A stretch of DNA of 64,000 bases from Rutstroemia sp. NJR-2017a BVV2 (Eukaryota; Ascomycota; Leotiomycetes; Helotiales; Rutstroemiaceae), in NCBI GenBank assembly GCA_002946415.1, contig NJPS01000051.1:1129133-1193132 (forward strand), in the 5' to 3' direction. The notes under the pieces were generated by a model, which was not told the DNA's origin, did no database searches, and saw only the letters and a list, made by a program, of their open reading frames with translations. A program made the translations under genes and the position numbers. Positions 1 to 64,000 of the stretch are shown one piece after another; position 1 is the first letter of the stretch; each line of letters begins with the position of its first letter.

Positions 1-1
1 G

Positions 2-91
2 GTGCTGGTGCTGGTGCTGTGGAAGAAACCTGGAGCTACCGAATTTGCGGTGCAGGACGAAAATACTCGTAAGGAGTACCAGAAGAAGTAG
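2..91 (+). CDS. Possible C-terminal fragment of a membrane protein, cut by the window edge
   Basis: Frame 2 is open from the window edge to a TAG at 89-91, giving 29 residues. A hydrophobic alternating Val/Leu stretch is followed by Trp-Lys-Lys-Pro-Gly and a charged tail ending in Lys-Lys. A last membrane helix with a basic cytosolic tail, as in many fungal transporters, would look like this. Only 90 nt are visible, and the repeated GTGCTG bases could make the Val/Leu run by chance. The product cannot be named. Confidence 0.3.
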   Translation: MLVLVLWKKPGATEFAVQDENTRKEYQKK

Positions 92-3000
92 GTGGGCTGG
101 GCGGGCTGGCTGTGCGAGATATTATTATCCCTCGAACATGTGAATAGCTTCTCTTCCTGAGCATCGTGAGACTAGTAAGACTGTGCTCCCTATCTAAATG
201 GCCTCGGTGGTATCAATGGTTTCAATTCATCCATTTCTACGGAACGGACGGTGTACACGGAACACAATTCCCAGTCACTAGCCGGTGCTAGTTTGGAAAA
301 TGTCTTCTTTTTTCATCCTCCTCACCGAGATATTCAGTAGAGACAGTCTTAAACCCTTGTCTTGCCTTGTCTTGCCTTGCCATATCAATCATTTTACACC
401 TCCACTCTCTCTTCCATAATAGGAAGACACAAATTGCAAAATTCATTTAACACTTCACCCCCTTCACCCATAACATCCATAACCCACCGCTGCCCGCCGC
501 CCGCCAACCGCCCACCTATATTCACAGATTAACCCGACTATCTGGATATCACAAATTGCTCTTGCATATCCCTCCCTGGGTGCCTAGCTGCTGCTCTTGC
601 AGTCTAATGCATGCTTCATTGTTTGACGGCTTTCGATCGAACGAACCTATGAGAAGCTCTACTGCTGTGAATGCGGTCTGTCCAACACGTTTAAGCTGTT
701 GTCTCTTGTCTCATACCCGTAAACTGTGTTTGAGGAGTTGTCAATCACTATTCATACTTTTGGTGCTAAACCAATCTATCACAACCGGTCCTGAGCGAGC
801 TGGGGAGTATTTTCGGTCAAGGTCAAGGAGGGGTGACCAGGATCGGGTGGACCAAAGTTCATCACTCAGCTCTTACTGTGCTCCTCATAGCTGTAAAAAT
901 ACCTGTCCCATCTATTTATCCATACTTCGTAGGACCTATAGCACGTAGTCTGTGAGAAGTCATTCCTCATCTACGTAGGAAGTCCTGCGTACTATCTGCT
1001 GTGCAGGAGGTGTTTAGGTACGTACACAAGGAGAACATTGGTGACGAGCCCTAATTCGTACAAGACTCCAAACCCTCGCACGAATGTGTACACCTACGAC
1101 CTCCGAAAGGTAGCGTCATTTCACTAAGATCGGCGGCGGCGGCGACGGCGACTGCACTGCGATATACCCTAGTACCCCTGCTCACGCTTGCAGCTTGTGT
1201 CTTCAGGGTCCACCACAGCATGGCAGATTTTGGCAGCTAAAATCTTCTTTCCTTCCACTTCCTTTCCCATCTCTGCCTATCATAGGGAGTACCTTGACAG
1301 TTTTGCTGGTCCGACAAGTTCCACATCCTTCACATGGACATACTAAATTGGAATTTCGAATTCTGTGATGAAACTAAACCTTAATGAATCTTAAACACAT
1401 TTCACTGGAGAAGGATAGCCGGGAGGTTTGGGAGACTATGACGAATGAAGTAATTTTGTTAGCACGCTTCGTATACTTTTTCCGAGTGCAACGGTCTTAT
1501 TCCTCCATTCCTCGTCTATATGCGGAATTACAGGAAGGTATATGTACTTTCATATACATTGTATGTGTTTGCACAACGGCAGTGATAACTTTGTACGACA
1601 GTAGAGAGGGGGATGTCGAGGACGTCGAGGACGTCGAGGAAACACGGTAACCGGGGAATCCCAGAAAGGAGCAAGCAACACCTCCTGTCCGTGTAAACCA
1701 CCTTTGTGGCCTCTGACGATGCCATGACGAGGATGATGCTGCTGATGAGGATGATGATGATTATTGATCATTCTCCATAGTTAAGTTGTTCGCTTCTTGC
1801 ATCTCATCTACCAAGTATGTCAACCTTATTTTCCAGGAGGCCAATGTGCGGAAGTGGTCGTTCATTTCGAGAAGAGTGCTAGCAAGACAGCCTATGCCGA
1901 AGGGGTAGCTAGTGCTCGAGTATATCCTCTTTCAGTCGTGGCTGAACGGACCACGCTAGGATTTAAATAACCAAAAGTTTAAGCGGGACTCTTGTAACTT
2001 GTACTGGTAGGACTGACTGACTGAACTGGGACTGGGCCTGGGACGGCGACTGCGACTGGGACCCGCGACTAGGACTGCTTACTGGCACCTGGTAAGGAAG
2101 TAGTGGTTCACATCGACTGGGGCTTTACCTGTTGTAGGGTAACTCTTTTCCCTCTCTCGGTTGGCTTCCCTTCCATGTCTTCCCAATTTTTTGGGTGTCA
2201 CAGACTCAAACCTGCGGCTTTGGACGGAAAGACGAAGGACCAAGGACTAAGGACTAACGACCAAAGACGACGGAAAAAGGACCAAAGTGCCTTGCCCCTA
2301 CCTGGGAGAAGGGAACCACTCTCGAGCCAGTCATCATTGGAACCACCGAACTCGCAGAACCACAGAAAAACGACCTACAGGAACCACAGAAACCACAGAA
2401 ACCACAGAAACAAGCCCGACCACAAGCAAACAGTACGACACTAAAAAGTACACACTTGAACCTTCCCTTCCCAACCACACAAAATCCCAATCAATCATTC
2501 ATTCATTCCTAGCGTCCTAGTGCAGACTTCAAAATTCAAAGTTCAAAGTTCACAGTTCACACTTCACACTTCCTAGTCCTTTAGTCCCTGCTCCCTAGCA
2601 CCTCTCCTCACTACATTTCTACCTTATTCTTTACCACCACCACCTATCGACTTCTCTCCCGCCTACAACAACAACACACATTTCTCCCTCACACCCTTTT
2701 GAACGCTCTTATCGTTCAAGTAGAGAGGAAAGTCAGGAAGAGATTCGATGCAAATTTATTTTGCATCTAGCTCTTCTGAGCCTTGTTCTCCTACATCCAG
2801 TTCTTCAACAACTTTTTAGAGCAGAGAGAGATAGCCCATCGTCATTTGTACCACGCTACTTACCTACCTACCTATTTACTACCTACCACCTTCTCCAACC
2901 ATCAACTTCGACGTATTCACACTCACCTTCAACTTCGATTTCCGCTTTCTGTACGAAACTTGATTTTACCCAACCATACTACATCACCCTCGCAGCAGGA

Positions 3001-3097
3001 TAAAGAGTTGGTCTTGGTGGTTGCAGGATCTACAACATTACTATAGCTGCATCGCTCAGCCTCTTGAGCAACAGCTCCTTTTCCATTTTACCAAACT
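92..3097. other. Gene-poor stretch with simple repeats and a pyrimidine-rich leader
   Basis: No convincing gene was found in these 3 kb. Open frames here are short, Ser/Arg/His-rich and lack family features. Visible structures are a GACGTCGAG repeat near 1613-1642, GACTGGGAC-like repeats around 2010-2080, a CCACAGAAA repeat around 2385-2411 and CAAAGTTCA-like repeats around 2530-2570. From about 2570 to 3097 the DNA is strongly C/T-rich on the + strand, as expected for the promoter and 5' leader of the gene starting at 3098. Confidence 0.5.
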
Positions 3098-3715
3098 ATG
3101 TCCTCACCGACCTCTACTACGGTCCCTGCCTTATCACAAACTACTTCGACCGAAACTAATACCAGTAACCCGTCGCCGGACGACTCCCCATCAATGGCTA
3201 ATTCAAGCACATCTTCCTCCATGGACGAGAGTGGTGGAAGCACGCCCGCGAATAGCTCAACCTGTCACACACCTACACTGAAACGGCCAAAGCTAGGTAC
3301 GCGCAAATCCAGCGGCACGATCATAGTACCCAGAGAACATCCGCGCGTAGAGTTGAAGGAGGGTGACGAGGTTTTCGACGAGGATGACGCACGAGCAATG
3401 AGTCCACGACGAAACAGTGAGGATCTAGAGAAGATGAGTCAAGATGCACGAGCGCAATTAAATGAGTATGTTTGGGCTTCATCAAACATCAGAAACTGGC
3501 TTCGGCGAAGGTATCGAAATGCTAACAAATCTCGTTTCACTAGGCACGCCAGACTCCTTCAGCAATCACTGCTTGAAATATTTAATCGCATCGAGGCCGT
3601 GAAGGAAGAACACGATAAGCTCGACAACAACAATAAATTCCTACAAAAGTATATCGGAGACTTAATGTCCACGTCAAAGATAACTTCTACCGGTGCTGGC
3701 AGCAGGAAGAAATAG
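3098..3715 (+). CDS. Short coiled-coil (SCOCO/Slo1-like) protein
   Basis: Exons 3098-3465 and 3544-3715 encode 179 residues. The C-terminal 50 residues form an amphipathic coiled coil (core ARLLQQSLLEIFNRIEAVKE, then KLDNNNKFLQKYIGDLMSTS) that matches the SCOCO family, including animal SCOC/UNC-69 and yeast Slo1. That family binds Arl1/Arl3-class small GTPases at the Golgi and acts in trafficking and autophagy. The first ~110 residues are Ser/Thr-rich, probably disordered, with an acidic patch. The intron 3466-3543 (GTATGT, CTAAC, TAG) is 78 nt and has no in-frame stop, so the unspliced frame stays open at 205 codons. Splicing joins Glu directly to HARLLQQ. The family call is firm; the partner GTPase is inferred from homologues. 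Confidence 0.85.
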   Translation: MSSPTSTTVPALSQTTSTETNTSNPSPDDSPSMANSSTSSSMDESGGSTPANSSTCHTPTLKRPKLGTRKSSGTIIVPREHPRVELKEGDEVFDEDDARAMSPRRNSEDLEKMSQDARAQLNEYVWASSNIRNWLRRRYRNANKSRFTRHARLLQQSLLEIFNRIEAVKEEHDKLDNNNKFLQKYIGDLMSTSKITSTGAGSRKK

Positions 3716-6700
3716 CCACTAGCCGTTGAAACGAACGAAGTAGAGGAAGGATGTAGAAAGCGAAAAGCCTCGCGGCGTCATGGTTGGCAATCGAGAAAGA
3801 GGCAGAAGAACATGTCTAGTGAAATTGAGAGGCACGGCATTTATGATTCGGAGCCATCGAGGAGTACGAATTAGCCATCATGTGCCGAAAGACGTACATT
3901 TACCAGCCTAAACGACTTATGACCTTTCCACTTCATGACTCTTGGGAAGATGTATAGCGAAACAACACACATCCTCCGACATACCGTTCGTTTCAACACA
4001 TACTAGGAAACACACTCCCCAGTTCGGACTGGCACCCTCACATTCACAAATTTTTCTTCTTATATATAGCTGGCTGTCTTGGCAGTATCGGCATCAGCGT
4101 TAGCATCGGCAATTATGATAAGCGACGCGAGTAACAAAGGGACGAGACGAGCATTATATCGGCGTTGCTTGGTTCTGGGTTTTTGGATACCTCTAATTCA
4201 TGCCTTATCCTGGAGCTTTTCACTTTTTTCTCGGCTCTTTACCCACTGTCCGGATTCAACCACCGGTTTTGGGAAACGTCTCTCATATTCGGCAGGGCAG
4301 GCAGGCATCTATGGCATTTTATGGCAGGCATCGCTGTTGATTTTTCTGATGGCATTGCATCTTTTGGGTCGTTTGGTTCCTGGCATTACTTGATGGTCAT
4401 CAGCGACAGGCGTTCGTTCTTACAGTTACTTCTTGTTCATTCTTTTTCATTTCAAAATTTTCACACTTTTGTTTCTGAATTTTCCACAAAACATACCCTT
4501 TCCAGCAAAGAGAGCAAGCAGAGCATCGGGCATAGTTCAGTTTTGTAAAGACAACTCAACAACACGAGATACATCACATGTCCATTCGTATTCGTTTGGA
4601 CATAGCACGTTAGACTGGAACCAAGAGTAGGCACAGGCCTATGAATGAGGATGGGAGGGAGGAGGAATTAGGCACATATGCCATGGGAGTTAAGGGAGGA
4701 AGGGGGGGTCGGTTGTTTGTATTATAGAGACAGATGCAGATACATGACAATGAAAAGTCTGATGAATAGAACAAAAAAGCTGGGGTTTGGGAATACCTTC
4801 GTGTCCCCACAAGTCACTTCGTAGTTGCTCGTGTTGAAGTATGTTGACTACAGCTCGAGGCAGCATAGTCCTTCGTAGGATTTCGATTTCTGTCAGCACT
4901 GCATACACCGTCTATCAACCTTTGATCATGGGATTCTCGGAAGCCCACGGTGACTCATAGAAACACCAGCGCCTGTATCAATCTCCCTTCTAACTCACGA
5001 CTACAATTCTATGCTCCAGAATGCTTCTCGACAAGACAACCAGTTGCCAGTATCTAAGTCAAAGTCACGCCCCCAATTATCCACGCTCATCTCAATCTTA
5101 ATCTCTATCTCGATCGCAAGCATGCCCATGGATAGATAGACAGCCCACCCATCCGAGAGCCTCACCTCACCTCACTTCACTTCACCTCATCTCACCTGAC
5201 CTGACCTGACCTCCAACAAGATCGACACAACTGCCCATCACTAACCTCTCCAGCCTCGCTCAAGTCCTTTTCCCCACACGCATAGCTAAGACCGGACAAG
5301 AAATCGGAAAAAAAGAAAGAAAGAAAGACGTTAGGATTGTGGTGGAATGGAACTAACTAACAGCTTGCATCCACTCCCGCCTTGCCCACCCACACGTTCC
5401 GTTCTGTCGGGTATTGCGGGCGGACGGATGGATGGACGGGGAGAGCGAAATGAATTGAATTGAGAGGGAGGGGAGTGGGTGGATTAGGTAAGGTTAGGTT
5501 GGGTAGGCAGGCTAAAGTGAGACTTTCACGGTGCGCGCGGTGATGCGATGCGATGCGATGCGATTTGATCGATCGTATCGCATCTTGATGGGATCGTGAG
5601 GACTTGCTTTCGTTCGTTCGTTCGTTCTTGTGTGTGTATCTGTTTGTTGGTATGAATGTTTCACTGAGGGGATAGGATATGACATCATTTATCATTTTGT
5701 ATGCTGTGCTATTAACTAAGACTAAGTTAAACTTATTATTTCTGCTTGAGATTTGATATCACTTGGAGAGATAGCGCGGGCAGTGGACATGAAGATGGAG
5801 ATGGCGACGAAAAGGCGGTGGAGGGAGAGGAGAGAGAAAAAATGGAAAAGCAATAGACAGGAATGAATGAATGAATGGAGATGAGATGAGACGAGATGAC
5901 ATGAGATGACATGAGACGAATTGGGTAATATTTTCTACTACCTTTGTTATTTTACTTCCGTACTTTGCTCTGTTTTTTTCTGATATATATGGAGCCAGAG
6001 CAAGCACCCACCCACCGACTTTAACTTAACGTACTAACCACTCCATGCTCCATAACTTATGGATATACGACAAGCAGTTTCGAAAATAAATTCATGCGTT
6101 AAGCTGCAGACATCTAAAAAGAAGCAAAAGTAGGAATCGATCGGCCTTTCGTATCGTACAGAATAGGAACGAACGCACAAACTGAGCAGAAGATTGACCG
6201 AAAATGCAGTCGATGAGACGACCATTTTTTGAACAACTCATACGGAGTTGATACATACATACATAGAGCAACATGAAACGCTTTGCTCCATACCAACTAC
6301 GTACACAGTATGTATGTATGTGTGTATGTACCTGGATCCATCAAGCTAGCTGGCAGACTTCATCCACTCTTTCCTTCGTTCGATTCTTCTCTGTTGCCTT
6401 CTGTGCATAGGTATGGTTCTGCCGCGAAAAAGAAAAGCGGCGGCGTTTCTTCGTCGAGTGCGTGCATGCATGCATGATTCCCATCTCCTTGTTTTTTGTG
6501 TGTCTCGGTATGTGTTCATGTCTCAGATGCGGACCGCATTAATGTAGCTGCTGTTCGGCGGGTGGAGTTCTTGGTTACCGCCGATGGCGCGCTTTCGGGG
6601 CGTGCGTGCTGCTTCTGGTGTTGGAGTTAGGGCAGTCGGTGGGCTTCTTTCGTGGTGGTTTGGAAGTTGAGTGGGATTTCGCGGGATTGGCTGGTGGTGC

Positions 6701-6800
6701 AAAGGTCGGTTGATTGGGTCCATCCGACTGTGGAGAGTTTGCGGGTGAGGAGAGGAGAGGTTGTTGCTTATTGGATGATGGATGGAGACTTTTTGTACTG
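3716..6800. other. Gene-free region rich in microsatellite-like repeats
   Basis: About 3 kb without a supportable gene. It holds CTCACCT/CTGACCT runs (5160-5216), a GATGC tandem (5542-5563), TTCG repeats (about 5609-5628), GAATGAATG then GATGAGATGA runs (5861-5917), and ATACATAC/TATGTATG tracts (about 6250-6325). The first few hundred bases are probably 3' UTR of the coiled-coil gene. The short open frames across it are low in complexity and unconvincing. Confidence 0.5.
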
Positions 6801-6807
6801 GAAAAGT

Positions 6808-7711
6808 CTATAGTGTTTCTAGGACGCAGCAGTGCTGTGTAACTTGATTGGGTTTGACCGACAACTTGTCATCCAAGACACTTGCTCCGCTCCGGAAGCA
6901 AGGTAGAAGTGAATGTTGCGAGGTATGAGTGACTTCATATACAAGGACGAACATTTGAGTGTCCAGAGCTTCCAAAGATGATGGAAGTACATCGTAGTGA
7001 AGATGTTGAATTCCTTCTATGAGAATCGCACCCTCGGCGGAGATAGGTAGTTCAACTGGAAACTCTCCGTGGTTGTCATGTGCATCTACTATTCGAATAC
7101 ATGTACCTTCAATGGTTAGAGAAGATAAAAGCGTCACTGCCATCTGCAAAAGCCAGTTGTGGGAAGATTGAAGAGTGGTACTTGGAAGTATGAAGAAAAT
7201 GTTAAGACTAGAAAGGACTTGTTCTCCAGCATGCTTTCGCTTGAAGCAGGTATACCAAAACTAGCCCGTTAGTACTCAATTAAAACACATAGAAGACGAA
7301 GATAGAACCTTATAGGAGATCTGGTAACATGAAATTTCCCTATCTTTTCCTCGTCCCTCTTGAATCTCATCTTGTCGGTTAACGAAAACACAAACCACAA
7401 CAGTCATCGAAGTAATGGTAAAAAGGCTATTTGAATAGCCTGAAGTATTCCTATGCGTAAGTCTTCGTGTTAGGTTGAATGGATTCAGCTTCATGGTTTT
7501 GAAGATCATGTTGACCGAGGCTCCTTTATGGCGAAGTCAAGATAGGATAAGTGGTTAGCGATCTACTCACAGGATGGTTCAAGGCAGTACTATCTTCCAG
7601 TTGTACTTGTATCGCGGTTATAACATGGCTATCTGAAGCACATATATGTTGACGATGAAGATTAGCAGAAAATGAGTGCATTGCAGCCTCACATCGAAAT
7701 TCTTGAAGCAA
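6808..7711 (-). pseudogene. Possible degraded or mis-split gene of unknown product
   Basis: Several minus-strand open pieces of protein-like composition lie here. One spans 7150-6808 (113 codons, containing EGTCIRIVDAHDNHGEFPVE) and another lies at 7711-7570, ending at a credible GTGAGT...GCTAAC...AAG intron. That intron joins a frame that stops after five codons. I could not join the pieces into one open model, and neither has a strong ATG. A small unrecognised gene with more introns, a decayed gene, or chance frames are all possible. Confidence 0.25.
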
Positions 7712-7832
7712 CTTTGCTCCTGCTCATGACCATCCACAAGTATGCTTCCGATGCTGTATTCTCTCCACATACATGAATGCAACAAGAAATTCAAAAATAA
7801 AAGTCTCTATTGGCATATATAGTGGAAAATGC

Positions 7833-9296
7833 TCAAAGAATTTTCACGAGTTCCGCAACGTCTTTGGCATTCTCGATGTTCCAGCAAGCATCACTTGCAT
7901 CCTTGGTGGAATCTCCCAGAATTCCCGTACATTGATCTTCGAACTTCTGCCGCAGCATTTCATCATTCATCGGTACCTCGACGCTTCCTACTGCATGCTC
8001 GACATGTTTTTCTAGGACCTTGCCGTTGTTCATCGTAATAGTTAATATTGCTTCGTCAGCACCAAGATTGCCATCCGCCTCCGCATCCACCCTCTCACGA
8101 ATGGCGATAACTTCGGAGTCCTGTACAACATGATCTTCATATTGACTTGGAGTCCCCTTACCATACATCAGACCAATTGCTGCGCCGTGATAGACACTGA
8201 ATTTTCCTTCTAGCCCATCTTTGGGTTTCTTTTTACCGGTGAGTTCCAACACCAGAGGATGCACTCTAGCATGCACCGATTTGATGTCCTTCACATCCAA
8301 CCCGGAACTGCTCATATCCCGATGCAGTTGTGAACATGCATCGATAATAGGATGAATGACAATTCCGCACGGAAATGGCTTGAAACTATTTCGTAGAATC
8401 TCCCACCTGCCAGGTTGTTCTTTGGCAGGAAGACCAAATGTTTGTTCTTGATCTTGTGAATTCTTTGTCCCTAGCCATTTTGCCAAGCTTCCAGCAATAT
8501 CAGATTTAGTAGCGCCGACAACGTTTGCCCAACCCCTCTTAGCTTCCAGCGCTTGTTCACTACTGGTGTAACCTCCCTGGGCCAAAATCGCAGCCATGAG
8601 ACCATTTTGTGCCGCACGACCGGGATGAAATGATTTGGTGTGTGACCCGAACATTTCCCTCAATCCTACAACCTGCGTTGCGGCGATTCCCAAGGCATGC
8701 GTAGTCTGGTCTACTGGGAGTTGGAGTAATTTGGCTACAGCTGCAGCTGCTCCGATGGAACCTGTCGTGGATGTGATATGCCATCCCACATCATAGTGTT
8801 CAGGCCAGACTGCCAAGCCAACTTTACATTCTGCCTCGATGCCAACAACCAATGCGAGAAGAAAGTCCTTTCCCGAAAAGCCTCCTTTCCATTCAGCGAT
8901 GGCAAGAAGAGCACTAGCTACAGGACCCGTTGGATGAATGATCGTATCTAGATGCGTGTCGTCATAGTCATGAACATGAGATGCGATACCATTCAGTAAC
9001 GCCGCATGCTGTGCATCAACACGACGACTTCCTTTGTGGCCTAAGAGAGACGTTGTAGCGGCTCCGAAGAAAGGAGACAGAGAAGTATACTATGATGGAG
9101 CTTCAATATGACGAATACAAGTACGTTGGGAAAGGGAACTTACAGCTATAGTAGTTGCAGGATGGTTACTCCCTCCGATAGCACACCCGGCCCAGTTGTA
9201 AAAGCTTCTCACAGCAGCTCGGATAACATCGGGTGGTAGGTCGGAATATTTGAGAGCGTTTGCCCAACACGCTAGCTGTGCCGTAGCCATAGCCAT
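7833..9296 (-). CDS. MmgE/PrpD-family protein (2-methylcitrate dehydratase / cis-aconitate decarboxylase superfamily)
   Basis: Exons 9296-9144 and 9089-7833, joined in phase 0 across a 54-nt intron (GTAAGT...CATAG), give 469 residues, the usual family size. Family hallmarks are an N-terminal helical domain (AQLACWANALKYSDLPPDVI), DYDDTHLDTIIHPTGP near residues 92-107, a TKSFHPGRAAQNGLMAA block, and a C-terminal lid domain. The family includes 2-methylcitrate dehydratase and cis-aconitate decarboxylase (itaconate-forming CadA/ACOD1). Sequence alone does not say which reaction applies. Start choice: this ATG gives the normal N-terminus, and no longer in-frame extension makes sense. It is divergent from the MFS transporter starting at 10271, so enzyme and transporter may share a promoter region. 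Confidence 0.85.
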
Positions 9297-10270
9297 CTAA
9301 AATCTCAATCAATAACGATAGGCTTGCCGGTTTGCTGTGAATGTTAAGAACAATCCCATTAAACACAAAGTTTGCAGTCAAGTGTCAATAGATATCCCGG
9401 CTTTTTTTGCCCACAGACGAGATTTTTCGAAAATGCCAACCTTGCAAAGCCCTCGATTCGAACAAACGGTATCCGGATGAGCTGTAACGATAATGATTCT
9501 ACAAATGACGATTCTTTAACGATAATTCAACCCGGCGGAAGGATACTGCCGTATAAGACAAAAGTGGATGTGCATGGAGATCTATCAATGCATGCGGTAC
9601 TGATTTCTGGGGGGCGCAAGTGACGATTGGAGATTGGTTTTAATCGCCGCGCGTTGACATGCGGGGAAGACGTTGGAATTGGTGCCCCCACCAGATGTTG
9701 TGGGCAAGTCAATAGGTAGCTTATTCACACGGAGAATAATGCTTTATATGTTGTGGCAATGATAGTCACATGCAGGAATGTAATGATTAGACTCTCATTT
9801 GTCGAAACCGTTCGGGACGCGGCTGTATGTGATTAACCGTGAGCTTGATTGATCATTGACCTTGGGGTCAAAACAGATGATGTCAATGGATAAATCCCTC
9901 AACACGGCAATGACAGGCTCAATAAGGAGGAGCGCGAGGTAGAATTTCGGGACCGAAACCCAATCTTCAGATTCGGATGGAGTAGGATATGCTGCGTTAG
10001 TACGTCGAGAAGCTGCTAAGTCTGCTCGTATTGAGGAGAAACCTTTTCCTTATTTGACAACGATCCTGTTCATTAGGGTTCGGCATTCCATGTCTGGATA
10101 GCATCTGTTCGTATAGAATAATTAGCCATTCTGGGAGCGTAGTCAAAATTGACCATAAGTGCAGCACTTGTTCCCGTACAAGCACGAAATTGCTCTCCGA
10201 TCTACTAAGCATCGTGGTGGAAAAAGTCTCTAAGCAAAAGAAAAAGCCGTCAAAGATATTCGCAGAAGAT
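9297..10270. other. Divergent intergenic region between PrpD-like gene and MFS transporter
   Basis: About 970 bp that should hold both promoters. I see no gene. A CGG-N3-CCG palindrome lies at 9467-9475 (separate entry). The rest is ordinary mixed sequence. Confidence 0.5.
9467..9475. promoter_or_regulatory. CGG-N3-CCG palindrome, possible Zn2Cys6 regulator site
   Basis: CGGTATCCG lies 171 bp upstream of the PrpD-like start codon. Inverted CGG triplets are the classic half-sites of binuclear zinc-cluster regulators. One such palindrome can easily occur by chance, so this is only a candidate. Confidence 0.25.
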
Positions 10271-12158
10271 ATGGCCAAGTTCTTCGGCCTTCGAGGGGTT
10301 GCATTGGATCGCGGGATGATATGGGCCGTTATTATGCCCGCATATATCTTGTCAGTATCGCAGGATAGCTGTGCTTGATCTAACTGACCAGCTCAATACC
10401 GCAGATTCGGCTACAACAATGCAGTAAGTAAAAGAAATTTTCGACAACAACCACACTAACCGTCGGGCGTGATATCAAAGCTAATCGGCGCAGGTTGCTG
10501 GCGGATTACTCAGTCTACCTTCGTGGATTGAGACTTTCCCGCAGCTCAACACTTTATCGACAAGTGGTAGTGAAAAGACCCATAATTCCAGACTCCAGGT
10601 AAGGCTATACAATCCATCTTTCTAGGTATGACTAATTATAAAGGGCACCGTGGTCGCTCTATACACCCTGGGTTGTTTCTTCGGCGCCTTGTCATGTATC
10701 CGAATTGGAGATCCTTTAGGTCGGAAGCGTACGATCATGCTCGGGGCTGCCATCAACGTCATTGGTGCAGTAATTCAGTCCTCATCATATACGCTTGGTC
10801 AACTCATCGTTGGGCGTCTTGTATCTGGTTTGGGTTTCGGTGCGTTGACTGCAACGGCACCCAACTGGCAATCGGAGTGCTCCAAGGCTCAACATCGCGG
10901 CTCTGCTGTCCTTCTTGAAGGCCTTTTCATCAGTGCTGGACTTGCGACTGCTGCTGTTGGTCACCACTCTTTTGATTTGACGTCTAACCTGTTCGCTATC
11001 GTTGAAAGCTGACTTTGCTTAGTGGGTTAACTTTGGTATGTCTCATGCCACGGGAACGGTCACTTGGCGATTCCCTCTGGCGCTTTCCCTTGTGTGGTCT
11101 CTCATCGTTCTTTGCACTACACCGCACATGCCGGAGTCCCCACGTTGGCTTGTCAAAAAAGGAAGAATGGCAGAAGCACGCGAAGTCTTGGCGGCCCTAT
11201 CAGATGTTTCGACGGACTCGGAACAAGTGAACGTGGAAATAGCAGAAATTGAAGCAGGACTTGTTATCAGCGGCCAAGGATCCTTCAGGGATATATTCCG
11301 AATGGGTGAAGAACGCCTGTTCCACAGGGCTTGCCTAGCCGCATCCGGGCAGATGTTTCAACAAATGTGCGGGATAAATGCTCTAGCATTCTACCAGGCT
11401 ACAATCTTTGAATCAGACCTCGGATTATCTGCAGAGATCGCACGAATCCTGAGTGCATGTGTCTTCACTTGGCAGACATTTTGTTCACCCATAGGGGTGC
11501 TAACAGTTGATCGATTTGGGAGGAGAAAGCTAATGATGTTCGCAGCCTTCGGGATGGGGTTATGTATGGCAGTCATTGCAGGGACTTCCTCGCAGATTAA
11601 CAATACTCCCTCGGTTGTCGTTGCAGCAGTATTCATATTCATGTTTTCTTTGTTCTTTCCGACTGGCTTCCTCGGATTGACCTTCTTATATGCTTCGGAA
11701 GTCGCACCCTTGAGCGTCCGAGTCCCTATAACTGCTGTTTCTACAGGTATGTTTCAATGAACCGAGAAAAGAATGCTCGAAGATAGGGACTAAGAATGGA
11801 TGCAGGGAGCTCATGGATTTTCAACTTCATTGTTGCAGAGATCACACCAGTAGGCTTCGCAACAATTGGGTATAGATACTACATCATATATGCTTGCATT
11901 AACTTCTTCCTTATACTTCCTGGTAAGCTACTCCGACTCCAGTACGTACCGCAGAGACGAAGACTGACCACAATTAAAGGAGTGTATTTCTTTTTCCCTG
12001 AAACTAATGGTCGACATCTTGAGGAAGTAGATCAGATCTTCATCCAGAGCAAAAATGTGTTTGACTCTGTACCTGTCGCAAGACATATGGAGAAGGGGCA
12101 CTCTGGCCCAGCTCTAGATATAGAGAAGCATGAGGTGAGCATTGCGGAAAGGGAGTAG
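10271..12158 (+). CDS. MFS transporter, sugar-porter family
   Basis: Seven exons: 10271-10350, 10405-10423, 10494-10598, 10644-10955, 11023-11746, 11806-11922 and 11980-12158. They give 511 residues with all junctions in frame. Sugar-porter signatures are present: an FGLRG N-terminus, FGYNNAVAGGLL in helix 1, GDPLGRKRTIMLG in loop 2-3, VGRLVSGLGFGALT, PESPRWLVKKGR before the central loop, QQMCGINALAFY in helix 7, DRFGRRKLMMF, and PETNGRHLEEVDQIF after helix 12. It should be a 12-helix plasma-membrane proton symporter or facilitator for a sugar or related polar compound; substrate is not readable. Exon 2 is a 19-nt micro-exon encoding most of FGYNNA. Intron 4 has an unusual GTTGGT donor. Confidence 0.9.
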
Positions 12159-13304
12159 TCAACGAGGTGAAGTGGATGCTTGGCGCCAAGGAGTGTATTG
12201 GGTGACGTTGTTGTGACTTTTGGAGATGTACTTGTAGATATATTCACTAAGTGTTGACATCGCTGGCGACTCGACGTGTAGAAAATCCTTGGGAGACGTG
12301 TTTGGTTGTTTACACAGATGTGCAACAGAAGCGATAAGAAGTTGATAGTTGCTATATGTGTTACCGTCACCGCTACGTCAGGGGACGAGTCGGTGGATAC
12401 AGTAATTCTATAGTGAATGTCTTGCAGAAAGCTGTTCCAGCTAGGGGATGAACTCCGAACGCGGAGACATAGCCATCATCCTATCTTTGTTCAGAGGAAA
12501 AGGCGGGCAAGACAAGGTGGGCGGGTGGATGTCGAGCTTATTGACAATTGAGTTCCGTGGTCCTGTGGTCCTGTGGTCCTGTGGTCTCATCTTTTGGTAG
12601 GGAGAGGATCCAGGAAACAGAATCTGGTTGTTCACGAAGTACTCCGTACTGTAGCGAAGTGGAGTGAAGAGAACTCCATTTTACCCCTATACGAAGCAAG
12701 CGTAAAGGCAGGACTGTGTGAATGTGAAGCAAATAGAGTGAGTGTGGCATGGATACATATTAGAATACAAGAAGCAACAATTTCCGACTTTGATTTTGAG
12801 AGCTCCAGATTTCATCGTTTCAACCGCCTAAAAATCCAACCCCTCATCAGACGCGTCCCCGAGAAACAGGCATTTGCCGCGTTGTCCCAGGAAGCTGCAT
12901 CAGGAAGCTGCATCAGGAAGCTATTCTTACCAACTTCTTGCATACCATCTTCTTCTTTTCTTCATAACACCGTTTTCACAAGAAGAATACAGCTGTCCTT
13001 ACTCAGAAAGCTTCAGGCAGCCAAATAAATAGGATACGTGGTTGCTAACTGTCCAAACAAAAGAAATCGAGGCGTGCGTCATTTTGCCTTGAAGGCAGGT
13101 GAGGGGTCATTATAAATAAATGAAGTGACATCCCACTAATCTCCGTATTCTTCCAGCCTATTCTTCCACTGTTTGCAACGCATACCAGACTCTTCAAGAC
13201 TTCAACCGATATCTCTGCACAGCTAAGCTACTTGGATACCTCCGATCACCATCTGCGAAAATCTCAAATTGGAAAGCAAGACCAAAGCGGGACGGAAAGA
13301 AGAC
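12159..13304. other. Intergenic, with two short tandem repeats
   Basis: No gene is supported. GTGGTCCT is repeated almost four times at 12556-12585, and an AGGAAGCTGCATC unit is repeated about 2.6 times at 12889-12922. The last 150 bp is the C/T-rich leader of the next gene. Confidence 0.45.
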
Positions 13305-13760
13305 ATGGCGGCCGAATTCATCACCTCTCTCTGGGAGTCTGTCTTTACTCCCGGGCCCACACCTGTTCTTCTTGTTGCGACCAACGTTACCTTCGCTGCT
13401 CTACAGACCATCTTCCTCCTCCTTCTGATCGCCACATACAGTATACATTTTGTGATTCTGTCATTCCTGTGTGGCGGGTTATGGTGGGCCATAAATTGGT
13501 TCGCGGCGGAACTCAAGATCGAGAGAGAGAAGGAGGAACAACGCAAGAAAGCTGAGGCAACCGGACCTGTCGACGGCAGCGATACGGAGGCGGAGACTGT
13601 AGTCGATGACGATGCGCCAAGTGGAAGTAAAGAAGTGGAGGTACTGGAGGCAAAGGGCGAGCTGAAGGCTAGATCGCAAAGGAAGGGCGCCGGTAGCAAG
13701 AGCGAGGTCAGCACAGAAGACGAGTGGGAGAAGGTCGGCGAGAACGAAAAGGATAAATAG
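13305..13760 (+). CDS. PKR1: ER membrane V-ATPase assembly factor, Pkr1 family
   Basis: A single exon of 151 residues starts at the first ATG (MAAEFITSLWESVFTPG). The family core is clear: SVFTPGPTPVLLVATNVTFA, a hydrophobic pair of membrane segments (about residues 30-70) and GGLWWAINWFA, followed by a charged helix. Yeast Pkr1 is an ER protein needed for assembly of the V-ATPase V0 sector. The C-terminal half (about residues 85-151) is acidic and Lys/Glu-rich, longer than the conserved core and probably disordered. In-frame codons upstream lack an ATG. Confidence 0.88.
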   Translation: MAAEFITSLWESVFTPGPTPVLLVATNVTFAALQTIFLLLLIATYSIHFVILSFLCGGLWWAINWFAAELKIEREKEEQRKKAEATGPVDGSDTEAETVVDDDAPSGSKEVEVLEAKGELKARSQRKGAGSKSEVSTEDEWEKVGENEKDK

Positions 13761-14184
13761 ATTCGGGGCAGTCATGATATTCGGAAAGGGCTCGATAGCA
13801 AGGAGTTCACTTGGGAGGAGAGAGATACCCTGACCGTTAGAAGACCACGAATGTTGTGTACTGTACCTGGAAGTACAAGCCTGAGATTACATTCACTGTT
13901 AAGGATACCCACAGCATATCGCAAGCAATTTATGACAATTCTTAGAGTCAAGAAAACTCGCACTCTACTGTAACCATCAAAGTCCCCAGCTCTGTATCCC
14001 AATATGTGAAAGCCTCATAATTAAGGCACACTCATAAACACGATTTCAACCTCGCGATGAGTTAAAAGCTCCAATTCAATATATTTTGCATACAGGCAGT
14101 CGACACCACCCATTTTCCCTAAAGACTCGTAACGCCCGGCGTCTGAACTCAATTCATATCAAAGGAAAAGAGGAAATCGTCATC
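13761..14184. other. Intergenic 3' UTR and promoter of SmD1
   Basis: About 420 bp between two + strand genes. No gene and no distinctive motif were seen. Confidence 0.45.
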
Positions 14185-14767
14185 ATGAAGCTCGTCAGGT
14201 AAGCAAGACCCAATATCACAAGAGACTTAAAAGTAGCACGCGCTGAGCTCGAATTCTTTTGCAAGGCGCCCATCTAAAGCTCCTGACTGACTCCATTCTC
14301 CTTTTGAACAGATTTCTCATGAAATGCGCGAATGAGACGGTTACTATCGAGCTCAAAAATGGTAAGTTTTACCCACACTTATTCTATGCTCGATAAGAAA
14401 TCAAATCTAGAATTCATGTTAACGAAATGCTGTAGGCACGATCATCCATGGTACCATAACATCCGTCTCTCCTCAGATGAACACCGCCCTCCGAACCGTC
14501 AAGATGACTCCCAAAAACGGATCAACCATCTCTCTCGACACGATCAACTTACGAGGCTCCACAATTCGCTATTATATCCTTCCCGATTCATTACCGCTGG
14601 ATACATTGTTGATCGATGATACACCAAAGCCAAAGAACAAGGCTAGGAAGGAGCAGACAGGCGACAGGGGTGGCAGAGGTGGACCGAGGGGCGGTAGAGG
14701 TGGAAGAGGCAGAGGAGGCGGGGGATTTAGAGGAGGAAGAGGAAGAGGCGGTGGAAGAGGATTCTAG
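14185..14767 (+). CDS. SMD1: Small nuclear ribonucleoprotein Sm D1
   Basis: Exons 14185-14198, 14312-14361 and 14436-14767 give 131 residues. The product begins [20 protein letters not shown], carries Sm1 and Sm2 motifs ([18 protein letters not shown] and [20 protein letters not shown]), and ends in an RGG-rich tail, the site of symmetric arginine dimethylation in this family. SmD1 is one of seven proteins in the Sm ring on U1, U2, U4 and U5 snRNAs. The first exon is only 14 nt and ends inside the Arg5 codon. The tail is a mixed RGG/GRG repeat. Confidence 0.97.
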
Positions 14768-15085
14768 ACTTTTAATTTGACGCGAAGTTAAGATACCGGT
14801 GACTAGTACACCGGTGGGCAGATTGGGAGAATGGAGAAGCAGAAAATTGATCCTGAGACTACTTCCTCGTAGGATATGTGGGAGGTGCGACTGGGAGAGG
14901 TGGACAAAGTGAAAGATAGTGCACTATACGCTGCACAGAGCTTGTGGGACATTGGCGTTTGTGCGGCATAAGAAGAGCAGCAAAAATCGATTATTACATG
15001 CCCGGACCAGCAGCAAAGACACAAGATTACAGGCATATGCGAGCGGTCATCTGGCACCGAATGGGACATCGATGGCGTGCCAAAC
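14768..15085. other. Convergent 3' intergenic between SMD1 and MTQ2
   Basis: About 320 bp between convergent genes, probably overlapping 3' UTRs. No other feature was seen. Confidence 0.45.
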
Positions 15086-15868
15086 TTAAGAAGCATCAGG
15101 TGGCATGCGCCAAATCCTAATAATTTGCAATTTCTCCCATCCTCCTTTCTTCCCGCTACTACTCACAGTTTCCGCTTTCCACTCCTCTCCAAATCCACGT
15201 ATGCGCTGTTTGACATCTTCTGGCTTGTTCTGCGCACAAAGTAGGATATACGCGCATCCTCTTTCCTTGTTCAAGGCTTCAGGCAATGAATCAATTAGTC
15301 GATCTGTGATCTCCATCCCATCTACACCACCCGCATACGACAAAGCTAGCAAGTTTGAGTCTCCTTCATATGTCAATTCTCCGTTCTCGTTCCCTGCTCC
15401 AGATATCTGAGGTACGGGCACATCTGGAGTAGGCACGTAGGGTGGATTGAAAATTAGCACGTCCACGAGCCCATCCCTTAAACAAGTTACTAGATTCCCG
15501 ACCACGTTTCCCACGTAGTGTCCATGCGACAAGCCAGTTGTAGTTTGTTCCCTCTCTGCAACCCTTACTGTCTCTTGCGTAGCCTCGCACGCATAGCGAT
15601 TCACGTCTACTCCTGCAGTAATGATATCTGCTCTCCCGAAGATGTTTTCTGCATGTGCATGTACGAAGGAAATAACAACGCCTGAGCCAGTCCCAACTTC
15701 TACGACAAAAGGTGAAGGGTTCAAGGAACTTGAAGGAGTGTTGAATTGTTGTCGAAGGAATTCTTTTTCGCTCGTCGACGACAGTGTATCGAGTAACAGA
15801 AATGAATCCTCGGCGGGCTCGTATATCCGGTCAAAAGAAACGTGAGATGTATCTGGAGTAGGAAGCAT
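15086..15868 (-). CDS. MTQ2: eRF1 glutamine methyltransferase, HemK2/Mtq2 family
   Basis: A single exon of 260 residues starts at MLPTPDTSHVSFDRIYEPAE. The frame is open further upstream, but that part is low-complexity and overlaps the divergent neighbour's leader, so this ATG is preferred. Class I SAM-methyltransferase motifs are present: VVEVGTGSGVV (motif I), GVDVNRYACEAT (motif II) and NPPYVP (the NPPY motif of HemK-type glutamine-N5 methyltransferases). Mtq2 with Trm112 methylates the GGQ glutamine of release factor eRF1. The start lies about 195 bp from the start of the divergent gene at 16063. Confidence 0.92.
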   Translation of the reverse strand: MLPTPDTSHVSFDRIYEPAEDSFLLLDTLSSTSEKEFLRQQFNTPSSSLNPSPFVVEVGTGSGVVISFVHAHAENIFGRADIITAGVDVNRYACEATQETVRVAEREQTTTGLSHGHYVGNVVGNLVTCLRDGLVDVLIFNPPYVPTPDVPVPQISGAGNENGELTYEGDSNLLALSYAGGVDGMEITDRLIDSLPEALNKERGCAYILLCAQNKPEDVKQRIRGFGEEWKAETVSSSGKKGGWEKLQIIRIWRMPPDAS

Positions 15869-16062
15869 TTTGCTTGCACGCTCTTCCTGCTGTGGTTGTG
15901 AGAGGGAAGGCGCACAAGCCTGAGAATTTTGGTTATTTCTTTTTTTTTTGGCGCGGGGGAGGGACAGGAGGGAGGATTTACCGAGCTTTATATCATCATC
16001 ATCGATGACATCCCCCTCTAGCTTTCCCCGGATTTTTGCAATCTCTCTAATAACAACACACA

Positions 16063-16564
16063 ATGAAGCTCTCGCCACGATTATTATACGCGACGACGTC
16101 TGCGGCTGGAGCGGGCAAAGGATTTAAGCCTGCGCCGCTGGCTTTACTACCGCCAATTCCTCTGTACAGAAGGCTGTTTCGCGCGCATAGGAAACATCTG
16201 CCGAACGAGATGAGGATTCTTGGGGATCAGTATATTAAGAGTGAATTCAGAGCGCATAGGAATGTGGAGAATCCGGTGCATATTGTATGATTTATGTCTG
16301 CTTCAGACTTTTGCGGATGGGAGGCTAATGGTTTAGTAGATTGGGTTCTTGACGGAATGGCAGATGTATGCGCAGAAGTTAGAGGGCGAGAGCTGGATTG
16401 GGGAGAAGATGGATAAAGAGAAGATTGATAAGATGAGTGGTTGGTGATATCGTCGCATAGAGGCTTGACTTATGCTAATAAGGAGGATAGATCAACAATT
16501 GGGACAACTATATGAGCTGATGCAGGCGATTCGCAAGAGAGAGCTGGACGACAGCGAGGAGTAG
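16063..16564 (+). CDS. ACN9: Succinate dehydrogenase assembly factor 3 (Acn9/SDHAF3 family)
   Basis: Exons 16063-16284, 16340-16439 and 16491-16564 give 131 residues. The LYR-type core is intact: PPIPLYRRLFRAHRKHLP, MRILGDQYIKSEFRAHRNVE, then after splicing VHIIGFLTEWQMYAQKLEG and DKMSDQQLGQLYELM. The family is a mitochondrial-matrix factor that protects the iron-sulfur subunit Sdh2 during complex II assembly. The N-terminus is basic and suits a targeting signal. Intron 2 uses a GTTGGT donor, as in the MFS gene. Confidence 0.93.
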
Positions 16565-17031
16565 GAGTCAGAGCCGGGGCGTAGTGAAGCTATACGGATG
16601 CTGTATAAATATGTGTGCATGTATATTCTTGGGGCTATGGAGTTATAGGAAGAGTTGCTTCACCGGGGGACTAGCGTTACTCTGTGATGTTACTAAAAAA
16701 AGGGAATAGAGGTTTTCATTTGAATGAACATAGGAATGACTTAGATGATTCACTTTCACTTTTTCTTGCTTTCGAGATTCAGTGTGAATCATCCGCAGAG
16801 GATGTTATCGCTGCAAGGAAAGCACGTCTACTTGAAGTTTTCATCGACGAGGTCCTCTCTATCTTCAACTTCCAATTTACTGTCTCTTAGAAATAGTCTC
16901 GTCCAATCCATACCACGACACAAGACAAAACTCCAGGCGAAGATATCCATCCTCAACTCAACATCGATATTTACCACCATACTTATCAGACACTCCCGAT
17001 CACTTCATCCGCAAGCTTAACTCCAGTTAAG
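16565..17031. other. Intergenic
   Basis: About 470 bp between two + strand genes. No gene was seen; the last 200 bp is the leader of the next small gene. Confidence 0.4.
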
Positions 17032-17439
17032 ATGTGCACTATAAGCCTCCACAAATCTCTCACTTGTCGCCACAAAAACCATACATGCAAATGGGTCCAG
17101 ATATCCAAGCCATGCTACCTAGGGGCGGGCTTCCTTACTTGTCCAAGATTTGCCGAAGATGCGTTACGGCTCAAAGCGCCAATTGTGGTCAGGGCGATGA
17201 TCAAAACATGTCCGAGACATGATTATATGGGCTGTTATGATAGAAATGTCGTGAAGATGGTGGAAGAGGTTAGACCGGGGAAATCGGTAGGTTCTAAGGC
17301 TTGCTATTTCGAAGTGTGAAAGTGTAAAGGAATGCTAATGATTGCTTAGTGGTTTGGTCCCCCTGATGCGAAGCCAACGCCGAGGAGGAAGGAGAAATTG
17401 GAAGGAATGTCGCCGGCTTTACTTTGTGCGATCATGTAA
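17032..17439 (+). CDS. Small Cys-containing protein of unknown function
   Basis: Exons 17032-17286 and 17350-17439 (GTAGGT...GCTAATG...TTAG) give 114 residues. Eight cysteines lie in the first 71 residues, in spacings such as CRHKNHTC, CYLGAGFLTC and CPRHDYMGC, and one lies near the C-terminus. Such spacing hints at a small metal-binding or disulfide fold, but no known finger pattern fits. There is no signal peptide. After the splice the product reads WFGPPDAKPTPRRKEK. I do not recognise the family. The clean intron and balanced codon use support a real gene. Confidence 0.65.
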
Positions 17440-17599
17440 AAGTGACTTGACGACGCCGGGTAGAGGGGATGGTAATGCATGAGTAAGCTCAGGAAGCCAG
17501 ATACTGGAGAAACATGCACAAAACTGACAACGAATATAGGCTATTGTCTTAAGATAATAATAGATATATTCACTTATTAACATACTTGTACATATGAGC

Positions 17600-18917
17600 T
17601 TATTCCGCATCCAACGGTGCAACTGGCGGCTGATCATTCACCTGAATACCACCTCTCTTCTTTTCTGCCGAGTCATGGAATGGCAACTTCCATCCTCCTT
17701 CACTCTCGGGTGTCGCCAACCACAATCTCATCAAGTGCCTCCTTGGTGCAGGTGGTGCGTGGTCTTTGTATTCCGTGCGAGCGTGAAGGACATGTTCGTT
17801 GCTTAAGAACTGGATGTCTCCAACCTCAAGAATCATGTGTAGTCTTAATCGGTGGCAGGTTTCCTCAAGAACCTTTGCTGCTTCCACCTGTTCAGGGGAC
17901 AATGGAGGAATGATGCCGGCATTCATAAATCGGTCAAGTGACTTGACGTAGTATGGGTCCCATTTTGAGTATACTCGACCATTCTCACCTGTCTCCAAAT
18001 AGAAGACGGAGGTTCTGATATATGGTTCCTCGTCAACGCTAACCTCTCCTTTTCGATCGAAGTACCAGATGGGTTTGGTGAGCGTTTCCGCTACATCAGG
18101 GCGTTCCTTCTGCAGAGTATTCCAGACGTGGTGTGATGATACGATATCGGATTCTCCTCCCTCCAACGCACGTGCGATGCAGAGTAACCCGACAATATCC
18201 GAATCGTCTGCATGGAAGAATTGTCTACTAGTGTTAGCCATTTATAAGGAAGTCACACGAGAGACATACCTAGCGTTTGTCCTATAGATTCGAACCTTGT
18301 CAATCTGCTTTGCGTCTTCCCCAAGGTCCTTGACGTGTCCGAGGACATGTCCTCTTCCATTCTGACTGACGAAATATCCCAGATATGTGCCCAATCCCAT
18401 GTATGCGACAGCTGATTTGTGGTTTCCCCACTTCTCCACCGGGAACCCCTTGAAAAGGATGAAGCCCTTCCCATTCAGAATTTCGGAACGAATTGAGCCC
18501 AACAACACCGATAACTTGGGCAGGGGGAAGTTATCCTGTTTTGCGTCAGTGTGTACTACTAGACTTATGCATGATTGGCATATAGTAAACGGGCTTGCGT
18601 ACTTGAGAAATACCAGTGAGTGGGGTTCTGTCGGCGAGAAACTTATCAGCTGCAGCACTAAGCTCAGCAACCTCCTCGTCGTTAAAGACATGAACCCATC
18701 GTTCGGGGTTATCCGTATAGTCCTCTGCTTTCCAGACAGTTTCGCCAGTAATTTCTTTTGGGAAGTCCGAGTATGGTCTTAATTGATCATAGAGAGGTGG
18801 ATGTTGACCTGAGGTTTTAATGCCATCAGGGAATATCTTTCTATCTACAACCTTTTGGCTGGGAGAGGAGAGTTGATGGGGAGCTGTTGGCTGAGTATCT
18901 AGAATTGAAGGTGCCAT
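17600..18917 (-). CDS. TauD/TfdA-family Fe(II)/2-oxoglutarate dioxygenase
   Basis: Exons 18917-18603, 18535-18270 and 18224-17600 give 401 residues. The cupin core contains the metal-binding HxD (RQFFHADDSDIVGLL, His ~198 and Asp ~200), the distal His in EHVLHARTEYKD (~341) and the 2-oxoglutarate-binding Arg in RRHLMRLWLAT (~360). The family hydroxylates small substrates such as taurine, sulfonates or carboxylates; the substrate here is unknown. Intron 2 could end at either of two TAGs; the second (18225-18227) restores NARQFFHAD. A Zn2Cys6 regulator lies just upstream on the same strand and might control it. Confidence 0.9.
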
Positions 18918-19463
18918 CTTGCGATTGGGTCGAGTGTATTGTTGAAAATGCTATTGCAGAGATACAGTGCGGGATTGAAGATAGGAAATACTAGAAATAC
19001 TGAAAAGTTGTATACGAAAAAGGAAGAAACATCCATGAGCGCGATGAGCTACCTGCCCAGTACTTATTCTATTCTTACCTATTTGAAGCTAAGGAGAGAG
19101 ATACATAATATCTTTACCTTTATCTGTTCGATTGCGTAGGACAATGGGTCTCTCCATGATACGCCGGCAAATTGGAAGAATGTCATTTGCAGATCTAGAT
19201 ATCCGGGCGTATCAAGATAATTGCGTGATTGGGATACTGATATTGCGTTTTTGCGGCCGCTTCATTATTCGAAGCTTGAAGTTGCCCGAAGGGCGGGGTA
19301 GAATTAAAACGGCCGTGGCTGGGCGGTGGCTAAACTGTGGCTGGTTTTTGACATTCCCGTGCCATTTCCATCTTCTCTCCACACCCTACCCCTCCATCCG
19401 AGCATATACAATGTTTACTTGCGCTACGACCGCATTACGAGTGGCGACCTCCAGAGATCCTCC
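18918..19463. other. Intergenic, promoter of the dioxygenase and 3' UTR of the regulator
   Basis: About 550 bp. No gene was seen. Open frames on the + strand here lie opposite the regulator's 3' end and look like shadows. Confidence 0.4.
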
Positions 19464-22282
19464 TCATTCATTAACCAAACAAGAAAAACATGTGCCTAAT
19501 AGCACTCCAAAGCTCAATAAGGTGCTGAAGTGGTTGTTGGCCAAATTGGGGTGCCTAATTCCAGAAACTGCTCTGGTGGGAACAACGCATCGAATGTCTC
19601 CTGCGCGCAAGTCAGCTTCGGTGCATTCTTGGAACGAAAACAGTGACTTTACCCAGTCTATATCAGCCATTATATCGTCATTGACATTTGGTGTCTGGGT
19701 CGGTGTTTGTTGTGGCATAGGACTACTAGTTTCACTACTTGTCTCGTAGCTAGCTCGACGATCCGGCATTGTCCAGAATGGTTCGTTGACGGAGTTTTGT
19801 GCCATTAGCACATCTGACACTGGTACTCTTCCGACAGACGACGAGTCCGGCGTTTGCAGACCTGAAGCTTGAGATTTAGAGATGCGCTCATCAGATGCAG
19901 TCAGTTGAGGCTGCTTCGGTCCAACATGCTTGTTCATAATTAATGGTGCACGCATGCCCCTCATCTGAGCATAGATTGCCGTCTTTTGCTGCAATTCTGA
20001 AAGAATTTTCCTTGCTTTAGTGAGTCGTGGCTCGAAGCTATTAGTGACGAAGACATAATCGATACACGACCATATTCTGTCTGCTTCTTTTCGATGAGGA
20101 TTGGCGTAGATCTCGACGAGAAGAAGAAACGCTGTATGATATTGCTGAAATGCGCCACTATACCACTCCCAGGGTTTAATATCCGGAATCGTTTCCAATG
20201 CTATAGCACACTCCAGAGACTGCAAACCAGAGGTGATCATAATTTGCAGCAGCCGGTCTGGCATACGGCTTTGTATAGGGTTATGGTAACTATGAAGTAA
20301 CATGACATGCAATCGAGCAAGAAGGAGTGTTTTGACAATCCTGGCACATCTTTGCATGGGAGCTCTATCGTCCATCAGGCTGTCATATTTAGCCATGTTT
20401 TGTCGAAAGGTCTCGATTTTGCTAAGAACGGCTGTGAGACTTATTTTTCTTTGCTGAACTCGACGCCTGTCAATCCAGACTGTTCTGTTCATTTCGTTAA
20501 CCTCGAATCTAATTAGTGAAAATGTTGCGTCAGTCCAACGGTCGGCGCTTTCCGGTGGCTTTCCTGTGCTGTGCAACTCGATGTCATCTACATTAAGAGG
20601 CAACTTCGTATCAAAGTCATCCCTGCGGATGGTTGGCCTTGGGCCTTGGGCCTCGCACGTTCGAATGTCCAAGAAGCATAGCTGATGCCAGATTAACCGA
20701 CGTACATGTGTTTCCAGAGGGGACAGGCCATAGTATTCTCCATCTCTATGTAGACCCAAGCATTCGGCCATACGAATTGCAGCCCCAACGAGTACACTGT
20801 GGGCCCTCGATACCTCGGCACGGCAAAGGGGTATCTTCCCAACGTGGTCAGCAAAGTATAGTCCACGATCGAGGATTTACACGAACCATATAAAGAATAA
20901 AAGCTTGCAGTGTTTCGATTTTGGTCGTTCGGAGGAAATTTGCTCTATTCAGTGCTGTTTCGGTGCCAAGTTTGAAGTTGTCAACAAGGCTTTCTTTGGC
21001 GACCCCAAAATCACGAATAATTGCAGATGGATCCATGCTGACGACCGCAGCAAACATTGCAGCAAAGACGATAGCCTGAACGGAACTGGGCGGCTCTATA
21101 CCCAGAGATACTTCATCCCAAAATGTATCATATTCCTTGTCAAAAGACGGACGGTGCAAGACCTGAGCGATGGGATGAACTGCAACAAAATACTGTTTCA
21201 TGAGCCTATCTGCAGCAAGTCTGGAAGGTAGAAAGTCTATAAGAGAGGCATGTTGCCCCGCTTGTCCGAAAAAGAAGCCAGAAGTCGGAGCTATATAGGC
21301 GGGACCAGGTTTTAGCCATTCCTGAGCTGGTGGGAGGGGTTGAATTGCCGGTGTGGAAGAGGAAGAGTCGACCTCTTTGCCGCCTCCCATGTATGGGTCA
21401 TTCATAGCATGCTCAATCTTTAAAGTACATTAGCAAGTGCCTTCAACTGTCTCAAAGATACTCATAGCTGAAACTTGTATAATTGAGTTTTAGGACATTT
21501 AAGAGGAAATGGAAAGAGCTAGCAACAACTGCTGATTGCTTTACGCACCCGAAATATGACGTGTGCCTCAATGTCTGTATAAACCCACCAGAAATGTAAC
21601 CTGGAAAGAAACTTGCCTCTTGACTAATTTTAGGACGGAAGAAACCCCCTATTCGCTCTGTGATTCTCATCCGCCCTAGCTGAATGCCGAGATCAAGAAG
21701 ATCATCATCATCTCCATCAACATCATAAGCAGCATCTATCGATGCTAATGGGGTAGGCTCAAGATCCTGACGCAACTTAGCAAGTGATTCATACAAACGC
21801 TCGACTTGAGTTACCTTTTCATCCTCATTTGGTGGCAAGTCATCATCCGTATCATCCGGCAGTGCTCTACCTTGACCAGGATTGAAAGTCTGGCTCGCAG
21901 ATTTCGCAACATCTCGTTCGAGTAGTCGTTCCAAAGAGCCAACTTTCTCCTTGATTTCAGTTAATTTGAGCTGACTAGCTTGATCAAGCGCAGGAGCGAG
22001 GAAAACACAATCCCGAGTAAACTTGAGACAATTGGTACACGGAGAAGACTTATTGCATTTGAGCTTCCGTCGGCGGCATTCAAGACACGATGTGATCATA
22101 CGATTTCTGCGTCGTATTCGTGGTGCCGATGTCGAGATGGTTGCAACATTATTTGAGGTTGCCGCGAGTGTATGGGATCCAGAGTTGGACGAGGATATAT
22201 GGGTCGTAGAATCATGATGCTCTCGATTGGTTGGATCACGATGGTTGGGGATGTTAGTGTTTGTATTATCAAAGCGATCCAT
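19464..22282 (-). CDS. Zn2Cys6 fungal-specific transcription factor
   Basis: Model: exons 22282-21617, 21417-20887 and 20834-19464, 855 residues. The zinc cluster CLECRRRKLKCNKSSPC plus TNCLKFTRDC (C-x2-C-x6-C-x5-C-x2-C-x6-C, about residues 67-94) is followed by a linker and coiled coil. Next come GPAYIAPTSGFFFGQ, the regulatory domain (HPIAQVLHRPSFDKEY, and across the splice IPLCRAEVSRAHSVLVGAAI) and an AECLGLHRDG motif typical of Fungal_trans proteins. Exon 1/2 joining needs a GC-AG intron (GCAAGT donor, 199 nt), which restores ISQEIEHAMND; this junction is the least certain part. The C-terminal half is less conserved. Confidence 0.85.
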
Positions 22283-22700
22283 GGCCTCGGGACGGTAAGT
22301 CGGGTGTGTGTCCGTGTTACCGACAGCTATACCAGTGACATGCAGTGTCAATGAAGGTCTCAGGATTAACAGCAGTATTGAGTGGATTTTGAAGGTCTTA
22401 CGGACGTAGTAGAGGTACCTGCTATGCACTAGTCGAGCGCGGCTAAAGTATTACATAGTTAGAGTTTTGAAAAGCCCCAGTGAGCAAGTGACAAAGGAAT
22501 AGCCAAGGTGCAGCCACAAAACACATGAATTCATAATGTTTTTCGAGGCACCATCTTTTACTGAAAGAGTTTCTTCTTAATCCATGATACTCATTAGAAT
22601 TGTGAGCGCATCTCAAGCTATAAGCACCAGATTTATGATGCGCCTTTCGTTGATTCGTTGTTGATACATTCAATGGCCTTTCTCAGCGCGCTCCCCATCC
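22283..22700. other. Intergenic, regulator promoter and proteasome gene 3' UTR
   Basis: About 420 bp with no gene or motif that I can support. Confidence 0.4.
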
Positions 22701-23666
22701 CTACGCATCGATGTCCATTTTCTCCCCTAGTGCAGCTTCTCCGCCTTCAAGCTCATGTACCGTTACATACTTGCTAATCTCCTCCCTTGTAATGATTTTC
22801 TCATTCAAAACGGCTGTAGTACCTCTCTTGAAGACGTAGCTCTTCTGCTTCTTGCTTCTCTCGTTCGGCTTGACGTGACCTCTCTTCAATGTTGTCTTGT
22901 CTTTTGTAATAATTGCAACATCCACATTAGATCCCGAACCCAGATCGTTGAAGATACCGGCTTGAATTGCATTGGATGCAAGATCAACAGCTTCTTGTTC
23001 CGTCATCTTCGACTTCCATTGCGTCTCAAACACCGACATCGCAGCGAGAGAACCACTTCCCATAGTAACATAGGGCAGCTTGTCCGTACTTCCATGCGCG
23101 TGAACTGTGAAGAGACCAACGCCTGTGGGATCGACACCCGCTACAACAAGGTATGCACCAATGTGTCCTTGGTATCTGAACAGATGCTGTTTGAGCATAG
23201 TCATGCAGGTTACGACTCGAGGTTTGCGACCGGTTGATAACGAGTGAAGTTCAAGTTGTGAAGAGATGAGGGCTGTTGTGAATTCGGTGTCAGCAGCTGT
23301 GCCCGCACCAGCACACCAAATTTGAGGGGCGATGTAGTGAAGCTTCTCGCAATTCTAACTGAGGTGAGTACAATATTCGATTCCTGGTCTTGTCTCGATC
23401 GTACCTTGTCAGCCACTATAGGCCCGCTGGTCGCTCTGGTATCTGCTGCAATCTAAGTATAATGTATTAGCATGATATTGTAAAGTAACGCAACAAATCC
23501 AACACGCTGTTGAGATAGACTCCATTTATTTGATACTTACAACTACGCCCCCTTCGAAAATACATCCTACAATTGTGGTTCCGGTACTTGTTGCTTTTGG
23601 TAAAGGCACACCTCTTGCATGTAACGCTGCGTTACGAGTGTGGTTGGAGAAGTCGAAGCCAGGCAT
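22701..23666 (-). CDS. PUP1: 20S proteasome beta-2 subunit
   Basis: Exons 23666-23541, 23452-23405 and 23354-22701 give 275 residues. A 29-residue propeptide ends in Gly before the catalytic threonine of [13 protein letters not shown] (processing between G29 and T30). Then follow [20 protein letters not shown] (Asp17/Lys33-type active-site residues), the GAGTAADTE loop, and [12 protein letters not shown]. This is the trypsin-like active subunit of the core particle. The C-terminal arm ([14 protein letters not shown]) is the extension beta-2 uses to clasp beta-3. It is divergent from NUP159, with 520 bp between start codons. Confidence 0.96.
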
Positions 23667-24186
23667 AATGAACAGGTGAAGCTCAAAGAACTTTTGGACA
23701 ATGAATTTTAGGTATGTGAAAGTATAGGATCAATGGTCTGCGTCAATGCCGAGTTCGAAAATGTGCCTGTTTCTCGTGAAGTTGTGATTGCTGAGCTTCA
23801 AAGTGAGAAGTTGCCCCGTCCCAATTGCTATCGCTGACGAGGTCCTTGACGCCTAGAGACCAAAGCTTCCGTTTCGCGTATTTACATTGTACGCACGTGA
23901 TTGATAAAGAAACGCGAGAACCCTCAGAGCAGATTCCTAAAGTTTATTACATACGGGCGAGAGCTCAAATTCGAAACTCTTCCATCGCGTCAATTATAGA
24001 ACAGATAGTGTGATCTAAAATCGAGAATCGCAAACCACACATATCCCGACTTTCCATAGCCAATCTCTTTCGCAAATTCTGCCCTGGATTTCTGTTTACA
24101 AGCCCTCCCGTCTATCCTTACCTGATGCGCCGGAGCTTCTAATATACTGCCAGCCGGCTTAACAGCACTGGAACTATCCCGCGATC
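23667..24186. other. Divergent promoter region of PUP1 and NUP159
   Basis: About 520 bp with no gene. I looked for a proteasome control element and did not find a clear one. Confidence 0.4.
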
Positions 24187-27100
24187 ATGGCATTCAGCTT
24201 CGGAAATATGGGTAGTGGTGCTCTTAATACTAGCGGGGGTGGTGGTGGTGCAGCAGGCAATGTTCAGCTGGGCCCAGATCTTGAGGATATACAAACACAG
24301 GTTCGTGAATTTTTCAAGCAGTTATAAGAATTTACTTCAAGCTCTAACGCATTCAAGGCAATTGGCTTCTTGGCTCTTTCTGGAGAGTCTAAAGTCCAAC
24401 TTCTACCCTCACCATGGCCGTCCGACAATCTTCCTCCGCCGACCTCGTCCCTGATGGGGATCGCTTCACATCGTGGACTAATCGCAGCAGCTGGGCCGGA
24501 TGTTATAATTGTCGCAACAACAGAATCTGTCCGAAAAGCATTTGAGGGATCTGGTAGCAACTTCAAGTCCTTCGAACCACAACTTAAGATTCCTATGCCG
24601 ATGAGAGTCTCACAACTTGCCTTCACTGCGGACGGTTCATATTTAGTGCTATCTGCAGAGTCCGGGGGCGGGTTGGCAGTGTACGAAGTAGATGCATTAC
24701 TCAACGGCTCTACTCAGACCGCGTTCGAGCTCTCTACCAATGGCGAGGCCTTGAGAGCTCTGGTACCGAATCCTACACGGGAAAAGGGCGAGCTTCTTGC
24801 AGTTGTGACCGTGGACGGAAATCTTATGATGGCCAATCTCAAAGACCGTACATTCAGATCTGGTCCAAACGGGCAGGTGCTTAAGGATGGGGTAAGCTGC
24901 GTATCATGGTCAACCAAGGGAAAACAACTGGTGGCTGGGCTGGGCAACGGCACTGCGAGCCAGATGACACCGGAAGGAGAAGTTAAGGCTGAAATCCCAA
25001 AAGCCCCTGGAGTAGAGGAAAATAACCATGGTATGTCCTATTAGACGTTTCCGATCTCACAAATGACTGACGCGCCTTAAAGTATCATCTATAACCTGGC
25101 TTGAGAACCACGTTTTCTTGCTCGTTCATACACCATCTAGCTTTGATAATGGCACTGCCCCTAATTCAACATTTCACATAGCTACAAGGCAACCACCGAA
25201 CAATTTCATGTTTCAAAAACTCCAGGATCCTGCCCCACCGTTCGGCCTCAATCGCTCACCACCGCACCACTTCCTTCTGCGACTGAAAGATTTCCCTCCA
25301 AACTTACAGGACGCACTGATCGTTGGATCAAGTGCCTCTACTGACATCAACCTCTTCACTCGATCGAGTGTCCCCTTGACGAGTGAAAAACCAGCAGATA
25401 AAATTACTGGTGTATTCACAATGACTGAAATGGCCGATGACTCTCGTCGAGCCCAGCTTCCTGGAACATCAAATGGTGGGTTTGGCGATACATCTCCAAT
25501 AGGGTTCTCCCTTGACCTGTCTAGCAAGACCACAGTCTGGAAGCCTATTCCTGGTGATGATCAGATTGACGAGTCATCTCACCCTGTGCCTGCTCTCATG
25601 GTATTGAACAATGAGGGCGTCTTGGCTTCATGGTGGATAATATATTCCGAATCCATACGTGGCAAGACTGTGTATCCGGGGCTTGTGGTAGCTGAGGGCA
25701 TGGCAACGCCGCAAAAACCGGCAACAACTACAGCGCCGGCACCGGCATTCGGTGGCTCAAGCAATCAATCGTTCGGAAATCAACCTTCCACTGCTTCGCC
25801 ATTTGGAGCCTCGAAGCCGGCAGCTGCCTTTGGTGGTACCGGCGCATTTGGCTCTCCATCTGCGATCGGACAGAAACAATCGCCATGGGGCGGTCAATCT
25901 TTCGGAACACCGAGTTTCGGTGCGCCATCTATGGCAGCCCCAGCAGCGAAGCCTAGTACCCCGGCCTTTGGAGCCCCAGCTTTCGGCGCCACAAGTACTC
26001 CAGCCTTTGGACAAGCTGGTTTACCCGGACGTCAGTCAGTCTGGGGTTCTTCAAATGCACCCAGTCAGAACACAGGAACCGCCTTCGGTCAGCCAACTGC
26101 ACTTGGTAATGCTAAACCTGTGTTTGGGTCGAGTGCTGCGAGTGCCAGCACTCAGCCTCAAGCTTCAGGAGGGTTTGCTAACTTTGCGAACAAAGGCGGG
26201 TTCGCTTCTGCTGCTGCACCGGCCGCCGCAGGTCAAAGTATCTTTGGTTCTACGGGCGCCGCGCCATCAGCTACAGGGGTGTTTGGCAGCAACAATGCTC
26301 CTAGTGGCGGCGGGATCTTTGGCTCAAGTAATGCTGGGGCTGGTCAATCTAGCTCAAGTACCTTGTTTGGTGGTGCAACTAATAATGAAGCAAAGCCAGC
26401 TAGCACGTTTGGAGGCAACAAGTTCAGTCTCGGTACAACCTTCAAGGCCGATACTTCCAAAGAGAGTGAGCCTGGCAATACCACTACGGCCTCAGGCTCG
26501 TTTTTTGGAGGCGGGTTTGGAACTGCTTTGAAAGAGGCAGAAAAGACACCAGACGTCCAGGCAACTGTTTCTAAAGAAGCCGACATGGACACAGAGGATA
26601 CTGCGGAAGCAGAACAGTCTAGTAAAGCACAGCCGGCGACTCCCGACGCTACTCCTGCTCCTGCAAAGTCGTCATTCTTCGGCACTGCACCTTCTTCTGG
26701 TGCAGGCATTTTCGGACAGCCCTCTGTGAAACCCCAGCAATTATCTTCTCAACCTCCTCAAATCAAGCCTGCTCTTAGTGCAGATCCGCCTGCGAGTACA
26801 CTAGTTTCTCAGGCAAGTTCTAATCCCTTTGCCCTTGGAAGCTCCACTGCGGTACCAGTCGCAAATCCCTTTGCCGCACCCATCTCCTCTAAACCAACCC
26901 CAGCTTCACCTCCTGTACAGGTCAAGCAAGAGCCTTCGTCAGATAAAGAATCTTCAGGTGTCAGCAAAAGCATACCACAGGCGCCGCTGTCCCCCGACTC
27001 AAGGAGCAAGAGCAGCTATCCAATAGGAGAGTCATCTGCGTCTGCGAGCGAGAACGATGCACCGCTACCACCAGATTTTGCAACCAAGCCTAAAGCATCG

Positions 27101-28912
27101 ATAGCCCGCGAGACGGATGCGCCATTGCCTCCAGACTTTGCCTCCAAACCAAAACCCAAACCCATCGAGCCACCTCAAGCTGAAAATGTGAAAAGCGAGC
27201 AGGAAGCGCCACCATCTGAGCTGCCAAGTGACGATGTCCCAGCAGGGCCTGAGGATGAGGGAGACGATTCCGATTTCATCACGGAGGATGAAGGAGACGA
27301 TCAGAGCAAGGAGCCTAGCGATGAAGGTAGCGGGGAAGATCTTGGCAAGCCCGATAGCCCTACGTCTGAGTTCAATGTCACTCCGGGGCTTACCCCTCAA
27401 GGTTCTTTTGGTGGGAGGCAAAATACAGGAGCAGATAGCAGTCCCCTTGCCAAGATACAGAAACCCCAGCCACTAGGCCAATCAAGAGGTCTGTTTGGTG
27501 AGATAGGTGCTGCGGCACCTGTCCTCCCTCCACCCAAAGGCCCTTTACAGCCCCCATCACCTCGCTCACCTAGTCCAGTAAGATCGGCCATACCTCCAAG
27601 AATGATGCGACCCGACGCGTCAAGATCTGTCAGCGCTCCTAATGCTGCAGTAAATCTACTAGGTGGAAGAAAGCCACCCGTGAAGACAATGGTACCTTCC
27701 CAAAGTACTTTTAAAACTTCGGTTGACCAAGAGCAATTACAAGAACGACGCCGCCTTGAAGCCAGAGCAAGAAAAGAAGCAGAAGAAACAAGAAGTCTTG
27801 TCGATGATGAAGATGAGAAGATGCAAAGATATCTTAACGAAGATATCGAGGGAACTAGGACGCTGGACGAATTTATTGCACACTCCGACGTCAATCGCCC
27901 CGAATCCGCAGATAGCATTCCTGCACAAGTGGAGATTCTCTACCGTGATATCAACTCTATGATTGATACTCTTGGTGTCAATGCTAAAGCCCTGAAATCC
28001 TTCATCAAGGGTCATACTGAACAATACAAGGAGGACAGGGGCAAGGAGGATCTCGAGGGGCAAGAAGGTTGGTGCCTAGATGAAATTGATGCTTTGTCGC
28101 ACATCATTGAAAAGGAACTCGGTCGCGAGCTAGAAATGGGTCGAATTCAAGATCCAGCTCGTAAGGTTGAAACCTGCGAAGAGCTGCAAAAAGATCTTAT
28201 CAAATTACGACAAAAGCACGAGGACATCAAGAAGATTGTCGCCTCATATACTCATCCAGATCATATTGCCGGTGCCCGCGCACAGCCACTAAATGCTGAG
28301 CAGGCTGCTCAGCAAAGCGATCTTCGTCGCGACTACCTTGAATTTCAAAAACTTCTGTCCGAAGCCGAAGAAGCACTCACAGTGCTCAGAGCAAAGGTCG
28401 CATCACAAAGCACCAGTGGCAATTCTAAAACAGCCGTCCCTACCGTCGAAGCTATAATGCGTACAATAGCAAAAATGACCAGCATGGCGGAAAAACGCAG
28501 CGGGGACGTCGATGTCCTCGAGGGTCAAATGCGCAAGCTACGGTTCAGTACAACAAGTCGCGAAAGCAGCCCGGCATTGCGAACGCCCCAGAAGAATGGA
28601 AACAACAGGTTGAGCATGCGCGTCAATACACCAGGAACCTCGAGCACGAATCGGTTGTTCTATACACCGGAGAGCAATTTCAGAGGTTCGGCTTCAAGGA
28701 GGATGGGGGGCTCCGCACTAATGATGAGCGGGAGTGGTTCAGTCATGGGCAGTCCGAGCCCGAGAAAGAAGATCAGCGGATATACGAGGGATGAGAAGTC
28801 AATGTTGAGTGAAAAGGCGAAGAAGCAGATGAAGGTTAGGGAGAAGTTGAGGAAGGCTGTAACGCAAGCTGGAGTTAGTGTGTCTGCGATGCCTGAGAAT
28901 GATGATTATTGA
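24187..28912 (+). CDS. NUP159: Nucleoporin Nup159 (Nup214 homologue)
   Basis: Exons 24187-24300, 24358-25030 and 25083-28912 give 1,538 residues. Residues 1 to about 475 form the N-terminal beta-propeller region (for example VQLLPSPWPSDNLPPPTSSL and CVSWSTKGKQLVAGL), which in the family docks the DEAD-box helicase Dbp5 on the cytoplasmic face of the pore. From about 480 to 815 there are many FG, AFG and SFG repeats in a Gly/Ser/Ala-rich matrix. A Pro/acidic linker follows, with two DAPLPPDFA-type repeats (27056-27150). From about 1140 to 1420 is a heptad-rich coiled coil for the Nup82 complex, then a basic tail. All junctions close in frame. Confidence 0.93.
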
Positions 28913-29757
28913 AAGCAGGCGGGAGAGGAAGGACAGCTGACATGTGTGTTGGAAATGCCAGTCGGATGGAGAGATAGTCTCGTCTTCAGATGCAGGGTTT
29001 TCTGCATGAGCCAAATTTGGAAAAGGCGTTTTTTGGTATTGATGTGGAAAATGCTAAATTTATGATCTGAGATGAGAAAGAAAACATTAGCGTTGGGCTC
29101 GGTAATCAGAAGAGATACATATATGATACAACAGAATAGTGTATGAATACGATAACAGAAGCTGAGCAGGATCCCACGACAGACAAAATCGTAATTTTAT
29201 ATTAGTAGGTAATTCAACCTGTCGTTAGATATGCAGTTTGAAAAAGCACACACTTCTTATTGCACATCCAGATTCGCGTATCACGTGGAATTGTCACATT
29301 GAGCACGAAACATTTCAGGATTAAGTCTTTCACAACTCTGCTTTTACATGCTATCTATCCGTCTAAACGCCGTATTAGGAATTTCGAATCCTGCCTTAAA
29401 ATAAATATCCTTGATTTCGTTCGATCCGTTCGCGCCCTCATCTCATACCAGGGAGGAAAGCTCTGACCACACCCCCTCTCACCCCCGTCTACTCTGAGGT
29501 AATATCGCCTCTTGTTCTTCCCCTCAAACTTTCCCGGTTGACTCCTCACCACACCCAGATTCTTCGATTCTCTAATTGTAGATGAGAACCCATGTCATGT
29601 AGCACGTCAAGATCGTCAGAAAGACAAACATATGATATAACCAGGTAGATGGAAATGCAAAGAGACTGGCAAAAAGCTCTTTAAGACAAACGCAAAACGG
29701 AAAAATAACACCCCCCAGCCCCAAAAGGCCGGGCTAAACGCCGATACTACCCCAAAA
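28913..29757. other. Convergent intergenic between NUP159 and the DnaJ gene
   Basis: About 850 bp between convergent genes. Sequence is mixed with some AT-rich tracts; no gene is supported. Confidence 0.4.
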
Positions 29758-31186
29758 TTACTGAGAAGCGCATTGGACACGTTCACCCTGTTGTCCATCC
29801 TCGTCATCCTCATCCATGGCACCAGCACCTTGAGCTCTCGCCTGCTGGCTGGCATCAACATCCTCAAGGTCGACTGCTTCGGTCATAGTCTCGGCAGGTG
29901 GTGCAGTTGGTTCGATAGTGTTTGGAAGAATGGCCTTTAGTGATTCAAACGCTCCTGGCTCGGCAGTCCAGTTCTTTTCGGGGAATTTAACGTCGAACTG
30001 CACGTAAAGGTTGCCGAAATCGTGATGACGATAAGAAGGCATACCCTGGCCACGGATCATCTTCACGCTACCTGCACAACTTATTAGCTGTCTACTCGTT
30101 CAAATGAATGATGAAAGTGACATACCTGGACTGATAACCTCTCCTGGAAGAATCTCAACACTCAGCCATCGGTCATCCAAGTGCTCAACATAAATAGTGC
30201 CACCAGCGAGCGCAGTGACCAGATCAATTTCTGCGTGGTAAAATAAGTCTGTATCTTTGCGCTGGAACCGGGAATGAGGCTTTTGTTCAATCTCGAAAAC
30301 GACGTCACCTGGTTGAACACCAGGTGTTTGATCACCCTCACCCTTGAACTCAATCTTGTGCCCACTTGGAACACCTCTGTCAACGTGCACGTGGAGGACC
30401 TTCCGTTCAACTGTCGTCTTTTTACCGTTGCAAGCCTTGCACTTGTCCTTGTCCCGAATGGTCTCGCCCTCTCCATTACAATCTGGGCAAACCGTCTGGA
30501 ACCGCTGGATCATGGGACCCATTTGTCGCATCATTGTCTTCATACCATGGCCATCACAGCCGGCACACTTCTTAACGGCACCTTCCTTTCCTCCTCGTCC
30601 CTCACATTTTGGGCAGATAACAGATTTCTGGAGGGCCAGCTTCGAGACCTTTCCGCGATAGATATCTTCAAGGGAGACCTTGTGGACGTGGTGAATGGTG
30701 CGAGCCTTTGGTGGACCACGCTGTTGCATACCACCGCCGAACATGCCACCAAATCCACCACCACCGAATGCAGATCCTCCACCGAAGAATTGAGAGAATA
30801 AGTCTTCGGCGTTCATGCCACCAGCTCCTCCACCGCCCTCCAATCCTTCTTCACCATATTGGTCGTAAATCGAGCGTTTTTGTGGATCAGAGAGGATTTC
30901 GTAAGCATGAGAAATTTCCTTGAACTTTTCCGCTGCGTCGGGGTTGTGCTGATTTTTGTCTAACATTGTGAGAACAAATTCTCCATTTAGGGAATGGCGA
31001 GGGTCAAACTAACCTGGATGATGTTTCAAAGCCCCTACTTTGTATGCCTTCTTGAGCTGTTGTTCTGTGGCATCTGGTTGAACCTACGAGATGTAACGTT
31101 TAGTCAATGCTTCGCTATTTTTTTGTCTCGAGATGGAGGGTAAGTCTTACACCTAACAGATCATAGAGCTTTGTATCCTTGACCAT
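29758..31186 (-). CDS. YDJ1: Type I Hsp40/DnaJ co-chaperone with CaaX box (Ydj1/Mas5)
   Basis: Exons 31186-31151, 31083-31014, 30959-30126 and 30071-29758 give 417 residues. The J domain has the HPD motif ([19 protein letters not shown]), with the Asp codon made by splicing. A G/F-rich linker ([18 protein letters not shown]) follows, then four zinc-finger modules ([32 protein letters not shown]), then two substrate-binding beta domains. The protein ends in Cys-Ala-Ser-Gln, a CaaX box of the farnesylated type also found on yeast Ydj1. It should stimulate Hsp70 ATPase in the cytosol and at ER and mitochondrial surfaces. Confidence 0.97.
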
Positions 31187-32558
31187 CTTGTCTGATTTGC
31201 AGGATTGTGTGAGTTTCTACTCTGTGGAATTTCTTCCTTCGCTATGGCGAAAGATTCTCGACGGTATCGTTTCTTTGCGATCTATACTTCGGGGCGGGAT
31301 AGTTAGCCTTGGTGAACAACTACGTCCGATGCGGGACAGCAGCGAAGACATCGCACAAGGCAGAGTGCCCTTCCAACGGTGCCAACAACTCGGAGCAACG
31401 TATTTTCGAACATTTCGTGCATGTACAAGACAGGTAGTGATGGGGAATGTTTGACTTACAATTCGCGATGCAGCACACAAAGTGTAGAGTATTAGGATAG
31501 CGCAGGAGTTATTCTTTGGGTCTTCTAATTGAAGAAGTCAATCCAAGGCGCAGATTTTCCGGGGACCTCGTTTAGATGGAGACAGCCGTGTGGTTTTCCC
31601 TTATCGGAGAAGAGCCTGCACGCAAGAACAACGCTTCGAGTACTTCGTAGTTGAAGAGAATTGAAAATGTGAGAGGAGATTTGGTACAGTGAGAGGCCGA
31701 GTCGAGACGGGAGTTCTAAAATGTAAAGAAACAGTAAGACTTGGATTGTCGGTAGGGTTTGGCGGAGTCTTAAAAACGAGGAATTGTTCGCCTTACGCTG
31801 GTGGAAAAGAAAGAAGCGGCGTTTCTACTGTGGAAAGCATGGAAAGGATAGAATCGAAAAGAAGGGTCTCGAAAGGTAGCGATTTGACTGGCTTCTGACT
31901 GGTTCGTCGGATTTTCATTCAGCCGCATCGATCTCCGGTCGTTCCTGTGCAGCACGGAGTACACAGGATTATATAATACATATATACTTCGTATTACAAA
32001 GTAACTTCACAATGTTATGGATAAAAATGCTCCAAATAAGCACTGAACGGGACTGAACGGGACTGAACTCGACCTCCCTGGCATGAACTTGCCTCGTTCT
32101 AAACAAAGAATTCTAGCTCGAGTCAGGAAGCGAAGAACTTCCACGCTTCCACGCTCCCACGCCTCCACGCTTCCATGCTTCCAGTTCTCCCACCTGCCAC
32201 GTCGTTGGTCTATCCAAGACAAGCAGTAAGGCTAGATTAGATCAGTACAGGATGTAGCAAGATTAGCGAAAAAGACAAAGACACCGAGACGCCTCTCCTT
32301 ACACCAGTGTGGATGGCAAAAAGGAAGAAAAAAGATCTGAGCTACTTTGGAGCGTGGGAGAAAGGAGGGGCTTCTTATCGATAACACCTGGAAAGTGGAA
32401 TCTTAATATTATTTATTTGTTAGAACTTACAGCCGATTAAGTCATCGCATTTCTCTTAAGAGTGCTTGTGCCCCTCGTGCCCCTCGTGCCCCTCATCGTC
32501 TCGTCCTTCTTCCTCCTTGAAACCTGCAACCTCCCCCCGGCTTCTCTTCCCTACCAAG
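31187..32558. other. Divergent intergenic with short tandem repeats
   Basis: About 1.37 kb between the DnaJ and cytosine deaminase starts. A CCACGCTTCCACGCTCC-like run lies at 32140-32182 and GTGCCCCTC is repeated three times at about 32468-32494 in the deaminase leader. I looked for heat-shock elements upstream of the DnaJ gene and found no perfect three-unit site. No gene is supported. Confidence 0.4.
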
Positions 32559-33379
32559 ATGGCTTCCCTTAATGATCAAGAAGCCTTTGCTGTCGCAGTA
32601 GAAGAAGCCAAAATAAGTTACCAGGAAGGTGGTGTGCCGGTATGAGCCCCCAATCATCCACAACCAATAGAGACCACAACTATCTCTACATACGTTTTGC
32701 ACGGTTGTTAACAGCCCATCGTTAGATTGGAGCTGCCTTAATTTCAAAGGATGGGAAACTGCTAGGGCGTGGACATAACATGCGAGTCCAAAAAGGAAGC
32801 GCTATTCACCATGTAAGAAACAATAGTGAAGACATATGCTCCTCTCTATCGGCTTGCTTGGAGATCAATTACATTGATACTGCAGTTTAGGGGGAGACTT
32901 CTGCTCTAGAAAATTCTGGACGACTCCCTGCTTCCGCTTACAAAGGGGCAACGATGTTCACAACGTATGTCAATAATCACCAATATTTTCATTAGAAATC
33001 AAGTACCATGCTGATGCTTTCTCAGATTATCCCCGTGCGATATGTGGTAGGTGGCAAACTTGTATTAACAATGCCCAAAACGTGCTAATCGTTCTGGCAG
33101 TACTGGAGCCTGTATTCTATATGGTATTTCAAGGGTAGTCATTGGAGAGAACAAGACCTTCCTCGGAGGCGAAGCATACTTGAAACAGAGAGGGATTGAG
33201 GTTGTCAACATGCAGAACGATGAATGTCAGGAACTGATGGAGAAATTCATCAGTGAAAAGCCAGATTTATGGTAGGACAGATCTGACAAATCTGACATCT
33301 CCAGACCTTTTCTCTAACGATATTTCCTAGGAACGAGGACATCGGCGTGGAAAAGAGGGTCTATTCAAAGGAGGGATAG
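32559..33379 (+). CDS. FCY1: Cytosine deaminase
   Basis: Six exons: 32559-32639, 32726-32812, 32891-32964, 33026-33046, 33101-33271 and 33331-33379. They give 160 residues, the family size. The deaminase zinc site is complete: His-Gly-Glu (IHHGETSALEN, with His before and Gly after a splice) and Pro-Cys-Asp-Met-Cys (TLSPCDMCTGACILYGI). RGHNMRVQKGSAIHH and the C-terminal lid PDLWNEDIG also match the yeast enzyme, which converts cytosine to uracil for pyrimidine salvage. Exon 4 is a 21-nt micro-exon encoding the first zinc Cys; the codon of the second is split by the next intron. Confidence 0.95.
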
Positions 33380-33433
33380 GATGGCCATCAGGGCTCATTC
33401 TCGAACAGCAACCGTGATTGGCTAGTGTGGATT

Positions 33434-34735
33434 TCATTTAGTCAGTCTATGTATTTCCTCAAAATAGAATTTCAAATCGTCGGGGTTGACAAATGGTGTG
33501 ATTCCTATTGACGTCAGTAAAGAACAACGATACGCTGTATAAAGGACGAACCATGTCCAAGATTTGCAATCCAGCCTTGTTTTCCACCTCTAAAGCCCTT
33601 TACCATTTCCTCAACCACACGAGTTATAGCCTCTCGAGTTCCATACAAAACTCCTGGGTCTGCGTTTCCTTGAAATACAATAGGTCGGTCGCCCCGTATA
33701 CGGACTGCCTCTGCTGGATCTTGAAGCCAGTCAAGACCTACAACTTGGTACCCAAGGTCGCAGAGTGAATCAAGAGCATACCATGCTCCTTTCGCAAACA
33801 CAACCATAGGTACAGGCTCAAGTCCGAGCTCCTTTAGACGCCTTGGTAGATTTGCTGAGATATAACCAAGGTATGGTTGAGAAAACTCTTTAAACGAAGA
33901 TGGGGATAATTCGGCTGCCCATGAGTCAAAGACTTGGACTAACTGTGAGAGCATTAAATACTAAAATTTGGCAGGTTATAAAGGGAGCTTACTTGTGCTC
34001 CTGCCTGGACTTGTAGTGCGAGATACTCTACGCACACTTCCGCAATCTTCTGAAGGAGGTCTTTGCTTGCTTGCGGATACTTATAGACCCAAGTCTTGGT
34101 CTTCACAAATAGCTTGCTTCCTCCTCCTTCTACCATATAGCAGAGTAAAGTCCATGGAGCACCGCAGAATCCGAATAATGGAACACGACCCTTCAACTTG
34201 TGTCTTGTCATAGTGATCGCTTTGTATACATAATCCAGCTCGGCGGCAACATCGACCTTCTTGTTGAGCACCTGCTCATATTGCCCATCATCTGGCGATT
34301 CGAGTGGGCTAGGAAAGTGAGGCCCTTTCTTGTCCACCATCTCAACAACCATGCCCATAGCTTGAGGAATGACCAAAATGTCAGAGAAGATGATGGCAGC
34401 ATCGACGAGTCCGGCATAACGTTCAATTGGCTGAAGAGTCAATGTGGATGCAATTTCTGGTGAACGGCAGCATTCAAAGAAATCATTGTTGCCCTTCGCC
34501 TCGTGATATTCAGGTAGGTAACGCCCAGCTACAGAAAGATAATTCACGATTAGCTACGCCCGTTCTAATTGTTGCTTCATTGAATCATACCTTGGCGCAT
34601 CACCCACATCGGAGGCCGCTCTACCTTATGACCTGAAATCCATCAGCACGCCGAATCCTCTATTCGACATCGCAACTTACCCCATGCTGTTCTAATGATG
34701 AGGTCGTTCTGTAGCGGTTCGAATTGATGGCCCAT
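33434..34735 (-). CDS. HEM12: Uroporphyrinogen decarboxylase
   Basis: Exons 34735-34681, 34632-34591, 34528-33993, 33942-33552 and 33504-33434 give 364 residues. Hallmarks are [17 protein letters not shown] (substrate-binding arginines), [15 protein letters not shown] (catalytic Asp), [34 protein letters not shown] and [20 protein letters not shown]. The enzyme decarboxylates the four acetate side chains of uroporphyrinogen III in cytosolic heme synthesis. The stop lies only 54 bp from the stop of the convergent cytosine deaminase gene, so 3' UTRs must overlap. Confidence 0.96.
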
Positions 34736-35190
34736 GATTTACTACAGGGGGGAACGGAGACAATAAATCTAAAATATAAACAACTTTTTGCTGGACAGAC
34801 GGTAGGGGGGCTGTACAATAAATGGAAATGCATATGAAATTTTAGGAGAACCAGGACTGTATGAAAGCTGTAATTGTCATCATCTGCTTCAAAGTTTCAT
34901 CCCACCTCGGAACTCCATGTCGACCCCACCACAAGAAATAAAATAAGCTACGGTGCCCGCATGTTCTGCCCGCATAAACAATTCACCGAAGCCGAACAGC
35001 ACCGGGGAAAAGAAGTCTGGTAGACCGTTAAGTACAATATATACACTGGGTTGCCCACTGATAGCACAGGTTTGCTCAAAGGCCTGGGAGCCGATCCGCA
35101 AACCTCCCGAAGTCAAAGTGTCCGACAGTACCAGGGTTTCAATGTCGATTTATAGAGGGTTGGTGGGCCGGGTATTTTTCTCAACGCGCT
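34736..35190. other. Divergent intergenic, HEM12 and large hypothetical gene promoters
   Basis: About 455 bp. Open frames here run into stops and lack family features. No motif can be supported. Confidence 0.35.
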
Positions 35191-37485
35191 ATGCGCCCTC
35201 GACCGGCGACATGCTGTCGGAAGCTCCAACGTCAGTTTTCACTTCCCCCGGACTTATCTCTATGGGTTTCCGATGATCAGCTCTCGTACGCATTCCGGAG
35301 ATTCTGCGATGTCTCAAAGTCCACTAGACGATATGGCAGCTCTGTGCCTGGCCCAATGGAGAGTAGGAGAAGATTGGGGAAAAGACGAATGGCACATGTT
35401 AGCGACACACAGCCCTCTATTCTCGATGGAGCGACATTTTGGGGCTCTTCGTGGGGTACTGGGCAAACTCAATGGCAGTGGAAACCCCCTTCGCCTTCCC
35501 TCCAAGGCACTTCAGCGTCGGAAAAAGCAGGTAACATGCTTGACTGGTTGATGAAATGGATTTATAAACCTGCGCAACCACCAGACGACTTTGCAGACAC
35601 TTTGGGATCCATAGAAGATGCGCATGATACCAAAGAGCAGGAAATGGGGGTTGAAAGCGATGTGGAGGACTTTTGCTCGGCTATTAAGTCGTGCACGCCT
35701 GTTGATGCAATTCGGCTATGCGACTCATTCAACCAGAAGTTCCAGCGACATCTCACCCTCGGTCTAGTATGCAGTAGTCTTCTATCTCGGACACTCCAAA
35801 ATGTCAGTCTAGCCCTACGAATGGCATCGCAACAGGAGCAAGGCATCAACACTGCTCGGCGACTGTTAATGTTTTACTCATCTGTCTGGGAAGGCATCCT
35901 GTCTTGCAAAGTCATGAGGCCTATTGACTTTGACAGTAAAGTTATTGGAGAGTTTATCTCCTTATTAGCTGAAATTCCCAGCTCGATAGAGCTACATAAT
36001 CTAACCTCGAAGGTTCTCGCATCTGTCTCTTCAACTCAGCTCGAAGCTACGCTGGGGAATATTGAACTACTCATTAAATCATCTATAATGCGCTTGGCAT
36101 GGCAGCCTGCCCATATTCACAGATATCAAGGCTTCAAGGATGCCGAAATTTCAATAAAAACTGTTCAGCAAAGCATTCGCCGCGTCAAGTTCTTAACAAT
36201 GTCCCATAAATTCGTCAATTTACCTGAAGCTAGACACGCCTTATCGAAAGCGTTTGAGGATCTCAATGCTGCTTGCGCTGCAATTGTCAACGCAGAGGAT
36301 ACCTTGCAGCCTGCTCTTTACATCAAATCAATGGTCGCTGTTCTGGCTTTATTGCCCAAAAGCCTCTTGCCGAAACTGGCCACATCTTGCTCCAATTTTC
36401 TCAATCAAAAAGACTTCCTGGAGGAAGAGTTGTCATCACCACTGGTGCTTAGGCCTATGCGAGAGGGGCGTCATGTTGCCTGTTTCGATTGGTTGTTAAT
36501 TTTGTCCAGGCTGGAAAAAATGGATGATGTGACTTTCACATCAATTTGGAACATGTTAGAGTCGTACAGCTTAGGCCAGTTAAACCCTCAAGCCGAGTCG
36601 TCGCATTTTACAACAGCGGTTGAAATCGCCGAACTTTCACTCAGTCGTTGGATTACTCAAGGCCATGTTGTTAAAGGACTTGCTGTGGAGCACACATTCA
36701 GAACTATGAATGTACTTGGTCGGACACCATTTCTTAATTTATTCCGGAGCCTACAAAAGCATGAGGAGTTGCACGATGAGATGTTTCGCACATTCTTCGA
36801 TCTACTGTATAAACTTCAAAAGCCCCGTCATAGCTTTGCCGCCCTTCATCAACTACGAAGATATGCGTCCAGAGTAGACGTTAGGACGGTTGCGAAAATC
36901 GTGAGACGTATGGATCTTAACAACCGCCGTATGGCATACCAAATTTACATGCACTATTGCAAGGGGCGAATAAAGCCCGAGTCTTGTGTCTCGTTGATTG
37001 TGGCGATGATCAACAGCGACAACATCAGCTCTCGCTCAATATGGGCTGCTCTAGAGATTCCCATCTGGGCCGAACTCCCCGAACACCGAAAGCATCCTTG
37101 TCGAAAGAAGTCCCTGTCTAAATCCCGAATCAATCTCATACACAAAATGGCGACAGCATTTTCTGTGTCTAAAGTTCGGAGCCCTAGGGTTGCGCTGCGC
37201 AATGTTACACAGTGCTGGCAATATCTTAGTGCACACGGTGTCGAACCAATGCCGGAGATGTCAAAAGCTATTGTCTACCTGGGTGTCACCAGAGATATAG
37301 AAGAATATAACTGGGTCAGTACGGACAGATTTAGATGGGTATTTGATGTCGTTGCAAAATGTGAGGGCCAAGAGGTAGCTGATGAAATGGATCGAGCTGT
37401 GTATAAATGGAGACAGCATTTGGTACAGGAATCGGATGCCAGATTTAGAGAGGCCAATGTGCTTGGCACAGGCCATTTGATCTAG
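35191..37485 (+). CDS. Large helical protein of unknown function, putative mitochondrial
   Basis: A single exon of 764 residues starts at MRPRPATCCRKLQRQFSLPP. This N-terminus is Arg-rich with no acidic residue in the first 20, as in a mitochondrial presequence. The rest is almost entirely helix-forming, with repeating helical pairs (for example FVNLPEARHALSKAFEDLNA and RTVAKIVRRMDLNNRRMAYQ). This resembles helical-repeat (PPR-like) organelle RNA-binding proteins of fungi, but I see no clean 35-residue period and do not recognise the family. No membrane segment is evident. The long intronless frame strongly supports a real gene. Confidence 0.75.
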   Translation: MRPRPATCCRKLQRQFSLPPDLSLWVSDDQLSYAFRRFCDVSKSTRRYGSSVPGPMESRRRLGKRRMAHVSDTQPSILDGATFWGSSWGTGQTQWQWKPPSPSLQGTSASEKAGNMLDWLMKWIYKPAQPPDDFADTLGSIEDAHDTKEQEMGVESDVEDFCSAIKSCTPVDAIRLCDSFNQKFQRHLTLGLVCSSLLSRTLQNVSLALRMASQQEQGINTARRLLMFYSSVWEGILSCKVMRPIDFDSKVIGEFISLLAEIPSSIELHNLTSKVLASVSSTQLEATLGNIELLIKSSIMRLAWQPAHIHRYQGFKDAEISIKTVQQSIRRVKFLTMSHKFVNLPEARHALSKAFEDLNAACAAIVNAEDTLQPALYIKSMVAVLALLPKSLLPKLATSCSNFLNQKDFLEEELSSPLVLRPMREGRHVACFDWLLILSRLEKMDDVTFTSIWNMLESYSLGQLNPQAESSHFTTAVEIAELSLSRWITQGHVVKGLAVEHTFRTMNVLGRTPFLNLFRSLQKHEELHDEMFRTFFDLLYKLQKPRHSFAALHQLRRYASRVDVRTVAKIVRRMDLNNRRMAYQIYMHYCKGRIKPESCVSLIVAMINSDNISSRSIWAALEIPIWAELPEHRKHPCRKKSLSKSRINLIHKMATAFSVSKVRSPRVALRNVTQCWQYLSAHGVEPMPEMSKAIVYLGVTRDIEEYNWVSTDRFRWVFDVVAKCEGQEVADEMDRAVYKWRQHLVQESDARFREANVLGTGHLI

Positions 37486-37594
37486 ATTATAATACACCAG
37501 ATATCATAATTTTTTCTTTCTTTTTTGCAATCCCTTCGTCTCCTTACATTCATCATAAACAGCGCGAAGCGTGTCTGTGACTGCTTCTAGCTGA

Positions 37595-39277
37595 TTATGA
37601 TTCTTCCTCGCCTTCCGTCTTCCTTAAATTGCCAACACCGTACAGCAAAGTTTTCAGCCGATCTACCTTCCCCTCTTCCACAAAACCTTCGCTGTCCTCC
37701 GTCACAAATCCATTGCAGTCCTCGCTCACAAACTTGCCCTCGGGCTCATCAAACCTATAGAATTGCAAGGAATTGACACTGGTTTCATTGGATTTCCGGG
37801 CGGCGGTAGTAGACCCCGGTACATGGAAATTGTCGATCGAGGCTATGAGCGACATCTTTGAATCTGTTGTATGATTTAAAACAATAGACAGAGCATTGCC
37901 AGAGAGTGGAAGGGTCTGAACATAGGTGAGATGAGCTTCTCTTGTGAGTGTATAGATGATACAGGCCGGAACTCTAGATACTTGGTTAGCGTTAACTCCG
38001 CAGTCAGTGACAAAGAACCGAACTCACCCTTCGCATGTAGCCACAACAAGGTCCCAACCTGATTGGCGGGCTCTGCAGTGGTAGATGCCCGTAACTGCAA
38101 TCTTGTGTGACTCAGCTGTAGCGGTATCTTCTGAGGTACTCTCTACATGACCTCTAAGATCTGCTTTGAATAATAAAGCTCCCTTGACCCAGTCCCATAC
38201 ATATATATCATCGTCTCCGCCACCAGAAATGAGTATCTCAGGCCTAGGGGAGGGAATGCACAAACGACTAACGAAGTCTTTGTGGCCAAGACAAAAACCT
38301 TCAATGATGTGTGTTTGGGGAATTCCTCTTGTAACCCGGATATGCTCGTCCCTATCGGCTGTGAGAATGTAACTGTGGCCGTTTGCTGTAGCTACGGCAA
38401 CATCTGTGAGCATAGATACATGGCCAAGTAGAAGCTTATGCTCGAAGTTTGGTCCTGACTTTTGGGAGGCTTTGTTGGCTTGTTTCTTTTGTGCTTCCAG
38501 TGCTTTAAGGTTACGGACAGAGTGCACTGTGAGATTACTTGCGGCGGGTTGAAAGAGCTTGGGAGGCTGGTTTTCATTTACGGGTGCAGGCGAAGCGGAG
38601 TCTTCTATCGCTAGAGGAGCAAAAGGTGGATCAGACGGTATTAGAGGAAGGGAGTAAACATCTCCAAATTTATCGGCGCTGATTATGGTGCTGTCATCAG
38701 CTGTCGTGACAACAGCGCATGGCCGTTTTGGCATGCAACTAAAACCTCGTTAGGCATTGATGATCCAAACAGGGCATGGCATCGCTCACCGTTCGCTAAG
38801 TTGTCTCAAGCTGCTACCGTCATCATCTTCCCATTTCAGGACCCTAATTGCTTTGTCCTCACCCGTGACTGCAATCACATGTCGTTGGTCGTTCGTGGTG
38901 GTTAGGTTGGTAATGGACGATGGTTCGAAAGCTTTTGAAGCCGGGGTATTGCTCTTCGCGCTTTTCTTTCCTTGTTGTACCACAACCGATTTCCCTGTTT
39001 CTTCACCAATGGAGAGTTTCCGCCTCTTTGCCGGTGGGGTTGCTGCATCCAATACAATGTCCGGGGATGATGTCTCCGACTTCTGCTCTGGATCGCCGTC
39101 TTTTGTGTCATCACCGGCTTGAGTTGAACTTTCAGTGCTTCCCGGTATTGGAGACTTCCACGTTGAAAGGTAAGAACCATCTTTGATATCAAATATGTCA
39201 ATGCTTGAGCCTCGAGCTGCTACGAGGAGATTCCCACACTGCTTGAGGCATTGGTATGGCATCCTTGGTTTAGACAT
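37595..39277 (-). CDS. TRM82: tRNA (guanine-N7) methyltransferase WD40 subunit Trm82
   Basis: Exons 39277-38790, 38738-38028 and 37973-37595 give 525 residues. WD-type blades are visible: RHVIAVTGEDKAIRVLKWED, VYSLPLIP after DKFGD, KLLLGHVSMLTDVAVA, SYILTADRDEHIRVTRG and ILISGGGDDDIYVWDW. FCLGHKDFVSRLC and RDEHIRVTR are typical of Trm82/WDR4. The family scaffolds the Trm8/METTL1 catalytic subunit that makes m7G46 in tRNA. A low-complexity Lys/Ser-rich insert (residues about 50-115) interrupts the first blades. The start lies 395 bp from the divergent RPP0 gene, so translation-related genes share a promoter region. Confidence 0.9.
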
Positions 39278-39671
39278 GGTGTTGTGAAAGATACCAGCCC
39301 GGAGCTTGTGTCGATCTTCAATGGACTGTCTGCTATATCTTCATAAGATCAGACCTTTTAGAGTCGTGCCTATTCTATTCTCTTCACTGTCCGGCTATGA
39401 AATCCTGCGGCTCTCCAAATTCTTCATAATAAAATGTCTAGGTCCACGTATAATTATTGACCAATCAAATGCGAGGTTAGCGCGGTCGGAAATTACGCTA
39501 ACGATCGGCACCGCACACACAATTTATCGAAATGTCGACAAAATCCAAATTTCTTTCTCGAACAACTTCGCGACAATTACAATAACAATTTCTTCCAGCG
39601 AAGAAATCTTTCCGTCCACTCCAAATCTATACATTTGACCCTTAAACATCCTACCTTCATTATAAGAAGAT
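39278..39671. other. Divergent TRM82/RPP0 promoter region
   Basis: About 390 bp. The RPP0-proximal part is rich in TTC/TCC runs. No gene was seen. Confidence 0.4.
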
Positions 39672-40696
39672 ATGGGGGGCAAATCAGAGAACAAGGCTAC
39701 CTACTTCGAGAAGTTGAAGGGATTGCTTGAAGAATACAAATCCGTCTTCATCGTCTCTGTCGACAATGTCAGCTCTCAACAAATGCACGAGATTCGCTCG
39801 GCTCTCCGCGGAGAGGCTGTTGTGCTGATGGGAAAGAACACCATGGTACGTTGGACTTTGCAGTTGTCCGCTACCCTTGATTGTCCCCAGGCAGAAACTA
39901 ATATACCTTGTGAAAACAGGTCCGCCGTGCCGTCAAGGGCTTCGTCACCGACAACCCAGAGTATGAGCGTCTCCTTCCTTTCGTTAAGGGTAATGTTGGT
40001 TTCGTCTTCACCAACAGCGAACTTAAGGAAATCCGTGACAAAATTCTTTCCAACAAGGTCGCTGCCCCCGCCAGAGCTGGTGCCATTGCCCCAGATGACG
40101 TCTATGTCCCAGCAGGTAACACTGGCATGGAACCTGGAAAGACCTCTTTCTTCCAAGCTCTTGGTGTCCCAACCAAGATCGCTCGTGGTACCATTGAAAT
40201 TACCACCGACTTGAAGCTTGTCGAAGCCGGTACGAAGGTCGGAGCTTCCGAAGCTACCTTGCTTAACATGTTGAACATCTCCCCGTTCACGTACGGTATG
40301 GGTATCTCTCAAGTCTACGACCAGGGCAACACCTTCCCACCAAGCGTTCTCGACATCGAGGAGGAGCAGCTTCTCAAGGCTTTCTCCAGCGCCATCACAA
40401 CCATCGCCGCTATCTCTTTGGCTGCCAACTTCCCAACCCTTCCATCTGTTATGCATTCTGTTGTCAACAGCTACAAGAAGGTTTTGGCCGTTGCCATCGA
40501 GACAGACTACAGCTGGCCTGAAATTGAGGAACTCAAGGACCGCATCGCAAACCCTGACGCTTATGCTGGCCAATCTGCCGCTGCTGCCGCCCCAACCACC
40601 GAGGCTGCTGCACCAGCTGCCGAGACCAAGGAGGAGGCCAAGGATGACTCGGAGGCAGGATCTGATGATGAAGGATTCGGAGGCTTGTTCGACTAA
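39672..40696 (+). CDS. RPP0: 60S acidic ribosomal protein P0
   Basis: Exons 39672-39845 and 39920-40696 give 316 residues. The uL10 domain ([37 protein letters not shown]) and [17 protein letters not shown] match P0. The P1/P2-binding helices are followed by an Ala/Pro hinge and an acidic tail ending [11 protein letters not shown]0 anchors the stalk that recruits elongation factors. The tail differs from the usual eukaryotic MGFGLFD ending by an extra Gly and the missing Met. High use of C-ending codons fits a highly expressed gene. Confidence 0.97.
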
Positions 40697-41096
40697 GCTA
40701 TCCATGGTCTGCCATGAAATCTGCGTGTATCTGAAAGGACACACGGAACGGATGATGGGGCAGACTGGAAGTCATTCAAGTATCTTGACTAGAGTTCAAT
40801 AAAGTAAACTTCAAAGTCAAGGGGATTCTACGCGCAGTGATAATGAGATTTGTGATGTAAAAGTCATTTCTCAATCATTAGTTGACAGGTCAGTAACACA
40901 ATTTCTCTATGTGTTTCATAGCTCCGAAGCGTTGTGATGAGTAAAATCATAGCTTTTTAACCCTTAATGGTGTTGACGCACCTTGAAGATCAAAAACAAC
41001 AACACTCTAATTTTTTCCTGAATGCTTTTCAATTTCACATTCGCATTGCACAGTCATCTGTAGCCAATACAGTTTGCTGACTATTTCTTCTAGAAT
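40697..41096. other. Convergent intergenic between RPP0 and MSH1
   Basis: About 400 bp of probable 3' UTRs. No gene was seen. Confidence 0.4.
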
Positions 41097-44000
41097 CTAC
41101 ACCTTTCCTAATACTTGCCTTGCAACCTCAATAGCTTCTTTCGGCAGTCCGGCTAATTTGGCTACTTTAAGTGCGTGACTATGTTTGTTGATACCCTGCC
41201 TCAATCTGTATCTGTACCTAAATACTCCGTTCTTGCTCTCATCTTCCTCTACGTCTGTGCAATAGAAGCCTACATCCTCCATGTGATACTCAGATATTAA
41301 GTCCGCTAATGCATGGAAATGCGTTGCAAACAGTGTCCTGCACTTGTTCACATGATAAAGGTGATGTAAACATGCGAATGCAACAGCAATTCCGTCTGCT
41401 GGTGTTGTTCCTCTTCCTATCTCGTCCATGATAACAAATGACCTTGACGTAGCGTTCTCGAGAATTGCAGCGCTCTCTAACATTTCAACCATGAACGTCG
41501 ACTGGTCCCGATACAAATCGTCCGCCGAGCCTACTCTACTGAATATGTGATCGACAATCCCCAGTTCTGCGTACTGTGCCGGCACGTATGATCCAACTTG
41601 AGCGAGAATTGTGATCAAGGCGTTTTGTCTGAGGAAGGTGCTCTTGCCTGCCATGTTTGGTCCCGTTATCATCCAAGCTCGGTCAACATCTCCTACAATG
41701 CAGTCATTGGATATGAAACTTCTACCCTCTTCCTCCAGTCCGCCCTCAACGGTCGGATGCCGTCCTCCGATGATTTTATGCGTTGAGCCAGTATTAAGGA
41801 TCGGACGAGTCCAGCCTCTTTCTTCAGCTAAAATGGCAAACGAACATGCGATATCAATCTCCTCGAGGACAGCGGCGTTGCGTCGGAGTTTAACGAGATT
41901 GGTAATAGCTTGCTCGCGAAGTGTATAGAAGAGGCGTTGTTCTTCTGCTCGAATATGGGTGCGGCATTGGTCGATTTCTTGACCGAGCGCTGACCACTCT
42001 GGATGATGGAGAGATCTGGTGCTTTTGCTAGAACTGATGGTTCGTGCTTCAGGAATCGAAAGGTTAATATCTCTGCCTTTCACATGACAAATATGACCGA
42101 GACCGGGTGTGAAGCGAAGAGTGAGACTTGCAACTCCTAGACGCTCACAGAGCGACGTTTCAAGAGTAGCTTTCTTCGCTGCAAAATCATTGAGCCTTTT
42201 ATGCAAACGCCGCAGAGTAGGGGTGGCTGTGGTTTTCATTGTCCAAGCTTCGTTTTCTTGATTGTAATATTCTCTTATGCTGTTGGGTGTCTTCTTACGG
42301 CTATTTTTTCGGAGTGTTGACGTGTCTTCAGAAGTTCCTTCCGAAGCAACAACAGCTTCTGCAAGTGCTTGCATTTCTCCGCTTTCAGCATCTTCTATTC
42401 GGTGTTGTTGTATCAACCCATCTTCATCTATAGCAGCAGTGATACTCTCCGCAAGAATCATAGGGTCTTCCAGCACTACTCGACGCAGTAATGCTTGGAC
42501 ACACGGATCGCCATAGCCATCTTGAGCCAGCAATTCGGCTAGGTCTCGTGTTGCATGTATGGTAGTGGCCAATGCTAAAAGGTCGTCAGCGTCTCCCCGC
42601 CCGAACGCGAACTTCTGCAGCAGGCGATGTGAATCGTGGCTTCTTTTGAGCAGGGTTGTGATTCGCTCTCGAAGTGATTCTTTGTTTAGCATGTATGTCA
42701 CCAAGTCCAATCGGGAGTTGATTACGTCGAGGGAAGTTGATGGGGAAGCTGTCCAATTGGTTAGACGGTACGATCTTCTCCTGCTCTTCTAAACACGCAC
42801 CTAACCAGTTCTCCAAAAGCCTTGCACCTCCTTTTGTAGCAGTTCGGCGAACAGTATGCAGCAAACTGCCACTGAAGTTATCTTCCCGGATGGTCTTCTT
42901 GATTTCTAGCGCTCTCATGGTATTCTTATCAATGCCCATAAGATCGAGTTGACGAACGGGTGGTTGGAGTTTCAGGTCGGAACCTTGTAAGCGGGTTCCA
43001 ATATAATAGAGTAAGCAGCTACCTGCAGCTATCTCTTGCTCTGTGAAATGGCCGGCAGCAGATGGGGGAACAGGAGACTCAAGCATTGCGCTCCATTCTT
43101 CTATTGATCTAACATCAGGCACTTCTGCATATGTTATGCGCTGTCTATCATCGCCAAATACGCCGAGGATATGGTTGTGAACCTCGAGTTTTTGGTCTAG
43201 CACTATCTCACGTGGGGATACGCGGGCAAGAAAAGATGGGATTTCTGTTACCGACACTTTTTGTGTAAAGAATTGCCCAGTTGATAGATCCAACCATGCC
43301 ACTCCTACGGAATTGTCATGATTAAGATCAGATGTTGAAGGTGTCAAAGCACCATCCTCAATATGGATTGCGAGGACATAATTGTTAGACAGAGGGTCCA
43401 TGAAGTTCTCATCAATCAGGGTACCAGGCGTAATGATTCGTGACACTCTCCGGTCATGCATCAATCCACCAGACTTTACCTTTGCAGACACATCGTTTGG
43501 ATACTCCTCGGAGATAGCAACATTCCGGTTCAAATCTTGGACAAGTATTTTTAGATAGCGATCAAGTTGGTGAAAGGGAAAACCGGCCTGTCGAATAGTG
43601 TCAGCAGCAATCCGCATGAGCCTGTGTCATAACGGCTCACCATAGAAACAGGCCCAGCATTGGTTTTCTTCTGGGAAACTTTCAAGCCCAGTGGAGGGCC
43701 AAACTCATCCGCATGGTCAAAATATAATTCATAGAATCCACCAACACGGGTGATGACTACACAGTTTTCAAAATTCTGCATGTTTTTGCGTGCTTGCATG
43801 ACCACAGTCGGATAAGATGGTGATTCATCCTCGAACTCCAGTGGCTCTAGTGAGATTAATCCTTGGTGGAGATTTTTAGCAGATCCATCAGACTTCTTAG
43901 CCAGTTCTTTAGGTTCTGGAGTGAGGGGGGTGACATTAGGTATCAAAGATTCTGGCTTGTCGAGATCAATTAAACCTTGAGATAGACTTTCTAGGCGGAC

Positions 44001-44474
44001 AGATGAAACCTTTCGTGTTCGCTTTGCTTTCTGGATCTCTTCGCTTTCCACTGGTTGTTGCAAGTCATTTTTGGACAGACCATCTAGGGAGCCCGGCTCC
44101 AACGAATGAGGAGCTCTAACAATGTACAATGTATCTTCGACATGCTCGGAAGAAGTTACTGAGGTGTCGATTGGCCCAGCTTTGATCTCATCGCGTTGTT
44201 CATCTGGGCATGATGGTTTGGCTGGTCTAAAATTCGAGCCATGCAACAGATCGTCAAAGGAAACTGACGACTTCGTCTTTTTCCACCTCCGCTGTTGACC
44301 TGGACCTGTAGGAAAATCGCGTGTGGGTGAAAAGTGAGTGGCCGGACGACAAACGGATAGCAGAGGAAGCGAGCGTGAGGGTGCAGCGCAACACGTGTTT
44401 TGTCTGATCGTGGTCGAGAGAACAGAACTGTGTATGCGAAAGCCTCCTATACTTTGGGTGTTAAGGAATGACAT
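41097..44474 (-). CDS. MSH1: Mitochondrial DNA mismatch repair protein, MutS homologue 1
   Basis: Exons 44474-43641, 43587-42801 and 42748-41097 give 1,090 residues. The N-terminus (MSFLNTQSIGGFRIHSSVLS) is basic and Ser/Thr-rich, suiting mitochondrial import. The mismatch-recognition domain begins near NCVVITRVGGFYELYFDHAD, with the Phe-Tyr-Glu motif typical of MutS/MSH1. The ATPase has Walker A GPNMAGKST (near residue 905), Walker B SFVIMDEIGRGTTPADG and TLFATHFHAL. A long low-complexity insert (about residues 90-220) precedes the recognition domain. I kept the upstream GTG-initiated extension out because ATG at 44474 gives a good presequence. It acts in mitochondrial DNA maintenance. Confidence 0.94.
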
Positions 44475-44886
44475 TGATTGGTATGGGCAGTACGTCGACG
44501 TCAACACCAAGGCGCTGCACTTCTTCACCTGGTGAGTGCTTTGGGAGAGTTCTCTGTTTTTCGTAGTGGGGCCGACAAAGCTCGAATTGAGGCGCCCATG
44601 CTAACTCGTTACGGTTAGTAGCTAGGGGTCGATTGATTTCCAAATGATGACTAACTTGCTCGTGACAAAGATATTATATATGATCAGCAAATCGCCCATT
44701 GATGAGTGCTGATTGGTTCTCTCCGTATTTCTAGATGATCAAGCACTTATCAATCAACAGCTCAAACTTTGTGATCAAGCTTTACTACTGGGTAAACGCA
44801 CCCTGCTGTTGCGGTATGAGCGCTACTACGGCGACCAGACGTGGTGATGAACGAGCTATTGAGCTGATGCGCTGATGAGGTAGAAC

Positions 44887-44893
44887 TTACTAA
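44887..44893 (+). promoter_or_regulatory. Candidate Yap1/AP-1 response element TTACTAA
   Basis: A perfect TTACTAA lies 424 bp upstream of the flavodoxin-like start codon. Yap1-type bZIP factors bind TTA(C/G)TAA, and the yeast homologue PST2 is known to be induced by oxidative stress through Yap1. The site is plausible but single, and no binding evidence exists here. Confidence 0.4.
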
Positions 44894-45161
44894 TGCTCAA
44901 ATGCTGTGTCTGCATTTCGTAATCACGGCTAATCGCAGGTGGAGAGCGGATGGAGCAGCCCGAATGGTCGGAAAGCGAGGGAAAGAGGGAAAGAGACCGT
45001 GTTCGTGTCATGCAATCCGCAAAAGGGTCCCCCCCATCTTCCCCAAAACCCTGCACATACTGCAGCATGATGCAGACTAGTCCTGTACCTACTGAGTAGT
45101 CTCAATACTTGCCCCGCGTCAACCTGCCCAAGTCAATTTCCTAGAAGCGGATAGAAAACGA

Positions 45162-45169
45162 TATATAAG
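45162..45169 (+). promoter_or_regulatory. TATA box of the flavodoxin-like gene
   Basis: TATATAAG stands alone in GC-balanced DNA 148 bp upstream of the start codon, followed by a C/T-rich initiator and leader. A strong TATA box suits a stress-inducible gene. Confidence 0.55.
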
Positions 45170-45316
45170 AGCAACAAACCCGTCCGTTCTGTTCATTCTG
45201 TTCTCTTTTTGATATTCACCTACTCACTCACTCTTCACTCCACGCTCCTCGGTCCCTACCATCTTCTGATCACCCCAGCTCATTCTCTCCCACTCAACCA
45301 CCCACAGTAATACAAA

Positions 45317-46373
45317 ATGGCCCCCAAAGTCGCTATCGTCTTTGTATGTTAACTGCACTTCCCTCAAACCCCACCCTTCTCATGACCATATGAGAATGTG
45401 GCACCGTGCTGTTCGCTTGTGTTTCGCACGCAGACCAACACAACGCTACGCATCTATCTTTTTCAAACCCTTTGCAAGACCTCATAATCAGCAGGCTAAT
45501 CTCCATAATCTTCACAGTACTCCATGTATGGCCACATCCAAAAGCTTGCTGAAGCTGAGAAGGAAGGTCTTAAGAAAGCCGGTATTGATGCCGATCTTTA
45601 TCAGTACGTCTTTACATTATCCTGCCTACATCTGACTCGAAGTCCAAACCTTGTTCGTCCTATATTTTATGTACAAACTCCTGACCCGTCGCAGAGTTCC
45701 TGAGACACTTCCCGAAGAGGTTTTGGCCAAGGTATGCAACACATTCGGTGAGATAAAAATGCAGGAATTAACAGAAAGATAGATGCATGCCCCGCCAAAG
45801 AACGCAGACATTCCGGTGATCGATGCCAAGACCCTCGAGAAATATGTAGGTGTCCCACCGCAGCTTTTCCATCTGCTACTGCAATCGTCAACACGTGACT
45901 GACAATGAAACAATAGGACGCATTCCTCTTCGGTGTGCCAACCCGTTATGGTAACTTCCCTGCCCAATGGAAGGCTTTCTGGGACACCACCGGTGGTCAA
46001 TGGGCCTCGGGTGCCTACTGGGGCAAGTATGCCGGTATCTTCGTCTCCACTGGTACCCCAGGTGGCGGACAAGAGAGCACTGCCATTGCCGCCATGTCGA
46101 CGTTGACTCATCACGGTATCATCTACGTCCCATTGGGATACAAGACCGCCTTTGCACAGCTTGCCAACCTTTCCGAGGTCCGCGGTGGCTCGCCATGGGG
46201 TGCTGGAACTTTTGCTGTAAGCACCTGACCACCAATTATTCATCTCACGTCCCCAGCTGATATTCCGATAGGGACCCGACGGCTCCCGTCAACCAAGTAC
46301 TCTCGAGTTGGAAATTGCCCTTGCCCAAGGTGAAGCATTCGGTAATGCTATCTCCAAGGTCAACTTTGCTTGA
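45317..46373 (+). CDS. Flavodoxin-like NAD(P)H:quinone oxidoreductase (Alt a 7 / Pst2 / Ycp4 / WrbA family)
   Basis: Exons 45317-45343, 45518-45603, 45695-45731, 45783-45845, 45917-46216 and 46272-46373 give 204 residues, the length of fungal family members such as the allergen Alt a 7. Features are KVAIVFYSMYGHI (FMN phosphate loop region), [34 protein letters not shown] and [20 protein letters not shown]. The enzyme uses FMN for two-electron reduction of quinones, limiting oxidative damage; yeast homologues sit at eisosomes. The stop is TGA followed by CTAG, with an intron and a further in-frame ORF right behind it (see the read-through extension entry). A Yap1-type site and TATA box lie upstream. 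Confidence 0.95.
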
Positions 46374-46588
46374 CTAGATGTAAGTGGCCCCCAATGTGTC
46401 ACACATCAGTAGGGCTTTCTAACTTCCATTAATAGGGACCGTCAGAGTCGGTTAAGAGTGGAGCGAAGGCAGAGGTAACGCCGACGAAGAAGAACGGAAC
46501 AGGAAATACCCAAAGAGCGGAGACTAAACAACCGGATGAAGACAAGGAAGGACCTTGTGGTCTGCCTACCAAGTGTACTATCTTATAA
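46371..46588 (+). other. Candidate read-through extension of the flavodoxin-like protein ending in a CaaX box
   Basis: The TGA stop at 46371-46373 is followed by CTAGAT, then a canonical intron 46380-46435 (GTAAGT, CTAAC, AATAG; 56 nt). This intron is in phase 0 relative to the upstream frame, and after it 50 codons stay open to TAA at 46586-46588. The extension is Lys/Gly/Glu-rich, like a flexible linker, and ends GPCGLPTKCTIL. CTIL fits a CaaX box (Leu favours geranylgeranylation) with a second Cys seven residues upstream that could be palmitoylated. UGA-CUA is a known leaky stop context in fungi and animals. An alternative is splicing from the weaker GTCAAC donor at 46359, which also reaches GGACCG in phase 0 and bypasses the stop. 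Either way a second, membrane-anchored isoform (~257 residues by read-through) is predicted. Confidence 0.6.
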
Positions 46589-48121
46589 CCTTGGACCATC
46601 CATACATCAAAAATAATTAATCCATGATGGAACAGCTATCCATTATTGAATATCCACACAACCTGAACTGATGCGAACATCAGCCCTGCACTACTATTAC
46701 GCTGCAATGTCCGGCCAGAACGATCCATCGGTCTGATGACGTCCTGGTTGAAAAGCGCCACTGTGTAGTAGCACCGTTGCCCTATTCAAATCTCTGCCTG
46801 CAACGGCCAGTAAATTGACCACGTGCATGCCTATGGCATTTTGAAAATCGAGTGTGCAAGCCTCTCCGCTCAAATTCGTCTTTTTCTCCTGTCGTCGCCT
46901 TTCCCGTACCCTCTTCTGGGTTTCAAAAAGTCTTCGTGTTCTTAACATCCATATTCTATAAGGACAGTTCGGATATCACCATGTTCTATTCTCAAGTTGA
47001 AGTATAGGTCCCATAAAAAGACCCCTTGTTTTGGATACACAGGCATGAGACAAATGATATTCAGAAGTTTCACGGACACTTGCGCCCTGCTAGGCCCAGG
47101 TTCTTCGACAAGCTAGTAGTATTCGAAGTCGTTGACCCGTGAAGGACACTGTTGGTTCACAGTTCAGATGTTCGTGGTAACTATAGGTGAACCCGCTGTA
47201 GGGACAACAATAAGTTACAGGGGTAGTGAGCTCTCATCATAACATGATGAGTTATAATTTGCGATTATATGAGGCTTGAGGATGGTCAAGTTTTCCGGTA
47301 GTCCTAGAAGCCGGAGAGGCAACAAATCTCAGGTGTGTCAGCCGATTAGACCCCGTTGCCTCTGTGGTACAGCTTCAAGCTAGAATGCCCAAAGTAGCAC
47401 ACAACGTTTTAAGATTGCTCGCTAGGTGAGATTCGTTGTAGGTTACCAAAACCCGATTGTAATCGAGAGAATGCCCAAACGCGACGTAGATAGTGAGAAG
47501 GGAAGAGTTCTGGGGAGGCACAGAATCACCTAGAGAGCAGACGGATACGAATGGAGCGGTCAGAATTGTAAAATAAGAACTATGAGTTCGGCTTATGTGT
47601 GCGTTGATAATTTTATAGTAAGCCATAGGAACTCACTTATTGCCTTTTGTCCACTGTCCGGCTTTCGGAGCTTTGCGAAGGCCGAAGGGAATGATGAGGC
47701 CCTGTCAATATATTTCCAATCAATAGCATTTCCAATTCGATGACATTTTCTTCGTTGTTCGCGTCTTTCGTAGCCCGCAAACACCGCGGAGATGAAGTAG
47801 CACCCGACTATGAATCAGCCAATCATATCGCATTGCTCATGCAGCTTGCTTACAATGCGCAGTGGCTTCCCGGACTGCGAACTTCAAAGCATTAATGCGG
47901 GGTTGAGACAAAAGTAAGATACGGTTCCGGTATACAAGAATTCTTTCAAGAGAACAAACAGTATAAATAGCCTTTTGCAGCGTGCCTTCCCAGGTCCTAA
48001 AGCGCCCATCCTAATCTATTCGACTCCAGTCTTTCTTCACGGGAACCATTACACTCAATAATTGACACTCAGTTTATACACAGAATCAGCTTGCCATTTC
48101 TCCTCCACCTCTTCGAAAAAC
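46589..48121. other. Intergenic
   Basis: About 1.5 kb between two + strand genes. Short minus-strand open frames (for example 46697-46948) have no family features. No RNA gene was recognised. The last 60 bp is the leader of the NmrA-like gene. Confidence 0.4.
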
Positions 48122-49373
48122 ATGGCATCTAAAAAGCTCCTCGTTGTTTTTGGGGCTACGGGAGTCCAGGGTGGCTCTGTAGTTAAATCTATACTAGGTG
48201 ATCCGAATATGAGAGCGCAATGGACCGTCAGAGGCATCACCCGAGACGTCACAAAGCCATCGGCGAAGGAACTTGAGGCGCTTGGTGCGGAGACGGCAGC
48301 TGTCAGAATTTGCCCAATACCCAATACTTCTAAGGCAAATGCAGCTAACAGCTCTTCAAGGCAAATCTGAACGACCCATCCAGTCTCAAATCAGCGTTGA
48401 AGGGAGCGTATGCTGTGTACGCAGTCACCAATTTCTGGGAAAGCCAAAGTGCAGAGGTTGAGAAGGCACAGGGAACCGCAATTGCGGATGCCGCCAAGGT
48501 AATGAGCTCAAATATTAGAATACCATTCAGTTCTTGCTTAACAAGTCATGATTACTAGGAAGCTGGTGTACAACACTTCATCTGGAGCTCCTTGTTGAAC
48601 ATCACAGAGCGTAAGTCGACATTCTAACCTGATGTGACGCCCCATACTAACTCCGTCCTGTCCAGTCAGTAAAGGAGCGTTGCCAATGGTCACTCATTTT
48701 GATTCCAAAGCCGACGTCGAGGTATATATTCGGAAGATTGGCATCCCAGCGACATTCTTCCTTGCCGGGTTTTATATGTCAAACATTCCGGGATCAAACC
48801 TAGCTCGAATGCCTCCAGATCAGAAATGGAAGCTCGCGTTTCCTATTCCAGCTTCAGCTCCAGTCCCGCTCTTTGATGCAGGTAAACATGGCTGCGGATT
48901 GAATTCTGTGAATTTAAAACAGACTAACTAACTATTGTGTAGCCAACGACACCGGGAAATTTGTTAAAGGCATCCTGATCAATCGAGAAAAACTTCTTGG
49001 AAAGAGAGTGTACGGTGCCACAGAGTATCTGACCTTGACTGAGATATTGAATCAGTTCAAGGAGCTGTATCCAATTGCCGGCGAGGGTGCTGAGACGGTT
49101 GAGCTCCCGCACGATGTGTATAAAGCCACTCTCGGAAAGTATGGCATGTCTGAGGAGGCGCAAGAGGAACTTTTGCAAAACATGAGATTGCTGGCCGAGT
49201 TTGGATATTACGGGGGAGATTCTTTGGATGAGAGTCACTCGGTGAGTACAAATGGTGTGAACAGAAGATGTTGGGGAATTGGATGCTGATTGTAGAACTA
49301 GATCCTGGTCGACAAATTGACAACTTGGAAAGAATTCATGTCAAAGGCGCCGGCCTTGGCTGACTTGAAGTAG
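48122..49373 (+). CDS. NmrA-like NAD(P)-binding protein
   Basis: Exons 48122-48301, 48361-48498, 48559-48610, 48666-48881, 48943-49241 and 49302-49373 give 318 residues. It has the NmrA-type Rossmann motif [18 protein letters not shown] (GxxGxxG), then [23 protein letters not shown], a C-terminal [20 protein letters not shown] and [12 protein letters not shown]. Family members sense NAD(P) or regulate GATA factors; others act as atypical reductases. The role is unknown here. Intron 1 has a weak GTCAGA donor. Intron 5 offers two AGs six bases apart: the first leads at once to a stop, so the second is used in this model. Confidence 0.88.
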
Positions 49374-50129
49374 CGAAGCAGCGAACGGAATAGCAGCGAA
49401 CGGAATAGTAGGTAGGCGCGGGTTATGCACTGTCGGTAGTAACTTCTAGAGCAAAGGGCCGTGATGTACCACTCAGTAGGGCGTACACTGGTGCGCCCTC
49501 GTAGTTCCATACTTCGTATAAGAATGGGAAACAGTGCAAATAAATATACACAAGTTTGCACGAGGAAGATGAATTTGCTGTTTGCCGCTTGTTTTGGGTG
49601 CCGAGTCCGAGTGCAGTCTTATCTTTCGCTCGAACAATAAAATGCCGAGGTCCATAAGGCCACAAGCCAGTCAATCGGCGAGACCGCACCCTTTCAAAGA
49701 ATAGTTTTAGAATCCCCAACCTCCATTCCACCACACGACTTTCTCTTCTTTCTCGCAAAGGAGTAATTCCTATTAATCAACAACCAAAAGAAAAGGCCTC
49801 GTATCTCGACTCCAGTATTCGAAAGGATATTTAACGACTGTAGACTGTGGAAAGTAATCTCGCCGTCACTCTCCCCGCAAAAGAAACAAAGAACTTTCTT
49901 TGGCTTTCGCCCCCGGCCGAAAACACACGTCACGAGATTCATTCCTCTGCTCGATTTCTAATCGTTCGTCGCCAATCGCTCGCAGATATCGAAATCCACG
50001 AAGACACTGGACAGCCTCAACCGACGCAGGACGTGACGCTACCAGAGATTGAGTGTACTCGGCCTCCAAGGTCTGTGTCAACACTGGTTGGATGAAGGCA
50101 AGTGAATTAAATTAATCAACCAGCCAGCC
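49374..50129. other. Intergenic with a duplicated 15-mer
   Basis: About 750 bp. CAGCGAACGGAATAG occurs twice in tandem at about 49379-49409. The rest is the PEX13 promoter and leader; no gene is supported. Confidence 0.4.
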
Positions 50130-51588
50130 ATGGCTTCACCGCCAAAACCGTGGGAGAGGGGTGGCGCCGCTACCTCCTCTGGAGCAAGTCCAGGTTTGTT
50201 GCTAATCTTTGCTTGATTGCTTGATCCACTAAACCGTCATTCTTCTTGCAAACGGCTAACATCCTACTTTTCGACCAGCCATGAACACAAGCGCATCTGC
50301 AACGACAACGGGAACTTCTACTTCGGCGACACCATTATCATCCGCGACTAGCATCTCATCTGCACCAGCTATTCCAGAGCGCCCATCTACACTTACGAAC
50401 GCTGTTAACCGAAACGCATCCGCTTATTCTCCATACGGCGCAAACAGAATAGGAGCCGTCGGCGCATCGCCATATGGTATGGGAGGAATGGCATCATACT
50501 CATCGCCATACTCGCGAATGGGAGGATATGGCGGCTACAGCCCATACGGCGGCATGGGTGGCTATGGATCTATGTATGGCGGAGGTATGGGTGGGATGTA
50601 TGGCAATATGGGAGGGATGCCCGGAGATCCAAACGACTCAAACAGCCTGACGCATGGCTTCACTCAGAGTACTCAGGCTACGTTCCAGATAATCGAAAGC
50701 ATAGTTGGAGCTTTTGGTGGGTTTGCTCAAATGCTTGAGAGCACATATATGGCTACACATTCTAGTTTCTTTGGTAAGTTTGCATTTTTCAAAGCTTACG
50801 AGTGAGGTTATGGTTTACTAACTATGGTAGCAATGGTATCGGTTGCTGAACAATTTGGAAATCTGCGCAATACCCTGGGGTCCATTCTAGGCATATTTAC
50901 TATGCTTCGCTGGCTCCGCACACTTTTCGCGAAAATTACTGGTCGTCCTCCACCAGCAGATGCGACATCTCTAACGCCTCGTGCCTTTGCCTCTTTTGAA
51001 GGCCGTAAGCTCCTTCCGGATGGTAGCGCGCCGCCCCGTCCATCAAAGAAGCCTTTCCTCTTCTTCTTAGCTGCAGCCTTCGGTCTTCCCTATCTGATGG
51101 GCAAGATGATCAAAGCTCTCGCCGCTTCACAAGAAGAGGAACAGAGAAGGATTGCAGCTTCGGGACAACTGGTTGGTCCCGATGGTGAACTGGTTCCTCA
51201 GCAACTCGACCCATCCAAGCTCGATTTCTGCCGCGTACTCTACGATTATACCCCTGAATCCGGTACTTCCGTTCAAGGCATAGATCTTGAGGTCAAGAAA
51301 GGGGATCTTGTGGCTGTGTTGAGCAAAAGTGATCCCATGGGAAACCCATCCGAATGGTGGCGCTGTCGCGCCCGAGATGGACGTATGGGGTACCTCCCAG
51401 GCGTATATTTGGAGGTAGCTCGCAGACCAGGTCAACCTATTGCAGAGATCCAAAGTGCGAGCCAGAGCGGAAGCCGCACGAGCACTTTGACTAGTTCAAG
51501 TCTTGTGAACAAGCCGCCTCCTACGGTAGCTGGTAAAGCAGGAGATATTGGCGTCGAAAGCTTTCAAAAGAGCCAATTCTATTCATAG
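50130..51588 (+). CDS. PEX13: Peroxisomal membrane docking protein Pex13
   Basis: Exons 50130-50193, 50279-50773 and 50831-51588 give 438 residues. Order of features: a short N-terminus MASPPKPWERGG, a Ser/Thr-rich stretch, a Tyr/Gly/Met-rich repeat region (GGYGGYSPYGGMGGYG, about residues 95-145) like that forming the Pex13 meshwork, then the conserved membrane region (QIIESIVGAFGGFAQMLEST and FLFFLAAAFGLPYLMGKMIK). The SH3 domain runs from CRVLYDYTPESG to GYLPGVYLEV. It docks Pex5 and Pex14 in matrix-protein import. The first exon carries only 21 codons. Confidence 0.96.
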
Positions 51589-52847
51589 AGTATAGAACGG
51601 CGAGCACAGAGAATGTCTCTCCCTTGTTTTGAAAGGCCAAAGGGCGTTTGGCGTAGTGATATTCCCACGTTTCTTGATTGCTGGGTCTGGTTTAAAAGGG
51701 GTGTTATGACTGGCTGGCTTTATTCGTGGTACGACTGATGATGTTCTTTGAGGAGCATGTAGATAATCATTCGCATTGTTTGAGTTAGGAGTTGTACGAT
51801 TCTCTACATGCTAAAATCTTTTAATCTAGGTATATGTAATGGCTACTATTGGAAATAAAAGCACGCATATAGATCCAGCATTGGGGCTACTTGAAGCCTG
51901 ACCTCAGATCTCGTGTCCATCTCACTAAACAGTTCGCTCATTATACACTAGCGTTCTATCGTGACAGTGCAAAAGCTATATATACCTTTGTTTTCTGCAA
52001 CATATATACACCAAGGCGCGTTGGAAGCTCCTGCTTGCCATCCACTAATTCTTTATACAAAATAGTGTGCCCGGAGGCTTATCTTGTCACTATACCTCTC
52101 TTCGCGAGTCTGAACCGGTTGATATAATGTCTTGATTTGTGTTGGCATCTGACAGTCCTACTGTCTCGCCCGTTTAATTCACTTCCTTCTCTCATCGTTG
52201 CTCTCTGAATATCTTCTCTAAATTCCCCTGTACCATCTGATTCCGATCGTTTTCTTCGAGAAGATTTCCAGCCTCGGCATGCAGAGAATATTTTACAGGC
52301 GCCAGCTCGGAGAGTTGCAGCGCCCACGTTTGACCATCACCGGCCTAATGGTTCTCTCTCGCCGGTTTGATGTTCCTGGCCGGATAAAACTGAGCGAAGT
52401 GGCGTTTGATAAAACCGCTGTATTTACTGTAAATATACACTTACTCAGGCTGCAGTCAGGTCTGTGGTCCTGGATCACGGCGCTATGTGGCAGCTTGCAC
52501 AGATCCTTCGCCTTTCTCGTCGAGAAGAATGAATTCCGTTGGGTATGTATTACTTCAGAGATAAATCAGTATAGAGCAAAGGTGCATATATAGCCGACAC
52601 AACAATAATGCTAGCCATGGATAACAGGCTGACGGCGACGATGACGGATATACTTTAAACTGTCAAAGAGAATCTTCGGGGTTTATATAGTAACAATCTG
52701 TTACCATAAACTGTATATATAATTGATTGTCTATCGGCACTTGTCTTGGGTTGGCACTCAATCATAAACAATTCACTTACCTCGAGTAGCGTGCTCAAGA
52801 GCTTCCCAAACTTCTATTTATAGAGCTGAAATACCTAGATACACATC
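51589..52847. other. Convergent intergenic between PEX13 and HIS4
   Basis: About 1.26 kb, unusually long for convergent genes. Several minus- and plus-strand frames of 60-100 codons exist (for example 52079-52327 and 52279-52593), but none has family features or clean introns. Confidence 0.4.
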
Positions 52848-55531
52848 CTAAAGGTTCTTTTCGTCCATATACTTGATCCTTATTCCTACAGCTCGCCTGT
52901 GGGCTTCCAATTCTTCGACCTTGGCCAACTGCATTACAGCGTCTCCAACATTCCTCAATCCCTGTGTCGTCAAGTGCGAGCTTGTGATGTGCTTGACATA
53001 GGACCCCAGATTCACACCAGAGTATTGTTTAGCATATCCATAGGTGGCTGTTCACGATGTCAGTGTAAGTCCAAGACAACCAAGGTAATATACTCACGTA
53101 GAGAGTGGTTAACACCAGCAGAGTAATCGCCAACACTCTCAGGTGTCCATTCGCCAATAAAAACGCTTCCTGCGTTCTCGACAAGTTCTACGGCATCTGC
53201 CGCATCCTTGACCTGCAATATTAGATGCTCGGGGGCATATTCATTACTCAGCTTCATTGCCTCCTGGATATCTTTAACAACGAGGGTTACGGAATGCTCA
53301 ATTGCCCCCCTAACGATGTCAACTCTTGGCAATTCCATGGCCTGTGAATGAAGCTCGTCTTCGATTGCCTGTAACTCTTGCTCAGAAAGATCAATAGCAA
53401 TCAAAATGACTTGACTGTCAACACCATGCTCTGCCTGTGATAGAAGATCGGACGCAACGAACGCCGGGTTCGCATCTTTATCAGCTATGACAAGAACTTC
53501 AGAAGGCCCAGCCGGCATGTCGATACTGACTCCTGCATTTGTATCGTTGCTAACGTACATTTTCGCTGCTGTGACAAATTGATTACCAGGTCCAAGGATC
53601 TTGTCAACTTTACTAACACTCTCAGTACCGTAAGCCATAGCTGCGACAGCCTGGGCACCACCAGCCAGCACGATGCTTTCCGCTCCCACTTTATGAGCCA
53701 CATAGACTATTTCTGGAGTGATCCTACCATCCGCTCTAGGTGGTGATGCAAAGACGATCTTCTTGCATCCAGCTACCATGGCTGGTACACCAAGCATAAG
53801 AGCTGTACTGGGAAGCACGGCGGTACCACCGGGAATATAGAGTCCAACCCGCTCAATCGGCTTCGAAAACCTGCTGCATATTATTCCTGGCATTGTCTCC
53901 ACTCTCAATGGAGCTTCTTCTTTTTGCGCAGAATGAAACTTGCGAATGTTTTCGAAAGATATATCGATCGCTTCAATAGTCTCAGGTGGCAGGTCCATCA
54001 GAGATTGAGCGAATGGTGCTTTGATGACTGGAGATGTCAGAGAAGTTGCCTTCTCAAACTTGTGAGTGTAACCAAGTAAAGCTTTATCACCTCCAGTTCG
54101 TACTTCATTAATTATAGGATTGACAATGCCCATGATCACATCAGTCGATCGTTGAGAAGGTCGCTGCAAGACGTCTTTGAGATCGGCTTCGGATGTAGTT
54201 GCAGCATTGTATCGCTTCATCGTTATGCGTCCGTTCTGAAGACCTGCCGTGTCTTCTGCTCTTTTAGGTACTGAGGAAGCCTCTTTGACCGCCTCTTTTG
54301 TGCTCCGAGACTTTTCGGCGTCCGTGGAGTCATTGGATATTCCTTCTTTAGCAGCCCATTGCCCCTTGGCGTCACCTTGTCGTCTTTTAACCTTAACACT
54401 TTTGGCATCCAAACTTCGTTCAATATCAGCAAGGGTAACACCGACAGAAACAGCTTTAGTCATTGCGAAATAAATAAGATCTGCTGCCTCGAAAGCAACA
54501 TCGCTGCTCGTCTTCGCATCACATAGCTCCTCAGCCTCCTCCATTATCTTCGCCCGTAATAGCTTCTCATCCGAAAAGAGGCGTGCGGTGTATGAGCCTT
54601 CAGGTGCCGAAGACTTCCTTGACAGAAGGGTCTTCTCAAGCTTCGAGATACCCCGGAGCTCTCCAAAACATGTTGACTGTGGTAGGTGGCAGAATCCTCG
54701 CCCTTGTTGTTTGACTACAAATTTGAGGCAGTCTTGATCGCAATCCAAGGATATGCGAATAAGTTCTTGGGTGTCTCCTGATGTAGCCCCTTTGTACCAT
54801 AATCCGCGCTTCCTGCTTTGGTACACACCTGTGCCTGTCTTCAGCGACTCTGCCAGACTCTCCTGGCTGCTATAAACTAGCCCAAGGGCAATTCCCCTTT
54901 CGTCTGTTACCACTGTTGGAACCAAATTGTCGGCTCTGTCCGAGGTCCAAGAGGCGGCAATCAACTGGGGAACAGAGATTTGATCTTCCGTAGCCTGTTC
55001 TACGCTGAGTCGCGTCGCGGGTATAATGGGAATCGCTGAGAACTCTCTAGCTATCTCAACGAGTTTTTCGATGTTGCATTCAGCAGTTGATGCGAGGAAT
55101 ATGGGTGATGATTTCCTCTCTTTGAAATCCTCGAGCAGTGATTTCGTGTATGCTTCATCCACAAAGTTCAACAACCCCCCCTTAAGATATTCGGTGTTTG
55201 TCTGTGGTTGTGGTATGATAGGAAGTACACGATCCTCATACTTTGACAGTGATTCTAATTGTGACGGTTTTACAAACACCGTACGAGCACCGGAGTCCAA
55301 AATAAGTACGATATCCTCTGTAGAAGTGACGGCAGATACGTCAACATATGTGCCAATCGTGATATGTCGTTGCAGGAAGGAAAATAGTATCTCGAGGTTG
55401 TCGTCGTTCGCAGTTAAATAAACACATCCAAGATAGGATAGTTGGGTCCTAGTAAGGCCGACCTTGGAATCTGCTGGCCCATTGCCAAGGTCAACGCTTG
55501 GGATGAAGGGAAGAGGACTCGATACTTCCAT
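52848..55531 (-). CDS. HIS4: Trifunctional histidine biosynthesis protein His4
   Basis: Exons 55531-53098 and 53047-52848 give 877 residues; the intron (GTGAGT...GAACAG, 50 nt) joins NHSL to PTYGYAKQY. Domain order is that of fungal His4. First comes an N-terminal cyclohydrolase region with GVYQSRKRGLWYKGATSGDT and DCDQDCLKFVVKQQG (phosphoribosyl-AMP cyclohydrolase). Next is the pyrophosphohydrolase helix bundle (KIMEEAEELCDAKTSSDVAF, FEAADLIYFAM). Last is histidinol dehydrogenase (VGLYIPGGTAVLPSTALMLG, ILGPGNQFVTAAKMYV, LLSQAEHGVDSQVILIA). It catalyses steps 2, 3 and 9-10 of histidine synthesis. A perfect Gcn4-type site lies 105 bp upstream. Confidence 0.97.
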
Positions 55532-55635
55532 AGCTGTTTGGTATGGATTGGATATGGTGAGGAAAGAACGGCTGTGGAAGGCCAGAAGTGTGAAAAGGAA
55601 TCTGGAAATGAAGTAGGTGAGACGAATCAAGTCAA

Positions 55636-55642
55636 TGAGTCA
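55636..55642. promoter_or_regulatory. Gcn4/CPC1-type amino acid control element TGAGTCA
   Basis: A perfect TGA(C/G)TCA palindrome lies 105 bp upstream of the HIS4 start codon. HIS4 is the classic target of general amino acid control in yeast and of cross-pathway control in filamentous fungi. A weaker TGACTCT lies about 17 bp further from the gene. Confidence 0.7.
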
Positions 55643-55821
55643 GTATGCGGAAAGCTTGACTCTACTCGTACTCGCACATGAAAAACTACTAAGGACAATG
55701 AAACGAAATAGAGGGGCAAGCTCCGAAAAAAAATCGACGACTTTTTGCTGATGCAATATGGAGGGGTCTAGTTCCGATCGCGCATAATAAGACAAGGATC
55801 TGTTCGAGCTCCCATCACCAG

Positions 55822-55863
55822 CCACCATTTACCAGCCACCATTTACCAGCCACCATTTACCAG
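55822..55863. repeat. 14-bp tandem repeat, three copies
   Basis: The unit CCACCATTTACCAG is repeated three times without mismatch in the HIS4-TAF9 intergenic region, with partial units at each end. It looks like a minisatellite; no function is visible. Confidence 0.8.
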
Positions 55864-56069
55864 CCACATCTGCACAGGCATCCTCATGACTTCAGCCTGC
55901 TTGCTCTAGATCCTCAGCCTCACATGTACTTCGTAGATATTCATGTCAACCTTCACTTCTACATGAACCAAGATCTATCACGCCCACTACGCAAAACAAT
56001 TGACCAAGCAATCGGACTTTGATCGGGGCGACTACGGACTACTGAATTGATTCATCACATTGCAGGGTC

Positions 56070-56834
56070 ATGGCAGATGTCAATGGTGATTCAGTACCCC
56101 AGACCAATGGCCACGGTTCATCATCCCCTCCCTCTCAACCAAACGCTCCTCCGAACCCCCAGCCTACCCCATCAGCTTCTGGCCCTGCCGCAACCCCGGC
56201 TGTTCCGCTTACATCACTACAAGACAATGGGCTTTCGAAACGTCCGCGCGACGCCCGCTTGATCCACATGCTTCTCTCGTCCCTGGGTGTGGCTGCATAC
56301 CAGGAACGCGTCCCACTTCAGCTACTTGACTTTGCATACAGGCATTCATCTTCTATTCTCTCGGACGCATTGCATCTCTCATCGGACGCTTACGTGTCTC
56401 AGCAAACTCGCGCCCGAGATGCGCCGCCGGGAGGGGGCTTTCGCGATGCAGATGGGCAGGTCAGTGCAAATGCGGTACAGCTCGCTATACAAAGTCGATT
56501 ACAGTATCAGTTTGGGGGTGGGAATGGTGGTGGGTTGAGCAAAGAATTCCTGTTGGAAACTGCTCAAGCACGAAACAAAATTGGCCTACCAAGAGTCTTG
56601 CAGAACGAATGGGGTGTACGGTTACCTGCCGAAAGATTCGTTCTGACTGGTGTTCCATGGGGCCTGAAAGACGAATGGGAGGAAGAAGAAGACGTATCTA
56701 TGGGAGACGCAATGGAGGGTGTCATGCCTACGCAAGAAGAAACTGCTGACGGTGACGAAGAGGGTGCTGGAGATATGAACGATTTGTTTGGTACGAGTGG
56801 AGATATGGACGAGGATATGGACAAAGAAGAGTGA
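56070..56834 (+). CDS. TAF9: TFIID/SAGA subunit TAF9
   Basis: A single exon of 254 residues. The histone fold is clear: RPRDARLIHMLLSSLGVAAY, RVPLQLLDFAYRHSSSILSD and VSANAVQLAIQSRLQYQF, followed by the TAF9 signature ETAQARNKIGLPRVLQNEWG and LPAERFVLTG. TAF9 pairs with TAF6 in TFIID and SAGA. The first ~55 residues are Pro/Ser-rich and likely disordered, and the C-terminal 45 residues are strongly acidic. Confidence 0.95.
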   Translation: MADVNGDSVPQTNGHGSSSPPSQPNAPPNPQPTPSASGPAATPAVPLTSLQDNGLSKRPRDARLIHMLLSSLGVAAYQERVPLQLLDFAYRHSSSILSDALHLSSDAYVSQQTRARDAPPGGGFRDADGQVSANAVQLAIQSRLQYQFGGGNGGGLSKEFLLETAQARNKIGLPRVLQNEWGVRLPAERFVLTGVPWGLKDEWEEEEDVSMGDAMEGVMPTQEETADGDEEGAGDMNDLFGTSGDMDEDMDKEE

Positions 56835-57420
56835 TTGACTAATGGTTTGCATCCAATGGAATCATGGGCATTGGCGCTACTATCATTATATCCGACGGGA
56901 GCGATATAACCCAAGATGGAAGGGCACACTAATTAAGCGTGGCTTCTTCCATAAGTATGACTTTAGGCAGTGTGCAGAGGAGGCTCTTGGAATACACAGG
57001 CATACGAGTGGGTCTTCATTCAAAGGGGCTAAGAATGGTGAGGTTGAGCATGGTCAATGAGTTCAAGTATTTGGGTACTTCATTGAGGACAAGGAAACTG
57101 ATGACCACCATTCTGATTTAATCCAGAATCATCACGTGAAGCCCATCGTCAAAGTCGGCTTGCGGAGGACATCCGGGTGCAACTCTGAAATACCTCGGTC
57201 ATGTCTTTGTGGTTCACAAAGTTCAGTACTGCTTGGACAACGTGGGAGATCGCCGAGAAAACTCAATAATAAGCAAGGCAAAGCCTCGAATTTGATATCC
57301 TGCACGTATTACTCGCAAGTGTCTCTAATTGTTCACTACATCGTTTCGAAATGCTCATATGGCTTAGAAGTGGCTCACTCCTATTGTTTACGGGACAAGG
57401 ATCCTATAGCTATCACGAAA
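56835..57420. other. Transition zone between gene space and repeat island
   Basis: About 590 bp with no gene that I can support. Base composition is still normal. Open frames on the + strand are short and unconvincing. Confidence 0.35.
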
Positions 57421-58210
57421 CTTTAGCGGACTTTTCACACAAATCTTTGAGTTCCTTTGCGACTAGGAGCTGTGCAGTTGCCTGTATATTGTGCCCGTAT
57501 TCGGATGCATGAGCCCATATTGAGTTTTGAGACAATTTTAGCTGCTCTCTTTGAATATGCTCTTCCATAGGCATCTTTGCTATGAAGGTCCTCGATTTTG
57601 CTCGTTGCTCCTCAGTGCCATTCCTACTGCGATGCCGGCGTCATAAATTCGCTGATAGTCAATGGTCGAATTTGCTTTAAGCACAGTGACAGGGTAGTCA
57701 CCAAGGACACAATTTCCGAATTGGCATCACTCATTGTCTCTCGGCACTAGAGGAATTATCTTTCTTAGAGAATTCATCCTTAATAGTCTTCCATTCATCT
57801 GGAGGCAGGTTGTTATGTTATCTTCGTCTAAGCCCGTCATAGCAAAATAAGTCAAATCCCCACTAATCGCGAACATATCGTTCCAAGGAGCTTTCAGATC
57901 AGCATAGGTACGTTCTGTGTTAACATCGATAAGCATGGTGCCCTTAATATCTTTCAAGTTGCGGGCGATGAATTCGCGGATCAAAATACCGCTATATAAG
58001 TAACCGAGCGCGATGTATAATTATTGGATGTTCGCTGCCCCGAGATGCTTCTCGAGCTCTGATATGATATTTTTGATTAAGGGCGACTGTCAGGAGTGTA
58101 GAAGGGGGATTCGAGGATTCGGGCGTTGATTATCTGTATAAGAGGGGAAGCGGAAGCTAATCGAGCGAGAAGCGGGGTTCCTGCTGTAGGGATCCTGATA
58201 TAAGGAATAG
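57421..58210 (-). pseudogene. Broken protein-coding fragment of unknown family at the edge of the AT island
   Basis: On the minus strand a protein-like frame (ELEKHLGAANIQ, then LYIALGYLYSGILIREFIA, then KAPWNDMFAISGDLTYFAM) runs from about 58060 to 57730. In-frame stops interrupt it at TAA (58021-58023) and TGA (57727-57729), and it goes on as GNCVLGDYPVTVLKANS and YDAGIAVGMALRSNEQNR. A frame shift near 57585 leads to KMPMEEHIQREQLKLSQNS and ATAQLLVAKELKDLCEK. The stops could arise from CAA and CGA by C-to-T change. I do not recognise the family. The right part is repeated at about 59880-60045, so it may be mobile-element derived. A spliced gene is less likely because no splice signals surround the stops. 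Confidence 0.5.
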
Positions 58211-58260
58211 CAAGAAGGAAAGAAGATCGGTAGTAATTAATTTATCTTTATTAATTGATT
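58083..58260. repeat. Less-mutated copy of a dispersed repeat (partner at 59880-60045)
   Basis: This GC-balanced stretch aligns end to end with 59880-60045. For example GTAGAAGGGGGATTCGAGG at about 58098 pairs with ATAGAAAAGGAATTTAAAA at about 59894. Almost all differences are G-to-A or C-to-T going from this copy to the other, with a one-base indel and a few transversions. Confidence 0.8.
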
Positions 58261-60314
58261 AATTTATCATTTTAACGACCTTTTTGAGTTTAAGACTATA
58301 GTAGGTCGGCTAGCAGCTAAGTAGTAATAGTATTTTAAATATATATTTAGACCAAATAGTATCGAGAGATAGTGAGAAACTAGTTCTAGATAATGAAAAT
58401 AAAATAAAAAGAAAGTAATAATTTAACAAAAATAAAAGTAAAATAAATCCAATTTAATAATCCAATTTAATTATCTTCTAGTTTGTAAACTAAATAGTAT
58501 TTTCAAATATATATATTTATTTCGCTTAAATAAACAATATTAATTTCGCTTAAATAAATAATATTAATTTCGATTCCGAAGTTGATATTAAAAAGAAATA
58601 AAAATAATAAATATTTTATAATTTGTTTATTTTTTAACTTAATTATTATAATATATTTAAATAAAAATCTGAGAACTTTAGATTTAAAAAATAGTTAATT
58701 ACTATTTGATAAAATCAAATTATTATATAGAGATTATATAATAAAATAAGATCTAGATATTTATATTTATAATATAAAAATAGAAAAAAGATATTTATAA
58801 TTATTAGTATATCTTTGTAAAAAATAATATTATAGAAATAAAATATTTAGAAATAGATAAATACTAAAATAATTAATAATATTTTTAATAGAATTTTAAA
58901 CTAGAATTATATAATATCTTAATAGTTTTTAATAATTCTAATAATAGAAATTGATAAAATTAATAAGATAATAGAGAATAAAGATTTATATAATTGAATA
59001 ATTTTCTTTAATATATAGAACTTTATATTTAATAATAATAATTATTTATTTATCTATTATTATAAATAAATAATTAATTCTCTATATAATTATTATTAAT
59101 AATAAACTTTATAATAATATTATTAGTTATTATAACTAATAATATTCGAGATTTTAATTATTTCTATATAATTTGAAAAATAAATATTTATAATATTTTA
59201 AATATCTTTATTACTTTATATATTAAATCAATATAACTTTAAATAATATTATAATAATTAAATTTATAAATTAGTTATTAGTTTTATTATCTATTATAAA
59301 TATAACTATATCTTTATCAAATTATAATAACAATATTATTATAGTTTATAATAATATTAATAATAAGGAAAATAATAATAATAATAATAATAAATTAAAG
59401 AAATTTAAATTCTAAGAAATTTTAAAAATTATATTATTAAATAAATATAATAATAATAAAAAGAAATTAGAAATCTTTTTTTTATAATTAAAAATATATT
59501 TCAAATTCAATATTAATAAATTTAATATTTAAAATATTAAAAATCTCTAAATTATCTCTTATTTTAAAAATAAAATAACTAAATAAATTAAATTTTTCCT
59601 AATTAATTATTTTGAAAATAGTTATAATTTAATTATAATAATAGTAATTATTATAATTATATTTATAAATTATAAAAGATTTTATAAAGAAATAAAATAA
59701 ATATTTGAAAATATTAATATTATAAAAATTATAAAATAATAACTTTTTAATTTATAATAAATCGAATTAGTAATTAACTATATAATAGAATTTCGAAAAT
59801 ATAAAAATTAAATTAATTAGGAAATAGTAATATTATTTAGTTATTATATAAAAAAACTAAAGAGAAATATTAAATTTGAATTATTTATTAGAAATATAGA
59901 AAAGGAATTTAAAAATCTAAATATTAATTATCTATATAAGAAAGATAATAAAGATTAATCAAATAAGAAATAAAATTCTTATTTTAAAGAATCCTAATAT
60001 AAGAAATAATAATAAAGAAAAAAGATTAATAATAATTAATTTATTTTAAATTAAAACTCTATATTTGAACTTTAGTAATATTATTATTATATTATAATAC
60101 TTTTATAATTTATTACTAGTAAATTCTAATATATTAATTATTCTAAATTTATTACAAAATAGTAATTTATTATAAAAATATTATTATACTAAATCTAAAA
60201 AGAAATTATAATAAGAATATAAAGAATTAAAATTATATTAATAACTAAATAGAATCTATTAATAGAATTATCAATTTCCAAGATCTAATTAATATTAACT
60301 ATATAAAAGAAAAA
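58210..60314. other. Extreme AT-rich island, RIP-type
   Basis: About 2.1 kb with very few G or C bases, mostly AT homopolymer-like words. No gene is present. It includes the RIP-mutated repeat copy at 59880-60045. Composition changes abruptly from normal gene DNA within about 200 bp. Confidence 0.85.
59880..60045. repeat. RIP-mutated copy of the repeat at 58083-58260
   Basis: Nearly every G and C of the partner copy is A or T here, while A and T positions are kept. That pattern is expected of repeat-induced point mutation acting on both strands. Confidence 0.8.
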
Positions 60315-60527
60315 TGTTGGTTGGACCTTCCAATAAAAGTAATATGCTCAAAAGGGGGAAGATCCAATAAGGTTACGTGAACTTGTGCCGACGTTTACCC
60401 GGGACACTAGGCTGAGCGCACAATGGCCAGCTTATATCAATAGGTAAAATCGTCTTATTCTTCTACAACTAACTGGCCGTACAATGGCTTATTTATGGTA
60501 TATAATAAGTGCACTCCGAAGCTCCTT
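60315..60527. repeat. Direct repeat copy 1, probable LTR of a copia-type element
   Basis: It begins TGTTGGTTGGACCTT and matches 63788-64000 over 213 bp with 6 differences, all transitions. Read on the minus strand the repeat would end ...CCAACA, as an LTR should. The LTR may run on to about 60918 (TATCA), which gives TG...CA ends, but the second copy is cut by the window edge, so the length cannot be checked. Base composition is much less AT-rich than the DNA between the two copies. Confidence 0.75.
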
Positions 60528-60929
60528 TTAATACTCTCCGGTACTCCAGCTTCGGCATATGCAGATGTATAGGTAGGCATGCAGCGACCTAAAATGCATG
60601 CAGCCATTTTGATGGGGTACGCTTTATGCCTGAGGTATGATAGCCCGTGCGGCCATTGCCTGGCCGAAGCACCGATATTCCGACATTGGCAACTTTTTCT
60701 TTTTCGGCCTGTGCACGTCACATACGCACGTGATATACTGCTTAGATAAGCGGGCTTTAGCCATAAGCTCATTTTCGATCCCTCCTGCCCTCCTATTTTT
60801 CCTGCAACCAGTTGCACCCAAAATTGTTGAAATAATAGTCGCTTTCGCTATGAAACTAAGGAGCTCTTTATATATTCTTATCTTTTTAGCTTCTTTATAT
60901 ATAGTATATATCAAGTATTGACTTTTAAA

Positions 60930-63787
60930 ATTCTATTCTTCCTTTTTATATATCCTTCGTTACTTATATCTATCTCCAAGAGTATTCTTAAAAATATCGA
61001 TTTTATATAGTGTTGCTATAGAAACAGAAACTTAAACTTTAAAATCTCCGGTATTATCCTGATTAAAAATAAGTGAATTCAAGGAAATAAGGAAAAATAT
61101 AAAGAATCCTCTTTCTCTGATACTATTTCTCTTTTCGGACTATTTATTCTTCTATATATATAATAAGTTTATTATTGTTTAATATCTTCTCGAGTACTTT
61201 GTTTAGAATTGCTTTTGTTATAGTATCAGCTAGATTATTATCTCCTTTGATCTATTATACTTCAGCTAACTCTTACTATTTATATAATTATTGTAATATT
61301 ATAATATTGATTATTAAATACTTCTCTTTAGTTATCCTAAACTTAATTAAGCAGTTATATAAGCTATATAAATCAGTATATACTATAGTTGGTAGTACTA
61401 ATAGATATAGCTATTTTAGGATTATACTGAGTATTTAGTTTATAATAATAGTTATATTAATACTAGTAATTATTATATAGATCTCGGAAACAAAGATATT
61501 TCTAGTTATATATTTATTTTTAGTACTATTCCAATATATAAGATTGCTTCTTATTTTAAATACTTCGGTTATATACTCTTTGGTTACTATAAAAATAACA
61601 AATCCTATTTGTAAACTAAGGTCTTTATTATTGATAAACAAGCTATCAATATATATAAAGAGCTTAATATAATTTAGATTTAGTAATATATAATATAGTT
61701 CTCTTTCCAAGTTATCTATTTGCTATTAGAGATATTTATTAAGTACTTATATATTATTATCTATAGGTTTCTGATATTAAACTATAATCGAAAAATCGAA
61801 GCTAGCTTCTAGCTAATATATATTTGAGAAATAAATACCTCTAGTATATTACTTATAATAATTATTTATATACTATTTAGATACTAGCTCAACTATCTTG
61901 ATCTTTTAGTTTTATCTCTTTTATATAATTAATAGTTTATTACTTTCTTAAATTAGATAATATCTATTAAAGGTTAGAGAGCTTATAGATATAAATACTT
62001 CTATTAGTTTTATGAGAAAACTAGTTTTTTTTAACTCTTATACTTCCTTATTATAAAATACTTTATTTTCTAGAATAAATATATTATTGGTTTATAGAGC
62101 AACTACTATAAATATATTCTATATAGTAGTAATTAAGAGGTATAGATTATATAAAGATATTTCTATATTGAGCTTCTTATAGTAGTATATATAGTATATA
62201 ACCTACCAATATATATCTATTTCTACTATATTATATAAAGGTTTATAGATAATTATAATTATCTCTTTAGAATATTAGTATTCAATCTACCTTGGTAATC
62301 TAATAATAATTATATAAGCTAGTTCGGTAATTAATTATAGATATATTTGTATAATATTATATATACTTATTCTTATTCTTTATACTTGGAGTATAAGAAC
62401 TAATATTTCTAATAGATATTGATTTAATCTCTGTACTATAGATATTTATATAAAGATACTTTCTTTGTTTTGGTTATTATACTTTTATACTATAAGTCTG
62501 TTCTTCTTATATAAGATTGATATTGTTTTACTCTTCATTTTGTTAACTAGTTTGGTATTGAAGATATATTCTTTATATATAACTAGATTATATTATACTA
62601 TTTCGAAGACTTTATAAATAATCAAGTTATCAATTTCTGTTTATTAAGAGAACTTGAAAAATACTTTTATTATAATAATAATACTTTATATATATAGTTA
62701 CTATACTAACTTATAGTTACTTTACTCTTTTTTTATCAAGAATACTTCTATTTATCAGAAAAGGATTATAACTTATAGGATTAGCTTCTGGAGAACTACT
62801 AAGCTAACCTTTTTGTAGTTAGACTGAATAGGATATTCAGTTTGAATCTAAAACTTTGGAATCTCTTCTAAGTAAAAAGGTTTTATAGATATTATCTGAA
62901 AATAGATCGGACTTATTAGTATTTATATAATTCTATTTTCTTTTTCTATATTAATAAGTTTGAATAATCCTATTTATCTACTCTTTTCCTTGTAAATATA
63001 TATATCTGATTAGAAGAAGAGATTAATTAAGTCAAAAGTTTGTAAGTTATTTCTGATTTCTAATATATCCTTTATCTATTATTAAGTATTATATTTCCTA
63101 ACTTCTATTATTACTTTGTTGATTATATCTACTTATATATATATAGATAGTAATAGAACTAATTGATAGTTGAACTAAGGATAGATACTGAAGACTAAGA
63201 AAGTAGATACTAATCTATTCGGATTTGCTATATTATTGATTACTTTAATAACTATTTATAGTATATTATCCTAAAAGATCTATTTGTTTTATAGTTCTTT
63301 GCTCAAGATCTTATATATTCGATAAAGAGAGATATAGTAATATTCAACTTTATCTATATTATTATATACTTCGACTAATACCTTCTTTACCTCGGAGCCT
63401 ATAGTATATATATTTTGCCGGAACTTATTAGATATGAAGTTGGTTTCTATATTATATATAATATAATCTAGTAGTCCCTAGTATATATCAATCTAGTATA
63501 TATATATAGTATTCTATATAGTTTTCGCTAAGATATTCTTTAAGAAATATATTATATTAAATACTATTATTTTATCTACAAGGTAAAGTACTAATATACC
63601 TCCTAAGTATATAATATCGACGATAACAATATAGTTAAAGTCGATATTATTCTTGATTATAAATTTGAATCTATTTGATAATTTAGTATATAATTAGTAA
63701 TACCTGTAATACTTGGTAAGGTATTCTAATATATATATATTAATATCTTCTTATTCTACTTTCTCTAATAGTAGTAATAACTTGTAT
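60930..63787 (-). mobile_element. Decayed Ty1/copia-type retrotransposon, minus orientation
   Basis: Read on the minus strand, 63660-63250 encodes a recognisable integrase core (DYIIYNIETNFISNKFRQN, then IGSEVKKVLVEVYNNIDKVE, which looks like a RIP-altered DYI.YDAGTNF...GSEVKEVPVEAHN.IGKVE). Later, 61710-61435 encodes an RNase H-like end (NNKDLSLQIGFVIF, NLIYWNSTKNKYITRN). Integrase before RNase H is the copia order. The region between should be reverse transcriptase, but I could not pin its YVDD motif. Frames are full of stops and the DNA is AT-rich. There is almost no room for gag and protease between the integrase and the right repeat. The element is dead. Confidence 0.7.
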
Positions 63788-64000
63788 TGTTGGTTGGACC
63801 TTCTAATAAAAGTAATATGCTCAAAAGGGGGAAGATCCAACAAGGTCACGTGAACTTGTGCCGACGTTTACCCGGGACACTAGGCTGAGCGCACAATGGC
63901 CAGCTTATGTCAATGGGTAAAATCGTCTTATTCTTCTACAACTAACTGGCCGTACAATGGCTTATTTATGGTACATAATAAGTGCACTCCGAAGCTCCTT
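63788..64000. repeat. Direct repeat copy 2, probable LTR, cut by the window edge
   Basis: Same orientation as copy 1 at 60315-60527, 213 bp visible and continuing past the window. The six differences from copy 1 are all transitions. Confidence 0.75.

What the first reader, a model, noticed from the sequence alone, without database searches (positions are those of the whole stretch)
46371..46588. Stop-codon read-through plus a phase-0 intron predicts a prenylated isoform of a flavodoxin-like quinone reductase
Seen: the 204-residue ORF ends in TGA followed by CTAG. The sixth base after the TGA is followed by GTAAGT, a 56-nt intron with CTAAC and AATAG, placed in phase 0 to the upstream frame. 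The next 50 codons stay open and end in KCTIL. Known: UGA-CUA is a leaky stop context that yields dual-localised enzymes in fungi and animals; C-terminal C-a-a-Leu is a geranylgeranylation signal; yeast Pst2/Rfs1/Ycp4 relatives are found at plasma-membrane eisosomes. Inference: a minority of translation gives a lipid-anchored form, placing quinone reductase activity at the membrane. The stop is only 6 nt before the exon junction, so nonsense-mediated decay would not be triggered. A competing route is alternative splicing from the GTCAAC donor at 46359, also in phase 0.
Basis: partly seen in the sequence, partly recalled or inferred. Interest (0 to 1): 0.87.

Follow-up and report, generated by a model that had tools for sequence, protein, structure and literature searches.

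The report
Hidden lipid-anchor tail behind leaky stop
A fungal quinone-reductase gene carries, behind a leaky stop codon and a small intron, a conserved membrane-anchoring tail, so one gene probably makes both a soluble and a membrane-bound form of the same protective enzyme.

Summary
A six-exon Pst2/WrbA-type gene (204 aa) ends TGA CTA G. Six bases after the stop lies a 56-nt phase-0 intron, then 50 open codons ending GPCGLPTKCTIL. The extension is real and old: 69 of 188 fetched homologues carry the tail, from species named in several classes of Pezizomycotina. In 67 gap-free tails both cysteines are invariant. Yeast Ycp4 is comparable: a CaaX box is reported in C. albicans, palmitoylation in S. 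cerevisiae (papers). A search of this genome found no second Pst2/Ycp4 gene. Three unnamed environmental proteins carry W at the short-form stop followed by L-D or L-A; in two of them TGA was almost certainly translated as W, compatible with a kept UGA-CUN-G. The 66 annotated long forms have no such residue; 40 continue directly after ...SK/AK/LK, either by a real alternative donor, by a predictor's work-around (one implies a 39-nt intron), or because the stop is absent there. None of 83 environmental records is such a form. Best reading: a soluble main form plus a minor lipid-anchored form by read-through, splicing possibly contributing. Read-through was not measured.

The parts
45317..46373 (+). 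Main gene, six exons, 204-aa Pst2/WrbA-type NAD(P)H:quinone oxidoreductase; five introns (45344-45517, 45604-45694, 45732-45782, 45846-45916, 46217-46271)
   Evidence: joined exons open, five GTA...AG introns; 5mp4 Pst2 E 5.2e-78; TIGR01755 215.2 bits, cut-off 132.5
46371..46377 (+). Stop codon in the leaky context TGA CTA G
   Evidence: motif tested in U. maydis in PMC4207609
46359..46364 (+). Possible alternative 5' splice site GTCAAC (phase 0), would skip the TGA
   Evidence: junction ISK|GPSEP in annotated P0001; unlike the gene's own five donors, which all begin GTA
46380..46435 (+). 56-nt intron just behind the stop, phase 0 to the upstream frame
   Evidence: sequence features only; no RNA evidence for this genome
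46436..46588 (+). Hidden C-terminal exon: 50 codons plus TAA; linker and lipidation tail
   Evidence: 43 of 50 residues identical to P0001
46550..46585 (+). Conserved tail GPCGLPTKCTIL: CaaX box and upstream invariant Cys
   Evidence: 67 gap-free tails

Best explanation
One gene does the work that yeasts divide between PST2 and YCP4. Most ribosomes stop at UGA and make a 204-aa soluble quinone reductase. The 56-nt intron behind the stop is spliced out, and a minority of ribosomes decode the leaky UGA (CUA G), adding a disordered linker of about 40 residues and the tail EGPCGLPTKCTIL (257 aa in all). CaaX prenylation, and probably palmitoylation of the upstream Cys, would hold this form at a membrane, plausibly at eisosomes. 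The AAG|GTCAAC donor may supply part of the long form (250 aa). Shown here: anatomy, frame, conservation of the tail, no second gene found. Inferred: splicing in this species, decoding of the UGA, lipidation, location and function.
For: Anatomy. Tail in 69 of 188 fetched homologues, both Cys invariant in 67 gap-free tails. Environmental proteins P0030 and P0127 carry W at the short-form stop and again right after the CaaX box, so TGA was translated as W in both, and the next residues are L-D and L-A, compatible with CUN-G; P0142 has A-W-L-D-G at the same place. P0030 has a complete N-terminus, so it is probably spliced RNA that kept the TGA. P0127 has an intron-like stretch inside its frame, so it is probably genomic, with no intron between stop and tail; P0019, identical to it in 102 of 102 core and 53 of 54 tail residues, lacks exactly the 13 residues VNFAWLAEGSAKE (39 nt). 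0 of 83 environmental records of 300 aa or less is a spliced long form, 78 are short, and 67 of those 78 begin like complete spliced mRNAs. No second Pst2/Ycp4 gene found in the genome. UGA CUA suffices for read-through in U. maydis (PMC4207609).
Against: No read-through product was measured. The base before the stop is U, linked to lower read-through in mammalian cells (PMC12233894). No stable RNA structure behind the stop (z -0.66). Codon usage gives no signal. Only two or three records show the TGA, all unnamed, and their DNA was not seen; the W of P0142 may be TGG. The 66 annotated long forms have no residue at that stop, and the K/R/Q-V pattern fits a conserved donor.
Confidence: 0.6

Rival explanations
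1. Alternative 5' splice sites alone make the two forms. The near donor (46380) leaves the TGA in and gives the short protein; the far donor (46359, AAG|GTCAAC) removes it and gives a 250-aa prenylated protein. The leaky context is coincidence.
For: P0001 joins ISK|GPSEP exactly so; 40 of 66 annotated long forms continue after ...SK/AK/LK with a residue other than V; V is kept in 91 of 96 short forms and is preceded by K, R or Q in 88 of them.
Against: GTCAAC is unlike the gene's five donors, all GTA. 0 of 83 environmental records is spliced in this way. Of 96 short forms 5 have I, A or L instead of V, so no GT there. The annotated long form P0003 keeps KINFA, and P0144 keeps KVSF. The P0019 model implies a 39-nt intron. 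I did not see what RNA support, if any, the models have.
Confidence: 0.28
2. Only the short form is made now; the extension is a relic in the 3' untranslated region.
For: The related C. jacksonii is annotated with short forms only among the proteins fetched (P0004 and 'variant 2' P0018); codon usage gives no signal.
Against: The frame is kept without a gap against P0001 (43 of 50), the last 17 residues are identical, and phase and CaaX are intact; a relic would decay.
Confidence: 0.06
3. The TGA is a sequencing or assembly error (for TGG), and the gene always makes the long form.
For: TGG differs from TGA by one base; P0142 may have TGG.
Against: Short forms ending at about this place are 97 of 188 fetched homologues, among them C. 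jacksonii from another assembly.
Confidence: 0.02

Closest known systems
Functional read-through at UGA CUA (G) giving cryptic peroxisomal isoforms (Ustilago maydis Tpi1, Art1, Rpe1; PMC4207609)
   Same: Same stop context; metabolic enzyme with a hidden C-terminal targeting signal; kept across species
   Different: Signal is a CaaX tail, not PTS1; about 50 residues long; an intron lies between stop and signal; no reporter data here
Cryptic peroxisomal isoforms by alternative splicing or read-through in fungi (Freitag 2012, seen only as cited in PMC4973966 and PMC4359377)
   Same: The same signal attached by read-through in some species and by splicing in others
   Different: Peroxisome, not lipid anchor
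Yeast Pst2 and Ycp4 flavodoxin-like quinone reductases (PMC4556627, PMC7943015, PMC5364179)
   Same: Same enzyme family; Ycp4 has a C-terminal addition, ending in CaaX in C. albicans, and is palmitoylated in S. cerevisiae
   Different: Two separate genes there; one gene with two ends here
Drosophila Syx17 read-through extension with a predicted farnesylation signal (PMC3840789, passages)
   Same: A predicted prenylation signal behind a stop codon
   Different: Unrelated protein and organism; a prediction in a genome-wide list

Membership tests
NAD(P)H:quinone oxidoreductase type IV (WrbA/Pst2) | Score above the curated cut-off of TIGR01755 over most of the protein | tested here: met
   215.2 bits, cut-off 132.5, residues 4-196 of 204; Pst2 5mp4 E 5.2e-78
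NAD(P)H:quinone oxidoreductase type IV (WrbA/Pst2) | FMN-dependent quinone reduction | not testable with these tools
   needs an enzyme assay
Functional translational read-through | High read-through stop context | tested here: met
   TGA CTA G at 46371; motif from PMC4207609 and PMC12233894
Functional translational read-through | In-frame extension with a conserved functional signal | tested here: met
   CaaX tail; reached only after splicing
Functional translational read-through | Stop context conserved in relatives | tested here: inconclusive
   W-L-D or W-L-A in 3 environmental proteins; DNA of relatives not available
Functional translational read-through | Extended protein detected | not testable with these tools
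   no ribosome or peptide data
CaaX-prenylated protein | Cys fourth from the end, conserved | tested here: met
   CTIL; Cys in 67 of 67 gap-free tails; one further record, P0163, labelled partial, lacks the end
CaaX-prenylated protein | Prenyl group attached | not testable with these tools
   needs labelling or mass spectrometry
Alternative 5' splicing | Second donor in phase and used in RNA | tested here: inconclusive
   GT in phase at 46359 but weak; used by the annotated model P0001; 0 of 83 environmental records show it

The most novel reading that the evidence does not exclude
Across Pezizomycotina one Pst2/Ycp4 gene yields a soluble and a dually lipidated quinone reductase. In Helotiales the ratio is set by read-through of a conserved UGA-CUA-G; elsewhere the same tail is attached by splicing, as with cryptic peroxisomal signals. 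This would be a fungal case in which read-through hides a lipid anchor, standing in for the yeast PST2/YCP4 gene pair, and the membrane form could rise whenever termination becomes less efficient.
Probability: 0.5. Interest if true: 0.78.

Novelty: new variant of a known kind. Interest (0 to 1): 0.63.

Why it matters
The fungal cases of hidden targeting by read-through that I met in the papers read carry peroxisomal signals. A conserved lipid tail behind the same leaky context would extend the principle to membranes. It would explain how a fungus without a separate YCP4 gene could place a quinone reductase at the membrane, where it may protect lipids from oxidation. It also warns that long gene models in databases may be work-arounds that splice over a recoded stop.

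Tried and rejected
Chance frame or sequence error: judged unlikely (0.03% of model sequences open and CaaX-ended; conservation). Downstream RNA element: none seen (fold z -0.66; 0 Rfam matches at gathering score in 45000-47500). Coding statistics: uninformative. Search with the C-terminal part alone: 1 protein, P0001, of 4 candidates. DNA of relatives: a degenerate pattern for the tail gave 1 match in genome contigs, in a Rhodospirillaceae MAG (L011; not read, taken as chance), and 0 in viral contigs. Paralogues: PF03358 gave five matches in the own genome, one of them this gene. Of the other three places, L001 (C58) and L003 (C65) were read whole and L002 (C28) in part as DNA; L004 (C65, overlapping L003) was not read separately. 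By eye they are other FMN reductases, not tested further. A fold search against PDB was not run; the sequence match sufficed. Literature searches (listings seen): read-through with Alt a 7, 0 papers; with flavodoxin and prenyl, 0; with alternative splicing and CaaX, 2; translational read-through with prenylation and fungi, 6; flavodoxin-like with CaaX and fungi, 2; read-through with ribosome profiling and filamentous fungi, 8; a mixed search, 105 with 15 listed. I saw no title or abstract start in these listings that describes this case. The library holds open-licence papers only.

Full report
Observation. The intron length is not a multiple of three, and unspliced read-through stops after 12 codons. 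The intron therefore matters for coding only if translation goes past the TGA.

The gene. The 204-aa product is a type IV NAD(P)H:quinone oxidoreductase (TIGR01755) close to yeast Pst2 (PDB 5mp4). Close proteins are from Rutstroemia (P0001, 198 of 200 core residues identical) and Clarireedia jacksonii (P0004, 197 of 204), so the window is probably from a rutstroemiaceous Helotiales fungus (my inference). The genome G000 is 43.4 Mb in 79 contigs. A protein search of it gave 5 matches, all in this gene, one of them the extension. No separate Ycp4-like gene was found at that sensitivity.

The extension is real. Two protein searches listed their best 120 of 7416 and 5769 passing proteins, 188 different ones in all; a third returned only P0001. 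A script sorted the 188 by C-terminus (the source classes were typed by hand from the two tables): 69 with the tail (66 annotated, 3 environmental), 97 short forms (19 annotated, 78 environmental), 18 longer than 300 aa, 4 others. Of the 69, P0163 (labelled partial) lacks the CaaX end, and P0143 has a one-residue gap; 67 align without a gap. In these 67 the residues G, first Cys, G, L, P and the CaaX Cys are invariant, P is 66 of 67, and X is L 31, Q 23, M 10, S 2, V 1. The linker varies widely. Names on these records include Penicillium, Aspergillus, Fusarium, Colletotrichum, Alternaria, Pyrenophora, Podospora, Botrytis and Sclerotinia. In an AlphaFold2 model of P0001 (33-row alignment, mean pLDDT 71.2) the last helix is 181-199, and residues 203-239 and 246-250 lie below pLDDT 50, as expected of a flexible tether.

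How the tail is reached. Three environmental proteins span the stop. P0030 reads KVNFA-W-LDGSSS...KCAVL-W. P0127 reads ILKVNFA-W-LAEGSAKE-APAAAKA...KCTIL-WK. P0142 reads KAHGA-W-LDGSAAE...KCDIM. The second W right after the CaaX box in P0030 and P0127 indicates that their caller read TGA as W; the first W is then TGA too, followed by Leu and by Asp or Ala, which is compatible with UGA CUA G. For P0142 TGG cannot be excluded. P0030 has a complete N-terminus and is probably spliced RNA. P0127 contains a stretch (...SINWQLLTHLQW) that I read as an unspliced intron with a CTAAC branch, so it is probably genomic, with no intron between stop and tail. The Halenospora model P0019 agrees with it in 102 of 102 core and 53 of 54 tail residues but lacks exactly VNFAWLAEGSAKE, 13 residues or 39 nt, which looks like a predictor's work-around.

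Splicing or read-through. For splicing: P0001 joins ISK|GPSEP; 40 of 66 annotated long forms continue after ...SK/AK/LK with a residue other than V, 5 with V, 2 keep KVxF or KIxF, 19 are otherwise; V is kept in 91 of 96 short forms, with K, R or Q before it in 88 (5 of 101 records without the tail did not fit the pattern and were left out). Species outside Helotiales may simply lack the stop. For read-through: the motif, P0030, P0127, the weak donor, and 0 of 83 environmental records of 300 aa or less as spliced long forms (78 short, 3 with W, 2 others), although the profile favours long forms; 67 of the 78 short ones begin like complete mRNAs. Assemblies favour the main isoform and unspliced contigs cannot show splicing, so a minor spliced form is not excluded. 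I give read-through at least a share at 0.6 and splicing alone 0.28.

Background, by paper. PMC4207609 (passages and one section): UGA CUA suffices for read-through in U. maydis, UGA CU is the core, UGA CUA (G) is suggested as an extended motif; the terms intron, prenyl and caax do not occur in its main text. PMC12233894 (passages): U before the stop goes with lower read-through in mammalian cells. PMC4973966 and PMC4359377 (passages): cryptic PTS1 by read-through or splicing in fungi. PMC3840789 (passages): one Drosophila extension with a predicted prenylation signal, Syx17. PMC4556627 (one passage): C. albicans Ycp4 ends in CaaX after an extension of about 90 residues. PMC7943015 (passages): Ycp4 palmitoylated in S. 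cerevisiae, 49 additional residues; GFP fusions of Pst2, Rfs1 and Ycp4 reported at eisosomes. PMC5364179 (one passage): Ycp4 listed as an Erf2 substrate. PMC5753163 (passages): eisosome list, antioxidant role. The prenyl-transferase preferences for X and the 50-nt rule of nonsense-mediated decay are recalled, not from a call.

Verdict. The anatomy is confirmed, and the hidden CaaX tail is a real, conserved feature. Read-through is the best but unproven route. It is a new variant of a known kind, functional read-through, not a new mechanism.

Noticed in passing
P0186 (environmental protein, one search set): A short form ending ...VAKVNHQ resembles the start of the Penicillium long forms (VSKVNHHTESK, VAKVNHH); it may run into an intron beginning at CA|GTAA, i.e. 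the tail may be attached by ordinary splicing there. DNA not seen.
   Followed up: no
P0023 (Lachnellula hyalina model): Its C-terminus (RSRDHVDCLPSAQYYKHML) looks like the conserved tail read in another frame, i.e. a faulty gene model.
   Followed up: no
P0002 (Gymnopilus dilepis), P0011 and P0012 (Symbiodinium), P0005-P0010 (environmental): Homologues of 414-447 aa, about twice the usual length; P0002, the only one of these read, carries two flavodoxin-like copies in tandem.
   Followed up: no
window 43551-44528 (-) and 48062-48370 (+): Neighbouring reading frames: one that looks like a mitochondrial MutS (MSH1) exon and one like an NmrA-type regulator, by eye only.
   Followed up: no
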